This document shows, piece by piece, positions 1 through 55,260 of a stretch of 55,260 nucleotides of DNA. The position numbers and the translations under genes are program-made. How positions within the stretch are numbered: the stretch's first letter is position 1; the number at the start of each line of letters is the position of its first letter. A model generated the notes under the pieces. The model did no database searches, was not told the DNA's origin, and saw only the letters and a program-made list of their open reading frames with translations. The stretch is from Candidatus Neomarinimicrobiota bacterium (GTDB lineage Bacteria > Fidelibacterota > SORT01): contig JACZTG010000014.1 in the NCBI GenBank assembly GCA_022573815.1, forward strand, positions 1 to 55,260, given 5' to 3'.

Positions 1-213
1 AATGGAGGAGGTGTTATGACGTCAGGGCAAGACCCCAACCGGCACGTTTTAGTATCCGTTTCGACTCTCAGTGTGCGGGTTATCCGTCGGCTGACGGACT
101 GACCGCTCCAATATGACAACCACCCCTTTATCCCCTCCTTAAAAAGGAGGGGATTCTATTCTCTCCCCTCAATGGAGGAGGTGTTGTGACGTCAGGGCAA
201 GCCCTAACCGCCA
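1..213. repeat. Composite dispersed repeat
   Basis: A near-identical stretch of about 33 bases occurs at 1-33 and again at 170-203 (ggaggaggtgtt, then gacgtcagggcaag). Between them is the palindrome CCCCTCCTT/AAGGAGGGG at 132-152, which recurs in many intergenic gaps of this window, and a small palindrome (CCGTCGGCTGACGG) near 86-100. No gene is visible here. The block resembles the repeats near 3.8, 14.7, 27.6, 30.3 and 47.1 kb. Confidence 0.75.
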
Positions 214-249
214 CTTTATTTGTCTATCTTCTGTTATTCATCTCTTATT

Positions 250-278
250 GTGCGGGTTAGGGCTTGCCCTGACCGCAC
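250..278. repeat. REP-like palindrome
   Basis: The sequence GTGCGGGTTAGGGC followed by GCCCTGACCGCAC folds on itself with one bulge. Variants of this unit (GTGCGGTCAGGGC with GCCCTAACCCGCAC) recur near 9.19, 14.89, 30.4, 37.8 and 40.98 kb, sometimes with an extra palindrome between the two arms. There is no associated gene. Confidence 0.7.
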
Positions 279-317
279 TAATTTCTGTCATTCCTCGTCT
301 ATCCAAACAATCTAAAA

Positions 318-361
318 ATTTCCGTCATTGCCCGACATATGTCAGACGGGCAATCCCGGCT
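318..361. repeat. Short repeat fragment
   Basis: A fragment of the 'gtcattgc...gcaatccc' type repeat that also occurs near 4.03, 20.2 and 40.9 kb. A 10-base palindrome GACATATGTC lies inside it at 334-343. The rest of the gap to 465 holds no recognisable gene. Confidence 0.5.
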
Positions 362-465
362 TCCGCCTATTAACGCTTTTTGTTCACCTTAACTTACAGA
401 GCAAAATCCGGCGTGTCAAGAAAATAGTGAACAGATAGTGAACTTTTATCCTCTTTTAAAGAGGA

Positions 466-615
466 TCAGAAAGAATAGACCGTTTTCCCCGTCTTAATAA
501 CGGAAGTCACATTATTAATACCATAGTGATACGGCACCTGCTTATGGTTCTGAGCGTTCCAGATGACCAGATCGCCGCTCATTCCGACCGTAACTGAGCC
601 TAAGCTATCCAGCTT
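466..615 (-). pseudogene. 3'-terminal fragment of a second hutI copy
   Basis: Read on the minus strand, this encodes the last 49 residues of an imidazolonepropionase followed by TGA. It includes GDLVIWNAQNHKQVPYHYG, which matches the tail of the intact hutI at 1855-3066 almost exactly. DNA identity in the core is about 90 per cent by eye, with mostly synonymous changes. A TAG lies just before the fragment in this frame, so it cannot be expressed alone. The lipoprotein gene at 600-1865 sits between this scrap and hutI and runs 15 bases into it. Its last residues (VIKTGKTVY) look closer to the usual HutI C-terminus than the tail of the intact gene does. It may therefore be the original end of hutI, displaced by an insertion. 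Confidence 0.85.
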
Positions 616-1865
616 CTAATTGTATAATACTTCATAAGAATTCCATCCAATAATTCTATAAATTCGATACTTCCTTGGTAGCCAAAATCCCTTTTGAAAA
701 CACCCTTATTTTCATTATATACGATAGGGTAAAGAATGCCATCGTAATATTGATCAAGCAAGCTATTCGGATCATATCCAACAACATCATCCATTGAATT
801 GATTTCGTACGGCAAGATTCTCTCAATCTTTTTATATCTTAGGATTTCAATGCGCAACATATCGGATTTAAAAGGTTCACGTTTTATCCGGCTAACACTA
901 TCCAACTCTCTATTAATATTATCGAGGTATGTCTTGTCAAACATTGTACTATCAATCATTTCGAGAGTTAATCCAATACGCATGGAATACACTCTTATTC
1001 TCTCATGAGAATAATAATTATCCTTATCCTTTCTAGAATTATTGGATTTTATATTATAAAATTGTGAGGCTAGCCTATCCCATCGGTCGAACTTATCTTG
1101 CAAAATTGCTTCCATTCCTTCTGGTTTTTGGAAAAAAAGAATTTTAAGTAGCTTATCTAAGTGACCCCAATCAGCTATGGATTTTCTTTTTGTTGTTTGG
1201 TATTCGGAAATGCTACCAGGGATATGCATGTCTTTGAAATTATCAAGAATGATTTCACCTAATTCTTCATCTTTAAAAATTCTTAAGACACTCCATATTG
1301 TGTAATCCATAATTTTAAAATTTAATCTGGATTTTTCTAGCCATTTTTTAGACAGTTTAAGCGCTAAAGATGTATCTATGTATGATAAGGCATAAACTGA
1401 TATGGGTAGTATGGCAAGAGCCGAATCAATTCCAAAATTATCAGCAATTTTTGAAATTTCTGTTGTTGACAACAGTAGCGGCATTTTCTTGGATGTATCA
1501 ATTTTAACATTTAAGAACAGAGTATCTCCAGTTTGTACCCAAAGTGAGTCAAATTTTTTTATATAATCGTATTTTGGATGAGTTACCGTATATTTTATGC
1601 GATAGTCAGGATATGATTTGTGTATTGCCTTCCCCGAAATGTCAGTAAATGCGACCCGAGGATGCCCTAAAATCCCCGCATAAACTCTTGAATTCTCTAT
1701 AGGATTTCCTTCTAAATCCGAAGTTGTGAAGGATAAATACCCCTCGCTCTGCCACACTCGCATTATTCGATTTACTTCTGTAAATTTTTTTTGAGAGCAT
1801 GATAGCAGTGATACTATCATTATAAACATCGATATTATATAGAATGTTTTTTTATTAATAAACAA
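600..1865 (-). CDS. Putative lipoprotein of unknown function
   Basis: An open frame of about 421 residues if started at the TTG at 1865, which has GGAGG five bases upstream. That start gives an N-terminus with two lysines, a hydrophobic stretch and a lipobox ending LLSC (Cys23), so the product is probably anchored to a membrane. An ATG at 1829 would give a signal peptide that is too short and uncharged. I recognise no domain. After the signal there is a possible carboxypeptidase-regulatory-like or Ig-like segment (about residues 30-105), then a helical, charged region. The DNA is clearly richer in A+T than its neighbours. The gene starts inside the last codons of hutI and ends inside a duplicated hutI tail, which together suggest horizontal arrival. 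Confidence 0.7.
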   Translation of the reverse strand: MFINKKTFYIISMFIMIVSLLSCSQKKFTEVNRIMRVWQSEGYLSFTTSDLEGNPIENSRVYAGILGHPRVAFTDISGKAIHKSYPDYRIKYTVTHPKYDYIKKFDSLWVQTGDTLFLNVKIDTSKKMPLLLSTTEISKIADNFGIDSALAILPISVYALSYIDTSLALKLSKKWLEKSRLNFKIMDYTIWSVLRIFKDEELGEIILDNFKDMHIPGSISEYQTTKRKSIADWGHLDKLLKILFFQKPEGMEAILQDKFDRWDRLASQFYNIKSNNSRKDKDNYYSHERIRVYSMRIGLTLEMIDSTMFDKTYLDNINRELDSVSRIKREPFKSDMLRIEILRYKKIERILPYEINSMDDVVGYDPNSLLDQYYDGILYPIVYNENKGVFKRDFGYQGSIEFIELLDGILMKYYTIRSWIA

Positions 1866-3066
1866 CGCTACCTCCAATAATAACACTCCCGACATTATTG
1901 ATACCATAATGATACGGCACCTGTTTATGGTTTTGAGCGTTCCAGATGACTATATCGCCGTTCATTCCCGCTGCCACCGAGCCGATAGAAGCGCTCCGGT
2001 TCAAAGCTTTTGCGGCGTTCAGCGTGACTCCCTCAAAAGCTTCCAACGGCGTCAATTTGAGTTTCAGGCAGGCAATCGTCAAGATAATCTGAAGTGATTC
2101 CGTCATAGACGAGCCGGGATTGAAATCGGTAGCAAGGGCAGGCTTCAGTCCTTTTTCAATCATTTTCCGGGCGGGAGCGTAAACATCCGAACCGAGAAAG
2201 AATGTCGTGCCGGGCAGCAGGACAGGCGTAACGCCGGCTGATTTCAAACTTTCGATTCCCTCATCGTCTATAGCAACGAGGTGGTCGGCAGAAACAGCGC
2301 TCAATCTTCCCGCAAGCTGCGCTCCTCCTATCGGCTCGAATTCCTCAGCGTGCAGTTTGAGTCCGAGTCCCGCATCGGCAGCCGCTCTCAATATAATTTC
2401 GGACTCTCCGATTGTGAAAACTCCCTCCTCCGCGAACACATCGCAGAACTCCGCAAGCCGCTCCTCAGCCACCGCCGGAATCATCTCGTTGATAATGATT
2501 TCGATGTATTTTTCCCGGTTGTCTCTATATTCATCCGGTATTTCGTGCGCTCCTAAAAAGGTGGCGACTATGCTGACAGGTTGCATCTCGTTCAGTCGTT
2601 TAATGGCCCGCAAACTCTTCAATTCATCCTTTAAGGATAGCCCGTAACCGCTTTTAGCCTCGACAGTTGTGGTGCCGTGTTCCAACATTGTTTTCAAATG
2701 CGGCAGAGCGGCCTCCACAAGCATATCCTCGTCCGCTTCCCGTAGCATTCGGACGCTTTTTCGGATTCCGCCGCCTGCTTCGGCTATCTCCATATACGGC
2801 ACGCCGCTGTTCCGCATCAGGAATTCATCCTCGCGGGTGCCGTAAAAAATCAGATGCGTGTGCGGGTCAATAAGTCCTGCCGTAACGAGAGATCCCTTAG
2901 CGTCCACTACTTCGATTTCTCCGCTGGAATCAGCCGTTCCTTTTTCCCCTACTGATATTATTTTCCCATCAGAAATTAGAACTTCCATTTCATTCCGGGT
3001 TTCAAGGGAACCGTTTTCATCAACAGTGAGCAGTTCCCCGATATTCTTAATCAGAAGATCGCTCAT
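1855..3066 (-). CDS. hutI: Imidazolonepropionase
   Basis: A 403-residue amidohydrolase, normal length for HutI, which opens the ring of 4-imidazolone-5-propionate to N-formimino-glutamate in histidine breakdown. Visible metal and active-site residues are the DPHTH motif (His69, His71), the conserved GTTTVEAKSGYGL stretch (131-143), His174, the LHAEEF motif (His239, Glu242), His262 and TDFNPG (Asp314). The ATG overlaps the stop of the upstream glycerophosphodiesterase gene by four bases (ATGA), so translation is probably coupled. hutU lies upstream at 4113-5783. No hutH or later step is in the window. The last ~10 residues (GSVIIGGSVVY) are less typical than those encoded by the duplicate tail at 466-615, so this C-terminus may have been replaced during an insertion event. 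Confidence 0.95.
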   Translation of the reverse strand: MSDLLIKNIGELLTVDENGSLETRNEMEVLISDGKIISVGEKGTADSSGEIEVVDAKGSLVTAGLIDPHTHLIFYGTREDEFLMRNSGVPYMEIAEAGGGIRKSVRMLREADEDMLVEAALPHLKTMLEHGTTTVEAKSGYGLSLKDELKSLRAIKRLNEMQPVSIVATFLGAHEIPDEYRDNREKYIEIIINEMIPAVAEERLAEFCDVFAEEGVFTIGESEIILRAAADAGLGLKLHAEEFEPIGGAQLAGRLSAVSADHLVAIDDEGIESLKSAGVTPVLLPGTTFFLGSDVYAPARKMIEKGLKPALATDFNPGSSMTESLQIILTIACLKLKLTPLEAFEGVTLNAAKALNRSASIGSVAAGMNGDIVIWNAQNHKQVPYHYGINNVGSVIIGGSVVY

Positions 3067-3779
3067 TTTTCTCCCAAGACGGTGTTCAGTAAACCTATCT
3101 CATCGGTGATGATTCCGTCCACTCCCAACGCGATGCACTTCTCCATTTCGGTTTGACTATTCACATCCCACGTCATTACTTTTTTCTTCTCATCTTTTGC
3201 CATTGACATCAGTCGTGAGTTAAGCCTTGAAAAGTTAGGATGCCATTGCTGAAATTCACCGTTATTTGTTTCCGCCCTTGCGATTGAAAACCGGCGATAG
3301 ATCGACTCGAAAATGTACGCAGTGTGAAATCCGTGAGAGCCTTTGTTGAATCCGCCTAATATTTTCGGGTCGAAAGAGGAGAGAACGATTGATTCGTGCG
3401 GCTTGCACCGGTGCAAATCATTCGTGACAGATTCCACTATTTTCTGAGTTACGCCCGGTTTCAGGTCGATAATAATCTCTTTTTTGTCATTGATTATCTC
3501 TATCGCATCCGCAAGAGTCGGTATTTTCCCTTCTTTTTCCGCATTCTTAGAACTGACTTTCAGTGTTTTCAGTTCAGCCGCTGTCAGGTATTCCACTCTA
3601 TCCCATCGGCCTGTAAGCTTATGCAGCCGACTGTCGTGGATGACAATCGGCACTCCGTCGGATGAGAGCCGCACGTCTATCTCAATAGCGTCAGCGTCCG
3701 CTTGAACGGCATCTTCCAACGCTTCCAACGTATTTTCGGGATATTTTCCCGTGTTGGCTCTGTGAATAATTCGTTTCAT
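3063..3779 (-). CDS. Glycerophosphodiester phosphodiesterase
   Basis: A 238-residue GDPD-family protein of the short cytoplasmic type, expected to hydrolyse glycerophosphodiesters to glycerol-3-phosphate and an alcohol. It has the family pattern in order: HRANTGKYPENT (His6, Arg7, and the ENT motif), EIDVR around residue 38, then VIHD with the second catalytic histidine. A C-terminal WDVN and DGIITDE are typical of the TIM barrel. No signal peptide is visible. The likely ribosome site (GGAGGGGAGAG) lies inside the repeat at 3788-3803, so the repeat appears to supply its Shine-Dalgarno. Its stop overlaps the hutI start by four bases. The pairing with histidine catabolism has no obvious metabolic logic. 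Confidence 0.93.
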   Translation of the reverse strand: MKRIIHRANTGKYPENTLEALEDAVQADADAIEIDVRLSSDGVPIVIHDSRLHKLTGRWDRVEYLTAAELKTLKVSSKNAEKEGKIPTLADAIEIINDKKEIIIDLKPGVTQKIVESVTNDLHRCKPHESIVLSSFDPKILGGFNKGSHGFHTAYIFESIYRRFSIARAETNNGEFQQWHPNFSRLNSRLMSMAKDEKKKVMTWDVNSQTEMEKCIALGVDGIITDEIGLLNTVLGEK

Positions 3780-3787
3780 ATTCTTAT

Positions 3788-4018
3788 TCTCTCCCCTCCT
3801 TTTAAGGAGGGGAGTGCCCGTCAGTTGACGGACGAGCCTGCCCGACTGATGTCAGGCGGGGGGTTTGTGATACATCGTAACAGGAAAGAACCTGAATCTG
3901 CTTTACAATCACACCCACTCCCGATAAATCGGGATAAACTCACCTCCCTCAAGGGAGGAGTTTTTTGTGCAGTCAGGGCCACCGCCTTTGGCGGGACAGG
4001 CAAGCCCCCTAACCCGCA
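3788..4018. repeat. Composite palindromic repeat
   Basis: One copy of the large repeat family. It opens with CTCCCCTCC/GGAGGGGAG, then a CCGTCAGTTGACGG palindrome, a GACTGATGTCAG unit and a GTGAT...ATCAC boundary. Between the boundaries is a core of about 45 bases unlike other copies. Then come CTCCCGATAAATCGGGA and CCTCCCTCAAGGGAGG. It ends in a REP-like unit (gtcagggc...ggcaagccc) interrupted by a CCGCCTTTGGCGG palindrome. Confidence 0.75.
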
Positions 4019-4028
4019 CTTTCATATC

Positions 4029-4112
4029 CGTCATTGCGAATCAGTCGTTAGACTGATGTGGCAATCTCAAAGCTATCCTGTCTTTCAAGTTCTGAGATTC
4101 CTTCATCCGCAC
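4029..4112. repeat. gtcattgc/gagattcc repeat
   Basis: Begins gtcattgcgaatcagtc and contains the palindrome CAGTCGTTAGACTG, then ggcaatctca and tgagattccttc. The same unit in other arrangements occurs near 9.2-9.35, 14.6, 20.2 and 40.85-40.96 kb. It lies just after the hutU stop. Confidence 0.6.
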
Positions 4113-5783
4113 TCAATTTCCCATAGGAATCTTGATGCCTTTCCTGTCCGCTAATTCCACCGCTATATCGTAACCCGCATCAAAATGCCGGGCGACTCCG
4201 ATCCCGGGGTCGTTTGTGAGAACCCGCTCAATCCGTTTCGCCATTTCGGGAGTGCCGTCGGCAACGATCACCATTCCCGCGTGGATAGCCAATCCCATCC
4301 CCACTCCACCGCCGTGATGGACAGAAACCCAGCTTGCTCCTGAGACCGCATTGAGCAGTCCGTTCAGAATCGGCCAGTCAGCCACCGCGTCGGAACCGTC
4401 TTTCATATTTTCTGTCTCCCTGTTGGGGGATGCCACAGAACCGCAGTCGAGATGGTCACGCCCTATGACAATAGGAGCGGAAATCTCACCGGACGCAACC
4501 GCATCGTTTATAGCGGCGCCGAACTTCGCCCTGTCGCCGTAGCCGAGCCAGCAAATACGCGCAGGAAGTCCCTGCTGTTTCACTTTTTCTCCAGCAAGTC
4601 TAATCCATCTCGCCAATCTTTCGTCCTCCGGGAATAGTTTCAGGACAATATTATCTGTAACTTCAATATCCTTTGGGTCGCCGGAAAGCGCAACCCATCT
4701 GAACGGTCCTTTTCCCTCGCAAAAAAGCGGCCGAATATATTCCGGCACAAATCCGGGAAAATCAAATGCGTTTTCCACGCCCGCCGATTTCGCCTGACCT
4801 CTAATATTGTTACCGTAATCGAACGTCACAGCTCCGCGCTGCTGAAGTTCGAGCATCGCTCTCACGTGTTCCGCCATTGTATCATAAGACGCTTCGATAT
4901 ATTTTTTCGGATTGCTTTTCCTGAGGCTCAGCGCATCCTTGTAAGTCATCCCGGACGGAACATATCCGTTAAGTTCGTCATGAGCGGAGGTCTGGTCAGT
5001 GAGAATATCGGGAGTGATCTCCCGCTCAATAAAATTCTTGCAGAGGTCGGAAGCGTTTGCCAAAATCCCGATGGATTTCGCTTCTCCCTTTTCTTTTGCC
5101 TTGAGAGCGATCTCTATTCCCTCAGCGGAGTCTTCGGTCATCATATCCAGATAGCCGGAATCGAGACGCCGCTGAATCCGCTCACGCTCAACCTCGGCAA
5201 TGACCGCAACGCCCTCATTCATCGTTACCGCAAGCGGCTGAGCTCCGCCCATACCACCCAATCCGCCCGTTAGAGTTATGGTTCCTTTCAGGCTTCCTCC
5301 GAAGCGCCGTTTCGCCACTTCCGCCAAAGTCTCGTAAGTCCCCTGCAATATCCCCTGAGTTCCGATATATATCCACGAACCCGCCGTCATCTGTCCGTAC
5401 ATCATCAGTCCGCGCTCTTCCAATTCGCGAAAATGTTCCCAGTTAGCCCAATTGGGAACAAGCATTGAATTACTTATGATAACCCGCGGCGCGTATTCGT
5501 GAGTCCTGAATACACCCACAGGTTTGCCGGACTGAATCAGCATCGTCTCGTCGTTCTCGAGTTCCTTAAGCGTTCGGATTATAGCGTCATACGCCTCCCA
5601 GTTTCGGGCTGCCTTTCCCGTTCCGCCGTAAACGATGAGCTCCTGCGGTTTCTCGGCGACTTCCGGGTCGAGGTTGTTCATAAGCATCCGCATAGCGGCT
5701 TCCTGATGCCATCCCTTACAGGTTAGCTCCTTGCCACGAGGCGCACGAATTTCCCCTCGTCCGCTCAATTGCGCGCTTTCCAA
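4113..5783 (-). CDS. hutU: Urocanate hydratase (urocanase)
   Basis: A full-length urocanase of about 556 residues, which converts urocanate to imidazolonepropionate with tightly bound NAD+. Family hallmarks are [20 protein letters not shown] (17-36), the [12 protein letters not shown] stretch (51-62), [21 protein letters not shown] (130-150) and the NAD-binding [11 protein letters not shown] (173-183). The annotated start is a TTG at 5783 with a weak ribosome site. A second TTG at 5768 forms a four-base overlap (TTGA) with the stop of the upstream YhaN-like gene and is an equally good start that keeps all conserved sequence. The gene is therefore probably translated by coupling to the nuclease pair. 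hutI follows downstream after a repeat and the GDPD gene. Confidence 0.96.
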
Positions 5784-7936
5784 TAGCTGTCCAGATCAAG
5801 CACAACGTTCCCCCATTTTTTATACTCGGGAGAGTGGCTGAAAAGAATCACCTGATGTTCCTTGCTGATCTCTGTTAGAATCTTCTTTGAAATTTTAAGC
5901 CGTTCACTGTCGTAATGAACAAACGGGTCATCAAGAACTATAGGGAGCGAAACTTCCTGCGACATCAATTCAGCCAGCGCGAGCCGCATAGCAAAATAGA
6001 GCTGGTCCCTCGCCCCTGTGCTCAAAACATCAATTTCTACAGTCCTCCCCTCTTTTGTACGTATCTGCGGCGCCCAATTATCATCGAGCTCCACACTGCT
6101 ATACCTTTCTTCAGTAAACCTGTTGAACCAATCCGAAATCCGCTCACTGAGCCGTCCGTGATGAGTTTCCTGAAACTCCTCAACAGCCTCGTTCAGCGTG
6201 CTCACCGCCAACTTCAACGCATCCGCTTCCAGCCGCGTTTCTTCTATCTGCTCCTCAAGCTCCGCCGCTTCCCTGCCGAGAAGATCAACATTTCCCACTC
6301 CTCTGCCGCGGCGTTCCGCAAGTTCTGTATCAATGCTGTGGCTCGTTTCTTTCAGCGATTCCTTTTCTTCCGACAGCAGGATAACTTTTGTTTTTTGCTC
6401 GGCTTCCAAAGCCTTGCACTCAGCCAATTTTCTGTCGGCTTTCAGAAGTTCGGAGTTCTTCTGCTCCATCTCGTCCATTTCGGCGACTCTCATTCGAATA
6501 GATTGAAGAAGTTTTTTCGATTCTTTTTTTAGATCTTCAGAACTCTTCCTTTCGCCCAGTATTTCGCGAATCAAATCAGATTCTTTTTCTCGATCTTTCA
6601 TATCCGTAAATTCTTTTAGAAGGACGTCAATTCCATATTTTTCCAATAGAGGCGCGTATTTCTCTTTTATCTCACTGCTGCTCTGCTCGAGATTTTCCAG
6701 CTCTTCCAGCCGTATAGTTATCCGCGCCGAATGTTCGTCAGCAGATTTGAAGCGCCACCGGTCAACTATGATGAATACTATTGTACCGAAAAATACGGCG
6801 ACCAGCGAAGACATTTGAACGGAGTTTGTTGAGAGCCAGGCTAAGATGAAACTCAAGGTACAGGTTGTTAGAACGGCGGCTGTTTTCCAGACACCCGGAA
6901 TCGTTTTCGGAGCCGAAATTCCTGACTCGCTTCTTAGGTTTTCGACTTTCTCCGAAAGCTCCGCTTTTCTCTCCTCGTCAGTTTTATATTGCGAAAGTTC
7001 TTCTTTAACTCTACCGCCTTTCTTCCTTATACTAAGAGCTATATCAAGATTTTGCAGAGCCTCATTTTCTTCTAATTTCAGTTCCTGTTTCTTGATGGTT
7101 ATCAGCTCTTCGGCGAGTTTTTCTTCCCGTTCCACCGCCCTGTCATGCTCCTTCAATGACTCAATATATTTCCCAAAATCGGCGAGTTTTTCTTCTTCTT
7201 TTTTGAGGATTTTTTCCAGCTTATTTGACTTACTTTTCAGTTCTTTCAGCTCCTCTTCTTTGTCGCCGCCGACCTCACGGGCAGTGAGCGCTGAATCCAA
7301 TTCCTGTTTTATTTCCATAAGTTTATTCTCTAATTTTTCAAGCTTTCGATCTTGCCTTTCTCTTTTTGCCCACGATACGTTTTTGGTCAATGATTCCGCT
7401 TCTTCTTTCAGTTTTTTATTTGCCTTCAGATAATCGCCGGAACCGATTCCCGAGATAACTTCCCGTATCTTTCCATCAATTTTCGTTTCAACCGCATTTT
7501 GATTTATAAAGGTCAGCGACTCAAGAACTTCTCTGCTCGTCAGACTCAGATTTTCGTTAAGTTTCTTAAAATACTGCGACGATTCTTTCGTGCCGCCGGG
7601 CTTGGCGTCCCCTTTGAACAGCTCTAACGGAAGTTCATCTGAATTTTTAGTCAGCGTAGTAAATTGACTTCCAATTTCCCGCCGAATAGAGAACGACCCG
7701 TTTTGCTCAATATCCAAACTTCCGGTTCCGCTTTCCGCCTTGCTCCACGGTACACGCATTTCTTTTTCCGTTGTTTTCGACAGACCGAAAATCACGGTGA
7801 GAATTCCATCCATTATGGTGGACTTTCCTGTTTCGTTCGCCCCGATTATGACATCAATACCGGAATCGCTAAATTCCACTTCGACTTCAGCGTCAAATCG
7901 TCCATACTTACGTAGTTCAAGCCGTCTGAATCGCAT
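5765..7936 (-). CDS. YhaN/SbcC-like ATPase with coiled coils
   Basis: A 723-residue SMC/Rad50-type ATPase. Walker A is GANETGKST (32-40). The C-terminal lobe carries the signature [18 protein letters not shown] and Walker [16 protein letters not shown]. The middle is long charged coiled coil interrupted around residues 350-395 by two hydrophobic segments ([15 protein letters not shown] and [14 protein letters not shown]). This is as in the YhaN family, and there is no zinc-hook CxxC. It is expected to partner the metallophosphoesterase encoded one base upstream (7938-9059), as SbcC does with SbcD, in processing DNA ends or hairpins, possibly at the membrane. YhaN-like is a better name than SbcC because of the length and the hydrophobic pair. 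It overlaps hutU by up to 19 bases. Confidence 0.88.
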
Positions 7937-7937
7937 A

Positions 7938-9059
7938 TCAGCCTATCCCGCCGAGACTCTCTAAGCCCTTACGTAGAGCGAGTTCACGTACTTTTATCTC
8001 ACGTTCATCAAGGTCATTGATACCGTCCATAAGCTTTGTGACAAACGCACCCCTGACGGTTTTCTCTTTCATAACCAACTTTATCCCTTCACTGCCGATA
8101 ATTGAAATTTCGTCCTTCACTTCGAGATGAAAAAATTGATCTTCATACGCTGTTTTAAGCGCCGAGCTGTCGGGAAGCGCGCCTGTCGTTCCTGTAAGCT
8201 TCAGCTTCAAAAGATTATCTTCAGAGGCAAGTTCGCTCAATTTCCCCCGAATTGCCGAAGCGGCATCTTCCGTTCCATTCAGGTTCAGCTCCTCAGAAAA
8301 TAGAGTGCGTTTATTGAACGATTCCTTTTTGAGACTTATTCCTTTTTCAGATAATTCCACCACTAAGAGCTGCCTCTCTCCGTCCTCGCCGAATCGCAAA
8401 CCTTCCAAAGTTCCGGGATAAACTATCTTGACTCCATTAGCATCTACTTCCTGAAAATTGTGATAATGCCCCAATGCGATATAATCCATACCCGACAAAG
8501 AGAGCTTTTTCCTGTCTAACGGAACGTTTCTGTTGTGCATTTCGAACTGACTGCCGTCAACAAGCGAACCGTGAAGCAGTGCGATATGGAACCCGTCTGC
8601 ATCTTTTCGTTTGAACTCATCGAAGGGCGGTTTGCTTAGCTGGGAATCGAATGCGAATCCGTAGAAATGGCAATCCGTTCCGTTCAGCGAAATCGTTAGA
8701 GGTTCGCCCACAGCCGGCTCTTTAAGCAGATGCGCCCACGGCAGGCTATCCCGCCAAACCGAATCCGCGTACTCATAACCGTCGTGATTTCCGGGTATGA
8801 TAACGCAATGAATCTTACTCTTTTTCAACCGGTTTATTTGCGCTCTAAACAGTTCCAGATCATCGTTTGGGGGGACGTGACTGTCGAATATGTCTCCTGA
8901 TATAATGACAGCATCAATCTTATTCTTGTTTGAAAGGGCAAACTCGACGGCGCGGCTGAAAGAGTCTGACAAATCCTTTCGCCGGGTTTTCCCTTTGCTG
9001 CCGAGCCAATTGAACTTTGCTCCCAAATGGAGGTCGGCAAGATGTAATAATCGTATCAT
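7938..9059 (-). CDS. YhaO/SbcD-like metallophosphoesterase
   Basis: A 373-residue calcineurin-like phosphoesterase of the DNA-repair exonuclease type. Metal-binding motifs in order: LADLHLG (Asp9, His11), SGDIFDS (Asp56), PGNHDG (Asn91, His92), LLHGS (His163) and LGHYH (His198, His200). The C-terminal ~150 residues are a capping region as in YhaO and SbcD. It is the first gene of a run YhaO-YhaN-hutU, with one base between it and the YhaN-like gene. By analogy it is a Mn-dependent nuclease acting with the ATPase. No upstream promoter could be assigned, and the gap above it is filled by repeats. Confidence 0.9.
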   Translation of the reverse strand: MIRLLHLADLHLGAKFNWLGSKGKTRRKDLSDSFSRAVEFALSNKNKIDAVIISGDIFDSHVPPNDDLELFRAQINRLKKSKIHCVIIPGNHDGYEYADSVWRDSLPWAHLLKEPAVGEPLTISLNGTDCHFYGFAFDSQLSKPPFDEFKRKDADGFHIALLHGSLVDGSQFEMHNRNVPLDRKKLSLSGMDYIALGHYHNFQEVDANGVKIVYPGTLEGLRFGEDGERQLLVVELSEKGISLKKESFNKRTLFSEELNLNGTEDAASAIRGKLSELASEDNLLKLKLTGTTGALPDSSALKTAYEDQFFHLEVKDEISIIGSEGIKLVMKEKTVRGAFVTKLMDGINDLDEREIKVRELALRKGLESLGGIG

Positions 9060-9184
9060 AAATTAGATGGTCCCGTCGTGCTGTAAATTTAACTAAGGGT
9101 CATACAAAGGCAAGACTTTAAGGTGAGATTTATCAGTAACACTATTGTCATTCAGGAAACGCAGTGACTAAAGATTAACTTCGT

Positions 9185-9380
9185 CCGAGTCAGGGCTTGC
9201 CCTGACCGCACATCTTTTTCGTCATTCAGAGGAGCGAACCCCGCCATCGGCGAGGGATGCGACGAAGGAATCTCAGAAATTACCTCAGTGGACAGACTTG
9301 AGATTCTTTCGCTACCAGCCTGACATCAGTCGGGCAGGCGCTCAGAATGACGTGCTTCTTTTAATAAACGGTCAGGGCAC
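9185..9380. repeat. Repeat block with two inserted palindromes
   Basis: It starts with the REP-like unit gtcagggcttgccctgac (9190-9207). Then comes the common unit gtcattcagaggagcg...cgacgaaggaatctcag and its inverted partner gagattctttcgct...gctcagaatgac. Each half is interrupted by an extra palindrome: CCCCGCCATCGGCGAGGG near 9239-9256, and GCCTGACATCAGTCGGGCAGG at about 9318-9338. The surrounding gap from 9060 to 9184 shows no gene. Confidence 0.75.
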
Positions 9381-9411
9381 TCACGTTGGTGGAGGATAAA
9401 ATGTTTTTTTT

Positions 9412-9460
9412 GGAGTGCATTGACTGTGTCAATGCGGCATCAACACAGTTGATGTACTCC
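9412..9460. repeat. 49-base hairpin
   Basis: GGAGTGCATTGACTGTGT pairs with ACACAGTTGATGTACTCC across a 13-base loop (18-position stem, three or so mismatches or wobble pairs). It resembles hairpin repeats moved by REP-associated tyrosine transposases, but no transposase is nearby. It occurs only once in this window. It is followed by a seven-base run and no T-tract, so a terminator is unlikely. Confidence 0.6.
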
Positions 9461-9522
9461 GATAAAACGCATAGCTCAGGCGGATAAATCCTGACTCGCA
9501 TAGAAATTCTTCACAGGTCAAC

Positions 9523-10743
9523 TCAGTAAAACTTATCTATTTTCTCTAACCGGTAAATGTCCTGATTGTTATTCCGGAAAGCGGTGAACAGCAGTTCGTT
9601 TTTCGTTGGATGAAAGGCGGCGTAGTCTTCATCCGAAGGATGACTCGTCATTTGAATTGTGAAAGAGTCCGAAACTCTCAAAAGCCATAAATCATCATTT
9701 CCTGCTCTGTCAGAAGTAAACGCAATATAATTTCCATCGGGAGACCAAACGGGATTTTTCTCGGCCGAGCTCCAATCAACAAGTTTCAGAGGCTCTCCGC
9801 TGCCAACATCTTTCACCCACAGGTCGAAGCTGCCGTCAATATCTGAATGAAAAACCACCCGGCTGTTATCGGGAGAGATTGACGGATGACCGTCGGAGCC
9901 CTCTCGAAATAACAATGGCGACGCCTGGAGATCTTCTATCCTGAGATTCCAAATGTCGGTTACTCCATCTTTTTCACGTTCATAAAATATAAATTCTCCG
10001 TTGTTGCTTCCCGTAGGGAAAAACGCCTCGGCAGTTGAGTCTTCAGTCAGCACCGTCAGCTCGTCAGTATCAAGGTTCAGCAGGCGAAGCTGAAACGAGC
10101 CTGAATCGTTAGAGGCGTATAGGACACTGTTCATCGCAGACCAATATGACGGCATTATATCAGATTTCGGATTGTTGGAGAGATTCAGCGCATTGCTTGC
10201 AAACGTATCAATCAGAGCGCTATTGTCTATGGAAAAAAGTTCCATATTTCCGTTCCGCAGACTTTGCACAATAACTCTAAGCGAGTCCGAAGTGTAGGTC
10301 GGCACCGTATTGAACAATTCCGTATTCCCTTTATTACTCGTAATTCTTTTTATGGTCAGCATATCGACTTTGAACAGCAGACTGTCAGTGTAAAAAGATT
10401 CATCATTCCACCACGATACGATAAGTGAGTAAAAAGTTCCGTCTTTGAAAAGAGTGGAATCAGAAAAATTTAACGGAAGAGTCTCGACCTTCCCCTGTAG
10501 GGTCGTATCCAAAACGCCGGCTATCTGATAGTTGGTCATATCCACCGACGAATTAGAATTTATATTCAGACGAATGCTCACCTCGCCGGAGACATTGAAG
10601 CCGTGAGCGGGATAAATTATCTCTAAAAACTCTTCGGTTTCTCCGTTGCCCAACAACCCGTCATCCGAACAACCGGTAAACAAGAAAAAAACCGCAAAAA
10701 GCGGGAGCATTGAAATGCAGCTGTTTAGTCTATTTTTATTCAT
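9523..10743 (-). CDS. TolB-like beta-propeller lipoprotein
   Basis: A 406-residue protein. The lipobox LFTGC puts the lipidated cysteine at residue 25 after a short Lys/Arg N-terminus and a hydrophobic core. The body holds repeats of the PD40/WD40-like type found in TolB, for example NPVWSPDGNYIAFTSDRAG and HPSISPDNSRVVFHSDIDG, so it should fold as a periplasm-facing beta-propeller. The frame stays open upstream through the tRNA-Gly gene, but that stretch is only the tRNA read as codons, so the ATG at 10743 is the start. It lies just eight bases after the tRNA 3' end. There is no room for a Shine-Dalgarno, and the mRNA would be nearly leaderless after tRNA processing. Confidence 0.85.
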   Translation of the reverse strand: MNKNRLNSCISMLPLFAVFFLFTGCSDDGLLGNGETEEFLEIIYPAHGFNVSGEVSIRLNINSNSSVDMTNYQIAGVLDTTLQGKVETLPLNFSDSTLFKDGTFYSLIVSWWNDESFYTDSLLFKVDMLTIKRITSNKGNTELFNTVPTYTSDSLRVIVQSLRNGNMELFSIDNSALIDTFASNALNLSNNPKSDIMPSYWSAMNSVLYASNDSGSFQLRLLNLDTDELTVLTEDSTAEAFFPTGSNNGEFIFYEREKDGVTDIWNLRIEDLQASPLLFREGSDGHPSISPDNSRVVFHSDIDGSFDLWVKDVGSGEPLKLVDWSSAEKNPVWSPDGNYIAFTSDRAGNDDLWLLRVSDSFTIQMTSHPSDEDYAAFHPTKNELLFTAFRNNNQDIYRLEKIDKFY

Positions 10744-10751
10744 AATTTTTG

Positions 10752-10824
<73 letters not shown>

Positions 10825-10930
10825 AATCATTAAAAGCTGACAATTGAAATATATATGCGGAGAGGTAGAAACCAAATAGTTATCGAAAATAATCGTACTT
10901 TTGAATAGTTATGAACAAGTTAAGAACATA

Positions 10931-10939
10931 TTATCCACA
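10931..10939 (+). promoter_or_regulatory. DnaA box upstream of nrdJ
   Basis: TTATCCACA is an exact match to the consensus DnaA box. It lies about 55 bases upstream of the proposed nrdJ -35. DnaA control of ribonucleotide reductase is established for E. coli nrdAB, so a similar role is plausible here. A single box can occur by chance. Confidence 0.5.
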
Positions 10940-10965
10940 CAAAATGATGTAAAATGTTAACAAAT

Positions 10966-10983
10966 ACCACTATATATAGTATT
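10966..10983. promoter_or_regulatory. NrdR box (proximal pair 1)
   Basis: Contains the perfect 12-base palindrome ACTATATATAGT (10969-10980), matching the core of the NrdR-box consensus ACACWATATATWGTGT. It sits immediately upstream of the -35 of the proposed nrdJ promoter. NrdR represses ribonucleotide reductase operons in response to dATP/ATP. Boxes usually occur in pairs. Confidence 0.7.
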
Positions 10984-10989
10984 TTTTTC

Positions 10990-11018
10990 TTGACTGCGTT
11001 CTTCGGCTTTTATATATT
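10990..11018 (+). promoter_or_regulatory. Sigma-70 type promoter of nrdJ
   Basis: TTGACT at 10990-10995, a 17-base spacer, then TATATT at 11013-11018: a good housekeeping promoter. It lies directly downstream of the NrdR box, and the second degenerate box overlaps its -10. Confidence 0.7.
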
Positions 11019-11022
11019 GATT
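11007..11022. promoter_or_regulatory. Degenerate second NrdR box
   Basis: CTTTTATATATTGATT keeps the TATATAT core of the NrdR consensus but has poor flanks. Its centre is 40 bases from the first box, close to four helical turns, and it covers the -10 element. This is weaker evidence than for the first box. Confidence 0.4.
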
Positions 11023-11136
11023 TTCCGGTGGGCAGGCGTATAACGCCGCATATATATTAAAAAAGAATAGTTAAGAAGTAAAAAGAATTTAACAGAGTCC
11101 GTCTCTGTTATCACCTCAAGTAAGAAGGAAGCGAGA

Positions 11137-13617
11137 ATGAACTCAAATATCCCTATTGAATTTCAAGAACCAACGAAAAATGAAACACCCGTCAAACAGG
11201 CGAAAGCATCTTCACAAACAGCGCCGGCGGATGTTTCAAAGGGATTAGAAAAAGAGAGCCTGCCTCTTAAATCCAGGGAAACAAAAAATAAATATCTCCT
11301 GACCGAGAGCGAACTGCAGCTGTTAAAAGAAAAGTATTATTCCGGCGAAGATGGCGGTTCCAAGCTCGCCGAGGCGATGGAAACAAAAGCGTACTATCCC
11401 GAAAACGATCTTGCCGCTGACGTCTTGGTGAAAAAATATCTTGCTCCAAACGAAAAAGGACCGCTGCATTTATGGCACAGAGTCGCAAAGTCTGTCGCTT
11501 CGGTTGAGGATAACAAGCAGGAATGGTATGAAAAATTCTTCTCGATCTTAAAAGACTTCAAATTTATTCCCGGCGGCAGAGTTATGCACGCCGCAGGACG
11601 GGAAGACGCGCGCCGGCGACCGACTCTCTCCAACTGCTATGTAATTCCTATAAAGGAAGACAGCTTAGAAGGCATTTATCAATGTTTATTTGATTCGGCA
11701 ATGGTTTACCGCACAGGAGGCGGTGTTGGAACAGACCTTTCGTCCCTACGTCCACAAGGCGCAATAGTCAATGCCACAGTGGATTCTTCTCCGGGTATCA
11801 CCGCATTTATGAATTTGTTCAGCGAGTCCACAAATACGGTTTCTCAAGCAGGAAGACGCGGAGCGCTTATGCTTACGCTCCGTGTTGATCATCCTGACAT
11901 AGAAAATTTCATCACAATTAAAAATGACAAGTCTCGCAATATCGTGCAGCACGCGAACATTAGTGTCCTTATCACCAACGAATTTATGGATGCTGTTTCA
12001 GCCGACGAAAAGTTCGAGCTGAGGTGGGGCGGAAAGGTTTACCGGACAGTCCGGGCAAAGGAATTGTGGGATAAAATTATAAATAACGCACACGCTTCCG
12101 CGGAACCGGGAATCATATTCTGGGATACGATGCGTGAGTATCATAATAACGAATACATCACTCCTCTTTCGAGCACCAACCCGTGCGGCGAGCAGCCTCT
12201 GCCGGAATTCACCGCCTGCAATCTCGGTAATATCAACCTTCTGGCATTAGTGGATGAAAACGGTGAATTCGATTACAATGAGCTGAGAGAGATAACGGCG
12301 ATTTCCACACGCTTTCTCGATAATGTCATCACATATAATTATCCGAACCACGCTCTCGAAGAAATAAAAACCGCCGTTGGAAATGATAGGCGTGTAGGTT
12401 TGGGGATCACCGCATTGGGTGATACATTTGTGAAAATGGGTATCAAGTACGACACGGAAGAAGCGTTGGACACGGTTGATAAAATTATGAAAGTCATACG
12501 CGACACCGCTTATCTCGAGTCCATAAATCTTGCCGAGGAAAAGGGAGCGTATCCGCAATTTGATTGGGAAGGATATTCAAAAAGTAAATTCGTGAAAGCT
12601 CTCCCCCGTTCTATCAAAAGTAAAATCAAGGAAAGCGGTATCCGCAATTGCACTCTCATAACCGTTCCCCCCGTCGGCACAGGCTCAATCGTAGCCGAAA
12701 CGAGTTCGGGCGTGGAACCCATCTATCAGATCAGCTACGAGCGCAGAGTTAAGAATCAGGACGGTCATTCTTTCAGCACATACAAGGTCTTTCATCCGCT
12801 CATAAAACAACTGTTTGATACGGACGAAAATCTGCCTGATTGGGTAGTAACTGCATACGATATTGATCCGTTTTTCAGAGTGAAGATGCAGGGGCAAATT
12901 CAAAAATACACCGACAGCAGCATTTCTTCAACCGTCAATCTTCCCGAGGACACCCCCGTGGAAACTATAAGCGACATTTATATATCTGCGTATAAAACAG
13001 GCTTAAAAGGAATAACAGTTTATCGGGAAGGCAGCCGCGAAGGAATATTAATTACCGAAAAAGAGAAAAAGACTGAAGCCGTAAAAAATGAAATGAAACT
13101 AAATCCGCGCTACCGTCCGATGCTTACCTCCGGTGTGACACAAAGAGTAAGAACAGGCGAAGGAAACCTCTACATCACTATAAATGAAGATGATAGAGGG
13201 ATTTGCGAAGTCTTTACTACTATTGGCAAAGCAGGCGGGAATGCTCAGGCGCAATCGGAAGCCGTCAGCAGGCTCATATCTCTCGCCCTTCGTTCGGGTC
13301 TAAATCCGCACGAAGTCGTAAAACAGCTAAAGGGAATAAGCGGGCCTTCTCCTGTCTGGCAGGACGGAGATGTAATTCTCTCTACGCCGGATGCAATCGG
13401 TAAAGCTCTGGAGAAATACTTAGCCGATCGGTCCCCTAAAAATAAACAGAACGAAGAATCTTCCGGATTCACTTTTTTGGAAGGAACTGCCGAGACATTA
13501 GAAACAACAGAAACAAGAGTGAAAAGCTATACCCTTTGCATCGAGTGCGGCTCCACAATGACACATGAAAACGGCTGTATTGTCTGTAAGCATTGCGGCT
13601 ATTCCAAGTGTTCATGA
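11137..13617 (+). CDS. nrdJ: Adenosylcobalamin-dependent ribonucleotide reductase (class II)
   Basis: An 826-residue class II reductase that makes dNTPs for DNA synthesis using coenzyme B12, with or without oxygen. Visible catalytic residues are the redox Cys167 (LSNCYV), the radical-site Cys350 and Glu352 in NPCGEQPLPEF, and the second redox Cys361 (ACNLGN), with the usual 11-residue spacing. VPPVGTGSIVAETSSGVEP is the conserved phosphate-binding region. A TSCPD-like domain follows, and the C-terminus is cysteine-rich (CIECGS...CIVCKHCGYSKC), the swinging redox tail. No intein interrupts it. The start ATG has AAGAAGGAAG upstream. Expression is probably controlled by NrdR and perhaps DnaA. 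No cobalamin riboswitch was seen in the leader. Confidence 0.97.
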   Translation: MNSNIPIEFQEPTKNETPVKQAKASSQTAPADVSKGLEKESLPLKSRETKNKYLLTESELQLLKEKYYSGEDGGSKLAEAMETKAYYPENDLAADVLVKKYLAPNEKGPLHLWHRVAKSVASVEDNKQEWYEKFFSILKDFKFIPGGRVMHAAGREDARRRPTLSNCYVIPIKEDSLEGIYQCLFDSAMVYRTGGGVGTDLSSLRPQGAIVNATVDSSPGITAFMNLFSESTNTVSQAGRRGALMLTLRVDHPDIENFITIKNDKSRNIVQHANISVLITNEFMDAVSADEKFELRWGGKVYRTVRAKELWDKIINNAHASAEPGIIFWDTMREYHNNEYITPLSSTNPCGEQPLPEFTACNLGNINLLALVDENGEFDYNELREITAISTRFLDNVITYNYPNHALEEIKTAVGNDRRVGLGITALGDTFVKMGIKYDTEEALDTVDKIMKVIRDTAYLESINLAEEKGAYPQFDWEGYSKSKFVKALPRSIKSKIKESGIRNCTLITVPPVGTGSIVAETSSGVEPIYQISYERRVKNQDGHSFSTYKVFHPLIKQLFDTDENLPDWVVTAYDIDPFFRVKMQGQIQKYTDSSISSTVNLPEDTPVETISDIYISAYKTGLKGITVYREGSREGILITEKEKKTEAVKNEMKLNPRYRPMLTSGVTQRVRTGEGNLYITINEDDRGICEVFTTIGKAGGNAQAQSEAVSRLISLALRSGLNPHEVVKQLKGISGPSPVWQDGDVILSTPDAIGKALEKYLADRSPKNKQNEESSGFTFLEGTAETLETTETRVKSYTLCIECGSTMTHENGCIVCKHCGYSKCS

Positions 13618-13632
13618 AACACCGCTGCTGAA

Positions 13633-14559
13633 GTGATTTCCACACAGGCTATTCAAAGCAGCGCGCTTGGCGACGACCTTTCGATTTCTCATACGAATAA
13701 GCTCAATCTGGAAACTCAAGAACAGCTTGATATAGACAAAACGCTCTCAAGCGGACAATCATTCCGATGGACGAAAAACGAAGACGGTTCATGGCTCGGC
13801 TCAATTGAGGGGAATCGTTATAAACTCAATCAGCTGTCGAAAGATGGAAACGGTTCGGTCATTGAGTACGATACTTCATCCGTTGATAATAACGAGAGCA
13901 AGATAAAAAAGTTTTTCGATCTGGACAGGCGCTATTCCGATATTTTCGATTCTTTCCGTGATGATCCCTTTCTCTCCCAGGCAATGAAGGCTCATGCGGG
14001 TTTAAGGGTACTGACGCAAAACCCGTGGGAAACTATAATCTCTTTCATCCTTTCCACCGCAAGTAACATCCCGCGTATAAAAGGCAATATTGAACGGCTT
14101 TGCGCTTCATACGGAACAAAACGGATAGATATGTTCGGCGAATACAATGATTTTCCCACCGCAAAGAAGTTAGCAGCGGCTTCTGAAGATGAATTCAAAA
14201 AATTAGGTTTCGGTTACCGCGCTCCCTATGTGCTGAACAGCTCGATCATTATCGCTGAAGATAATGAATTCATATCTTCAATTAGACTGATGTCTTATGA
14301 AGACGGAAAGAAAAAATTGTGCGAACTTCCGGGTGTTGGCGAAAAAGTCGCTGATTGCGTCCTGCTCTTCTCATTTGGTTTCGGCGAGAGTTTCCCTGTG
14401 GATACATGGATTCTGAAAGTATTGAAAAAATATTATCGCGCGGATGAATCAATCAGCGCTAAAAAAGCGTCTGAATTCGGAAGGCAACGGTTCGGGAAAT
14501 ACGCCGGAGTTGTTCAGCAGTTTATGTTCGAGTATGGCCGGGAATTAAATCTGAAGTAA
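13633..14559 (+). CDS. ogg: 8-oxoguanine DNA glycosylase/AP lyase (OGG1 type)
   Basis: A 308-residue protein that follows nrdJ by 15 bases, presumably in the same transcript. The N-terminal beta domain carries TLSSGQSFRW (37-46). The middle has NPWETIISFILS and SNIPRIKGNIERLC, typical of OGG1. The helix-hairpin-helix LPGVGEKVADC holds the catalytic lysine (Lys238), and PVDTWI supplies the catalytic Asp257. It should excise 8-oxoG opposite C and cleave the abasic site. The start is GTG with a poor ribosome site. No ATG occurs before the conserved domain, so the first ~20 residues are uncertain. Coupling to a reductase fits a genome-maintenance role. Confidence 0.9.
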   Translation: MISTQAIQSSALGDDLSISHTNKLNLETQEQLDIDKTLSSGQSFRWTKNEDGSWLGSIEGNRYKLNQLSKDGNGSVIEYDTSSVDNNESKIKKFFDLDRRYSDIFDSFRDDPFLSQAMKAHAGLRVLTQNPWETIISFILSTASNIPRIKGNIERLCASYGTKRIDMFGEYNDFPTAKKLAAASEDEFKKLGFGYRAPYVLNSSIIIAEDNEFISSIRLMSYEDGKKKLCELPGVGEKVADCVLLFSFGFGESFPVDTWILKVLKKYYRADESISAKKASEFGRQRFGKYAGVVQQFMFEYGRELNLK

Positions 14560-14587
14560 GTTTCTAAGTTCTTTAAAAAATCATCCC

Positions 14588-14912
14588 TCTTGTCATTCAG
14601 AGGAGCAGGGCGACTTCCCGCAATGACGAAAGGTTTTTGTGGATCAGGATTTATAGCCTGAACGCCACTTAATCCTATCCCTTTGAGAGGAGTGTCCGCC
14701 ACTTGGCGGACGAGCCTGTCCGACCAGTGCCAGGCGGGTAATCTCAATATTGCGACATCGAGAGATTTCGAGATAATATCAGAATCACACCCTCCGTCAC
14801 TTCGTGACACCTCCCTCAAGGGAGGAGGTTTACTCCCCATCCTTTTTAAGGAGGGGATAAAGAGGTGGTTGATTATTAAGCAGCGAGTCAGGATTTAGCC
14901 TGACCGTGAAGA
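14588..14912. repeat. Composite repeat block
   Basis: This fills the gap between the convergent ogg and frr genes. Units in order: gtcattcagaggagc...gcaatgacg; a TTTGAGAGGAGTG element carrying GTCCGCCACTTGGCGGAC; a unique core; then a CCGTCACTTCGTGAC palindrome, CCTCCCTCAAGGGAGG, CCTTTTTAAGG and finally a REP-like gtcaggatttagcctgac (14890-14907). The last could fold in the frr mRNA but has no T-run. Confidence 0.7.
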
Positions 14913-14919
14913 AGACCGA

Positions 14920-15477
14920 TTAGTCCTCCATTATCTCTTTTTCCTTTACTACCACCGTCTCATCAACAAGTTTGATATATTTATCCGTGTCATCCTGAAT
15001 GTTGTCATGGGCTATTTTAAGATCATCCTCGGAAATATGTCCCTCGTCTTTCAGCATATCAATATGATGATTGGCATCTTTGCGGATGTTACGGATAGCC
15101 ACCCTGCCGTCTTCCGACATTTTATGTATCACCTTCACCAATTCTATTCTCCGCTCTTCTGTGAGCGCAGGAATCGGAATGCGAATCATATTCCCGTCAT
15201 TGGTAGGAGTCAGTCCCAGCTCGGACATTGCGATTGCCTTTTCGATGTCCGCCATAGCGGACTTATCGTAAGGCTGTATAGCGATGAGCCGCGGCTCAGG
15301 GATACTTATTCCCGCTAACTGGACAAGAGGAGTCGGTGTGCCGTAATAGTCAACAGTGATGTGGTCGAGAAGACTCGTTGATGCCCTGCCTGTTCGCACA
15401 GCGGAGAAATGATGCTTGGTCGAATCCACTGATTTTTGCATTCTTTCTTGTGTGTCCTTGTAAATATCCTCAATCAT
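14920..15477 (-). CDS. frr: Ribosome recycling factor
   Basis: A 185-residue protein of the normal RRF length. It splits post-termination ribosomes together with EF-G. The conserved pattern is clear: [24 protein letters not shown] around residues 29-52, [41 protein letters not shown], and the C-terminal VRNIRKDA-type helix. Its start overlaps the pyrH stop by eight bases, so translation is coupled. It is the last gene of the rplM-frr cluster. Confidence 0.97.
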
Positions 15478-16198
15478 TTTTCACTCCCGATACTGTTGAG
15501 CCAATATTTTCACCGGTAAGTAATTTAATGAGATTTCCCGGTGTCTTCATATTATATACTTTTATAGGTAAATTATTTTCCATGCAGAGACTGATCGCGG
15601 TGCTATCCATTACACGGAGATTTTTCTCAAGTATGTCCATATATTTGAGTTCGGGAATCAGCTTTGCGTCTGTGTTCTTTTCCGGGTCACTGTCATAAAC
15701 CCCATCAACTTTTGTTCCCTTGATAAGAATTTCCGCTCCGATTTCAATGCTCCGCAGAGCGGCGGCGGTATCAGTTGTAAAATAAGGGCTGCCCGTTCCT
15801 GCGGAGAACAATACTACCCGCCCTCTCTCAAGGTGCCTCACAGCTCTGCGCCTGATATACGGTTCGGAGATTTCGTCCATTTTAATAGCCGTCATTGCGC
15901 GGGTCTTTATCCCCTTTTTTTCAAGAGCGTCCTGCATTGCCAGGGAATTAATGATAGTGGCGAGCATACCCATTTGGTCGCCTGTCGCCCGATCTATCTC
16001 AGAATCTTTTGCGTTTAATCCCCTGAAGATGTTTCCACCTCCGATGACTATCCCCATCTGAACGCCTGTAGATGTCGCTTCAACGATTTCTGATGCGATT
16101 TCTCTTACCGTATTCGAATCAATGCCGAATTCTTTATCTCCGGCGAGAACTTCACCGCTGAATTTTAGCAGCACTCGCTTGTATATGGATTCAGGCAT
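15470..16198 (-). CDS. pyrH: UMP kinase
   Basis: A 242-residue bacterial uridylate kinase (amino-acid kinase fold), making UDP from UMP with ATP. It shows [12 protein letters not shown] (7-18), the GGGNIFRG loop (about 53-60), [19 protein letters not shown] and the [27 protein letters not shown] nucleotide-binding region. The tsf-rpsB cluster lies upstream, separated by a terminator, so pyrH-frr probably has its own promoter or relies on read-through. Confidence 0.97.
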
Positions 16199-16289
16199 CT
16201 ATTCGGTTTCCAATTTCACTGAATATATAACTTTGCGCAGTTAAATGCAAAATCGAAACTGTCGCGCCTATGGAATACAGATCACGCTG

Positions 16290-16320
16290 AAAATAGAAAA
16301 TGCCGACATCTGAGTCGGCA
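16290..16320 (-). terminator. Rho-independent terminator after tsf
   Basis: A seven-pair stem TGCCGAC/GTCGGCA with loop ATCTGA at 16301-16320, followed on the minus strand by TTTTCTATTTT. It lies 35 bases after the tsf stop and would separate rplM-rpsI-rpsB-tsf from pyrH-frr. Confidence 0.85.
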
Positions 16321-16354
16321 TCAACTGAATTTAATTTAATAATGGGAAATGTTT

Positions 16355-16960
16355 TCAGGCTTTGGAATTATCTCCGAGTTGAAAACGGCTAAATCTGCTT
16401 ATAGTAATATTTTCGCCCAGCGTTCCCACGGAAGCTTTTATGATATCCGATATTGATTGGCTCGGCTCTTTTATATAAGCCTGCTCCATTAGACATACCT
16501 GCTTATACCACTTGTCCATCTTACCGTCAATTATCTTGTCTATCATATTCTCGGGTTTGCCTTCAAGGTCTTTACTTCCCGCGTGAACTTCCCGTTCTCT
16601 TTCGGCAAGTTCTTCAGGTATTTCGTCCCGGGTTACTGCAATAGGATTTGAGGCTGCTATCTGCATCGATACTTCTTTCGCCAATTTGAGAAATTCGTCG
16701 GTTCTTGCGACAAAATCAGTCTCACAATTTATTTCTACGATCACACCAAGTTTATTTCCGGGATGAATGTATGAAAGCACTGCCCCTTCATTCGCTTCCC
16801 TGCTTGATTTTGATTCTGCCTTCGCAATCCCCATTTTTCTTAGGTTATCGAATGCCTTTTCGATGTCTCCGTCTGCCTCTTTTAATGCGTTGCGGCAGTC
16901 AAGGACACCCGCCCCCGTTTTATCACGCAGCTGTTTAACTAGCTCAGCGCTTATTTCCAT
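16355..16960 (-). CDS. tsf: Elongation factor Ts (short form)
   Basis: A 201-residue EF-Ts, the nucleotide exchange factor for EF-Tu. The N-terminal UBA-like domain has VKQLRDKTGAGVLDCRNALK (9-28), and the core has TDFVAR (81-86). It is much shorter than the ~280-residue E. coli protein and ends soon after a single core subdomain, as in the Thermus-type short EF-Ts. This is a known natural form, not a truncation. rpsB precedes it by three bases. Confidence 0.97.
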   Translation of the reverse strand: MEISAELVKQLRDKTGAGVLDCRNALKEADGDIEKAFDNLRKMGIAKAESKSSREANEGAVLSYIHPGNKLGVIVEINCETDFVARTDEFLKLAKEVSMQIAASNPIAVTRDEIPEELAEREREVHAGSKDLEGKPENMIDKIIDGKMDKWYKQVCLMEQAYIKEPSQSISDIIKASVGTLGENITISRFSRFQLGDNSKA

Positions 16961-16963
16961 TTC

Positions 16964-17695
16964 TTATACTTTCTCCGCTTCGGGTTCGGTTTTCTCAATC
17001 TCTAATTTTTCTCTTCGCAGCTCAAGGGAGGCGACTACGGTGTCAACAAGTCGTTGAATTATCAGAGAAATAGTTCTCAGAGAATCATCGTTTGCAGGTA
17101 TCACGTGATCTATCAATGTTGGGTCTGTATCGGTATCAATAAGACCTATTATAGGTATATCTAATTTCCTCGCTTCTTTAATAGCAGTATCTTCATGTTT
17201 ACCGTCAACTAACACCATCAGATCGGGCAGGCGTTTCATCGCTTTAATGCCGCTAAATACATTATCAAGTTTGAGGCGCTCCCGCTCGAGTGTCAGGACT
17301 TCTTTTTTGGTCAGTCCTTCATACATCTTGGCGCCTTCTTCCTCAAACTTCTCTAATTTCTTAATGCTTTTACGAATCGTAGAGAAATTTGTCAATGTTC
17401 CGCCAAGCCACCGATGGGTGATGTAATACATTCCGCACCGTTCTGCCTCTTTACGGATAAGACCTTTAGTCTGTTTCTTGGTACCCACGAAAAGGATGGT
17501 CCCGCCTTCCGAAACTGCATTGCTAATTATATTTACAGCCTCTTCAATCTGGGATTTAGTTTTGCTCAGGTCGATCAAATGAATGGAATTTTTTTCCATA
17601 AAAATGTATGGCTCCATCTTCGGATGCCATTTCCTTGTCAGATGCCCAAAATGAGCGCCCGTATCTAATAACTGTTGTATACTAATTTCGTCCAA
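16964..17695 (-). CDS. rpsB: 30S ribosomal protein S2
   Basis: A 243-residue S2 of the small ribosomal subunit. Conserved segments include LLDTGAHFGHLTRKWHPKM near the N-terminus, FVGTKKQTKGLI, RWLGGTLTNF and the C-terminal VIPANDDSLRTI. It is part of rplM-rpsI-rpsB-tsf, and its start lies 15 bases below the rpsI stop. Length and order are normal. Confidence 0.98.
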   Translation of the reverse strand: MDEISIQQLLDTGAHFGHLTRKWHPKMEPYIFMEKNSIHLIDLSKTKSQIEEAVNIISNAVSEGGTILFVGTKKQTKGLIRKEAERCGMYYITHRWLGGTLTNFSTIRKSIKKLEKFEEEGAKMYEGLTKKEVLTLERERLKLDNVFSGIKAMKRLPDLMVLVDGKHEDTAIKEARKLDIPIIGLIDTDTDPTLIDHVIPANDDSLRTISLIIQRLVDTVVASLELRREKLEIEKTEPEAEKV

Positions 17696-17710
17696 TAGAA
17701 CCTTCTGATT

Positions 17711-18106
17711 TTATCTCTTAGAGAATTGAAATGCTCTTCGCGCCCCACGAAGACCATATTTCTTTCGTTCAACCATACGAGAATCGCGTGTAAGAAAACC
17801 TGCTTTCTTCAAAACGGGTCGAAGCTCCTCGTCTATTTTCAGTAATGCCCTTGAAATTCCGAGCCTGATTGCTCCTGCCTGCGAACTCAAGCCGCCCCCT
17901 TTTACGGTGGCGATAACATCGTATTTGGAATCTGCTTCGATTGCGCCAAATGGCTGGTTTATTACGTATTGAAGGGATTTTCTGGGAAAATAATCGTCAA
18001 CTTCACGCTTATTGATACTGAATCCACCTTTTCCCGACACTAACCAAACTCTTGCTATTGCTTTCTTTCTTCTACCTGTACCGTAAAAATTTTCTTTTTT
18101 TACCAT
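17711..18106 (-). CDS. rpsI: 30S ribosomal protein S9
   Basis: A 131-residue S9. It has the family pattern [17 protein letters not shown]-like [31 protein letters not shown] and the C-terminal [24 protein letters not shown], whose last basic residues reach the ribosomal P site. The gene follows rplM by six bases, the classical L13-S9 pair. Confidence 0.98.
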
Positions 18107-18112
18107 AAATTC

Positions 18113-18541
18113 CTAAACTTCTAACACTTTTGGTTCTTGCGCGCTGTGTGGATGGTCCGAACCGGCATAAACTTTAAGTTTCCTGAATAATGCCCTGCCG
18201 AGTTTTGTGTGAGGCAGCATCCCCTTGACAGCCTTCTCAATCACACGTTCTGGATTCGATTCCATCATATCTTTTAAAATTGTCTCTTTTATACCACCCG
18301 GGTAACCGGTGTGCCTGTAATATTTTTTAGTTTCATATTTATTGCCGGTAACTTTGATTTTCTCTGCGTTGATGATTACTACGAAATCGCCGCCGTCCAT
18401 ATGATAAGCGAATTTCGGTTTATGTTTTCCCATGAGTAAGTGCGAAACTTTTGCCGCTAATCTGCCCAGCACTTTGTCTTCCGCGTCTATCAGAAGCCAA
18501 TCGCGTTGCAGTTCATCTTGTTTCGGACTGTATGTTCCCAT
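18113..18541 (-). CDS. rplM: 50S ribosomal protein L13
   Basis: A 142-residue L13 if started at the ATG at 18541, which follows a good ribosome site (AGGAAAA). An ATG at 18583 would add 14 residues with no counterpart in the family. Conserved stretches include [47 protein letters not shown] and [18 protein letters not shown]. It is the first gene of the ribosomal cluster, with a promoter-like sequence just upstream. Confidence 0.97.
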
Positions 18542-18585
18542 CACTTTTTCCTGTTCCTCAATAAATACATTGTTCAGCCGCAAAA

Positions 18586-18612
18586 AGTATATTCAAACCG
18601 CAAGATAGTCAA
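18586..18612 (-). promoter_or_regulatory. Probable promoter of rplM
   Basis: On the minus strand TTGACT (18612-18607) is followed after 15 bases by TATACT (18591-18586), about 45 bases before the L13 start. Both hexamers are good, but the spacer is shorter than the usual 16-18, so this is moderate evidence. Confidence 0.45.
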
Positions 18613-18711
18613 GGTTTTTTTTGATATAACACGCTGTTTTTGGGAAATAATTCGGTCTGTTGGTAAAGTTGGATCTGAGCTGGATATTTTTGCCGTAATT
18701 TTCTTCCTCCG

Positions 18712-18870
18712 GCGTCATTGCGAACGCGCATTTATGTTAGTGAAGTCTGTCCGACTGATGTCAGGCGGGGACGGTGTGATTATATTATTAACTTTAAATT
18801 TTCGATTCCGATTGATTACACACCTCGCCCGCCAAGTGGCGGACACTCCCCTCAAGGGGAGAAGAAAAAC
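18712..18870. repeat. Composite palindromic repeat
   Basis: Lies between the divergent-facing ends of rplM (upstream side) and the FlgT-like gene. Units: gtcattgcgaacgcg, a CCGACTGATGTCAGGCGG unit, GGTGTGATT and ATTACACACC as inverted boundaries around a ~30-base unique AT-rich core, then GTCCGCCACTTGGCGGAC (inverse orientation), and CTCCCCTCAAGGGGAG. Confidence 0.75.
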
Positions 18871-18874
18871 ATCG

Positions 18875-20071
18875 TCAATTCGAATCGCCGAGCGAAATGG
18901 TGAGCGTATTAATCGTCCGATCAACGACCTTAATTTCGTAATCCCCGAAACTCTTCCCGTTAAGTTCCGCAGCCATCTTTTCAGGAGTGGAACGCGCGAT
19001 CAATTCAAACTCCGCTGAAATACCGTTATAGTTCCGGCTCCTTACAGCAAACAGCCCGTGGACAGCGCTATCCAGCCATTTTTTGAAGTTGGTAAAGCTG
19101 TTGAAATCGTGCAGATTCTGCACTTTTAGAAGAATCTGCCTACCGGCGTTTACCTCGGTTTTCCACCGATATTGAATAACTGCGGACAATTCTTCCGAGA
19201 CTTTCGAAGAAACCTTGGCGATAGCTCGGGCAGCCCCTAATGCAGGGTTACGATGCGGGTAAATCGCGTGTCCGGAGACCTCAGCAATTACAACGCCGTT
19301 ATTTACTTTCACCGCTTGAAGCCGGACGGTAGCCTGAATTGAGATTATCGCTCCGGAACTTCGGTCTGTGTCCTCAACGATTGACAATTCAGATTCTCCG
19401 ATTATCACCACGTCAGCGCCCAGCTCATCGGCAAGATTGATAGCTACCGAATCTTCGATTCTCGCCAATTTCAGATCAGCAGCAAATGAAACAATTTTTT
19501 CCGAATCCATATTAACAAACTCAAATCCCTTCTTTTTGAATTTGGCAAGAAGGGTTTGTTCCACCGATCCCAAGCCGCCGTAGCTGTCGAAATCAGAAGA
19601 CGATTCTCTAACTAAAAGCATAAGACTCGGCATTCCGAGACGATTGTGCAGCAATCCCAAAACGTCCAGGTCTTTTTCAATTTCTTTCCAATCCACCAAA
19701 GCGCGGAGAGTGACGACATAAAGGCTGTCAATATTTATCCCGGATGAGATAATTTCGAAAAGGCGAATATATCTAAATCTGTTTGAATATATATTCTCTT
19801 CCACGAGCCGCATATTTTCGGCATTTGCTTCAAAGTTAACCATTGGTTCCATTGCCTGCGCAATTGCGCCGCGCAGAGCGTCTGCGATAGCCTCCTTTTT
19901 CGCTCCGAAGACTCCCTTATCAATAACACTGCCGTAACCCGTATTTACAATTTTCATCGGTTTGGAGGCATATAGATTCCGACTGAATCCTATTCCGAGA
20001 TAAACGGATAGGATAAATAAAAGAACTGACTGTTTAAATAATCTTATATAGAAAATATAGTTGAATTGAAT
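18875..20071 (-). CDS. Exported FlgT-like protein with non-canonical start
   Basis: The conserved part (from the ATG at 19957, 360 residues) starts with an alpha/beta segment (AKKEAIADALRGAIAQAMEP...NIYSNRFRYI) like the FlgT N-terminal/LPP20-type domains of envelope proteins, followed by further repeats of similar style. No function is known to me. The ATG at 19957 lies in mid-domain and has no signal peptide. The frame is open for 38 more codons upstream and encodes RLFKQSVLLFILSVYLGIG...LYA, a typical signal peptide. No ATG, GTG or TTG exists there in any usable frame. An ATT at 20071 lies nine bases after GAGGAG and is the best start, giving 398 residues. The gene is probably real. The start and the family name are inferences. 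Confidence 0.65.
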   Translation of the reverse strand: MQFNYIFYIRLFKQSVLLFILSVYLGIGFSRNLYASKPMKIVNTGYGSVIDKGVFGAKKEAIADALRGAIAQAMEPMVNFEANAENMRLVEENIYSNRFRYIRLFEIISSGINIDSLYVVTLRALVDWKEIEKDLDVLGLLHNRLGMPSLMLLVRESSSDFDSYGGLGSVEQTLLAKFKKKGFEFVNMDSEKIVSFAADLKLARIEDSVAINLADELGADVVIIGESELSIVEDTDRSSGAIISIQATVRLQAVKVNNGVVIAEVSGHAIYPHRNPALGAARAIAKVSSKVSEELSAVIQYRWKTEVNAGRQILLKVQNLHDFNSFTNFKKWLDSAVHGLFAVRSRNYNGISAEFELIARSTPEKMAAELNGKSFGDYEIKVVDRTINTLTISLGDSN

Positions 20072-20186
20072 GCTGTGAAACTCCTCTGACAGTTAGCTAA
20101 ATCTGATAATTAAATATAGATTGAGCCGATTGAGTTGTCAAGAGCAATGAGAGTCATTGAGGTTGTGATAATTCGCGACTCCCACA

Positions 20187-20240
20187 ATATCCATTCTTTC
20201 CGAGATTCTTTCGTCGCTTTGCCCGCAATGACGAAAGTGT
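20187..20240. repeat. Repeat fragment
   Basis: The sequence ccattctttccgagattctttcgtcgctttgcccgcaatgacg, a fragment of the gtcattgc/gagattcttt repeat family. The rest of 20087-20317 shows no gene. Confidence 0.5.
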
Positions 20241-20317
20241 AAGTAATATCAGAAAGGCTTTAGATAAATTGGATTTCACGAAAAATCATACTATCAAAAA
20301 AAGTCGGCAACAGAAAC

Positions 20318-20394
20318 AAAAACCCCCGGGGTGGCGCTACTTCCATGCAGCCGGGTAAACATGGAACCAATTCGCTCACTCACCGGGGTTTTTT
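20318..20394. terminator. Long bidirectional hairpin terminator
   Basis: AAAAACCCC at the left pairs with GGGGTTTTT at the right. Further in, GGTG pairs with CACC, GCG with CGC, and TTCCATG with CATGGAA, leaving the loop CAGCCGGGTAAA. T-runs follow on both strands (TTTTTTATTT on plus, TTTTTGTTT on minus). It lies downstream of the 20506-20913 gene and may also block transcription the other way. At 77 bases with internal loops it is unusually long for a terminator, so a small structured RNA is an alternative. Confidence 0.6.
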
Positions 20395-20505
20395 ATTTGA
20401 TTTATAAATAAGGTATTTTGGAGGATTAAAAAGTAATTCTAATTACAAAAAATCCGATGATTTTACTCACCGGATTTAAAGGCTTATTTAAAGCTTTTAT
20501 ATATT

Positions 20506-20913
20506 CTAACTCATATCATGAAAGTAATTTGAATTGGAAAGATTTTCCACGTCATATTTATTCATAAGTAGGTGAAATTCCTTTTTGATCTCGCTAAGGC
20601 CATCTCCATTACCCTCAAGATGCTCAAGTAAACTGAAAATTCGTTTCTTTTCATTCCTGGAAACTACGTTTTTCAGATGACCCCATATATAATAAGCTGC
20701 GTTTCGGCGAGACAGCGGCTCAGGATCGCCTGCGTATAACGCCTTTACTTCTTTCACATATGTCTTTGCGATTTCCTTTTCCGGCGCGTCAGATTTTATA
20801 AGCTTAATTAATTTGTCATGAACCTCAAAAGAGTATTCCATTATTTTGAATCGCTCCTTGAACCATGATTCATATACATCCAGCTTAGTTTTAATGTTTT
20901 TTAAGTCCGTCAT
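20506..20913 (-). CDS. Conserved hypothetical helical protein
   Basis: A 135-residue soluble protein. The ATG follows AAGGAA at a good distance. It is rich in Lys, Glu and Leu, probably all helical, with no signal peptide and no motif I recognise. The middle (SRRNAAYYIWGHLKNVVSRNEKKR) may be a short helical hairpin. It stands alone between the long terminator-like hairpin on its downstream side and a ~250-base empty gap upstream. The coding pattern is good, so I believe the gene, but I cannot assign a function. Confidence 0.75.
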   Translation of the reverse strand: MTDLKNIKTKLDVYESWFKERFKIMEYSFEVHDKLIKLIKSDAPEKEIAKTYVKEVKALYAGDPEPLSRRNAAYYIWGHLKNVVSRNEKKRIFSLLEHLEGNGDGLSEIKKEFHLLMNKYDVENLSNSNYFHDMS

Positions 20914-21159
20914 TTATATTCCTTACAATTTTTCTAAGATTTATCTTTAGATTTTTTCGAATGAGGCGTTTTAAAATTCTCATATCGAAAAGTCAATTTT
21001 ATATTCTGCCTTGATTGGATTTCTTTCCAAGCGTAAAAGCAAGTCCTCGAGATTCCCCCTCCTCACAAATGTGCTTTAGGCATCAGGATTGTAATACATA
21101 AAAGAACGTATGTCAATAGCTAATGCACTGAAATATTGAAAATCTTTGCAATCTATCAA

Positions 21160-22545
21160 TTATATTGCCGCAGCGATGATAAAAAATAATGTGGTGGCTG
21201 CCGCGGCGACCAATGCATAAGGCAATTGTGTCTTTACATGCTCAATATGGTCTGTCATCGAGACAAGGCTTGAAATGATTGTGGTGTCAGAAATCGGAGA
21301 GCAGTGGTCGCCGAACACTCCTCCTCCGAGAACAGCCGCAAGCGAAAGAGGGAGCGCGCCGCCTACGCTGCTCACCAGTGGAACAGCGATAGGAATCATA
21401 ATGGCGAATGTGCCCCATGAGGTTCCTGTGGAAAAAGAAATTGCCGCAGAGACCAAAAACAGCAGAGCCGGAATGAGTATCGGATTCAGCCAGGGGCCAA
21501 TTACTCCGGCGACGTATACTCCCGTTCCCATCTTGACGGTCAGGTCGCCGATTGCAAATGCCAACATCATTAATATTGCCATTGGCAGAAGCGCCCGCGC
21601 ACCAGTCACAAAATTCCTGCTTAGCCCCTCGAGATTCATCACACCCTGAACTTTATATAATCCCGCTGCGACAAAGATCGCGGTCATAACTGCCAGAAGA
21701 ACAGAAGCGGAACCTTCTCCATTCATAATATTGCCGTCGCCGGTGATGTACAATCCTACCGGCATCATCCCCACCATCACCCCAATTGGAAGAAGCATAT
21801 TGACAGCCCGCGGGTTTTTCATTTCATCGCTTGATTCTTTTGGCGCTTCCGCGACAGGATTGATAGAGTTTTTAGCTCTCTCCTCAGCGGCTTTCATCGG
21901 ACCGATTTCTTTCTGCGACATTACTGTAACCACAACCAACAGCAGCGCGATTATTGCATAAAAATTCAGAGGGATACTCTTGACGAAAACTGAGACGGGA
22001 TGCTCTATCCCCTGCTCAACCAACAGACCTATTACAAACGCGCCCCATGCGTTTAAAGGTATCATCACGCAGACAGGAGCCGATGTGCTGTCAACGATGT
22101 ACGCCAGCTTCTCCCGGGAAATTTTATAGCGGTCGAATATCGGTCTGCAAACGGTGCCTGTTACAAGAATTGTAATGTTCGTTTCCACAAATATCACCAC
22201 GCCTAAAGCCCAGGCGAGAAGACCTGCCGAACGCCGCGACTTGATAAGATTCTTACTTTCTATCCAATTGATAAACCCGGTCACTCCGCCCGATGCCTGA
22301 GTATAGGTTATAAGGACTCCCATAAGGACACTGAAAATTATCACGCTGCTGTTGGAGTGGCTCTCAAACACCAAAAGCAATCCCTCAAGCGAATCTCCGA
22401 ATCCCACAAACGGATTCCATCCCGCGAGAATAGTGTAACCGGCGAAGATGCCGAAAAATAGCGAGAGATACACCTGCCTTGTCCAGACAGCCAGAAATAT
22501 GGCCACTAACGGCGGAACGAGTGATGAAAAGTTGGGTTCCATCAA
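21160..22545 (-). CDS. NhaC-family Na+/H+ antiporter
   Basis: A 461-residue membrane protein with about eleven to thirteen hydrophobic segments along its length. The C-terminal half has the NhaC hallmark GGGVFGDHCSPISDTTIISS, and an earlier one in STSAPVCVMIPLNAWGAF. NhaC-type carriers exchange Na+ for H+ and some transport organic solutes such as lactate, malate or amino acids, so the exact substrate is open. The start is uncertain between two consecutive ATGs. It follows the TPR protein gene by 33 bases and may be the last gene of the operon from 27060 down. Confidence 0.9.
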   Translation of the reverse strand: MMEPNFSSLVPPLVAIFLAVWTRQVYLSLFFGIFAGYTILAGWNPFVGFGDSLEGLLLVFESHSNSSVIIFSVLMGVLITYTQASGGVTGFINWIESKNLIKSRRSAGLLAWALGVVIFVETNITILVTGTVCRPIFDRYKISREKLAYIVDSTSAPVCVMIPLNAWGAFVIGLLVEQGIEHPVSVFVKSIPLNFYAIIALLLVVVTVMSQKEIGPMKAAEERAKNSINPVAEAPKESSDEMKNPRAVNMLLPIGVMVGMMPVGLYITGDGNIMNGEGSASVLLAVMTAIFVAAGLYKVQGVMNLEGLSRNFVTGARALLPMAILMMLAFAIGDLTVKMGTGVYVAGVIGPWLNPILIPALLFLVSAAISFSTGTSWGTFAIMIPIAVPLVSSVGGALPLSLAAVLGGGVFGDHCSPISDTTIISSLVSMTDHIEHVKTQLPYALVAAAATTLFFIIAAAI

Positions 22546-22578
22546 TAAAACAACCTCAAATTAATAGTAAAAAAATAT

Positions 22579-23739
22579 TCAGCGTTGATCGTCAGTTTTG
22601 CTGTAGGCGTTCTTCAAATATTTTTTCGACAAACTTACCGCTGATGTAAAATTGTCGAGCTTCACCGCTTTTTTATACTGCTTAACCGCCTTCTTCCGTG
22701 CACCGAGTTGATCGTAGGTCATTCCGGCTCGGAGGTATATATACGCCAGCCCGAACTTGAATTCAAGTGTATATGTCTTCGCTAATCCCGTGAAAATTAT
22801 TATCGCTTCCTCTAAATTCCCTTCCCTTCTCAACTTTTCACCTTTCAGATATGCAACACGATTTTCAATTTCTTCGAGATACTTTTGCGGCATTCCGTCG
22901 GATAAGGGAAGCATCATATCAATATGCTCATCGGCTTCATCAAGCATTCCGTTCATAAGAAGGATGTCCGCCAATTTGCCGCGGAAATACGGATTCTTGT
23001 CAAATTCATTCACCAATCCGCGCGCGAACCCGAGCGCCTTTTCGTAATCCTCCTCAATATAGGCGTAGGCGAACATCAGAAAACTCCGCGCTTCTATTGC
23101 GGCGTACATTCCTTTTTCGGCAACGTAATTCAAATCGTTTAACGCATCTTCTCTGCTCGAGCTCAAGCCCGCCATATATGCGATGCTCCTGACAAAACTC
23201 CCGGAGATCGCGATAAAATAATGGAACACGCCCACTCCAATCAGCGGATCGATCATTGTCGGGTTCACTTCCATTGCGTCATTGATGATGGAAAATCCCG
23301 CTTGAGCGTCATAGAACGTATCTAACAGGTTATTCTTCGACAATGCCACACGCGCTTTCAGTCCCCTTGAGGCTCCGAGATAAACCATAGTGAGAGCATC
23401 GTCAGGATGCTTCTTTAGCCGCGCCTCCGCAATCTCAATGACGTTATCAAGCCCGTCAAGCATCCTGCTCCAAATCTCTTTATCCTCTTCCACCATTCGG
23501 AGCGTGAACCACTCAAGCACTACCAGATAGAAATATCCCGACGGATGCTCGGGATTAAGCAATGTGAACTCCTCAAACGATTTCTTCGATTCGTCAAACT
23601 GAAAATTATACATCTGACGAACTCCGCGCATTGCGATAAATTCGTCCACCGGTTTATATCGTAATATTTGCTCTTCGCTTTGTGCAAATATGGACGATTG
23701 AAGCAGAAGCAGATAGGATATGACTGTGAATATTTTCAA
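22579..23739 (-). CDS. Exported TPR-repeat protein
   Basis: A 386-residue protein with an N-terminal signal peptide (MKIFTVISYLLLLQSSIFAQ, probable cleavage after the Q). The rest is helix-turn-helix repeats of tetratricopeptide type, for example SKKSFEEFTLLNPEHPSGYFYLV-like and the last repeats around AGMTYDQLGARKKAVKQYKKA. Such proteins usually scaffold protein complexes in the periplasm or at the outer membrane. No enzyme motif was seen. It lies between a DUF3052-like gene (46 bases away) and the antiporter gene. Confidence 0.85.
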   Translation of the reverse strand: MKIFTVISYLLLLQSSIFAQSEEQILRYKPVDEFIAMRGVRQMYNFQFDESKKSFEEFTLLNPEHPSGYFYLVVLEWFTLRMVEEDKEIWSRMLDGLDNVIEIAEARLKKHPDDALTMVYLGASRGLKARVALSKNNLLDTFYDAQAGFSIINDAMEVNPTMIDPLIGVGVFHYFIAISGSFVRSIAYMAGLSSSREDALNDLNYVAEKGMYAAIEARSFLMFAYAYIEEDYEKALGFARGLVNEFDKNPYFRGKLADILLMNGMLDEADEHIDMMLPLSDGMPQKYLEEIENRVAYLKGEKLRREGNLEEAIIIFTGLAKTYTLEFKFGLAYIYLRAGMTYDQLGARKKAVKQYKKAVKLDNFTSAVSLSKKYLKNAYSKTDDQR

Positions 23740-23785
23740 AACGTCTGAAATATATTATGAAGGTTTAAATTTGGCAAGGATGGAA

Positions 23786-24154
23786 TCAACGGTGTTTTTC
23801 TTCTCTGACGAAACGGACGCCCACTTCCTCTTCGCTGAAGCTAATTGTATCCGTTTCTATTAAGCCGGCCTCCAAAGCTCCCGCAAGCAATTCAGCGTTA
23901 TTCGCATGCGATACTGCCCAGATAACGCCGTCAGGTTTAATCCCCTGCTGAATCCGCTTGAAGAGCTGTCCCGTATCCTGCCCTTCTCCTATGCGGACGA
24001 TTATCATCTCTACCCTGTCGCCCAACACCCTTTTTTGCAGTGCCACATCTTCCGGCGCCTCAATGCTCAATCGGCGGAATATCGTATTGCCGTCGTCCAA
24101 TACGACAACGCTGTCGCCCGGTTTTATCCCCAGACTTTCAGTGAACCCGGACAA
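23786..24154 (-). CDS. DUF3052-like small protein
   Basis: A 122-residue cytoplasmic protein. The pattern GDSVVVLDDGNTIFRRL, then VEMIIVRIGE, then the PDGVIWAVSH stretch resembles the DUF3052 family, whose function is not established. It lies one base after the M24 peptidase gene stop and is surely in the same transcript. The family assignment is from visible pattern alone and should be confirmed by profile search. Confidence 0.65.
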   Translation of the reverse strand: MSGFTESLGIKPGDSVVVLDDGNTIFRRLSIEAPEDVALQKRVLGDRVEMIIVRIGEGQDTGQLFKRIQQGIKPDGVIWAVSHANNAELLAGALEAGLIETDTISFSEEEVGVRFVREEKHR

Positions 24155-24155
24155 A

Positions 24156-25412
24156 TCAGATTTCCGTCATTGATTTAGTTTGCGGAGTCAGCAGCTCCGC
24201 GCCGTTTTCTGTGATATGCATTATATCCTCGATTCGCACGCCCAGCTCACCCTGAATATATATCCCCGGCTCGTTGCTGAACGTCATCCCCTGCTGCAAA
24301 CGGAGTCTGTTTCCTTTGACGAGATAGGGGAACTCGTGACCGTCCATTCCGATGCCATGCCCCACCCGGTGAGTGAAGACGCTATATCCTTTTCCGAATC
24401 CCGATTTTTCGATCACCTTGCGAGCAGCTTTATCCACATCTTCCGCCTTCACTCCGGGAGCCGCTTTTTCCAATGCGGCTGATTGCGCGTTTTTAACTGC
24501 GTTCCAGGCATCCAGCTGCCTCTTGGAAGGCTCGCCGAAAATGACAGTCCGCGTCATATCCGACTGATAGCCGTTAAAGGAAGTTCCCGTGTCCACAAGT
24601 ACCATCTGACCCGGAAACAACAGCTCCCTTTTGTCCGTTCCGTGAGGAAAAGCGGCGTTGGCTCCGAACAGGACAATAGCCCATTCCCGAAGTCCGCGCT
24701 CGGCGTATTCCGATGATAAAACAGTGGCGAGTTCGCGCTGAGACATCCCATCTTTCATCTGACTGAACGTAGATTGAAGTATATTATGTGTTACATTATT
24801 GATATACCGTAACAGCTCTATCTCATGAGCTGTTTTGATGCCTCTACAACCGTTCACAACAGGGTTTGCGGAAACGAATTCAACGTCTTTTGCCGCTTCT
24901 TTAAGTCCTTCGGAAACGAAATACCGGATAGTCTCCTCCAAGCCGATTCGTCCCTTATTTATCTTCAAATCCTTGAAGATTCCCGCCAATAATTTGAACG
25001 GAGATTCCTCTTCTTCCCAAATATAAATATTAGCCCCCGAGCCGATAGTCGCCTCCGCTCTGTCCGCTTCAAACCCCGGACTGACCCACATCGTATTCCC
25101 TTCTCTCGGAATCACGCAGGCGAAAGTCCGCTCCGAACGCCGCCATTTTACGCCTGTGAAATATTCCATTGATGAGCCGCCCGTGAGGAGAATTGCGTCC
25201 ATATTGTTTTTCAACATCAGCGCTTTAGCCCGTTCTTCCCGCTCCCTCCTGTCTTTATCATTTATCGGTTGCGGAGCGTCCGAAAGCATTGCCGAAGATT
25301 TAGACGAGGAAACCGCATTGTTGGAATTGCTGAATATCCCTAATCCGGAAGCTGCCAGCATCAGCCCGCCTGTTTTCAAAAAGTCTCTTCTCAAAGGTGG
25401 AGTCATCTTCAA
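24156..25412 (-). CDS. Tat-exported M24 (Xaa-Pro) peptidase
   Basis: A 418-residue protein. The N-terminus has the twin-arginine motif RRDFLK (8-13) followed by a hydrophobic stretch, so export is through Tat, fitting a metal-loaded enzyme. The creatinase/prolidase domains carry the metal ligands in VDTGTSFNGYQSDMTRT (two Asp), HRVGHGIGMDGHE (His), SNEPGIY (Glu) and GVRIED (Glu). It should cleave Xaa-Pro or other peptides in the periplasm, though the substrate is unknown. Its start overlaps the stop of the VRR-NUC gene by four bases. Confidence 0.9.
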   Translation of the reverse strand: MKMTPPLRRDFLKTGGLMLAASGLGIFSNSNNAVSSSKSSAMLSDAPQPINDKDRREREERAKALMLKNNMDAILLTGGSSMEYFTGVKWRRSERTFACVIPREGNTMWVSPGFEADRAEATIGSGANIYIWEEEESPFKLLAGIFKDLKINKGRIGLEETIRYFVSEGLKEAAKDVEFVSANPVVNGCRGIKTAHEIELLRYINNVTHNILQSTFSQMKDGMSQRELATVLSSEYAERGLREWAIVLFGANAAFPHGTDKRELLFPGQMVLVDTGTSFNGYQSDMTRTVIFGEPSKRQLDAWNAVKNAQSAALEKAAPGVKAEDVDKAARKVIEKSGFGKGYSVFTHRVGHGIGMDGHEFPYLVKGNRLRLQQGMTFSNEPGIYIQGELGVRIEDIMHITENGAELLTPQTKSMTEI

Positions 25413-26125
25413 TCCTCTCTTTTTTTGCTGAGTCTGTTAAAAGTTTCTTCCAGTCGTTCGGTGGTGTATAGTTTATGAATGCGGGACTCGAATTCCAATG
25501 CCGAATTAATGTCGTAGCCGTCAAAATTCGTCAGCGACCGCTTGGCGTAAGCGAATGCGTTACGCATTTCAGGATTGTCAGCGCTGCTGATATAATCCCA
25601 CATCTCTTTCTCGAACTCTCCGATAATATAGTCATCCTTCGTGACCTGAACGCCGACATAATCGGGTTTCACCCGCACGATAAAAACGTTCAGACCCGTA
25701 CTAATCATACCTTTCAGCCATGCCAACTGCTGTGTTGACAGGGAATCGGACACTTTTACTTCCGCGAAGTAAACCTCGCCATCTTTGGAAAGCAGCAAAT
25801 CGGGTGCGCCTTTTCTGTCGGTAGATTTTATCAGGCTTTTTAATGCGTCTGTCGCTCCGCTGTCCAACGACCGCAAAACAGTGATAAGTTGATTCGACGA
25901 AGATTTCCGGTTCGTGCCTATCCCGCGAAACGCTTCCTTCCAAATTCGATAGGTTGTACGGATTCCGCTGAAATTCCCGTTCGCGACATAATAAGCCAAA
26001 ACGGCGTCCTCCACATCAGGATAAAACTGAGTTCCTGCCCACCATTCAGACCAGCCTTTCTCAGGGTTTACTTTTCGCTCCAACCCGATCTTTCGGACTT
26101 CAATATCATCCGGGATCTTCGCCAT
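25409..26125 (-). CDS. VRR-NUC domain nuclease
   Basis: A 238-residue protein with a PD-(D/E)xK nuclease fold of the VRR-NUC type. The core GAPDLLLSKDGEVYFAEVKV gives Asp109 and Glu122-x-Lys124, and SLSTQQLAWL supplies the conserved glutamine and Trp of this family. In eukaryotes the domain is found in FAN1, and in bacteria mainly in phages and restriction-like contexts. This one has extra N-terminal (1-100) and C-terminal (150-238) helical regions without known domains. Its neighbours are DUF72 upstream (two bases) and the M24 peptidase downstream (overlap). The biological substrate is unknown; DNA repair is plausible. Confidence 0.8.
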   Translation of the reverse strand: MAKIPDDIEVRKIGLERKVNPEKGWSEWWAGTQFYPDVEDAVLAYYVANGNFSGIRTTYRIWKEAFRGIGTNRKSSSNQLITVLRSLDSGATDALKSLIKSTDRKGAPDLLLSKDGEVYFAEVKVSDSLSTQQLAWLKGMISTGLNVFIVRVKPDYVGVQVTKDDYIIGEFEKEMWDYISSADNPEMRNAFAYAKRSLTNFDGYDINSALEFESRIHKLYTTERLEETFNRLSKKRED

Positions 26126-26127
26126 CG

Positions 26128-27060
26128 TTAACCGATGTCGCTGCGAATCATAGCATCAATTGCCTCGATAGTTCCAGGAGCGTTCCCCTCGGCGCGGTTG
26201 TTCACGATGGCATACGCTTTCTTCTTAAGATTTATCGCCTCGCGTGCCAGGTCTGCCACGTCCCGCCGCATCTTCTCCATCGGCTGTTTCACCTCATTAT
26301 AAGGAAAGAATTTGTCCACCGCCTGTTTATATGCCGTTCCTAAAGGCGTGAGAATTCGCGCCACCAGATGCCCAGCGTCCGTGATAGACCCGGATATAGC
26401 GTGCTGCTCCCCGATAGACGGCATATGAGTCCAATGGTTGAAAACGTGCGATACCTTATGCTTGGAGAGCATTGCGAAATATTCGGGCGTGAGAAAGTCT
26501 CTGTTCCGCACTTCTATCGAATACATAAAATCAGTGGGCAATTTCCCCAAGAAAGCATCTAATTTTTCTGTGAACGCCTCTCTCAGTCGTACAGCAGGAT
26601 TATCCTCAGCATTCTTCGGTTTGGGCGGATATTGAGTCTGAAACTGAAATATGAACGGTCCCGTGTGACCGCTGAACGACCGGGCGAACGGAGGAAGCAC
26701 GCCGTCTATAAAAAGCTCCGCATTCAGAAAATCGGGGTTCTTCTCTCCCGCTAATTTCCCGTACCGCTTGTTCTTTCCATACCTCGGAATGGTTATCCGC
26801 TCCCAGACTTTGCTGCAGCATTCGAACCCGTCAGGCAGCTGCGACGCGTACCGCTTCAGCGTTTCGTCACTCGCCGGCCCGTAAAAAGTGTGGTCGATCC
26901 CCACAGTTCCGAACAGCGGATACTCGGCGTACTCCTCCAAACAGGTCTGCTTGAAGTTCGATTTTGTGTACACACGGTTGTATATAGTCCCTTTCCATCC
27001 CTCGTAAGTCCATGTGGATGTCCCGAAACGGATATACTTATTGTAATCGGCAAGGCTCAT
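26128..27060 (-). CDS. DUF72 (YecE-like) protein
   Basis: A 310-residue TIM-barrel protein of the DUF72 family. It shows IRFGTSTWTYEGWKGTIYN at the N-terminus, SVEVRNRDFLTPEYF-like (SIEVRNRDFL) and the ILTPLGTAYKQ region. DUF72 proteins are widespread but their role is not settled. The gene starts the compact DUF72-VRR-NUC-M24-DUF3052 run and has two bases to the VRR-NUC gene. A small reading frame (27090-27344) lies 30 bases upstream. Confidence 0.88.
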   Translation of the reverse strand: MSLADYNKYIRFGTSTWTYEGWKGTIYNRVYTKSNFKQTCLEEYAEYPLFGTVGIDHTFYGPASDETLKRYASQLPDGFECCSKVWERITIPRYGKNKRYGKLAGEKNPDFLNAELFIDGVLPPFARSFSGHTGPFIFQFQTQYPPKPKNAEDNPAVRLREAFTEKLDAFLGKLPTDFMYSIEVRNRDFLTPEYFAMLSKHKVSHVFNHWTHMPSIGEQHAISGSITDAGHLVARILTPLGTAYKQAVDKFFPYNEVKQPMEKMRRDVADLAREAINLKKKAYAIVNNRAEGNAPGTIEAIDAMIRSDIG

Positions 27061-27089
27061 ATTCAGATTGAATATAAGTATCTGATAGT

Positions 27090-27344
27090 CTAATTATTAG
27101 GAGGAATTTTCTTCAGTGCCGAATTTATATTGTTTATCATCTTGCCTTTAGTGTTTGTATTTATTTTGACAGCATCTCCGTTCTTTTGATACTCTTTTAA
27201 GGAATCAGAAAATGCTATCAATGTAGGCTCTTTAGTTTTGAGAGAATTGAGGTCGGTTGGATCGCTAAAGTGTGCTTCGCAAATTTGGCAAAAAAGATCG
27301 ATAACTTTATTGGATGAACTTCTAATATAGTCCATAAGGGCCAT
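27090..27344 (-). CDS. Small hypothetical protein
   Basis: An 84-residue frame from ATG 27344 without a good ribosome site. The frame extends upstream another 16 codons as a hydrophobic stretch (KIAILIIFSSITIMALMDY) that looks like a signal or membrane segment, but with no ATG, GTG or TTG. If it is real, it may be a small membrane protein with a non-standard start like those at 20071, 44214 and 46607. No domain is recognised. The coding pattern is weak, and it could be a decayed gene. Confidence 0.4.
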   Translation of the reverse strand: MALMDYIRSSSNKVIDLFCQICEAHFSDPTDLNSLKTKEPTLIAFSDSLKEYQKNGDAVKINTNTKGKMINNINSALKKIPPNN

Positions 27345-27417
27345 AATAGTGATAGAACTGAAGATAATTAATATGGCTATTTTTCTTAATTAATTCTTGC
27401 TTTATTGCCACATTTCT

Positions 27418-27766
27418 TAGCAGGCTGCCACCGCTTTTCAGCGTAACAGGCAAGCCCCAACCAGCACTCAAGCTCAAATTCACGTATTAAAGATGCACGG
27501 GTTTATCCGTCGGCTGACGGACTGACCGCTATCGAAATATGCTAACCCCCCCGCTTGCTTCGGGACTTCGCCTTTATCCCCTCCTTGAAAAGGAGGGGGA
27601 AATCTCCTCCCTCGAGGGAGATGAGTTTATCCCGATCTATCGGGAGTGGGTGTGATTCTGAAAATAACTCAAATACTTCAGTTATCATTCGATTACACCC
27701 CCCGCCTGACATAAGTCGGGCAGGCTCCCCACTACGTGGTACTCCCCTCAAGGGAAGAGGCGTAAT
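27418..27766. repeat. Large composite repeat, copy A
   Basis: Contains, in order: a REP-like remnant with CCGCTTTTCAGCG; a CCGTCGGCTGACGG unit; CCCCTCCTTGAAAAGGAGGGG; CTCCCTCGAGGGAG; an inserted CCCGATCTATCGGG; GGGTGTGATT; a core shared with copy B at 30216-30496; ATTACACCCC; GCCTGACATAAGTCGGGCAGGC; CCACTACGTGG; and CTCCCCTCAAGGG. The 27345-27417 stretch above it is AT-rich without features. Confidence 0.8.
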
Positions 27767-27773
27767 GTACTAA

Positions 27774-28577
27774 TCAGGATTTATCCTGAACAAATGCTAC
27801 TATCCTGAGCGGACCGCCGCTGCCTCCCATTATTTTCATCGGTAGGGCTATCACGAAAGAGCCGGTGGCAGGTAAAATGTGAATGTTGGATACGTTTTCG
27901 AACACAGGAATATTTTCACTAAATAGAATTTGGTGGCTCTCAAATAATACTGATTGACCGTAATCTATGCTGGGAGTATCAAGCCCGATGGCTTTGATCT
28001 TCCTCTCTTCCACAAGCCATTTCGCCGCTTGCGGATGCAGACCCGGAAAATGTAATTCCGAAACTGCCCCGGCTCCCCGTTCGGCGGTTCCCATATACTT
28101 CTCTCTGTCAGACCAGAACGCCGCATAACCGGTATTCAGCAGTACGATGACTCCGTCAGGAATAATGCCGTATTGGGCCTCCCAACCGATAAAATCAGCC
28201 ACAACTATTTGATAATCCCTGTTTTTCATCGTCTTGTCAGAAACGTCAACTACCACCGCAGCGGCTATCAGATTACTCAGCGGAATCATATCCACACTCT
28301 GTTTCCCTTCGGCAAAATGAACAGGCGCATCTATGTGCGTGCCGCCGTGTTCAGCCGCGCTGAAGTTATTCGCGGAATAGTAAAAACCTTTTTCCGTAAA
28401 TCCCTTAAAAACTTCCTCCAACTTGAACGAATCTGCCGTGGGCCAATAAGCGGTTTCCGAAGAAAAGTCATGGGTAAGGTCAATCCATCTGCCTGATGAG
28501 AAAAGAGCGCGCTCCGAACAGCTCCCGAAAATAGTTGTAAAACCAATAATCATAAGTATCGTAATTAATTGTTTCAT
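27774..28577 (-). CDS. Cyclase-family hydrolase, lipoprotein
   Basis: A 267-residue member of the cyclase/kynurenine formamidase family. The metal-binding motif HGGTHIDAPVHF is at residues 77-88 (His77, His81, Asp83), with IGLDTPSIDYG and the C-terminal PMKIMGGSGGPLRIVA also typical. The N-terminus has a lipobox ending FGSC (Cys20), so it is an envelope lipoprotein, which is uncommon for this family. The reaction is probably hydrolysis of an amide or lactone; tryptophan catabolism is only one option. A strong GGAGGG site precedes the ATG. It is transcribed alone, divergently from the flavoprotein gene. Confidence 0.85.
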   Translation of the reverse strand: MKQLITILMIIGFTTIFGSCSERALFSSGRWIDLTHDFSSETAYWPTADSFKLEEVFKGFTEKGFYYSANNFSAAEHGGTHIDAPVHFAEGKQSVDMIPLSNLIAAAVVVDVSDKTMKNRDYQIVVADFIGWEAQYGIIPDGVIVLLNTGYAAFWSDREKYMGTAERGAGAVSELHFPGLHPQAAKWLVEERKIKAIGLDTPSIDYGQSVLFESHQILFSENIPVFENVSNIHILPATGSFVIALPMKIMGGSGGPLRIVAFVQDKS

Positions 28578-28757
28578 AATGTAATCCCTCCAATTATATC
28601 CTCCCGAAGATAATCAGAAACTAATTTTTAATCACACAAAATCTTGATATTACAGATATAATTCATATATTTAGATGTTTCTAAACAGGTAATCTTATAA
28701 TTTGAAATTTTGGGCCGTGAGGTATGGTGAGGTAACTGACAAACCGTGGAGGCCGAT

Positions 28758-28835
28758 ATGAAACGCCTTACATTTCTTATAGTTTTAGCCGAAAATGACA
28801 CCCTTATCACAACCCAAACGCCGGAAACTCTTTGA
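28758..28835 (+). CDS. Small ORF, 25 codons, strong ribosome site
   Basis: ATG at 28758 with GGAGG at 28748-28752 five bases before it, ending TGA at 28833-28835. It encodes MKRLTFLIVLA followed by 14 polar residues. The N-terminus looks like the start of a signal peptide. It lies in the divergent gap 47 bases before the flavoprotein gene and could be a leader peptide, a small secreted peptide or the remnant of a longer gene. Confidence 0.4.
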   Translation: MKRLTFLIVLAENDTLITTQTPETL

Positions 28836-28882
28836 ACCCGAAGCCGCGTTTATATTATTAGAAGTTTGGAGGAGATTAGCAA

Positions 28883-29734
28883 ATGATTCAAGAAATGGAG
28901 GTAATCGTATCAGACGTTGTTCGGGAGACAGAAGACAGTACGACACTTTTCCTGTTCACAGGACAAGAATCACCCGAATATCAAGCGGGACAATTTCTTA
29001 CCGTGGACCCTCATCAATTTCCCGCCCTCGAAAGGTGGTGCAGCTATCTGGAACTCCTTAAAGGGAAAAAAGAGCCGCCGAGAGCGTATTCAATGTCCAG
29101 CGCTCCCAATGAAAAGTATGTTTCGTTTACCGTGAAAGAGGACGTCTATTATCCGGGAGAAACAAAATATCCTCCTCTCCTCTCTCCGCTTCTCACGTTC
29201 CGTACTCCCGTAGGTACGAAGATGAAAATAAAAGGATATACAGGCTCTTACATTGTGGACGAAGCGGTACAAAACGGCTGTGACCATATTCTGCACCTGT
29301 GCGCCGGAAGCGGGATAGTACCAAACTATTCCATCATCAAAGACGAACTGAATAACGGCTCCGATAAAAAACATACCCTGATATTTACCAATAAAACCTG
29401 GAATGACATTATTTTCAGAGACAGCTTAAATGAGCTGGCAGCCGATTATCCTGATAAATTTAAGATCATACACACTATCACAAGAGAAGAAAACAGCAAA
29501 CTCGAATCAAGGGGCGTCCATTTCGGAAGACCTGATATCGATTTGATAAAAAGTCAGATAGACGACATTGATTCCACGGTGGCTTTTGTCTGTGGTCCGG
29601 CAATTACAGGAATAGAGAAGAAAAAAGCGAAAGAAGCCGGAGTTGAACCCACGCCGCGGTTTGTCAATACGATGCTTGAGTATGTTGAAAAGATTGGTAT
29701 TCCCTCCGACCGGGTTAAAAAAGAGAGCTGGTAA
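28883..29734 (+). CDS. Ferredoxin--NADP reductase-like flavoprotein
   Basis: A 283-residue soluble reductase. The FAD-binding barrel has the RAYS motif (67-70) within PPRAYSMSSAP, then GTKMKIKGYTGSY. The NAD(P) domain has LCAGSGIVPN (139-148) and VCGPA near residue 236. There is no 2Fe-2S centre in the chain. The C-terminal RFVNTMLEYVEKIGIPSDRVKKESW resembles ferredoxin reductases of the BoxA/FNR-like group, which shuttle electrons to an oxygenase or ferredoxin. The electron partner is not in the window. The ribosome site GGAGGAG precedes the ATG. A CBS-domain gene follows after 36 bases. Confidence 0.85.
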   Translation: MIQEMEVIVSDVVRETEDSTTLFLFTGQESPEYQAGQFLTVDPHQFPALERWCSYLELLKGKKEPPRAYSMSSAPNEKYVSFTVKEDVYYPGETKYPPLLSPLLTFRTPVGTKMKIKGYTGSYIVDEAVQNGCDHILHLCAGSGIVPNYSIIKDELNNGSDKKHTLIFTNKTWNDIIFRDSLNELAADYPDKFKIIHTITREENSKLESRGVHFGRPDIDLIKSQIDDIDSTVAFVCGPAITGIEKKKAKEAGVEPTPRFVNTMLEYVEKIGIPSDRVKKESW

Positions 29735-29770
29735 TACCAAATGGAGATAGTCAATTAAAATAGGAGTCAG

Positions 29771-30208
29771 ATGATGAAAATTGTCAAAGAACTCTTAAAG
29801 AACAAAGGGAGCGAGGTCTGGAACGTTTCGCCCGATACACACGTATTTGAAGCTCTTGAATATATGGCTGAAAAGAATGTGGGGGCTTTGCCTGTGATCG
29901 AATCAGAAAAAATAGTGGGGATGTTTTCGGAGAGGGACTACGCCCGAAAAGTTATCCTGAAAGGGAAAGCATCAAAAAATACGCTTATTAAAGAAATTAT
30001 GAGTACCACGATTCATCATGTAAGCCCGGAACAGACCATAGTAGAGTGTATGGCATTGATGACGGAAAAGCGAATCCGCCACCTGCCTGTATTTGAGAGT
30101 GATGAATTGGTGGGCCTGATTTCTATCGGGGATGTGGTCAAGGCGATAATCTCCGAGCAGGATTTCATAATGGGTCAACTCGAGAACTATATCACGGGCA
30201 GTCGGTAG
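29771..30208 (+). CDS. CBS-domain pair protein
   Basis: A 145-residue stand-alone Bateman module: CBS1 roughly 8-62 (VGALPVIESEKIVGMFSERD) and CBS2 about 75-130 (IRHLPVFESDELVGLISIGD). Such proteins bind adenine nucleotides (AMP/ATP) and regulate partner proteins. Two ATGs, at 29771 and 29774, follow TAGGAG, and the second has the better spacing. It is probably co-transcribed with the flavoprotein. The partner is unknown. Confidence 0.88.
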   Translation: MMKIVKELLKNKGSEVWNVSPDTHVFEALEYMAEKNVGALPVIESEKIVGMFSERDYARKVILKGKASKNTLIKEIMSTTIHHVSPEQTIVECMALMTEKRIRHLPVFESDELVGLISIGDVVKAIISEQDFIMGQLENYITGSR

Positions 30209-30215
30209 AACCACC

Positions 30216-30496
30216 ACTTTTATCCCCTCCTTGAAAAGGAGGGGGAAATCTCCTCCCTCGAGGGAGGTGGCACGAAGTGACGGTGGGTGTGATTCTGAAA
30301 ATAACTCAAATACTTCCGTTACCGAACGGTCACACCCCTCGTCCGGCTTCGCCGGACACTCCCCTCAAGGGGAGAGGCGTAATGTGCGAGTTAGGGCCGC
30401 CGCTTACAGCGGGATTCACTTGCCCTGACCGCCATCGGAAAAAGCCAACCACCCCCCGACTTCGCCTTTATCCCCTCCTTTGAAAGGAGGGGAAAT
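30216..30496. repeat. Large composite repeat, copy B
   Basis: The same order as copy A (27418-27766) and nearly the same bases at CCCCTCCTTGAAAAGGAGGGG, CTCCCTCGAGGGAG, the ~35-base core (gattctgaaaataactcaaa...) and CTCCCCTCAAGGGGAG. At the matching positions it instead carries CACGAAGTG and GTCCGGCTTCGCCGGAC. It ends with an interrupted REP unit and a second reversed CCCCTCCTTTGAAAGGAGGGG just before the sucD stop. Confidence 0.8.
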
Positions 30497-30508
30497 CTAC
30501 AACCCATT

Positions 30509-31378
30509 CTAACCAAGCGCTTTAACGGTAGTCTCTCCGATTTCAGCGGGGCTTTCGCAGACATGGATGCCTGCATTCCGCAGCGCTTCCATCTTCTCAA
30601 CAGCGGTGCCTTTTCCGCCGGCGATGATAGCGCCGGCATGACCCATCCGTTTGCCGGGAGGAGCCGTCCGACCCGCTATAAATCCTATGACGGGTTTGGA
30701 CATATTCTCTTTTACATATTCAGCGGCTTCTTCCTCCGCCGTTCCGCCAATCTCGCCGATCATCACTACAGCGTTTGTTTCTTCATCCGCCTCAAATAGA
30801 ATTAGCAGGTCTTTGAAAGATGAGCCGATTATCGGATCGCCGCCGATGCCGATACAGGTTGACTGACCCAGACCTAATTTCGTCAGCTGGTCAACCGCTT
30901 CGTAAGTGAGCGTTCCGCTTCGGCTGATGACGCCGACTTTTCCTTCGGTGGCGATGAAGCCCGGCATAATACCGATCTTCGCTTCGCCCGGAGTAATCAA
31001 GCCGGGGCAGTTTGGTCCTACAAGGCGTGAATTCCGGTTTTTCAGATATTCATGGACATTTATCATATCAAGCGTGGGGATTCCCTCGGTGATGCAGATG
31101 ATGAGCTCCACTCCAGCGGCGGCAGCTTCCATTATGGCGTCGGCAGCGAACGGCGGCGGCACGAAAATGACCGATGCGTTCGCTTCCTTTTCCTTCACAG
31201 CGTCCGCAACCGTATCAAAGACTGCGATACCGTCGAGATTCTCTCCACCTTTGCCGGGCGTGACTCCCGCGACTACATTCGTTCCGTATTCCACCATCTG
31301 ACGAGTATGAAATGAACCCTCTCCGCCCGTTATGCCCTGCACGATCAACCGCGTATTTCTGTCCGCTAAGATGCTCAT
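30509..31378 (-). CDS. sucD: Succinate--CoA ligase, alpha subunit
   Basis: A 289-residue SucD when started at the ATG at 31378, which has GGAGG just before it. Frames starting at 31456 add 26 unrelated residues. It has the CoA-binding Rossmann domain ([21 protein letters not shown] near the start), [13 protein letters not shown] and the phospho-histidine loop [17 protein letters not shown]. It forms a complex with SucC and makes ATP or GTP from succinyl-CoA. Its start lies beside the sucC stop (31380). Confidence 0.96.
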
Positions 31379-31379
31379 C

Positions 31380-32549
31380 TCAACCTCCTGCCTTGGCGAG
31401 TTCAGCGGCTTTTCGAGCGCCTTCGAGAAAACTTTTTGCCACATTGATCTCAACATCGGACTCTCTCAAGATTTTGGAGCCTTTTTCGGCGTTGGTGCCT
31501 TCCAACCGCACAATAAGCGGGACGTTTATCTTAACGTTCTTCGCCGCTTCCACCACACCGTTTGCCACAATATCGCACCGGACAATTCCACCGAAAATAT
31601 TTATGAGGACGGCTTTTATCGCCGGGTCGCCCATAAGAATCTTGAAACCGTTCTGCACTGTTTCCACGCTTGCCGCGCCGCCGACGTCAAGGAAATTCGC
31701 AGGCGCCGCACCCGAAAGTTTAATTATGTCCATCGTAGCCATAGCGAGTCCGGCGCCATTCACCATACAGCCGATATTCCCGTCGAGTTTGATGTAATTC
31801 AAACCGTATTTGGACGCCTGAACTTCAAACGGGTCTTCCTCGGTCTCGTCTCTAAGTTCGGTAATTTCTTTATTCCTATATAGAGCGTTATCATCGAAGT
31901 TCATCTTGGCGTCGAGAGCGATGACCTTGTCGTCTTCAGTGATGACCAGCGGGTTTATCTCCAAAAGTGACGCATCCTTCGCGATGTAAGCGGTCAGCAG
32001 CTTTCCGAAGAATTTAGTCGCTTCCTTAAATGCGTTTCCTTTCAATCCGAGTCCGAACGCAAGTTTGCGGAGCTGGAACGGCTGAACACCAACGGCGGGG
32101 TCTATCCGTTCTTTCAAGATGGCATCGGGATTTTCCGCAGCCACTTTTTCAATTTCAACGCCGCCCTCTTTGCTCGCCATCAGCGTCAACTGACTCGCGG
32201 CTCTGTCGAGGACGATTCCGAAATAGAGTTCCCGGGCGATCTTCACTCCCTCTTCTATAAGGACGATATTTACCTGTTTCCCTTCCGGTCCCGTCTGATG
32301 CGTCACAAGATTCATCCCGAGAATTTCCGCGGCGAATGATTCCGCTTCAGCGGCATTGGAAGCGAGTTTAACTCCGCCGCCTTTTCCCCTTCCGCCGGCG
32401 TGGATCTGCGCCTTAACAACAACAGTGCCTCCCCCCAATTCTTCCGCTATCTTCCTTGCTTCTTCCGGGGTTTCCGCTACTCCGCTCCGAGGCACAGGTA
32501 CCCCGAAATCTTTCAATATTGCCTTTGCCTGATATTCATGAATTTTCAT
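31380..32549 (-). CDS. sucC: Succinate--CoA ligase, beta subunit
   Basis: A 389-residue SucC with the N-terminal ATP-grasp domain ([40 protein letters not shown]), LEINPLV and the C-terminal [29 protein letters not shown]. It pairs with SucD in the TCA cycle and substrate-level phosphorylation. It overlaps the carbamate kinase gene by four bases (ATGA), which is unusual company for sucC. Confidence 0.96.
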
Positions 32550-33499
32550 AATGTCAGTGTCGTCCCGCTTTTGCCCTCAAGGGCGTTTACGATTTCATCC
32601 ACGGAACAGATAATCGCCTTATCTCCTCCGTTCTCACAAAAATTTATTGCTGCCTGAATCTTCGGCCCCATTGAGCCTGCCGGGAAATGACCTACTTCCA
32701 AGAACCTGTGAGCATCGTTTACCTTCAGCTCCTTCAGCAGCTCCTGGCCTTGCGTGTTAAAATTCAGATATGCTCCGTCAACGGCAGTCGCCAAAATGAG
32801 ATGAGACGCTCCCACTACTTCTCCTAAAAGGGCTGATGCCAGGTCTTTATCAATCACCGCGTCAACGCCGTCAATTATTCCATTTTTGTCTTTGCAGACG
32901 GGAATTCCTCCGCCGCCGGCGGCTATTACCACGCTGCCGTTCTCCACAAGCAGCTTGAGAACATCTGCCTCTAATAGTTCCAACGGAACCGGAGAAGCAA
33001 CCACTCGTCTGTATTTTCCGTGCGAATTTTTCTTCAGTTTCCAGCCTCTTTCGTGCTGAAGTTTCACAGCCTCCCATTCAGCGTATTCAGGACCGATAGG
33101 TTTAGAAGGATTATCAAACGCCTTGTCATTCGGGTCAACGAGCAATTGAGAAAGCAGAGTCACTACCGGTCGCTTGATCTTTGCGGTATGGAGCACGTTC
33201 ATAAGAGTCTGCTGAATCATATATCCCATCGTGCCTTCAGTTTCCGCCACGCAAACTCCTAACGGATTTACAGGAACAACATCGCTCGCCATCTCCGCCC
33301 GAAGGAGCGCGTCACCAACCTGCGGCCCGTTCCCATGCGTAATGATAACATCATATCCAATCTTCAGGATTTTCGCTATGCTCAACAGGGACTTGCGAAC
33401 GTTGGCGAATTGCTCGGCTACGGTTCCCCGCTGACCGGTGGAAACAATGGCATTCCCTCCGAAAGCGATAACGATGCGCTTGGAATCACTCCTGCTCAT
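32546..33499 (-). CDS. arcC: Carbamate kinase
   Basis: A 317-residue amino-acid-kinase-fold protein with [20 protein letters not shown] (11-30), [20 protein letters not shown] and [12 protein letters not shown]. It transfers phosphate between carbamoyl phosphate and ADP, usually to make ATP. No arginine deiminase or ornithine carbamoyltransferase gene is present in the window, so the carbamoyl phosphate source is unknown. It overlaps the COG2403 gene at its start and sucC at its end by four bases each. Confidence 0.93.
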
Positions 33500-34809
33500 A
33501 TATCGCTCAGCACTTCCTCGATGTTAGGCGAGCCTTTCACAGCCAGATCATAAGTCACAACAGCGGTTGGTTTTTCGATGCTGATAAGTTTTGTAAGGTT
33601 GATTGGCGTGGCTATGATCACCGCATCACAATCGGTGCTGTTAATAGTCTCCTCCAAGTCTTTCATCTGGCCGTTCCCGTATCCCATAGCGGGCAGGAGC
33701 GTCCCGATGTCGGGATATTTCTCGAACGTTTCTTTTATAGTTCCGACAGCAAACGGCCGCGGGTCTATCAGTTCAGCTGCGCCTGCTTCTTTTGCCGCCA
33801 CGACTCCCGCCCCGTATTTCATTCCGCCGTGCGTCAAAGTTGGGCCGTCCTCCACTACGAGGACTCGTTTACCGCTGATGAGTTCCGGCTTATCAACTGT
33901 TACAGGTGAATCCGCTTCAATAATCGTCACATTCGGATTCAAAGATTTCACATTTTTGATAACAGTCTCCACATCCGCGCGTTCGGCTGTGTTGACCTTA
34001 TTGATTATGACAACGTCCGCTAATCTAACGCAGGTTGAGCCGGGATAGTAAGTAAGTTCGTGTCCTGCGCGATGCGGGTCGGCAACGGTAAATAATATGT
34101 CCGGTTTGAAAAACGGCAGATCGTTATTTCCGCCGTCCCATAATATAACATCTGCTTCCTCTTCGGCTTTCCTGAGAATCGCTTCATAATCAACGCCCGC
34201 AAACACCACGTCGCCCCGGGCGATGTGCGGTTCATATTCTTCCCGTTCTTCAATGGTCACGTCGTGTTTCTCAAGGTCATCGTATTCCGCAAAACGCTGA
34301 ACTCGCTGAGCCACAAGGTCTCCGTAAGGCATCGGATGCCTGACGATAGCTATTTTCTTACCCATTTCCTTGAGAATTTCAGCGACTCTCCGGGTGGTCT
34401 GACTCTTACCCGAGCCGGTGCGAACGGCGCAAACCGCAACGACAGGTTTGGTGGATTTCAGCATTGTCTGCTCGGCTCCCATTACTCCGAACTGCGCTCC
34501 CGCCGCCATAACTTCGGATGCTTTTTCCATTACATACTGATTTGATACATCACTATATGCGAAAATCACCTGATGAATATTCTCTTTTTTTATCAGCTCA
34601 ATCAGTTCTGATTCTTCATAGATAGGTATTCCGTCGGGATAAAGTTCTCCCGCGAGTTCCTTCGGGTAAACCCTGCCGTCTATATTCGGTATCTGCGTTG
34701 CCGTGAATGCGATAACCTCGTAACTGTCGTTATCCCGGAAGACGGTATTAAAATTATGAAAATCACGCCCCGCAGCCCCCATTATAACAGTTCTTATTCT
34801 TTCCGCCAT
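33496..34809 (-). CDS. COG2403 P-loop protein (cyclic 2,3-diphosphoglycerate synthetase-like)
   Basis: A 437-residue protein. An N-terminal Rossmann-like part (RTVIMGAAGRDFHNFN, to about residue 115) is followed by a P-loop, CAVRTGSGKSQTTR (127-140), WDGGNND and INKVNTAE as an NKxN-like loop. This matches the COG2403 'predicted GTPase' family, homologous to cyclic 2,3-diphosphoglycerate synthetase of methanogens. Whether the bacterial members make that compound is not established to my knowledge. It heads the arcC-sucC-sucD run, and the overlap with arcC suggests a role in carbamoyl phosphate or related acyl-phosphate metabolism. Its function is inference. Confidence 0.8.
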   Translation of the reverse strand: MAERIRTVIMGAAGRDFHNFNTVFRDNDSYEVIAFTATQIPNIDGRVYPKELAGELYPDGIPIYEESELIELIKKENIHQVIFAYSDVSNQYVMEKASEVMAAGAQFGVMGAEQTMLKSTKPVVAVCAVRTGSGKSQTTRRVAEILKEMGKKIAIVRHPMPYGDLVAQRVQRFAEYDDLEKHDVTIEEREEYEPHIARGDVVFAGVDYEAILRKAEEEADVILWDGGNNDLPFFKPDILFTVADPHRAGHELTYYPGSTCVRLADVVIINKVNTAERADVETVIKNVKSLNPNVTIIEADSPVTVDKPELISGKRVLVVEDGPTLTHGGMKYGAGVVAAKEAGAAELIDPRPFAVGTIKETFEKYPDIGTLLPAMGYGNGQMKDLEETINSTDCDAVIIATPINLTKLISIEKPTAVVTYDLAVKGSPNIEEVLSDI

Positions 34810-34932
34810 CTATCAAACTCCAATCTTTTTTATCAATCTTGGATCAATAACATTTTTGATCATCTATAAATAAACAACAGTGCGGCGACCCATTAAACTA
34901 ATTGAGATTCCCGGAAGCAGTTTCCGACTGAT

Positions 34933-36486
34933 CTATTGAACCTTTTCCGAAACCAATTTCGCTTGCTGAAAAAAAAGCAGGTAGTCATTTCCACCTGCTT
35001 TTGAATCCGTCCCCGACATATTAAATCCGCCGAACGGATGAACGCCGACTAAAGCGCCCGTGCATTTGCGATTCAGATAAAGGTTACCCACGTGAAATTC
35101 ACGAGTTGCCTTTTCTAATTTTTCTCTGTTGGCGGAATAAACCGCTCCTGTAAGTCCGAAAATCGTATCGTTTGCAATGTCGAGTGCATCGTCAAAATCC
35201 TTAGCTTTCATCACCGCTAAAACAGGCCCGAAAATCTCCTCCTGCGCCAATCGGGAACTCCTGTCCAAATCGCCATAAATTGTCGGCTTATAATAATAAC
35301 CTTCATCAGAGCCACGTTCTCCGCCTATCAAAAGTTTTCCCTCACCTTTTCCTATCTCCACATATTCTTCAACTTTCTCCAAAGAAGATTTATTTACAAG
35401 AGGACCCATAAATGTTGAGCCGTCTGCGGGATCACCAATTTTGAGCTCGGAAGTTTTCTGAATCACTTTCTCCATAAGCTCGTCGTGAACATCCTCCACG
35501 ACTATCAGTCGGGAGCATGCGGAACATTTTTGTCCGCCATATCCGAAAGCCGCCGCTACAACACCCGTTGCCGCATCTTCAAGGTCGGCTTCCGAATCTA
35601 CTATAATGGCATCTTTGCCGCCCATCTCAACCAAAACACGTTTAATCCAAATCTGTCCGTCCTGGTGCTCAGCCGCCACTCGGTTAATTTCAAGCCCGAC
35701 TTCCATCGAACCCGTAAAAGCTATAAATCGTGTTTTCGGATGCTTCACCAGTTTATCACCCGCAAGAGCGCCGGGTCCCGATAGATAGTTCAGCACGCCG
35801 TCCGGCAGACCGACTTCCTCGAATATTTTCACTAACTGATACGCATTCGCAGGAGAATCAGAGGATGGCTTGAGAACTATCGTGTTACCCGATACGATTG
35901 CGGCAACTGCCATCCCCGCCGTAATCGCCAGCGGAAAATTCCAGGGCGGAATGATAACGCCTACGCCAAGCGGTATGTATGTGGTATAAGGAGCTTCACC
36001 GTTGATCGGAATCATAGGCTTATTTCCCGAATATCGTAACGCTTCCTGACCGTAAAACTCTAAAAAATCTATTGCCTCGGCTATCTCGCCGTCCGCCTCG
36101 ACCCACGATTTGCCTACTTCATAAATTATCCATGCGGATATCTCCATCCTCCGCTCCCGCATAATGTCGGCAGCCTTGAAAATGTAATCAGCTCGTTCTT
36201 CCGCCGATGTTTTCGACCATGATTTATATGCCTCCACGGCGGCGTCAATAGCATCGTTGGCTTCTTTTTCGCCTGCTTTTTGAAAATGCCCGATAACTTG
36301 ATCTGCTTTAGCAGGATTAAATGAACTGAATGTTTCCCTTGCGGTTACTTCCTTACCGCCGATATGGAGATTATAAGTTTTGCCCAGCTCCCCCGCTACT
36401 TTTTCCAATGCGGAGTTCATTTTATCTTTATTTTCAGATTTTGTAAAGTCGATAAAATCTATCGGTCTGTATTTTTCTCGTTCCAA
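34933..36486 (-). CDS. pruA: L-glutamate gamma-semialdehyde dehydrogenase
   Basis: A 517-residue aldehyde dehydrogenase of the 1-pyrroline-5-carboxylate type. The active-site glutamate lies in LVEMGGKDA (Glu287), the catalytic cysteine in GQKCSACSR (Cys321), and PWNFPLAITAGM and FTGSMEVGLEI form the NAD site. It completes proline (and arginine/ornithine) breakdown to glutamate. No proline dehydrogenase is fused or adjacent. The start is TTG at 36486 with a modest ribosome site. The dusB gene lies 17 bases upstream. Confidence 0.94.
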   Translation of the reverse strand: MEREKYRPIDFIDFTKSENKDKMNSALEKVAGELGKTYNLHIGGKEVTARETFSSFNPAKADQVIGHFQKAGEKEANDAIDAAVEAYKSWSKTSAEERADYIFKAADIMRERRMEISAWIIYEVGKSWVEADGEIAEAIDFLEFYGQEALRYSGNKPMIPINGEAPYTTYIPLGVGVIIPPWNFPLAITAGMAVAAIVSGNTIVLKPSSDSPANAYQLVKIFEEVGLPDGVLNYLSGPGALAGDKLVKHPKTRFIAFTGSMEVGLEINRVAAEHQDGQIWIKRVLVEMGGKDAIIVDSEADLEDAATGVVAAAFGYGGQKCSACSRLIVVEDVHDELMEKVIQKTSELKIGDPADGSTFMGPLVNKSSLEKVEEYVEIGKGEGKLLIGGERGSDEGYYYKPTIYGDLDRSSRLAQEEIFGPVLAVMKAKDFDDALDIANDTIFGLTGAVYSANREKLEKATREFHVGNLYLNRKCTGALVGVHPFGGFNMSGTDSKAGGNDYLLFFQQAKLVSEKVQ

Positions 36487-36503
36487 ATTCTCTGTTCTTA
36501 ATA

Positions 36504-37520
36504 TTAATCTAACGCCATCTCTTCTATCTGGCCCGGCTCCCAGGTTGAATGATCTTCAACTTTCAGAACTTCTATAGAATATTCGTCTAATTTCTTAGAA
36601 AATTCCGCTAAAGTCTTGAGACGCTGGAAATCGTTTGTTGCTTTGTGACAGTTTGGCATTCCCGAAATAAACCATGAAATCATCTTTTTCGCCTGACCAA
36701 GCGCGCTGAATTCGCCTCTGAAATGTATTTCGGCTTCAATATAATCTCTTATAATTTGAAATTTTTCTTCGTCGCCCGGTTCTTCTAATGTTTCTCCCGT
36801 TTCGAGATAGTGCTCTATTATCTTGAATATCCACGGCCTGCCGATTGCTCCCCTGCCTATCATTACATAATCGCATCCGGTACTCTCGAAACATTTTTTC
36901 GCTTTCACCGCAGAATCAATGTCCCCGTTACCGATCACGGTAATTGAAACGGCTTCTTTTACCTGCTTGATGATACTCCAATCCGCATCTCCCGAAAAAC
37001 TTTGTTCCCTCGTTCGGGGATGGACACTGATTCCCGAAATTCCCGCGTCCTCAAACATCTGAGCGACCTCAACCGCATTCACATGCTTGTCGTCCCAGCC
37101 GCTCCTGATTTTTGCGGTTACCGGAATATCAACGGCGTTCACCACGGCGCGAACAATTTCCTCCAAGTGCTTGATGTCTTTCAGCAACGCCGAACCCGCT
37201 CCCTTTTTCGTGACTTTATTGACGGGACATCCGAAATTCATATCGAGAACATCAGGCTTCCATTTCATTACTTCAACAGCCGCCGACTCCATAGTCGCAG
37301 TATTCTCCCCGTAAATTTGTATGCCGATGGGACGCTCAGATTCTTCGTATCCGAGATAACGCAGCGTATTTGACGCGCCTCTCGCTATCCCCTGTGATGA
37401 AGTCATTTCCGTATATACAAGCGCTGCTCCCGCAGCTTTACAGAGTCCGCGGAAGGGTGAGTCCGTAATTCCTGCCATCGGCGCAAGAATGACTTTTCCT
37501 TTCAATTTTAGTTGTCCCAC
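36504..37520 (-). CDS. dusB: tRNA-dihydrouridine synthase (DusB-like)
   Basis: A 338-residue FMN-dependent Dus. The catalytic cysteine is in MNFGCPVNKVTKKGAG (Cys98). Other family motifs are LAPMAGITDSPFR, IQIYGENT, SVHPRTREQ and MIGRGAIGRPW. It reduces uridines in tRNA D-loops. The gene is the first of the run dusB-pruA. The 460-base gap upstream holds repeats. Confidence 0.93.
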   Translation of the reverse strand: MGQLKLKGKVILAPMAGITDSPFRGLCKAAGAALVYTEMTSSQGIARGASNTLRYLGYEESERPIGIQIYGENTATMESAAVEVMKWKPDVLDMNFGCPVNKVTKKGAGSALLKDIKHLEEIVRAVVNAVDIPVTAKIRSGWDDKHVNAVEVAQMFEDAGISGISVHPRTREQSFSGDADWSIIKQVKEAVSITVIGNGDIDSAVKAKKCFESTGCDYVMIGRGAIGRPWIFKIIEHYLETGETLEEPGDEEKFQIIRDYIEAEIHFRGEFSALGQAKKMISWFISGMPNCHKATNDFQRLKTLAEFSKKLDEYSIEVLKVEDHSTWEPGQIEEMALD

Positions 37521-37767
37521 TTTTGCCTCCTTGTATATTCCCCCGCCGGCAACTACAGTCAGTAATGATAAATCAAACTCGCCAAACTTGCAAGCAAATA
37601 TGAATGAGTCATATTGACTTGTTTTATGAAATAATCCTCTTCGTCGCTTGACAAATTATAATTCTGCACATATTTTTCCATAAGCATTTATAATTGTGGC
37701 TGACAGAAATATACAAATATCAGCCGAAACCAAGAGGATGGTTTTGCTCAAATAATCTTTGGTAATA

Positions 37768-37846
37768 AATGGGTGCGGGTTAGGACTTGAGCCAAAGGTT
37801 CTCCTGCGGAGCCTGTCCCGCCAATGGCGGTGGCCTGACCGCACAC
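37768..37846. repeat. REP-like unit with inserted palindromes
   Basis: GGGTGCGGGTTAGGAC opens and GGCCTGACCGCAC closes the REP-like unit, but its arms are split by about 45 bases. Those bases contain an AGCCAAAGGTTCTCCTGCGGAGCC hairpin and CCGCCAATGGCGG. The rest of 37521-37980 is AT-rich. A TTGACA at 37895 has no -10 at a usable distance. ATATGA...TCATAT occurs near 37600. Confidence 0.65.
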
Positions 37847-37980
37847 TTGACAGACTATCCGACGAACGAAATGATGTCGTAATCGAATATTCTCTTGACA
37901 TTTTAGAATATCGCACCAAATTGGTGAATATAATATAATTTCTAATATTATTATACGTTTTCTCGGGTATGCTTATTTAA

Positions 37981-38946
37981 ATGATTCGAACAGACATAAT
38001 AAATATTCTGACATTGGCGCTGCTAATGGTTTCCTGCAGCGATAATCCGACAAACCCCGGTGTCGGACTCAATATTATCAAGTTTGGCGCTTTTTTCGAC
38101 AATCCGGCATGGCATCCTGACGGTAAATGGATCGCCGTCGAACACGGTGACAGCATAGACACAGATTTCGACGGTATCGTTGACACTTCATTCTCCGGAA
38201 TCTGGATTATAAATGCTGAGACAGGATATAAGCAACCGCTTATCCGCGGTTTCGGTTTTCCAGCGTGGAATCAAGATGGTAGCAGTCTTGCTATGCACAG
38301 CGGCGGCCAAATATTTACTGTTGACATACTCAGTCTTGAACCGCCAGAAATAGACACGACCTCTCTGCTTAAGTTGACATCAATGGGAGCCAATTTTTTC
38401 CCATCATGGAGCTCAGATGGAAAATGGATTGCCTATGATTCGAATGTAGATGATACCAAATATGATATCTGGATCATGAGGTCAGATGGAACCGAAAAGC
38501 AAAACATTAGCACTGAAAGCGATAGCGCGGATCAGGGAGGGTGGCGAATTCCGAACTGGAGCCCGGACGGAAATTGGATAGCACACCATCGTTACATTTC
38601 CAATGGAGAAACAGGAACAGAAATATACATAATGGATACAAGTGGAGCTAATGCAACATGGCTTGAGCATGGGTCTGGAGCCAAATTTTCACCTGATGGA
38701 AGTATAATATCATTTTACGCCCAACCTCAAGTCGGTCTCCCCCCTGTTATCTGGACGATAAGAAGAGACGGTACCGAACTTCGACAGATAACGAATGGTC
38801 CGGACAGTAGTTTTGACTGGAGCCCTGATGGCAACCAAATTGTCTTCCTTAGGCGGAACTTCAATGAACCGATAGAGGGCAACGGTGAGCTCTGGCTGAT
38901 TAACATTGACGGAACGAATCTCAAACAGTTGACCTTCACTAAATAA
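37981..38946 (+). CDS. TolB-like lipoprotein, paralogue 1
   Basis: A 321-residue lipoprotein: short hydrophobic N-terminus and lipobox MVSC (Cys19). It has repeated PD40-like blades such as NPAWHPDGKWIAVEHGDS, SPSWSSDGKWIAYDS-like and FDWSPDGNQIVFLRR, so it is a beta-propeller of the TolB type. SIDTDFDGIVD is a calcium-loop-like DxDxDG insertion. No ribosome site precedes the ATG. It is the first of two tandem paralogues, separated by four bases from the next. Confidence 0.85.
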   Translation: MIRTDIINILTLALLMVSCSDNPTNPGVGLNIIKFGAFFDNPAWHPDGKWIAVEHGDSIDTDFDGIVDTSFSGIWIINAETGYKQPLIRGFGFPAWNQDGSSLAMHSGGQIFTVDILSLEPPEIDTTSLLKLTSMGANFFPSWSSDGKWIAYDSNVDDTKYDIWIMRSDGTEKQNISTESDSADQGGWRIPNWSPDGNWIAHHRYISNGETGTEIYIMDTSGANATWLEHGSGAKFSPDGSIISFYAQPQVGLPPVIWTIRRDGTELRQITNGPDSSFDWSPDGNQIVFLRRNFNEPIEGNGELWLINIDGTNLKQLTFTK

Positions 38947-38950
38947 CAAA

Positions 38951-39949
38951 ATGAATCGAACGACCTTAATTAATGTCCTGGTATGGACACTGTTATCTGT
39001 TGCCTGTGGTGAGAAACCATCAGAGCCGGAGGCCCCAGTTGAAGAAGAGGGAGGTATTATTCTAGAAGGGCCACCCTTTTTTTTCGACAATCCCGCATGG
39101 CATCCCGACGGTAAATGGATAGCTGTTGAACATGGCGACAGCATAGACACGGATTTCGATGGTATCGCTGACACTGTATTCTCAGGAATTTGGATAATAA
39201 ACGCAAAGACAGGATATAAACAGCCGCTTATTCGCCATTTCGGTTACCCTGCCTGGAGTCCCGACGGGAGCAGTCTTGCTATGCACAGAGGCGGCCAGAT
39301 ATTTACTGTTGATATCCTGAGTCTTGAGCCTGCCCGGATAGACACCGGCAGCATTCTGCAGCTTACGTTTGTGGGGAGGAATTTCTTTCCTGCATGGTCC
39401 CCGGATCGAAATTGGATAGCTTATGACAATACTACCAATTGTGGCTCCAGTGTTGAGCCGCCAGCTACTGAATCATGTGGTATATTAATTATAAGGGCTG
39501 ATGGCTCGGACAAGACATTTCTCACAAGGGGAAGGATGCCGGATTGGTTACCTGATGGAACGGACCTCATCTTCATAGCATTGGGAACAAATATATTCCG
39601 TCTTGCAGTGGATGATACTGCAAATATAACACAACTCACTAACTCAGATGATTCGGATAACTCTCACCCTCGATTTTCTCCAGACGGTAGTGAAATAGCA
39701 ATGTATTCGAAATCAGGTACAGAATTATCTGCTATTTGGATTATGAACAGTGACGGGAGCAGCCTTCGTGAGCTAACCGATGGTCCGGATTGGAGATTTG
39801 ACTGGAGCCCTGATGGCAAGAGCATCGTATTTCTTCACTGGAGCTTCAGCAATCGTGATCCGATACCGGCTGGAAACGGTCAGCTCTGGCTGATTGACAC
39901 TGACGGATCGAATCTAAGGCAGCTCACATTTTTCGAGGGATTTTACTAA
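38951..39949 (+). CDS. TolB-like lipoprotein, paralogue 2
   Basis: A 332-residue lipoprotein (lipobox SVAC, Cys19) with the same blade pattern and the same DTDFDGI loop as the gene just upstream. After Cys19 it has a Pro/Glu-rich linker absent from its neighbour. The N-terminal half (after the linker) and C-terminal blades are very similar to paralogue 1. The middle (NTTNCGSSVEPPATESCG, with two cysteines) is quite different. A tandem duplication with local divergence or replacement explains it. Confidence 0.85.
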   Translation: MNRTTLINVLVWTLLSVACGEKPSEPEAPVEEEGGIILEGPPFFFDNPAWHPDGKWIAVEHGDSIDTDFDGIADTVFSGIWIINAKTGYKQPLIRHFGYPAWSPDGSSLAMHRGGQIFTVDILSLEPARIDTGSILQLTFVGRNFFPAWSPDRNWIAYDNTTNCGSSVEPPATESCGILIIRADGSDKTFLTRGRMPDWLPDGTDLIFIALGTNIFRLAVDDTANITQLTNSDDSDNSHPRFSPDGSEIAMYSKSGTELSAIWIMNSDGSSLRELTDGPDWRFDWSPDGKSIVFLHWSFSNRDPIPAGNGQLWLIDTDGSNLRQLTFFEGFY

Positions 39950-40110
39950 TGGTCATTATTTGGTGTAGGCAATTTTTAGATGGATAGTAACTCAAAATTC
40001 GAAGATCAGCAATGAAGAAAAAGGCGGGTGATGAGAATACCATATCTAATAATCTCTTCGCCACCTGAACCAAAGGGGCTGAATATTATGACATGAATTT
40101 TACCTAAAAA

Positions 40111-40140
40111 GCCGCCGAAGTGATAGCACACAACGGCGGC
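40111..40140 (-). terminator. Hairpin with T-run on the minus strand
   Basis: A seven-pair stem GCCGCCG/CGGCGGC with a 16-base loop, followed on the minus strand by TTTTTAGG. It resembles a terminator of minus-strand transcription, but no minus-strand gene lies nearby. On the plus strand no T-run follows. Confidence 0.5.
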
Positions 40141-40202
40141 GACAGTACAAACCAAAAAGTTGATGATGCTGAAATAATTAACCTTTATGGAGAAATTAAA
40201 AT

Positions 40203-40841
40203 ATGAACTGTTGTTGTGATAATCCTGCCGCCCAATTCTTTGACAAAGAATCGAAGAGTTTTATCAAAAAATATCGTAAAAAAGGGATAGAAAAAGTGTC
40301 CCGGATGTTGGTTGAAGGCATTGAAGAACTGGGAATCAAAGACGCCACGATTTTAGAAGTGGGCGGCGGAGTCGGCGGAGCGCACCGCGCGTTGCTTCGA
40401 AAAGGAGCGTCAAAGGCTTACGCAACCGAGCTTTCGGAAGAAATGATTAACGCCGCGAAGATTTTCAGCGAAGAAGAAGGATTGACCGATAAGGTCGAAT
40501 ATTTTCATGGCGATATTGTTGAGATGAACGGCGAAATCCCTGATGTTGATATAACGATGCACGACAAGGTCGTCTGCTGTTACGAAAACGCCGATGGGCT
40601 GTTAGAGAAAACATTAGCCAAGACAAAGAATATTTATGGTTTCGTTATGCCCCGCGACTATCTGATACCGAGAATCGGTTTCGCATTTTTTACGTTCTTC
40701 TCTAAACTGCTAAAATGGAATTTCCACCCGTACATTCATCCTGAGCAGCCGATATTGGATCGAGTTGAAAACGCCGGCTTCCGATTGAAGTACGAAAAGC
40801 AAACCATCATCTGGAAAGTCAGGGTGTATCAAAAAACGTAG
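40203..40841 (+). CDS. Class I SAM-dependent methyltransferase
   Basis: A 212-residue methyltransferase. The cofactor motif TILEVGGGVGGAHRALL lies at 49-65, with an acidic residue at the end of strand 2 (TELSEEM) and HGDIVEM for motif II. The N-terminus has a cluster MNCCCDN of three cysteines, which may bind a metal. The substrate is unknown. C-terminal hydrophobic residues (PRIGFAFFTFFSKLL) suggest membrane association or a hydrophobic substrate. Confidence 0.8.
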   Translation: MNCCCDNPAAQFFDKESKSFIKKYRKKGIEKVSRMLVEGIEELGIKDATILEVGGGVGGAHRALLRKGASKAYATELSEEMINAAKIFSEEEGLTDKVEYFHGDIVEMNGEIPDVDITMHDKVVCCYENADGLLEKTLAKTKNIYGFVMPRDYLIPRIGFAFFTFFSKLLKWNFHPYIHPEQPILDRVENAGFRLKYEKQTIIWKVRVYQKT

Positions 40842-40850
40842 TTTTCTTCT

Positions 40851-41003
40851 GTCATTCAGAGGAGCGGAGCGACGTAAGAATCTCAATTTATAATTTAAGA
40901 GGATAGTTCTGAGATTGCCGCGGTCATCCGCCAATTGGCGGATTCCCTCGCAATGACAAAAAGTATAGAACTTACGCGGCGGGCAAGCCCTGACCTGCAC
41001 TCT
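40851..41003. repeat. gtcattcagaggagcg/gagattgc repeat
   Basis: gtcattcagaggagcggagcgacgtaagaatctca (from 40851) is followed after ~30 bases by ctgagattgccgcggtc and ccctcgcaatgac. The second half is split by TCCGCCAATTGGCGGA. A fragment of the REP-like unit closes the block. It separates the convergent methyltransferase and phoU genes. Confidence 0.7.
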
Positions 41004-41015
41004 AACAGATAAAAA

Positions 41016-41687
41016 CTATTCCTTATCGTAATCCTCCATCCTGTGGCGGACTATATTTCCTTCGATCATATAGATAATGTCTTCAGCGATATTCGTCGCG
41101 TGGTCGCCTACCCGTTCCAACATCCGGTAAACGGTGAGATGCGCGATATAATCCCTGGCTTTATCGGGATTTTTTGTAATTTCACTATTAATTTTTTCCA
41201 TCGCTTCGTAATACATCTCATCCACCTTGTCATCTTTTTCGCAGACTTCAAACGCAAGTTTCACATTCATATTAACCAGCGCTTCGAGACTCTGCCTCAC
41301 CATCTCCTGAGACAGCTTCGCCATCGTTCCGAAATCGAATATTGAATTTTTAGGCTCAGCGTTCATTTTCATTGTAACAATCTCGGCAATATTGCCCGCC
41401 AAATCGCCAATACGCTCTAAATCGCTGTTGATCTTCAATATTGCCACGATATATCGCAGGTCAATCGCAACAGGCTGATGCAGCGCGAGAATCTTCAGGC
41501 AATCCTCTTCAACTTCAAGTTCCAGGCTATCGATTTCCTTATCATTCTCAATAACCTCGTTTGCTAATACCGTGCTGTCCTCGCTTACCGCCTTTACCGC
41601 TTTGATAAGAAGATCTTCTACTTTGGCGCCGAGACCGAGAATCTTCTCTTTAAGACGGTCTATCTCCCTGTGAAGATGTATTTCCAT
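41016..41687 (-). CDS. phoU: Phosphate-transport regulator PhoU
   Basis: A 223-residue all-helical PhoU with two three-helix repeats. Typical stretches are LEVEEDCLKILALHQPVAIDLRYIVAILKINSDLERIGDLAGNIAE and the mirrored MLERVGDHATNIAEDIIYMIEG at the C-terminus. It tunes the PstSCAB transporter and phosphate-sensing signalling. It follows pstB by 11 bases. No phoB/phoR pair is in the window. Confidence 0.95.
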   Translation of the reverse strand: MEIHLHREIDRLKEKILGLGAKVEDLLIKAVKAVSEDSTVLANEVIENDKEIDSLELEVEEDCLKILALHQPVAIDLRYIVAILKINSDLERIGDLAGNIAEIVTMKMNAEPKNSIFDFGTMAKLSQEMVRQSLEALVNMNVKLAFEVCEKDDKVDEMYYEAMEKINSEITKNPDKARDYIAHLTVYRMLERVGDHATNIAEDIIYMIEGNIVRHRMEDYDKE

Positions 41688-41698
41688 AATCTGATCCC

Positions 41699-42466
41699 CT
41701 AACCGAATCTACCGGTAACGTAATCTTCGGTGCGTTTGTTTTCAGGTTTGGTGAATATTCCTTTGGTTAATCCGAATTCGACGAGTTCTCCCTCGTAGAA
41801 AAATGCCGTGTAGTCCGAAACCCGCGCCGCTTGCTGCATATTATGCGTTACGATAATTATAGTATATTCGCCCCTCAAATCCCCGATAAGATTTTCTATC
41901 CGCGTTGTTGCTTTCGGGTCTAAAGCGGAAGCGGGTTCGTCCATCAAAAGAATCTCCGGATCAACGGCCAGCGCCCGGGCGATACATAAACGCTGTTGTT
42001 GTCCGCCGGAAAGTTTTAGAGCGCTTTCATCGAGCCGGTCTTTCACCTCTTCCCATAATGCTCCCTGCCTCAGGCTCTTTTCCACCAAACTATCAAGTTT
42101 CTCTTTGTCTTTCAAACCGTGAATTTTCGGGCCGTATGCGATATTGTCGTATATAGATTTTGGGAATGGATTAGATTTCTGAAATACCATCCCCACCTTT
42201 TTTCTCAATTCCACAAGATTGACAGATTTATCGTTAATATCAGAGCCATCGATTAGAATTTTACCGCTGACGCTGGTTCCGTCGATTATATCATTCATCC
42301 TGTTGAGCGTACGGAGAAACGTGGATTTTCCGCATCCAGAAGGTCCGATTAGAGCGGTGACCTTACCATTCGGAATATTGATTGAGATGTCGAACAACGC
42401 TTGCTTACCGCTGTAGTAAAAATCCAAATTCTCTATCTTTATTTTTGTTCCGTTATTATCGTTCAA
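41699..42466 (-). CDS. pstB: Phosphate ABC transporter ATPase
   Basis: A 255-residue ATPase with Walker [10 protein letters not shown] (41-49), signature [14 protein letters not shown] and Walker [10 protein letters not shown]. It powers PstA/PstC. Length and context are standard. It follows pstA by 21 bases. Confidence 0.97.
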
Positions 42467-42487
42467 CCGAATTATCCATCTTGTTTT

Positions 42488-43348
42488 TCATTGCCATTTA
42501 TATTTCTTCCTGAATTTACTGCGGTAGTACACGGCTATAAAATTGAACCCTAAAACTATTATGAGTAATACCAACGCCGTGCCGTACTGCTTGTCTCTCA
42601 AAATCGGCGCTTCCGGGTGCTGAGTGGCTAATATATAAAGGTGATATGGCAAAACCATTACCTGATCAAAAATCGAGTTTGGCAACCGCGGCAGGAAAAA
42701 CGCCGCTACTGTTAGCAGGATGGGCGCTGTTTCACCCGCCGCTCTTCCGATGGCGAGGATCGAGCCCGTCAGCATTCCCGACAACGAATACGGCAGTACG
42801 TGGTTCTTAATCGTCTCCCACTTGGTCGCTCCTAACGCGAGGCTCGCCTCCCTAAACGACCTCGGCACGGCTTGCAAAGACTCGTTGCTGGCTACGATAA
42901 TTGTCGGCAGTGTCATACAAGCCAGCGTGAGACTACCCGCTAAAATCGAAGCTCCAAAATTAAAAAACAGCACGAAAAGACCCAATCCGAACAGTCCGAA
43001 TACGATAGACGGAACGCCTGCGAGCGTCACAATTCCTCTTTGGACATAAGTAGTGAATTTTCCTTTTTTCGCGTATTCAGAAAGATAAATCGCGCTTGCG
43101 ATTCCAAGCGGGAGCGCGAACAGCATCGTGCCCACAAGAAGCGAGAGGGTGCCGACTATTGCAGGAAGAATCCCCCCTTCCGCTCCGCTTTTTCTCGGCG
43201 CGGCTGAGATGAACTCCCAGCTGAGTCCGGGAATCCCTTTCCAAATCAGATCCAACAAAATCCACGCGACTATTCCTACAATAGTATACGTAACAAGCCG
43301 CATCGCCGCGAAGCCTAACTTTTCAGTTGTTGTAGAACTGATTATCAT
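42488..43348 (-). CDS. pstA: Phosphate ABC transporter permease PstA
   Basis: A 286-residue permease with about six membrane segments. The ABC coupling loop has EASLALGATKWETIKNHVLP, and GRAAGETAPILLT is typical. Its start overlaps the pstC stop by four bases. Confidence 0.95.
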   Translation of the reverse strand: MIISSTTTEKLGFAAMRLVTYTIVGIVAWILLDLIWKGIPGLSWEFISAAPRKSGAEGGILPAIVGTLSLLVGTMLFALPLGIASAIYLSEYAKKGKFTTYVQRGIVTLAGVPSIVFGLFGLGLFVLFFNFGASILAGSLTLACMTLPTIIVASNESLQAVPRSFREASLALGATKWETIKNHVLPYSLSGMLTGSILAIGRAAGETAPILLTVAAFFLPRLPNSIFDQVMVLPYHLYILATQHPEAPILRDKQYGTALVLLIIVLGFNFIAVYYRSKFRKKYKWQ

Positions 43349-44214
43349 CTTTCAAACTTATTCAAAAACCGTTGACCGATCATTACAAGACCAAACGTCA
43401 TAAGAAGCAGCACTATACCTACCATAAACAGCGCTCCGTAGTGTTCACTGCCGAACGGCACTTCGCCCATTTCCGCGGCTATGGTAGCTGTCATCGTCCG
43501 CACCGACTCAAACGGCGAAATCGTTATATTCGCGGCATTTCCGGTTACCATCATCACCGCCATGGTCTCGCCGATAACGCGTCCCATTCCCAGAAGAATA
43601 GCAGCGATGATCCCCGGCAGAGCGGCGGGTATGACTATCTTCCACAGCGTAACAAATCGGCTGCCGCCGAGAGCCAGCGAAGCCTCTTTGTACGATTTAG
43701 GTACAGCCTGAATCGCGTCTTCCGAAATCGTCAGGATTGTAGGAATAGCCATTATAGCCAGCAGAATCGAGCCTGTCAGCGCCGTTAATCCCGTTTGCAG
43801 CCCGAAAACTTCTTTAACCAGCGGAACAAGTACCACAAGCCCGAAAAAACCGATGACCACCGATGGTATTCCGGCGAGTGTTTCGATAAACGGTTTCAAT
43901 ATTTCCCGCTCTTTTTCTCGAGCCGCTTCGGCTAAATACGCCGCGCCGATAACGCCCATGGGAACTGCGATAAGCATCGCTAAAAAAGTGATCAAGAGCG
44001 TTCCCGTTATGAGAGGAAGAATTCCGAACAACTCTTTTTGGAACGATACAGGCTTCCAAATCGAACCGAAAAGCTCGCCTAATCCCGGATGTGACGCAAA
44101 CGGCAGCGCTTCTTTCCCGATAAAAATAAAAATCAGAAGCACGATAAGCATACTTGTGGAAGCTGCTCCCTGAAAAAGATATTTTATCAGATTTCCTTTT
44201 AAGATAGGTCTAAT
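43345..44214 (-). CDS. pstC: Phosphate ABC transporter permease PstC, non-canonical start
   Basis: The permease has the expected GASLALGG-like coupling loop (KEASLALGGSRFVTLWKIVIP) and GRVIGETMAVMMVTG. From the first ATG (44151) it has 268 residues but would begin inside TM1. The frame is open upstream for 29 codons back to a TAA at 44241-44239 and encodes RPILKGNLIKYLFQGAASTS, a positively charged lead-in to TM1, as PstC needs. It has no ATG, GTG or TTG in any usable frame. An ATT at 44214, five bases after AGGG, is the best candidate (289 residues). A CTG at 44190 after AAAAGGAAAT is the alternative. The gene follows pstS directly. Confidence 0.85.
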   Translation of the reverse strand: MRPILKGNLIKYLFQGAASTSMLIVLLIFIFIGKEALPFASHPGLGELFGSIWKPVSFQKELFGILPLITGTLLITFLAMLIAVPMGVIGAAYLAEAAREKEREILKPFIETLAGIPSVVIGFFGLVVLVPLVKEVFGLQTGLTALTGSILLAIMAIPTILTISEDAIQAVPKSYKEASLALGGSRFVTLWKIVIPAALPGIIAAILLGMGRVIGETMAVMMVTGNAANITISPFESVRTMTATIAAEMGEVPFGSEHYGALFMVGIVLLLMTFGLVMIGQRFLNKFER

Positions 44215-44259
44215 TTTATCCCTGTTATCTATAGAATCTTATTGAATTTCTTTCATCAG

Positions 44260-45138
44260 TTACATCCCCGAAATCGGAACATACCCGACTTCCGTGACTA
44301 TCCGCTGACCCGCTTCGCTGAGGATATATTCTGTAAAAGCTTTCACAGCGCCTGTGGGTTCGCCGTCCGTAAAAAAGTAAAGCGGTCTTGCGATAGGATA
44401 CGAACCGTCCATCACCGCAGCTCCTGACGGAATAACCGGTTCGGAATCATCTCTTTTTTTTACCAAAAGAGTTTTCACACTTTCTCCCGCATGCGCCGCG
44501 AAGCCGAGTCCCACATATCCCACAGCTGTTTCTCCGCCGCTTACTTCCTGAATGATTGAAGACGATGAAGGCAGCAGCAGCGATGAAGCTGCGTAATCCT
44601 GTTTCTCAAGCACGAACTCCTGAAAGAATACAAAAGTGCCGGAATTCGATTCCCGTGAGAGTATGACAATCTTGCCATCCGAACCGCCCACTTCACTCCA
44701 GTTAGTGGTTTTGCCTGTGAATATCCCTTTAAGCTGCGCTAAGGTGAGCTCCGAGACAGGGTTGGATGAATTCACCACAACCGCGATGCCGTCCAATGCT
44801 ACCGGCGTTTGAAAAATATCTAATCCCTTGCCTTTTCCCAACTCAACTTCTTTCGGTTTTATATCTCGCGATGATGCCGCCAAATCCGTCGTACCGTTCA
44901 GCAGCGCGGCTATTCCCGTTCCCGAGCCGCCGCCTGTAACAGATATTTGCATTTCCGGATTCGCCGTCATAAACGCTTCCGCCCATGTGCTGACAAGATG
45001 CACCATTGTATCCGAACCTTTAATAGTAACAGTGTTAAGACTTTTATTCCCCCTGTCTCCCTTACCGCAACCGGCGAAAATAACAGCGAAAAGTAATATC
45101 AGCATAAAGAAAAAATTATTTATGTAACTTTTGGTCAT
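44260..45138 (-). CDS. pstS: Phosphate-binding lipoprotein PstS
   Basis: A 292-residue PstS from the ATG at 45138, which has GGAG six bases before it; an ATG at 45150 is also possible. The lipobox FAGC gives Cys24. Phosphate-binding segments include GSDTMVHL, TGGGSGTGIAALLNGTTDLAASSR and SRESNSGTFVFFQEFV. It captures phosphate for PstCAB. Pho-box direct repeats were searched for upstream by eye without a convincing hit. Confidence 0.95.
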   Translation of the reverse strand: MTKSYINNFFFMLILLFAVIFAGCGKGDRGNKSLNTVTIKGSDTMVHLVSTWAEAFMTANPEMQISVTGGGSGTGIAALLNGTTDLAASSRDIKPKEVELGKGKGLDIFQTPVALDGIAVVVNSSNPVSELTLAQLKGIFTGKTTNWSEVGGSDGKIVILSRESNSGTFVFFQEFVLEKQDYAASSLLLPSSSSIIQEVSGGETAVGYVGLGFAAHAGESVKTLLVKKRDDSEPVIPSGAAVMDGSYPIARPLYFFTDGEPTGAVKAFTEYILSEAGQRIVTEVGYVPISGM

Positions 45139-45346
45139 TTGATTCTCCATTAAAATTGAATCATAAATCTATGTATTTTATTTGCTATAATCCAATCTTC
45201 AATCTCATATCTGCAATATTCTAACTATGAAACTGCCGAATTGCTGTGAATTGGATTACAATCGCTTTAAGTTTTGCGATTAATCGTTTGGTTGGTTCAC
45301 CTCCCATAACTATTTTGCTCATTCGTAATCTATAACCGGAGAAACA

Positions 45347-46588
45347 GTGTCAGAAATCCCGAACATAGCTCGGCACAAAGGAAAATGGTTCCATATCACC
45401 GTTCTTTCCTTTTCAGCGCTTTTGGCTATGGGACTCTGGTTTTCCGCATCTGCCGTTGTTCCTCAGCTATCCGCCGAGTGGGGATTGAGCGATTCACAAA
45501 AGGCATGGATGACGCTAAGCGTCCAAATCGGATTCGTTATCGGAGCATTACTCAGCGCTGTTTTGAATCTCGCTGACCGGTATTCCGTCAGGCGGTTATT
45601 CACAATCAGCGCTCTTTTAGCGGCGCTCTTTAACGCGGCAATACCCGCACTTAATCCGGGACCGGAATCGGCGATTCTCCTGCGATTTCTAACGGGATTC
45701 GCATTAGCGGGAGTATATCCGCCGGGTATGAAGCTAATGGCTACCTGGTGCAAGAAAGACCTGGGTTTCGGAATCGGAATTCTTGTGGGCGCGCTATCCG
45801 TCGGCTCGGCTCTCCCCCATCTATTGAGCGCATTTCCTTATTTGGGAGAGAACGGTATTCCGGAATGGCGAAGCGTTCTCTATTTCTCGTCAGCGCTTGC
45901 CGTGGTGGGCGCCGCTCTTGCGGGATTCGTCCTCAAAGCCGGACCTCATCTCAGGGAATCCGCTCCCTTTGATTGGCAATTCGTCGGCCGCGCGCTCTCC
46001 CACAGACCTACCCGCCTTGCGAATTTCGGCTACCTCGGGCATATGTGGGAGCTGTATGCGATGTGGACGTGGCTTCCTGTCTTCATTATTTTAAGTTATA
46101 AATCCGCCGGTTTGAGCGAACAGTCCGCCCGCGTTATGGGATTCAGCGTAATCGCTGTCGGACTCATCAGCTGTATTTTGGCGGGGAAATTCGCCGACAG
46201 ACTCGGCAGAACGAAAGTCACTTCATGGAGTATGGTAATTTCGGGCGTTTGTTCTCTGACCATCGGTTTCTTTTTTCATAATCCCGTTATCGTTTCCATC
46301 ATCGGACTTCTGTGGGGGTTTTTCGTAATATCCGACAGCGCCCAATTCAGCGCGGCTGTCAGCGAACTCACAGACAGTCGTTACGTGGGAACCGCTCTTG
46401 CGCTTCAAACGAGTATGGGTTTCCTCCTGACAATGGTTTCGATTCGGCTGATTCCAATCTTATCCGAACAAATCGGGTGGAATTACGTATTTATGGTACT
46501 TGCTATCGGACCAATAATCGGAACTTGGAGTATGCTGAAACTTCGCGCACTCCCTGAAGCGACTAAGATGGCTTCGGGAAACAGATAA
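45347..46588 (+). CDS. MFS transporter
   Basis: A 413-residue major facilitator with about twelve hydrophobic segments. The RYSVRRLF-like cytoplasmic loop after TM2 and GKFADRLGRTKVTSW between TM8 and TM9 are typical MFS motifs. MKLMATWCKKDLGFGIGILVG resembles nitrate/nitrite or cyanate-type carriers (NarK/CynX-like), but the substrate is not assignable. The start is GTG at 45347 after CCGGAGAAACA. A SnoaL-like gene follows directly. Confidence 0.85.
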   Translation: MSEIPNIARHKGKWFHITVLSFSALLAMGLWFSASAVVPQLSAEWGLSDSQKAWMTLSVQIGFVIGALLSAVLNLADRYSVRRLFTISALLAALFNAAIPALNPGPESAILLRFLTGFALAGVYPPGMKLMATWCKKDLGFGIGILVGALSVGSALPHLLSAFPYLGENGIPEWRSVLYFSSALAVVGAALAGFVLKAGPHLRESAPFDWQFVGRALSHRPTRLANFGYLGHMWELYAMWTWLPVFIILSYKSAGLSEQSARVMGFSVIAVGLISCILAGKFADRLGRTKVTSWSMVISGVCSLTIGFFFHNPVIVSIIGLLWGFFVISDSAQFSAAVSELTDSRYVGTALALQTSMGFLLTMVSIRLIPILSEQIGWNYVFMVLAIGPIIGTWSMLKLRALPEATKMASGNR

Positions 46589-46606
46589 ACCCAAATTGAG
46601 GTACAT

Positions 46607-47080
46607 ACGCTAACTAAAACTTTATTAATTTTAATCGCCCTGTCCGCTTTTCAAATATCGGATGTCGGCAGTCTCAGCGCGCAGGGAAAAATGAATGCCG
46701 CGCAAAAAGAACTCCTGGATGCCGATTGGGAGTTTTCGCGAACATCCGTAAAGAAAGGAGCGGCGGCGGCTTTCTATCTGTATCTCACTAATAACGCTAT
46801 GCAGCTTCCCGAAGGGAGTTTGCCTATTTATGGGAAAAAAGCGATCTTCGATACGATGATGCAGGGTGATTATACTCTCTCATGGACTCCGATAAAAGCG
46901 GAAGTCGCCAAATCAGGGGAGCTGGGCTGGACGTGGGGAAAATACATCGTTGTAGTCATTCAGGAAGACGGAAGCGAATCAACCGGCTACGGGAAGTATC
47001 TCAATATCTGGAAGAAAGATGCAAACGGTAATTGGAAAGTATCGGTAGATATGGGCAATAAAAGCCCCTCACCGAATTAG
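46607..47080 (+). CDS. Exported SnoaL/DUF4440-like protein, non-canonical start
   Basis: From the ATG at 46691 a 129-residue protein of the SnoaL-like/DUF4440 group (KELLDADWEFSRTSVKKG... and KYLNIWKKDANGNWKVSVD). Upstream in the same frame LTKTLLILIALSAFQISDVG...SAQ is a clear signal peptide. It has no ATG/GTG/TTG start. An ACG at 46607 lies five bases after GAGG, where ATG would be expected, giving 157 residues. The function of such domains varies (ligand binding, isomerase). It is probably co-transcribed with the MFS gene, whose stop is 18 bases upstream. Confidence 0.65.
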   Translation, partial: TLTKTLLILIALSAFQISDVGSLSAQGKMNAAQKELLDADWEFSRTSVKKGAAAAFYLYLTNNAMQLPEGSLPIYGKKAIFDTMMQGDYTLSWTPIKAEVAKSGELGWTWGKYIVVVIQEDGSESTGYGKYLNIWKKDANGNWKVSVDMGNKSPSPN

Positions 47081-47085
47081 ACTCC

Positions 47086-47260
47086 TTATTCTCTCCCCTC
47101 GAGGGGAGTGTCCGTCGGTTGACAGACGAGAGGTGTGATTCATCCTAAAAGGAAGGTCATTGAAATAAACTAATCGCTCAATATATAATACTCATTACAC
47201 ACCCCGTCTTTCGTCCCGAACAATCGGGACAAAATCCACCCCTCTTGATAGAGGGGATCT
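47086..47260. repeat. Composite palindromic repeat
   Basis: Contains CTCCCCTCGAGGGGAG, a GTCCGTCGGTTGACAGAC unit, GGTGTGATT and ATTACACACC as inverted boundaries around a unique ~60-base core, CCCGAACAATCGGG and CCCCTCTTGATAGAGGGG. It separates the convergent SnoaL-like and cyclase genes. The stretch to 47379 has only partial repeats. Confidence 0.75.
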
Positions 47261-47379
47261 TATGGAGTTTTTCTTTTAGGAGCACACAATTTTTTTTAAA
47301 GGATAATAAGACGATAATTTCTATTCCGGACAAACACCGCCTTTCGGGTATACCTCTTGAAAGAGGGACGTTTATCGCA

Positions 47380-49689
47380 TTAGATAGAGAATTTCTCCAG
47401 TAAAGCGATAAAACGCGGATGATCACGAAGCGGATCCCATTTGGGGTCAAGCCGGATGAGATTTACAGACAGATCGCCCGGTATGGATAACAGTGTTTCT
47501 AAATGGTCGATCGCCAGATCAAGTTCACCTACTTTGGTATAAATTACGGCAAGGTCTTCCAACCTGTAAGCTCCCCTCCACGCTTCTTTACTGATAGGGA
47601 GCAGTTCAACTCCTTTTTTGCCTGCTCGGATGGCATCTTCTTTCCTACCGAGACCGGCATAAACCAATCCGAGAGAAGAGTATAACCTGGAATCATCCGG
47701 ATTTTCTTCCACCAATTCTTCAAAAACAACTCGCGCTGAATCGTAATAGACTTGCGACAACCCGCTGTTGCCCATAAATCCATAAGTATCTGCTATGAGA
47801 TGATTCTTATGTAAGTATCTAAATTGACCTTCATAAATATCATCGTTTAAGGACATAAGTAATTCGAGCGCATGATCAAATTTTCGATCATAGTTATCAA
47901 AATTATATTTCAGAATGATATCACTCTGGTCAGCGGGAGTACCTATCATCTGTTCAACTTCTTTGAGGACGGATCGAGCTTTTTTAATATCTCCCTTCCA
48001 CTTCACAAAAAGAAGCGCTTTGCTGTAATAATTAAACCTTAAGTCCGGGCTTAATGAAATGGCTTTGTTAAATGAGTTTTCCGCTTCCTGATAATTTCGA
48101 ATAAATGAATAAGTCTCTCCCAAATATTGAGATATCATTGCTTCTCGCGGACTGAGCTCGAGGGCTTTCAAAAAGTTAGCTATTGCCAACTCCATTTTAC
48201 CCTGGCGTCTTTGGACGAAAGCTATATTAGCGTAAAGTTCGCCGCCGTTTAATCCCAAATTTTTAGCTACATCAAACTCTTTCAACGCATTCTGATAGTC
48301 CAATCGCCCATGATAATAATACATTCCTAATGCCATATGAGCTTCCTGAAGCTGTGAATTTAGCTGCAAAGCCCTGTCTGCCGCTGCCTTGGCTTTTACT
48401 AATCGCTCCTCACTCCTGTCAAAATAATACCAGTAAAAGCCTGAATGAATCTGAGATAATGTCGCATAAGCAAGGGAAAAATCAGGGTCTAAATCTATCG
48501 CTTTTTGGAGCATCTGAATACCTATACTAAGATCCGATTCTAAATAACTACGGTTCGCATACGTTTTCCCCCGCAGATAATAATCATAAGCCTCTAAATT
48601 TTCAGTGGGCTTTTTATCAATGCGTTTTTCTTCTTCGGGAGTCAACGATGCTTTTAAAGCAGCCGCTATCTTTTTCGCCACGTCACTTTGTATGGCAAAT
48701 ATGTCATCGAGATCTCTGTCATACGTCTCCGCCCAGAGGTGTTTATCAGTCTCTGTGTCTATCAGCTGAGCTGTAATGCGGACCCGATTTCCACCTCTTC
48801 TGACACTCCCTTCCAAGATAGTAGCCACACCCAATTCTTTCCCGATTTGGCGCAGACTTTTTGTGGTGTTCTTATATTGCATAATGGATGTTCGGGAGAT
48901 CACGTCCAGACTTTTTATCTTAGAAAGTTGAGTCAATATATCTTCTGTTATGCCATCAGCGAAGTATTCATTCTCCGGATCCGCGCTCATATTTGTGAAT
49001 GGAAGAACAGCAATGCTGAGACTATTTGCCTTTTCAGTTGATTCTGCTTCCTTAGTGCCGAAATCAACTTTAAGACCGATTATTACCAACAGAGTCAGAG
49101 CAGCGGTGATCGCTATCCATTTCATATTGATCTTATTTGAAATGGGAGTTGATTGTGCCACAGCAGGTGTTACAGAAGCCGGCTCAGATGACTTAGCTAC
49201 CTCAAATACTTCCATCTCCTCGTCCACATTCTTCAGCTCTTTTTTTCCAAGTGAAGTTATGCTTAATCCCGTTTGATTCTTTATATTTTCATATACCTGA
49301 TGAGAAACGCAGATGCCGCCCGGTTTTGCAAGCGGTTCGATCCGGGATGCCACATTCACGCCATCCCCGTAAACTTCGTCGCCTTCCACCACTACATCGC
49401 CGATATGGATACCGATTCGGAGGTTTACTTCATCTTCTAATTCGAGAACTTTCTGAATTTCAATTGCGGCATTCACAGCCTCTATAGCACTGTCAAACCA
49501 GCAGAAAGTTCCGTCACCCACAAACTGAATAACCTCGCCGCCATGTTTCTTTACAAACGGTTCCATTAGCGCGCGGTGACGCTCGATAAGTTCTCTCGCC
49601 TTGCTTTCGTCTTTCTGCATAAGAGCGGTGTAGCCCACCATATCGGTAAACATTATTGCGGCTAATTTTCTTTTGGGTGAATCGGTCAT
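47380..49689 (-). CDS. Membrane class III nucleotide cyclase with TolB-like and TPR domains (1)
   Basis: A 769-residue protein in three parts. A class III adenylate/guanylate cyclase domain (about 8-165) shows metal ligands Asp16 (FTDMVGY) and Asp59 (GDGTF), and the transition-state Asn112 and Arg116 (VNVASR). One membrane segment follows at about 190-207. Then comes a TolB N-terminal-like segment (SIAVLPFTNMS..., 224-350) and TPR repeats to the end. The position that normally carries the purine-reading lysine (KxxGD) is Gln55, so ATP versus GTP use is unclear. By topology the cyclase is cytoplasmic and the rest periplasmic (inference). Its start overlaps the stop of the paralogue upstream by four bases. 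Confidence 0.88.
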   Translation of the reverse strand: MTDSPKRKLAAIMFTDMVGYTALMQKDESKARELIERHRALMEPFVKKHGGEVIQFVGDGTFCWFDSAIEAVNAAIEIQKVLELEDEVNLRIGIHIGDVVVEGDEVYGDGVNVASRIEPLAKPGGICVSHQVYENIKNQTGLSITSLGKKELKNVDEEMEVFEVAKSSEPASVTPAVAQSTPISNKINMKWIAITAALTLLVIIGLKVDFGTKEAESTEKANSLSIAVLPFTNMSADPENEYFADGITEDILTQLSKIKSLDVISRTSIMQYKNTTKSLRQIGKELGVATILEGSVRRGGNRVRITAQLIDTETDKHLWAETYDRDLDDIFAIQSDVAKKIAAALKASLTPEEEKRIDKKPTENLEAYDYYLRGKTYANRSYLESDLSIGIQMLQKAIDLDPDFSLAYATLSQIHSGFYWYYFDRSEERLVKAKAAADRALQLNSQLQEAHMALGMYYYHGRLDYQNALKEFDVAKNLGLNGGELYANIAFVQRRQGKMELAIANFLKALELSPREAMISQYLGETYSFIRNYQEAENSFNKAISLSPDLRFNYYSKALLFVKWKGDIKKARSVLKEVEQMIGTPADQSDIILKYNFDNYDRKFDHALELLMSLNDDIYEGQFRYLHKNHLIADTYGFMGNSGLSQVYYDSARVVFEELVEENPDDSRLYSSLGLVYAGLGRKEDAIRAGKKGVELLPISKEAWRGAYRLEDLAVIYTKVGELDLAIDHLETLLSIPGDLSVNLIRLDPKWDPLRDHPRFIALLEKFSI

Positions 49690-52010
49690 GATTCCGGACT
49701 ATATTTTTTAATAATTTCTTGATACCGGGGAAGGTCGTGTAGCGGTTTCCAAATTGGATGCACCTCCAATGCATTTATGTTCAATAAGCTTGGAATAGAT
49801 AAAAGCATTTCAACTTTATTCAACGCCTTATCAAGTTCGCCGACTATCATGAATATCTCTGCCATATCATATTCAATATTCCCGCCCCAAAAGGCATCTT
49901 CAGATATCTTGATATTTTCTGCTCTATTTAGCGCAACTGAAATAGCATCTTCCTTTCGACCCAGAAATGCATAACTGTAAGATAGATACAACATCCACTG
50001 GTCCTTTTTCGGTTCCAAACGATGAGCTATCTCTAACTCAGGCAGAAATAAATTAAAATATTCTTCCGCTTTTGCATGATCCCCAAGAACATAGTGGGCC
50101 ATACCGAAAGAATAATTACGCGTATTAATGAATGAACCTAACCGAAATTCAGATGAAGGGTAAGAGTTAACTAATTCATAAACAGCATCCAAGTTTCCAC
50201 TTAGAGCGAAATAGTATGATTTTTCATTCACATACCAATCAAGCAGATCGACCAAAAGATCTGTGTCCATCACCTCTAACGCATCTTCGGGATTTCCTGA
50301 TTTCTGAAATGCGATAGAGGCTAACGCAACGTAAGCGTGAGTGAGCAATGGAGAAATATCCAGCGCCTTTTTAAAAAAGACCTCAGATTCAGCGAATTTT
50401 CTCAGATTCTGATAATTTTCTCCAACAGAGCGAACCAGATCGAGATTATATGGATCTGTTTTATACGCTTCTAATAGTTTATCAAGAGAAGATTCCCACT
50501 TGCCCATCCTACGCTGCACATAACCGATATGCTCTTTCGCCACAGAGTTATTCGGATCTTTTTGCAATACTCTATAATAGGACTCTAACGCATTGACATA
50601 ATCCCTGTTTCCGTAATAATGATAATGACCCTCTGTCAGCTCAACTTCTACTTTGGTAGGTTCAAGCGCTTTTGCTTTATTGAGCGCCTCCTCAGCATTA
50701 GCAACATGCTCCGTCTCGTCGGGATCATAAAGCTCTGAGTGTAAAACGGATAACCGATATGATAAAAGCAGCCATGCGTCAGTGAAATTCGCATCAATCG
50801 CAACGGCTTCCCGTAAGAGCTTTATGGCGACTTCCTCTTCTTTAAAGGACTGAACCCAGGGATCTGTTTTTTGCGCTTGTAGGTAAAGTTTATATGCCTC
50901 AGGATTTACTTTTCGATCGCCTCCGATATTCATCTCTTCTTCCGGCGATAGTGTCAGTTTGATTTCTTCTGCTACAGCTCGGGCGATCTTGCTCTGTAAA
51001 GAGAGTATATTCTCCAACTTGTCCGTATAGCTGTTCGCCCATAGATGTTCATCTGTTGCAGCCCGAATGAGCTGTACAGTTACACGTACCTCGCCCTCTG
51101 CGTGCATAACCGAACCCTCGAGGATCGCATCTACTTTAAGTTCTCTTGCGATTTCGGGAAGCGATTTATCAGTTCCTTTGTATCTCATAACAGAGGTTCG
51201 GGAAATAACCTTTAAGGAGCGTATCTTCGCAATGTTGGCTATCAAAGCTTCTGTCATCCCGTCACTGAAATATTCCTGATCGGGATCGTTAGACAAATTA
51301 TCAAGCGGTAATATCGCAATAGATCGAATCTCTCCCGATGCCTCAAGAGCTCTTTCGCTCGATTCAAAAACAGGAAATAACCAGGCGAATAATATGATTA
51401 AAAATATCACCCCGGCTGCTACAATAATTAATTTATTTGTAGTGGATTCGCTTGCCTTTTTCTGCTCGGTAAATTTAGAGTCAGCATGATTTTCAAGCTC
51501 ATCAGGTATTGCCGCTTCAATTGAATAAACCTTTAGAGATTCTTCAACGTTTTTCAATTCTTTCTCGCCTAACGGAGTAACCTTCATTCCCTGCTGATTC
51601 TTGAGGTTATCATAGACTTTATCGGTCACGCAAATTCCGCCGGGTTCTGCCAACGGCTCAATTCGTGAAGCTACATTTACGCCGTCGCCATATACTTCTT
51701 CACCCTCAATCACCACATCTCCGACGTGTATTCCAATACGGAGCGCCATTTCATCCTCGGTCTTAAATACGTGTTGAATCTCAAGAGCGGCATTCACAGC
51801 TTCGATAGCGCTGTCGAAGGTGCAAAACGTTCCGTCTCCGACAAATTGTAAAACTTTTCCGCCATGTTTCGTGATATGAGGTTTCATAAGATCACGATGC
51901 CGCTGTATTAGCTCCCGGGCTTTGGATTCATCCTTTTGCATAAGAGCCGTGTAACCCACCATATCGGTGAACATTATTGCGGCAAGTTTGCGTGTTGGTG
52001 ACTCCGTCAT
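49686..52010 (-). CDS. Membrane class III nucleotide cyclase with TolB-like and TPR domains (2)
   Basis: A 774-residue paralogue of the preceding protein with the same order: cyclase 8-165 (Asp16, Asp59, Asn112, Arg116), membrane segment at about 193-215, TolB-N-like segment (SIAILPLDNLSNDPDQEYFSDG) and TPR repeats. The first ~40 residues are nearly identical to the other copy, while the periplasmic part differs more. Gln55 again replaces the canonical lysine. It lies 20 bases after the MOSC gene stop and overlaps the second cyclase by four bases (ATGA), so both are made from one transcript. The different sensor parts with conserved catalytic parts suggest two inputs for one second messenger. 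Confidence 0.88.
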   Translation of the reverse strand: MTESPTRKLAAIMFTDMVGYTALMQKDESKARELIQRHRDLMKPHITKHGGKVLQFVGDGTFCTFDSAIEAVNAALEIQHVFKTEDEMALRIGIHVGDVVIEGEEVYGDGVNVASRIEPLAEPGGICVTDKVYDNLKNQQGMKVTPLGEKELKNVEESLKVYSIEAAIPDELENHADSKFTEQKKASESTTNKLIIVAAGVIFLIILFAWLFPVFESSERALEASGEIRSIAILPLDNLSNDPDQEYFSDGMTEALIANIAKIRSLKVISRTSVMRYKGTDKSLPEIARELKVDAILEGSVMHAEGEVRVTVQLIRAATDEHLWANSYTDKLENILSLQSKIARAVAEEIKLTLSPEEEMNIGGDRKVNPEAYKLYLQAQKTDPWVQSFKEEEVAIKLLREAVAIDANFTDAWLLLSYRLSVLHSELYDPDETEHVANAEEALNKAKALEPTKVEVELTEGHYHYYGNRDYVNALESYYRVLQKDPNNSVAKEHIGYVQRRMGKWESSLDKLLEAYKTDPYNLDLVRSVGENYQNLRKFAESEVFFKKALDISPLLTHAYVALASIAFQKSGNPEDALEVMDTDLLVDLLDWYVNEKSYYFALSGNLDAVYELVNSYPSSEFRLGSFINTRNYSFGMAHYVLGDHAKAEEYFNLFLPELEIAHRLEPKKDQWMLYLSYSYAFLGRKEDAISVALNRAENIKISEDAFWGGNIEYDMAEIFMIVGELDKALNKVEMLLSIPSLLNINALEVHPIWKPLHDLPRYQEIIKKYSPES

Positions 52011-52029
52011 ATTATAAATTCATATCCAA

Positions 52030-52663
52030 TCAGCCTAATCGGTGCGTTAACCGATCCTTTAAATTTGGGACAAGTGACTCAACCGATAAAGCCTTACTCA
52101 CTAATTCCGCAGTTATGTCATTGTCAAAAGCTGCTGAGATTATCTGTTTCATTGATATACCGGCAGGATCTTTTTCAACTATCGAAACCTGATCGCCCGC
52201 TTTCAGCATCCCCTCTTCCAATACTTTGAAATATACCCCGAAGCGTCTGCTCTCCATAAAAACGCCCGGAAACTCATCATCTTCCATTCTCATTCCCAAT
52301 TTGTAACAGGGCAGTCTGAAATTCACCGCTTGCAGCAAAACCCCTCCGATCTGAAGCTTATCGCCTCCATTTATACTTGATTCATCAAGGCTATCCAAAG
52401 TTAAATTTTCTCCGAAAATTCCCGGCGTGAGATCTTCCCGTCCTGTTTCTTTCGCCCAATAGTCATAATGAGTTTGAAAATATGCGTAAACCGCCCCAAG
52501 AATTCCTCCGTGCACCTTTTTCTACAATACTATCGCCGGTTAGCCCTTCTTTGGTGACGAATACCTCTCCGCTTACGGGTTCTTTAAAAAATCCGGTTGC
52601 TATCGTTCTCCCCTGCCATTGAACTTCCCTTCGCCGGGCTATATTTAGCGATAGAACTTTCAT
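52030..52663 (-). pseudogene. MOSC-domain protein split by a one-base frameshift
   Basis: The N-terminal 51 residues (frame from 52663) and the C-terminal 161 residues (frame open to 52030) together form a YiiM-like MOSC protein. The two frames meet at a run of five A (T5 at 52517-52521 on the plus strand). With four A the protein reads GDSIVEKVHGGILGAVYAYF, as in the family. The conserved cysteine is in FRLPCYKLGM. MOSC proteins handle sulfur or molybdenum cofactor chemistry, such as reduction of N-hydroxylated bases. The frameshift could be a sequencing error, a true pseudogene, or a slip-corrected gene. Confidence 0.85.
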
Positions 52664-52762
52664 TGTTTCCTTGAAGTCAGTCTGTCAGCTGACGGATAAC
52701 CTGCACCTTGCTGAACAAATCGAATTAAAAATATATCTCCTTCCACCACTGGGAAATTAGAG

Positions 52763-52830
52763 TACCTTAAAAAATATAATCAATGTTGGATATTAAGATT
52801 ATTAAGGTATATCCCTCAAGACTTAATATC
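52763..52830. other. Two interleaved inverted repeats
   Basis: TACCTTAA (52763-52770) pairs with TTAAGGTA (52802-52809). GATATTAAG (52789-52797) pairs with CTTAATATC (52822-52830). Because the arms alternate, both together make a pseudoknot in RNA, or two overlapping operator-like palindromes in DNA. It lies between the MOSC and methyltransferase genes in AT-rich DNA. Confidence 0.5.
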
Positions 52831-52862
52831 AATTGAATACAACAGCTAGACGCTATTATAGT

Positions 52863-53699
52863 TTAGGACTTGTACAAAAACAGCCTGTACGTTTCATATT
52901 TCAAGTAGGCTTCAACGTTCATCTGCCCTTTAAAATATCTGCTCTCAATCTTATCGATACTTTTGCCCAGCTTCCAATTAAGAATCTTCATTAATCGAGG
53001 ATGCTTACCGTTAAGATATTTCGAGCAAAGTTCACTCACAGGCAGCGCAAGATTTGTCAAAAAATCATCTAACAGCTGTATAGTGGGAGCGGTATCGGCG
53101 GTGATGTCTATCTCCGTTAATTGTTCCAACGGATAATCTTTGATTATCTGTTGATACACGGAGAATTTATGCCCCGCCTGAAGAGGGTTTTTGCCCTCTG
53201 CGTCTGTCTTGAAAAAATCGCAAATCAAGAGATGACCGTTTTCGCTCATTAAATTGAGTGACTTATCGAGCGCCTTATTCATATCGATATATTGAAAACT
53301 CTCGCTGAAAAGAATGAGGTCATATTTTTCATCTGTCTCCAAATCCTCAAATTTGGAGCGGTACAGAGTGAATTTACCGTTTAATTTTTCTTCTAATCTC
53401 TCAGAGAGGAATCTGCTGGGCGAAACACAATCAACTGCGTAATCTTTCTTCAGCAATTTCTCAGCCAGGCTACCCGCTCCGGCTCCCACATCGAGAATGG
53501 ATTTTGTGCCATCGGGTATATTCGAGATTATCAGTTCGGAGTGGTTGGCTTGAGCTTGCCCCATATTTGAAAATTGTACTTCAAGACCGTTGGGCCAATA
53601 ACCATAGTGCAGGTCGTCGCAATTTTGAAAAAACCTGCTCATTAGAAGTCCTATCTCAAGACCGACTTCCCGCGAATCAACCTTATCGTGCTTTCCCAA
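52863..53699 (-). CDS. Class I SAM-dependent methyltransferase
   Basis: A 278-residue methyltransferase. The SAM loop SILDVGAGAGSLAEKLL lies at 67-83, then YDLILFSESFQYID (motif post-II) and GHLLICDFFK. No further family is evident. The N-terminal HYGYWPNGLEVQFSNMGQAQ is reminiscent of cyclopropane/mycolic-acid or sterol-like methyltransferases, but the substrate is unknown. The 160-base region upstream of the MOSC gene belongs to its 3' side. Confidence 0.8.
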   Translation of the reverse strand: MGKHDKVDSREVGLEIGLLMSRFFQNCDDLHYGYWPNGLEVQFSNMGQAQANHSELIISNIPDGTKSILDVGAGAGSLAEKLLKKDYAVDCVSPSRFLSERLEEKLNGKFTLYRSKFEDLETDEKYDLILFSESFQYIDMNKALDKSLNLMSENGHLLICDFFKTDAEGKNPLQAGHKFSVYQQIIKDYPLEQLTEIDITADTAPTIQLLDDFLTNLALPVSELCSKYLNGKHPRLMKILNWKLGKSIDKIESRYFKGQMNVEAYLKYETYRLFLYKS

Positions 53700-53774
53700 A
53701 TTTCCTCCCGGCTTGTGGAGGAATATGAATTAAAATATTCCTCTGTGAAAGATTAATTTAGAATAAATTGGAAC

Positions 53775-54527
53775 TCAAACAGTTGTCTTTCCGGCTGTGT
53801 CTGCGAGCATTGATATAAGCGCCGCGCGCGCTTTTGACGCGTCACTGACCGGCTCGGGGAAATCCAAAGTTATCCGCTCCGAACTTTTGCCATTAATAGC
53901 CTGCAGGGTAAAATCAGTTGAGCGAATGTTTGTCATCTCAACATTCATTCCTTTCAGATCAATGTCGCTATTTGCGCTGATTAACGTTTTCATCGCCTCT
54001 TCATGGTCGGCGTTCATATGATCAATTATATCTAACGCTACATAGGCTAATGGATCCGCTGCCGTATCGGTAAAATTCAGTGCGCTTATCCAACCGATCT
54101 CGCCGAATCCCCCGATCCATCTAACGGCAGTCGGCACTCCCCTCAAATATAAGAAATCGTGAGCTCGCTCCCTCTCCAAAGATTCGGGAAACCTGCCTTT
54201 ATATGACCAGCCGACTTCCTCGAGCTCATCGTTCGGCACCGCAGAAAAATCGGCTAACACTGTGGCGCGGGCATGAGCCTGAGGGTCATGCGAGCCGAAC
54301 TGATCGGTTACTATTATGCTCCCCCGATGGTCAACAGACAAATTCTTATAATGTTGGGAAATATCCGCAACCTGAATAATTATGCGAGCCTGATTGTCTA
54401 TATCATACGGAACTATCGAACCGAACGGATATCCGAGTTTATCGACGGATGTTGTTGAAAGTATTGCGTTTTTGTTCATAGTGACAAAATCACGCGCTTC
54501 TTGGGTGTAGTCAGTTTCTCCGGGCAT
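53775..54527 (-). CDS. HugZ-like flavin/heme protein (PNPOx fold + DUF2470)
   Basis: A 250-residue protein. The N-terminal split-barrel of the pyridoxamine-5'-phosphate-oxidase type (NAILSTTSVDKLGYPFGSIVPY) is followed by DUF2470 (DIIDHMNADHEEAM... to the C-terminus). This two-part order is that of HugZ/CREG-like heme-utilisation proteins, some of which degrade heme. There are no heme-uptake genes in the window, so the function is suggestive only. Confidence 0.82.
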   Translation of the reverse strand: MPGETDYTQEARDFVTMNKNAILSTTSVDKLGYPFGSIVPYDIDNQARIIIQVADISQHYKNLSVDHRGSIIVTDQFGSHDPQAHARATVLADFSAVPNDELEEVGWSYKGRFPESLERERAHDFLYLRGVPTAVRWIGGFGEIGWISALNFTDTAADPLAYVALDIIDHMNADHEEAMKTLISANSDIDLKGMNVEMTNIRSTDFTLQAINGKSSERITLDFPEPVSDASKARAALISMLADTAGKTTV

Positions 54528-54600
54528 TTTTCATTCTTTCTTTAGTTTATGGTTTGTAAGTCTGAAAGATATTCTTGAAGCAGTGGTTTTGCAACACAAT

Positions 54601-54653
54601 AAAATAAAAAAGGGTCAGCCGATGTCATCGCGGATGTGACACCTGACTGACCC
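54601..54653 (-). terminator. Terminator of the pilin-like gene
   Basis: A long imperfect hairpin: GGGTCAG (54612-54618) pairs with CTGACCC (54647-54653), plus inner GTCA/TGAC pairs. On the minus strand it is followed by a run TTTTTTATTTT (54611-54601). It lies 36 bases after the pilin-like stop. Confidence 0.75.
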
Positions 54654-54688
54654 CTGTTTGGGAGGGAGGATTGGTTCTTTATTTCATA

Positions 54689-55075
54689 TTACGGAAGCGT
54701 AATCGTTGGTGTACCCGATACACCTTGCTGGGTTATGTTCGCCACTACTATAACTCCTTCGTTTGCTCCTGTCGCGGTGAGAGTAAAGGAATTAGCTGCG
54801 ACAGTCGACATTAAGAAATTACCGTTAGCGTTAGAGGAATCGGCGCCAAATGCTGTCACGTCTAAAACTCCAACGAAACTTCGCGCTCCGCCGCCTAAGG
54901 CTGCCGGTTTTCTCCAGTAAGACGCCGCAGTTGACGCTACGTTATTAACGTCCTGCAACAATGCGTCACGTTCTGCATTTACAGCGCCTGTTGTAAACAT
55001 ATTGATCCCAACAATCACAGCTACTCCGACAATGATTGTCCCGAGTACTATTAACAATAATTGTTGTTGTCCCAT
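54689..55075 (-). CDS. Type IV pilin-like/pseudopilin protein
   Basis: A 128-residue protein. The N-terminus is MG followed by QQQLLLIVLGTIIVGVAVIVG, a hydrophobic helix right after a glycine, as left by prepilin peptidase. Only two residues precede the glycine, there is no canonical Glu5, and QQQ stands where FTLIE is usual. The rest is Ala/Gly/Thr/Asn-rich, beta-prone and without cysteines. A GGAG site lies eight bases upstream of the ATG. I class it as a pilin-like surface or fibre subunit. No assembly genes are in the window. The end of the window (55076-55260) shows only AT-rich DNA. Confidence 0.65.
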   Translation of the reverse strand: MGQQQLLLIVLGTIIVGVAVIVGINMFTTGAVNAERDALLQDVNNVASTAASYWRKPAALGGGARSFVGVLDVTAFGADSSNANGNFLMSTVAANSFTLTATGANEGVIVVANITQQGVSGTPTITLP

Positions 55076-55260
55076 CTCTTAATCTCCAGGTTCTGTTAAT
55101 TTGCCCATACTCTTTGCCTGATATATCGCAAGTGGTGTGCCACAATCGCTTCAGAGGATAATTCATGTGAGCTGTGTCAAATATGAGAATTATCGTTCAG
55201 CTGTATATATTTAATTATACGGTGTTTATCGCCCATTAATAAATTACGGCATTTAGACCG

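Follow-up and report, generated by a model that had tools for sequence, protein, structure and literature searches.

A near-cognate start codon, probably AUU, in a Neomarinimicrobiota gene for an exported FlgT/CsgG-like protein

Known near-cognate starts and the locus studied here

The standard examples of genes that start at AUU are infC and pcnB of Escherichia coli, for which low output and dependence on IF3 are expected. The gene described here resembles them in that an AUU stands behind a Shine-Dalgarno sequence, although the genes themselves differ, and infC of the present genome has a start of the same kind as E. coli infC. In Staphylococcus aureus, ribosome profiling identified four non-canonical start sites, in cvfC1 (AUU), ccpN (AUA), citZ and infC (AUA), which are helped by strong Shine-Dalgarno motifs; reporters yielded about 10-30% of the AUG level, with output lowered in the three that were tested (PMC13009471). 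Near-cognate codons are found behind Shine-Dalgarno sequences in both organisms, but the four S. aureus sites come from ribosome profiling, whereas those reported here, in about 2% of conserved genes, come from sequence comparison alone. The literature searched contained nothing on the start codons of this phylum. AUU starts as such are already known, and a lone AUU gene adds to them; the new part would be the rate across a lineage.

The gene in question was found on the minus strand of a 55,260-nucleotide stretch of DNA from an uncultured marine Candidatus Neomarinimicrobiota bacterium, which as a whole is referred to as the window. Its open reading frame, orthologues and fold match together define a gene at 18875-20071 that would encode 398 amino acids if read from an AUU at 20071. 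On balance we consider it probable, if far from secure, that the gene starts at this AUU, that its product is an exported FlgT/CsgG-like protein and that it belongs to a group of genes that start at near-cognate codons. A near-cognate start of some kind is well supported by the comparisons below. The exact codon is less sure, with AUU 20071 having the Shine-Dalgarno sequence and AUA 20047 aligning with the ATG of relatives.

Start region of the exported protein gene

The reading frame follows a TAA at 20095-20093, runs to a stop at 18875 and does not reach an ATG until 19957. Ahead of that ATG, positions 20092-19958 are open and amount to 45 codons, not the 43 given in the initial annotation, whose count of 38 codons from ATT 20071 to the one before ATG 19957 is correct (translation IQFNYIFYIRLFKQSVLLFILSVYLGIGFSRNLYASKP). 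As the same annotation stated, this stretch lacks a usual start: there is no in-frame ATG, GTG or TTG between the TAA and ATG 19957, and the one ATG in another frame, near 19972, meets a stop after 5 codons. The GAGGAG that it described with an ATT nine bases downstream is likewise present at 20086-20081, a Shine-Dalgarno sequence in keeping with the usual anti-Shine-Dalgarno of this genome, and a 9-nt spacer separates it from the ATT at 20069-20071, the most likely start codon given that no usual start precedes 19957. Further upstream, a consensus scan located a sigma-70-like promoter (TTGACA-17-TATATT, 20113-20141, minus strand, 11/12) from which the RNA would begin about 35 nt ahead of ATT 20071. 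RNA folding around the start is not unusual (z 0.49). Taken alone, the Shine-Dalgarno sequence and near-cognate codon are only mildly unusual, as a Shine-Dalgarno of 5 nt or more ahead of an in-frame near-cognate codon occurs in 13% of codon shuffles and in about 19% of random coding segments. Because such a Shine-Dalgarno can arise by chance, the case for a near-cognate start rests on the missing usual start, homology and the promoter. Similarly, GAGGAG-N9-ATT is not enriched genome-wide over a reversed control (21 versus 28), and the motif by itself therefore proves nothing.

The 5′ extension looks coding in the gene's own frame only. Its codon score is -0.04 in frame, versus -0.42 and -0.34 in the other two frames and -0.39 in frame upstream of the extension; this value exceeds the 95th percentile of off-frame segments (-0.16) and falls under the 5th percentile of in-frame gene segments (0.03). 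The extension encodes a signal peptide (IQFNYIFYIRLFKQSVLLFILSVYLGIGFSRNLYA, 19967-20071, minus strand), as had been proposed for the codons upstream of 19957. Examination by eye and by Kyte-Doolittle hydropathy revealed a hydrophobic core (best 13-residue mean 2.5, VLLFILSVYLGIG) and a YA-S site, so that cleavage is predicted before SKP, and the orthologues all have such a peptide.

Homologues of the gene were identified in 7 other genomes of the phylum among 41 searched, comprising three orthologues from the same family (G001, G002 and G003, 30-39% identity to the focal protein) and four from other families (22-24% identity). In all seven an ATG opens a signal peptide, and no start falls at the position of 19957; a near-cognate start is therefore well supported. 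A conserved signal-less start at 19957 was the outcome that had been set beforehand as able to refute the proposal, and it was found in 0/7. Residue by residue, the signal peptides of the orthologues align only weakly.

DNA alignment of the 5′ ends, by contrast with the Shine-Dalgarno sequence, points to a different codon: ATA 20047 (20045-20047, minus strand), and not ATT 20071, lies opposite the ATG of G002 and G003. The gene might accordingly start at AUA 20047, an ancestral ATG having changed in place, with (M)RLFKQSVLLFILSVYLGIGFSRNLYA as its signal peptide, a reading that we regard as unlikely. It would yield a shorter and more usual n-region, closer to those of the orthologues in length and charge, whereas reading from AUU places the hydrophobic FNYIFYI ahead of the signal peptide charges; the signal core given in the initial annotation (RLFKQSV...) also begins directly after AUA 20047. 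However, this codon has no Shine-Dalgarno at a usable distance (none within 30 nt), the GAGGAG would be left without a job, and the near-cognate starts published for S. aureus are accompanied by strong extended Shine-Dalgarno motifs (PMC13009471). In G002 and G003, as judged by eye, a TTGACA-17-TATTTT promoter lies 7 nt ahead of the ATG and no Shine-Dalgarno stands nearby, and the mRNA may be leaderless at that ATG; the mode of initiation thus appears not to be conserved. The counterpart of their promoter in the window is weaker (TTCACA-16-TATTTT), and the upstream promoter and Shine-Dalgarno are present instead. Nor is a near-cognate codon kept at this start in the family relatives, which have ATG. 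We read this as a start that moved from an ancestral ATG to an upstream AUU, with an in-place change of ATG to ATA as the main rival. Of the earlier claim that initiation occurs at AUU, the start other than AUG, GUG or UUG stands, given the lack of a usual start and the orthologues, and the preference for AUU over AUA is less secure, given the AUA opposite the ATG of G002 and G003.

A start at ATG 19957 without any signal peptide would use the first usual start codon in frame, but we judge it very unlikely, as that ATG sits past the likely cleavage site, has no Shine-Dalgarno before it in the sequence and matches no orthologue start, and as the codons upstream of it resemble coding sequence and specify a signal peptide and the body has an exported fold.

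With AUU 20071 as the preferred start, the gene would be transcribed from the TTGACA-17-TATATT promoter, a 30S subunit would bind the GAGGAG of the mRNA, and initiator tRNA would start at the near-cognate AUU, rather than at AUA, and read it as fMet. Export would then remove a signal peptide some 35 residues long. The weak AUU codon would be expected to lower output and might make that output IF3-dependent.

Pfam returned only a weak DUF3280 match for the focal protein, below cut-off, and weak FlgT_N, FlgO and CsgG matches for the orthologues; no FlgT domain passed the cut-off in the same-family proteins, for which FlgT_N or DUF3280 was sub-threshold only. A structure model built from an eight-sequence alignment (mean pLDDT 76.5, pTM 0.47) had FlgT as its best PDB match (3w1e, E 6e-12), followed by PelC, CsgG and related exported proteins. 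The fold match is in line with the FlgT-like body that had been predicted and supports assignment as an exported FlgT/CsgG-like protein, with a domain order and exported location that appear to be shared with FlgT (3w1e) and CsgG/FlgO-like periplasmic proteins. Identity to 3w1e is 11% and whole-chain TM is 0.30-0.33; since these TM scores are low, we do not place the protein within FlgT proper, and we assign it no flagellar role.

The region upstream of the gene also contains conserved hairpins. A single-copy element of 78 nt (window 20317-20394, minus strand), with CCGGGG and a T run at its end, precedes the orthologous gene in each of the four family genomes that have it (G000-G003), and its 33-nt core differs by at most 2 bases, though the proteins are only 30-39% identical. 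It has no Rfam match, and a covariance model found 0 copies in the other 76 phylum genomes searched; the element could represent a small RNA or a conserved terminator. At 20437-20477 (minus strand) lies a hairpin that resembles a terminator, with TTTTTTGTAATTAGAATTACTTTT after it, and its palindromic GTAATT...ATTAC is largely conserved in three relatives.

Probable near-cognate starts elsewhere in the window and genome

Two further AUU cases had been proposed in the window, at 44214 and 46607, and both prove to be real near-cognate cases, the first with AUU and the second with ACG instead. The pstC gene (43345-44214, minus strand; TIGR02138 over cut-off) most likely starts at AUU 44214 after AGGGA (44223-44219); no usual start is present before 44151, and the ATT falls within about one codon of the ATG or GTG starts of orthologues. 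Just upstream of this AUU, between pstS and pstC, an in-frame ATGAAAGAAATTCAATAA opens a five-codon frame, MKEIQ-stop (44239-44256, minus strand), and translational coupling of this frame with pstC is possible. The DUF4440 exported protein gene (46607-47080, plus strand) most likely starts at ACG 46607 after GAGGT (46598-46602). Its G003 counterpart has an ATG at the same distance from the stop of the upstream gene, and ATG-started signal peptides are found in 5/5 of the orthologues read.

To extend these comparisons beyond the window, 1.17 Mb of this genome (49%) was surveyed against 1.20 Mb of G002, about half of each. Among 622 genes with a homologue, the reference start was mappable in 427. 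Of these, 310 carry ATG, GTG or TTG at precisely that position, and in 11 no usual start occurs there or within the next 12 codons. Hand curation, which removed shadow ORFs and upstream alignments running past a shared ATG, left 8 near-cognate cases in this genome, including the pstC and DUF4440 genes and excluding the focal gene and infC. The remainder are genes for asparaginase II (C2:59632, AUA), a lipoprotein-like M28 peptidase (C2:34667, AUA exactly opposite the ATG of G002), an aminotransferase (C9:54773, AUU exactly opposite an ATG, no clear Shine-Dalgarno), DivIC (C7:101605, AUU after AAAGGA) and an RNA methyltransferase (C6:36936, CUG opposite UUG), along with the weakest case, C2:35658, probably AUU and without a Shine-Dalgarno. 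Near-cognate starts recur in G002, where the clear ones are gatB (AUC after AGGAG), a UbiA protein (CUG), a PepP-like peptidase (CUG or AUU) and C1:136548 (AUA or AUU after AAGGAG); the AAGGAG-N6-AUA-AUU of this last gene is kept in the present genome, an arrangement common to two genera. The RF2 gene of G002 was rejected as a case, as it carries the known programmed frameshift signal (GGGGGTATCTTTGA). The focal gene would thereby belong to a set with AUU, AUA, AUC, CUG and ACG starts in its Neomarinimicrobiota family.

Because near-cognate codons are common, their presence near aligned starts is not significant by itself, and the argument of the survey is instead the lack of a usual start where homology requires one. 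For example, forcing a usual start on C2:59632 removes about 55 residues of the Asparaginase_II domain, forcing one on G002 gatB removes about 40 residues of the GatB domain, and a TRAM domain is likewise cut in a survey gene. Starts chosen in 410 genes by a simple scoring rule, on which the shares depend, were 69% ATG, 20% TTG and 8% GTG.

A sequence error that hides a normal ATG, or decay of the focal gene, would require only single-base changes in an assembly of 65 contigs, but we consider it highly improbable: about 8 of 427 genes lack a usual start, yet the roughly 130,000 codons of the survey set contain one or two internal in-frame stops, so that error is not the general cause. Error or decay frequent enough to remove 2% of starts would leave a substantial fraction of genes broken. 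The body of the focal gene is intact and coding, and the chance of an error at that gene itself is small but not zero. As to the internal stops, an in-frame TGA at G000:C2:9823-9825 (plus strand) splits a gene whose G002 homologue is one ORF, and the second possible stop is the TAA at C3:20561.

Initiation machinery and implications

The initiation machinery of this genome looks normal. Both IF3 domains are present and the protein can be aligned along its length to IF3s of solved structure, the initiator tRNA keeps the three G-C pairs and a C1-U72 mismatch, and 16S rRNA has the usual GGATCACCTCCTTT at its 3′ end. Altered IF3, altered initiator tRNA and altered anti-Shine-Dalgarno were each rejected on these grounds as the cause of near-cognate starts. 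Widespread leaderless starts were also set aside, as promoter-like sites 5-9 nt ahead of starts lacking a Shine-Dalgarno are in slight excess only. The infC gene (L157 1222-1776, minus strand) starts at AUA or AUU after GGAGG, and its start is near-cognate (AUU, AUA or AUC) in most relatives read; a weak infC start is what one would expect were IF3 to restrict its own production. With IF3 intact and infC apparently starting at AUA or AUU, control of the focal gene's rate through IF3 is plausible only.

The family may select starts loosely, with near-cognate codons in ~1-2% of conserved genes and ~20% UUG despite intact IF3, initiator tRNA and anti-Shine-Dalgarno, a reading that we hold tentatively and to which we give close to an even chance. 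A near-cognate rate near 2%, here from a single genome pair, would be unusual. If it is real, this lineage is less strict in choosing its starts than E. coli or S. aureus, each with no more than a few known near-cognate starts. Any gene caller restricted to ATG, GTG and TTG would then systematically lose N-termini in this lineage, including signal peptides, so that exported proteins such as the products of the focal gene, the DUF4440 gene and the lipoprotein-like M28 peptidase gene would be miscalled as cytoplasmic, and enzyme domains would be trimmed, as for asparaginase II and for GatB in a relative. Finally, if the reading is true, the family would provide a natural gene set for how near-cognate starts work with a normal IF3.
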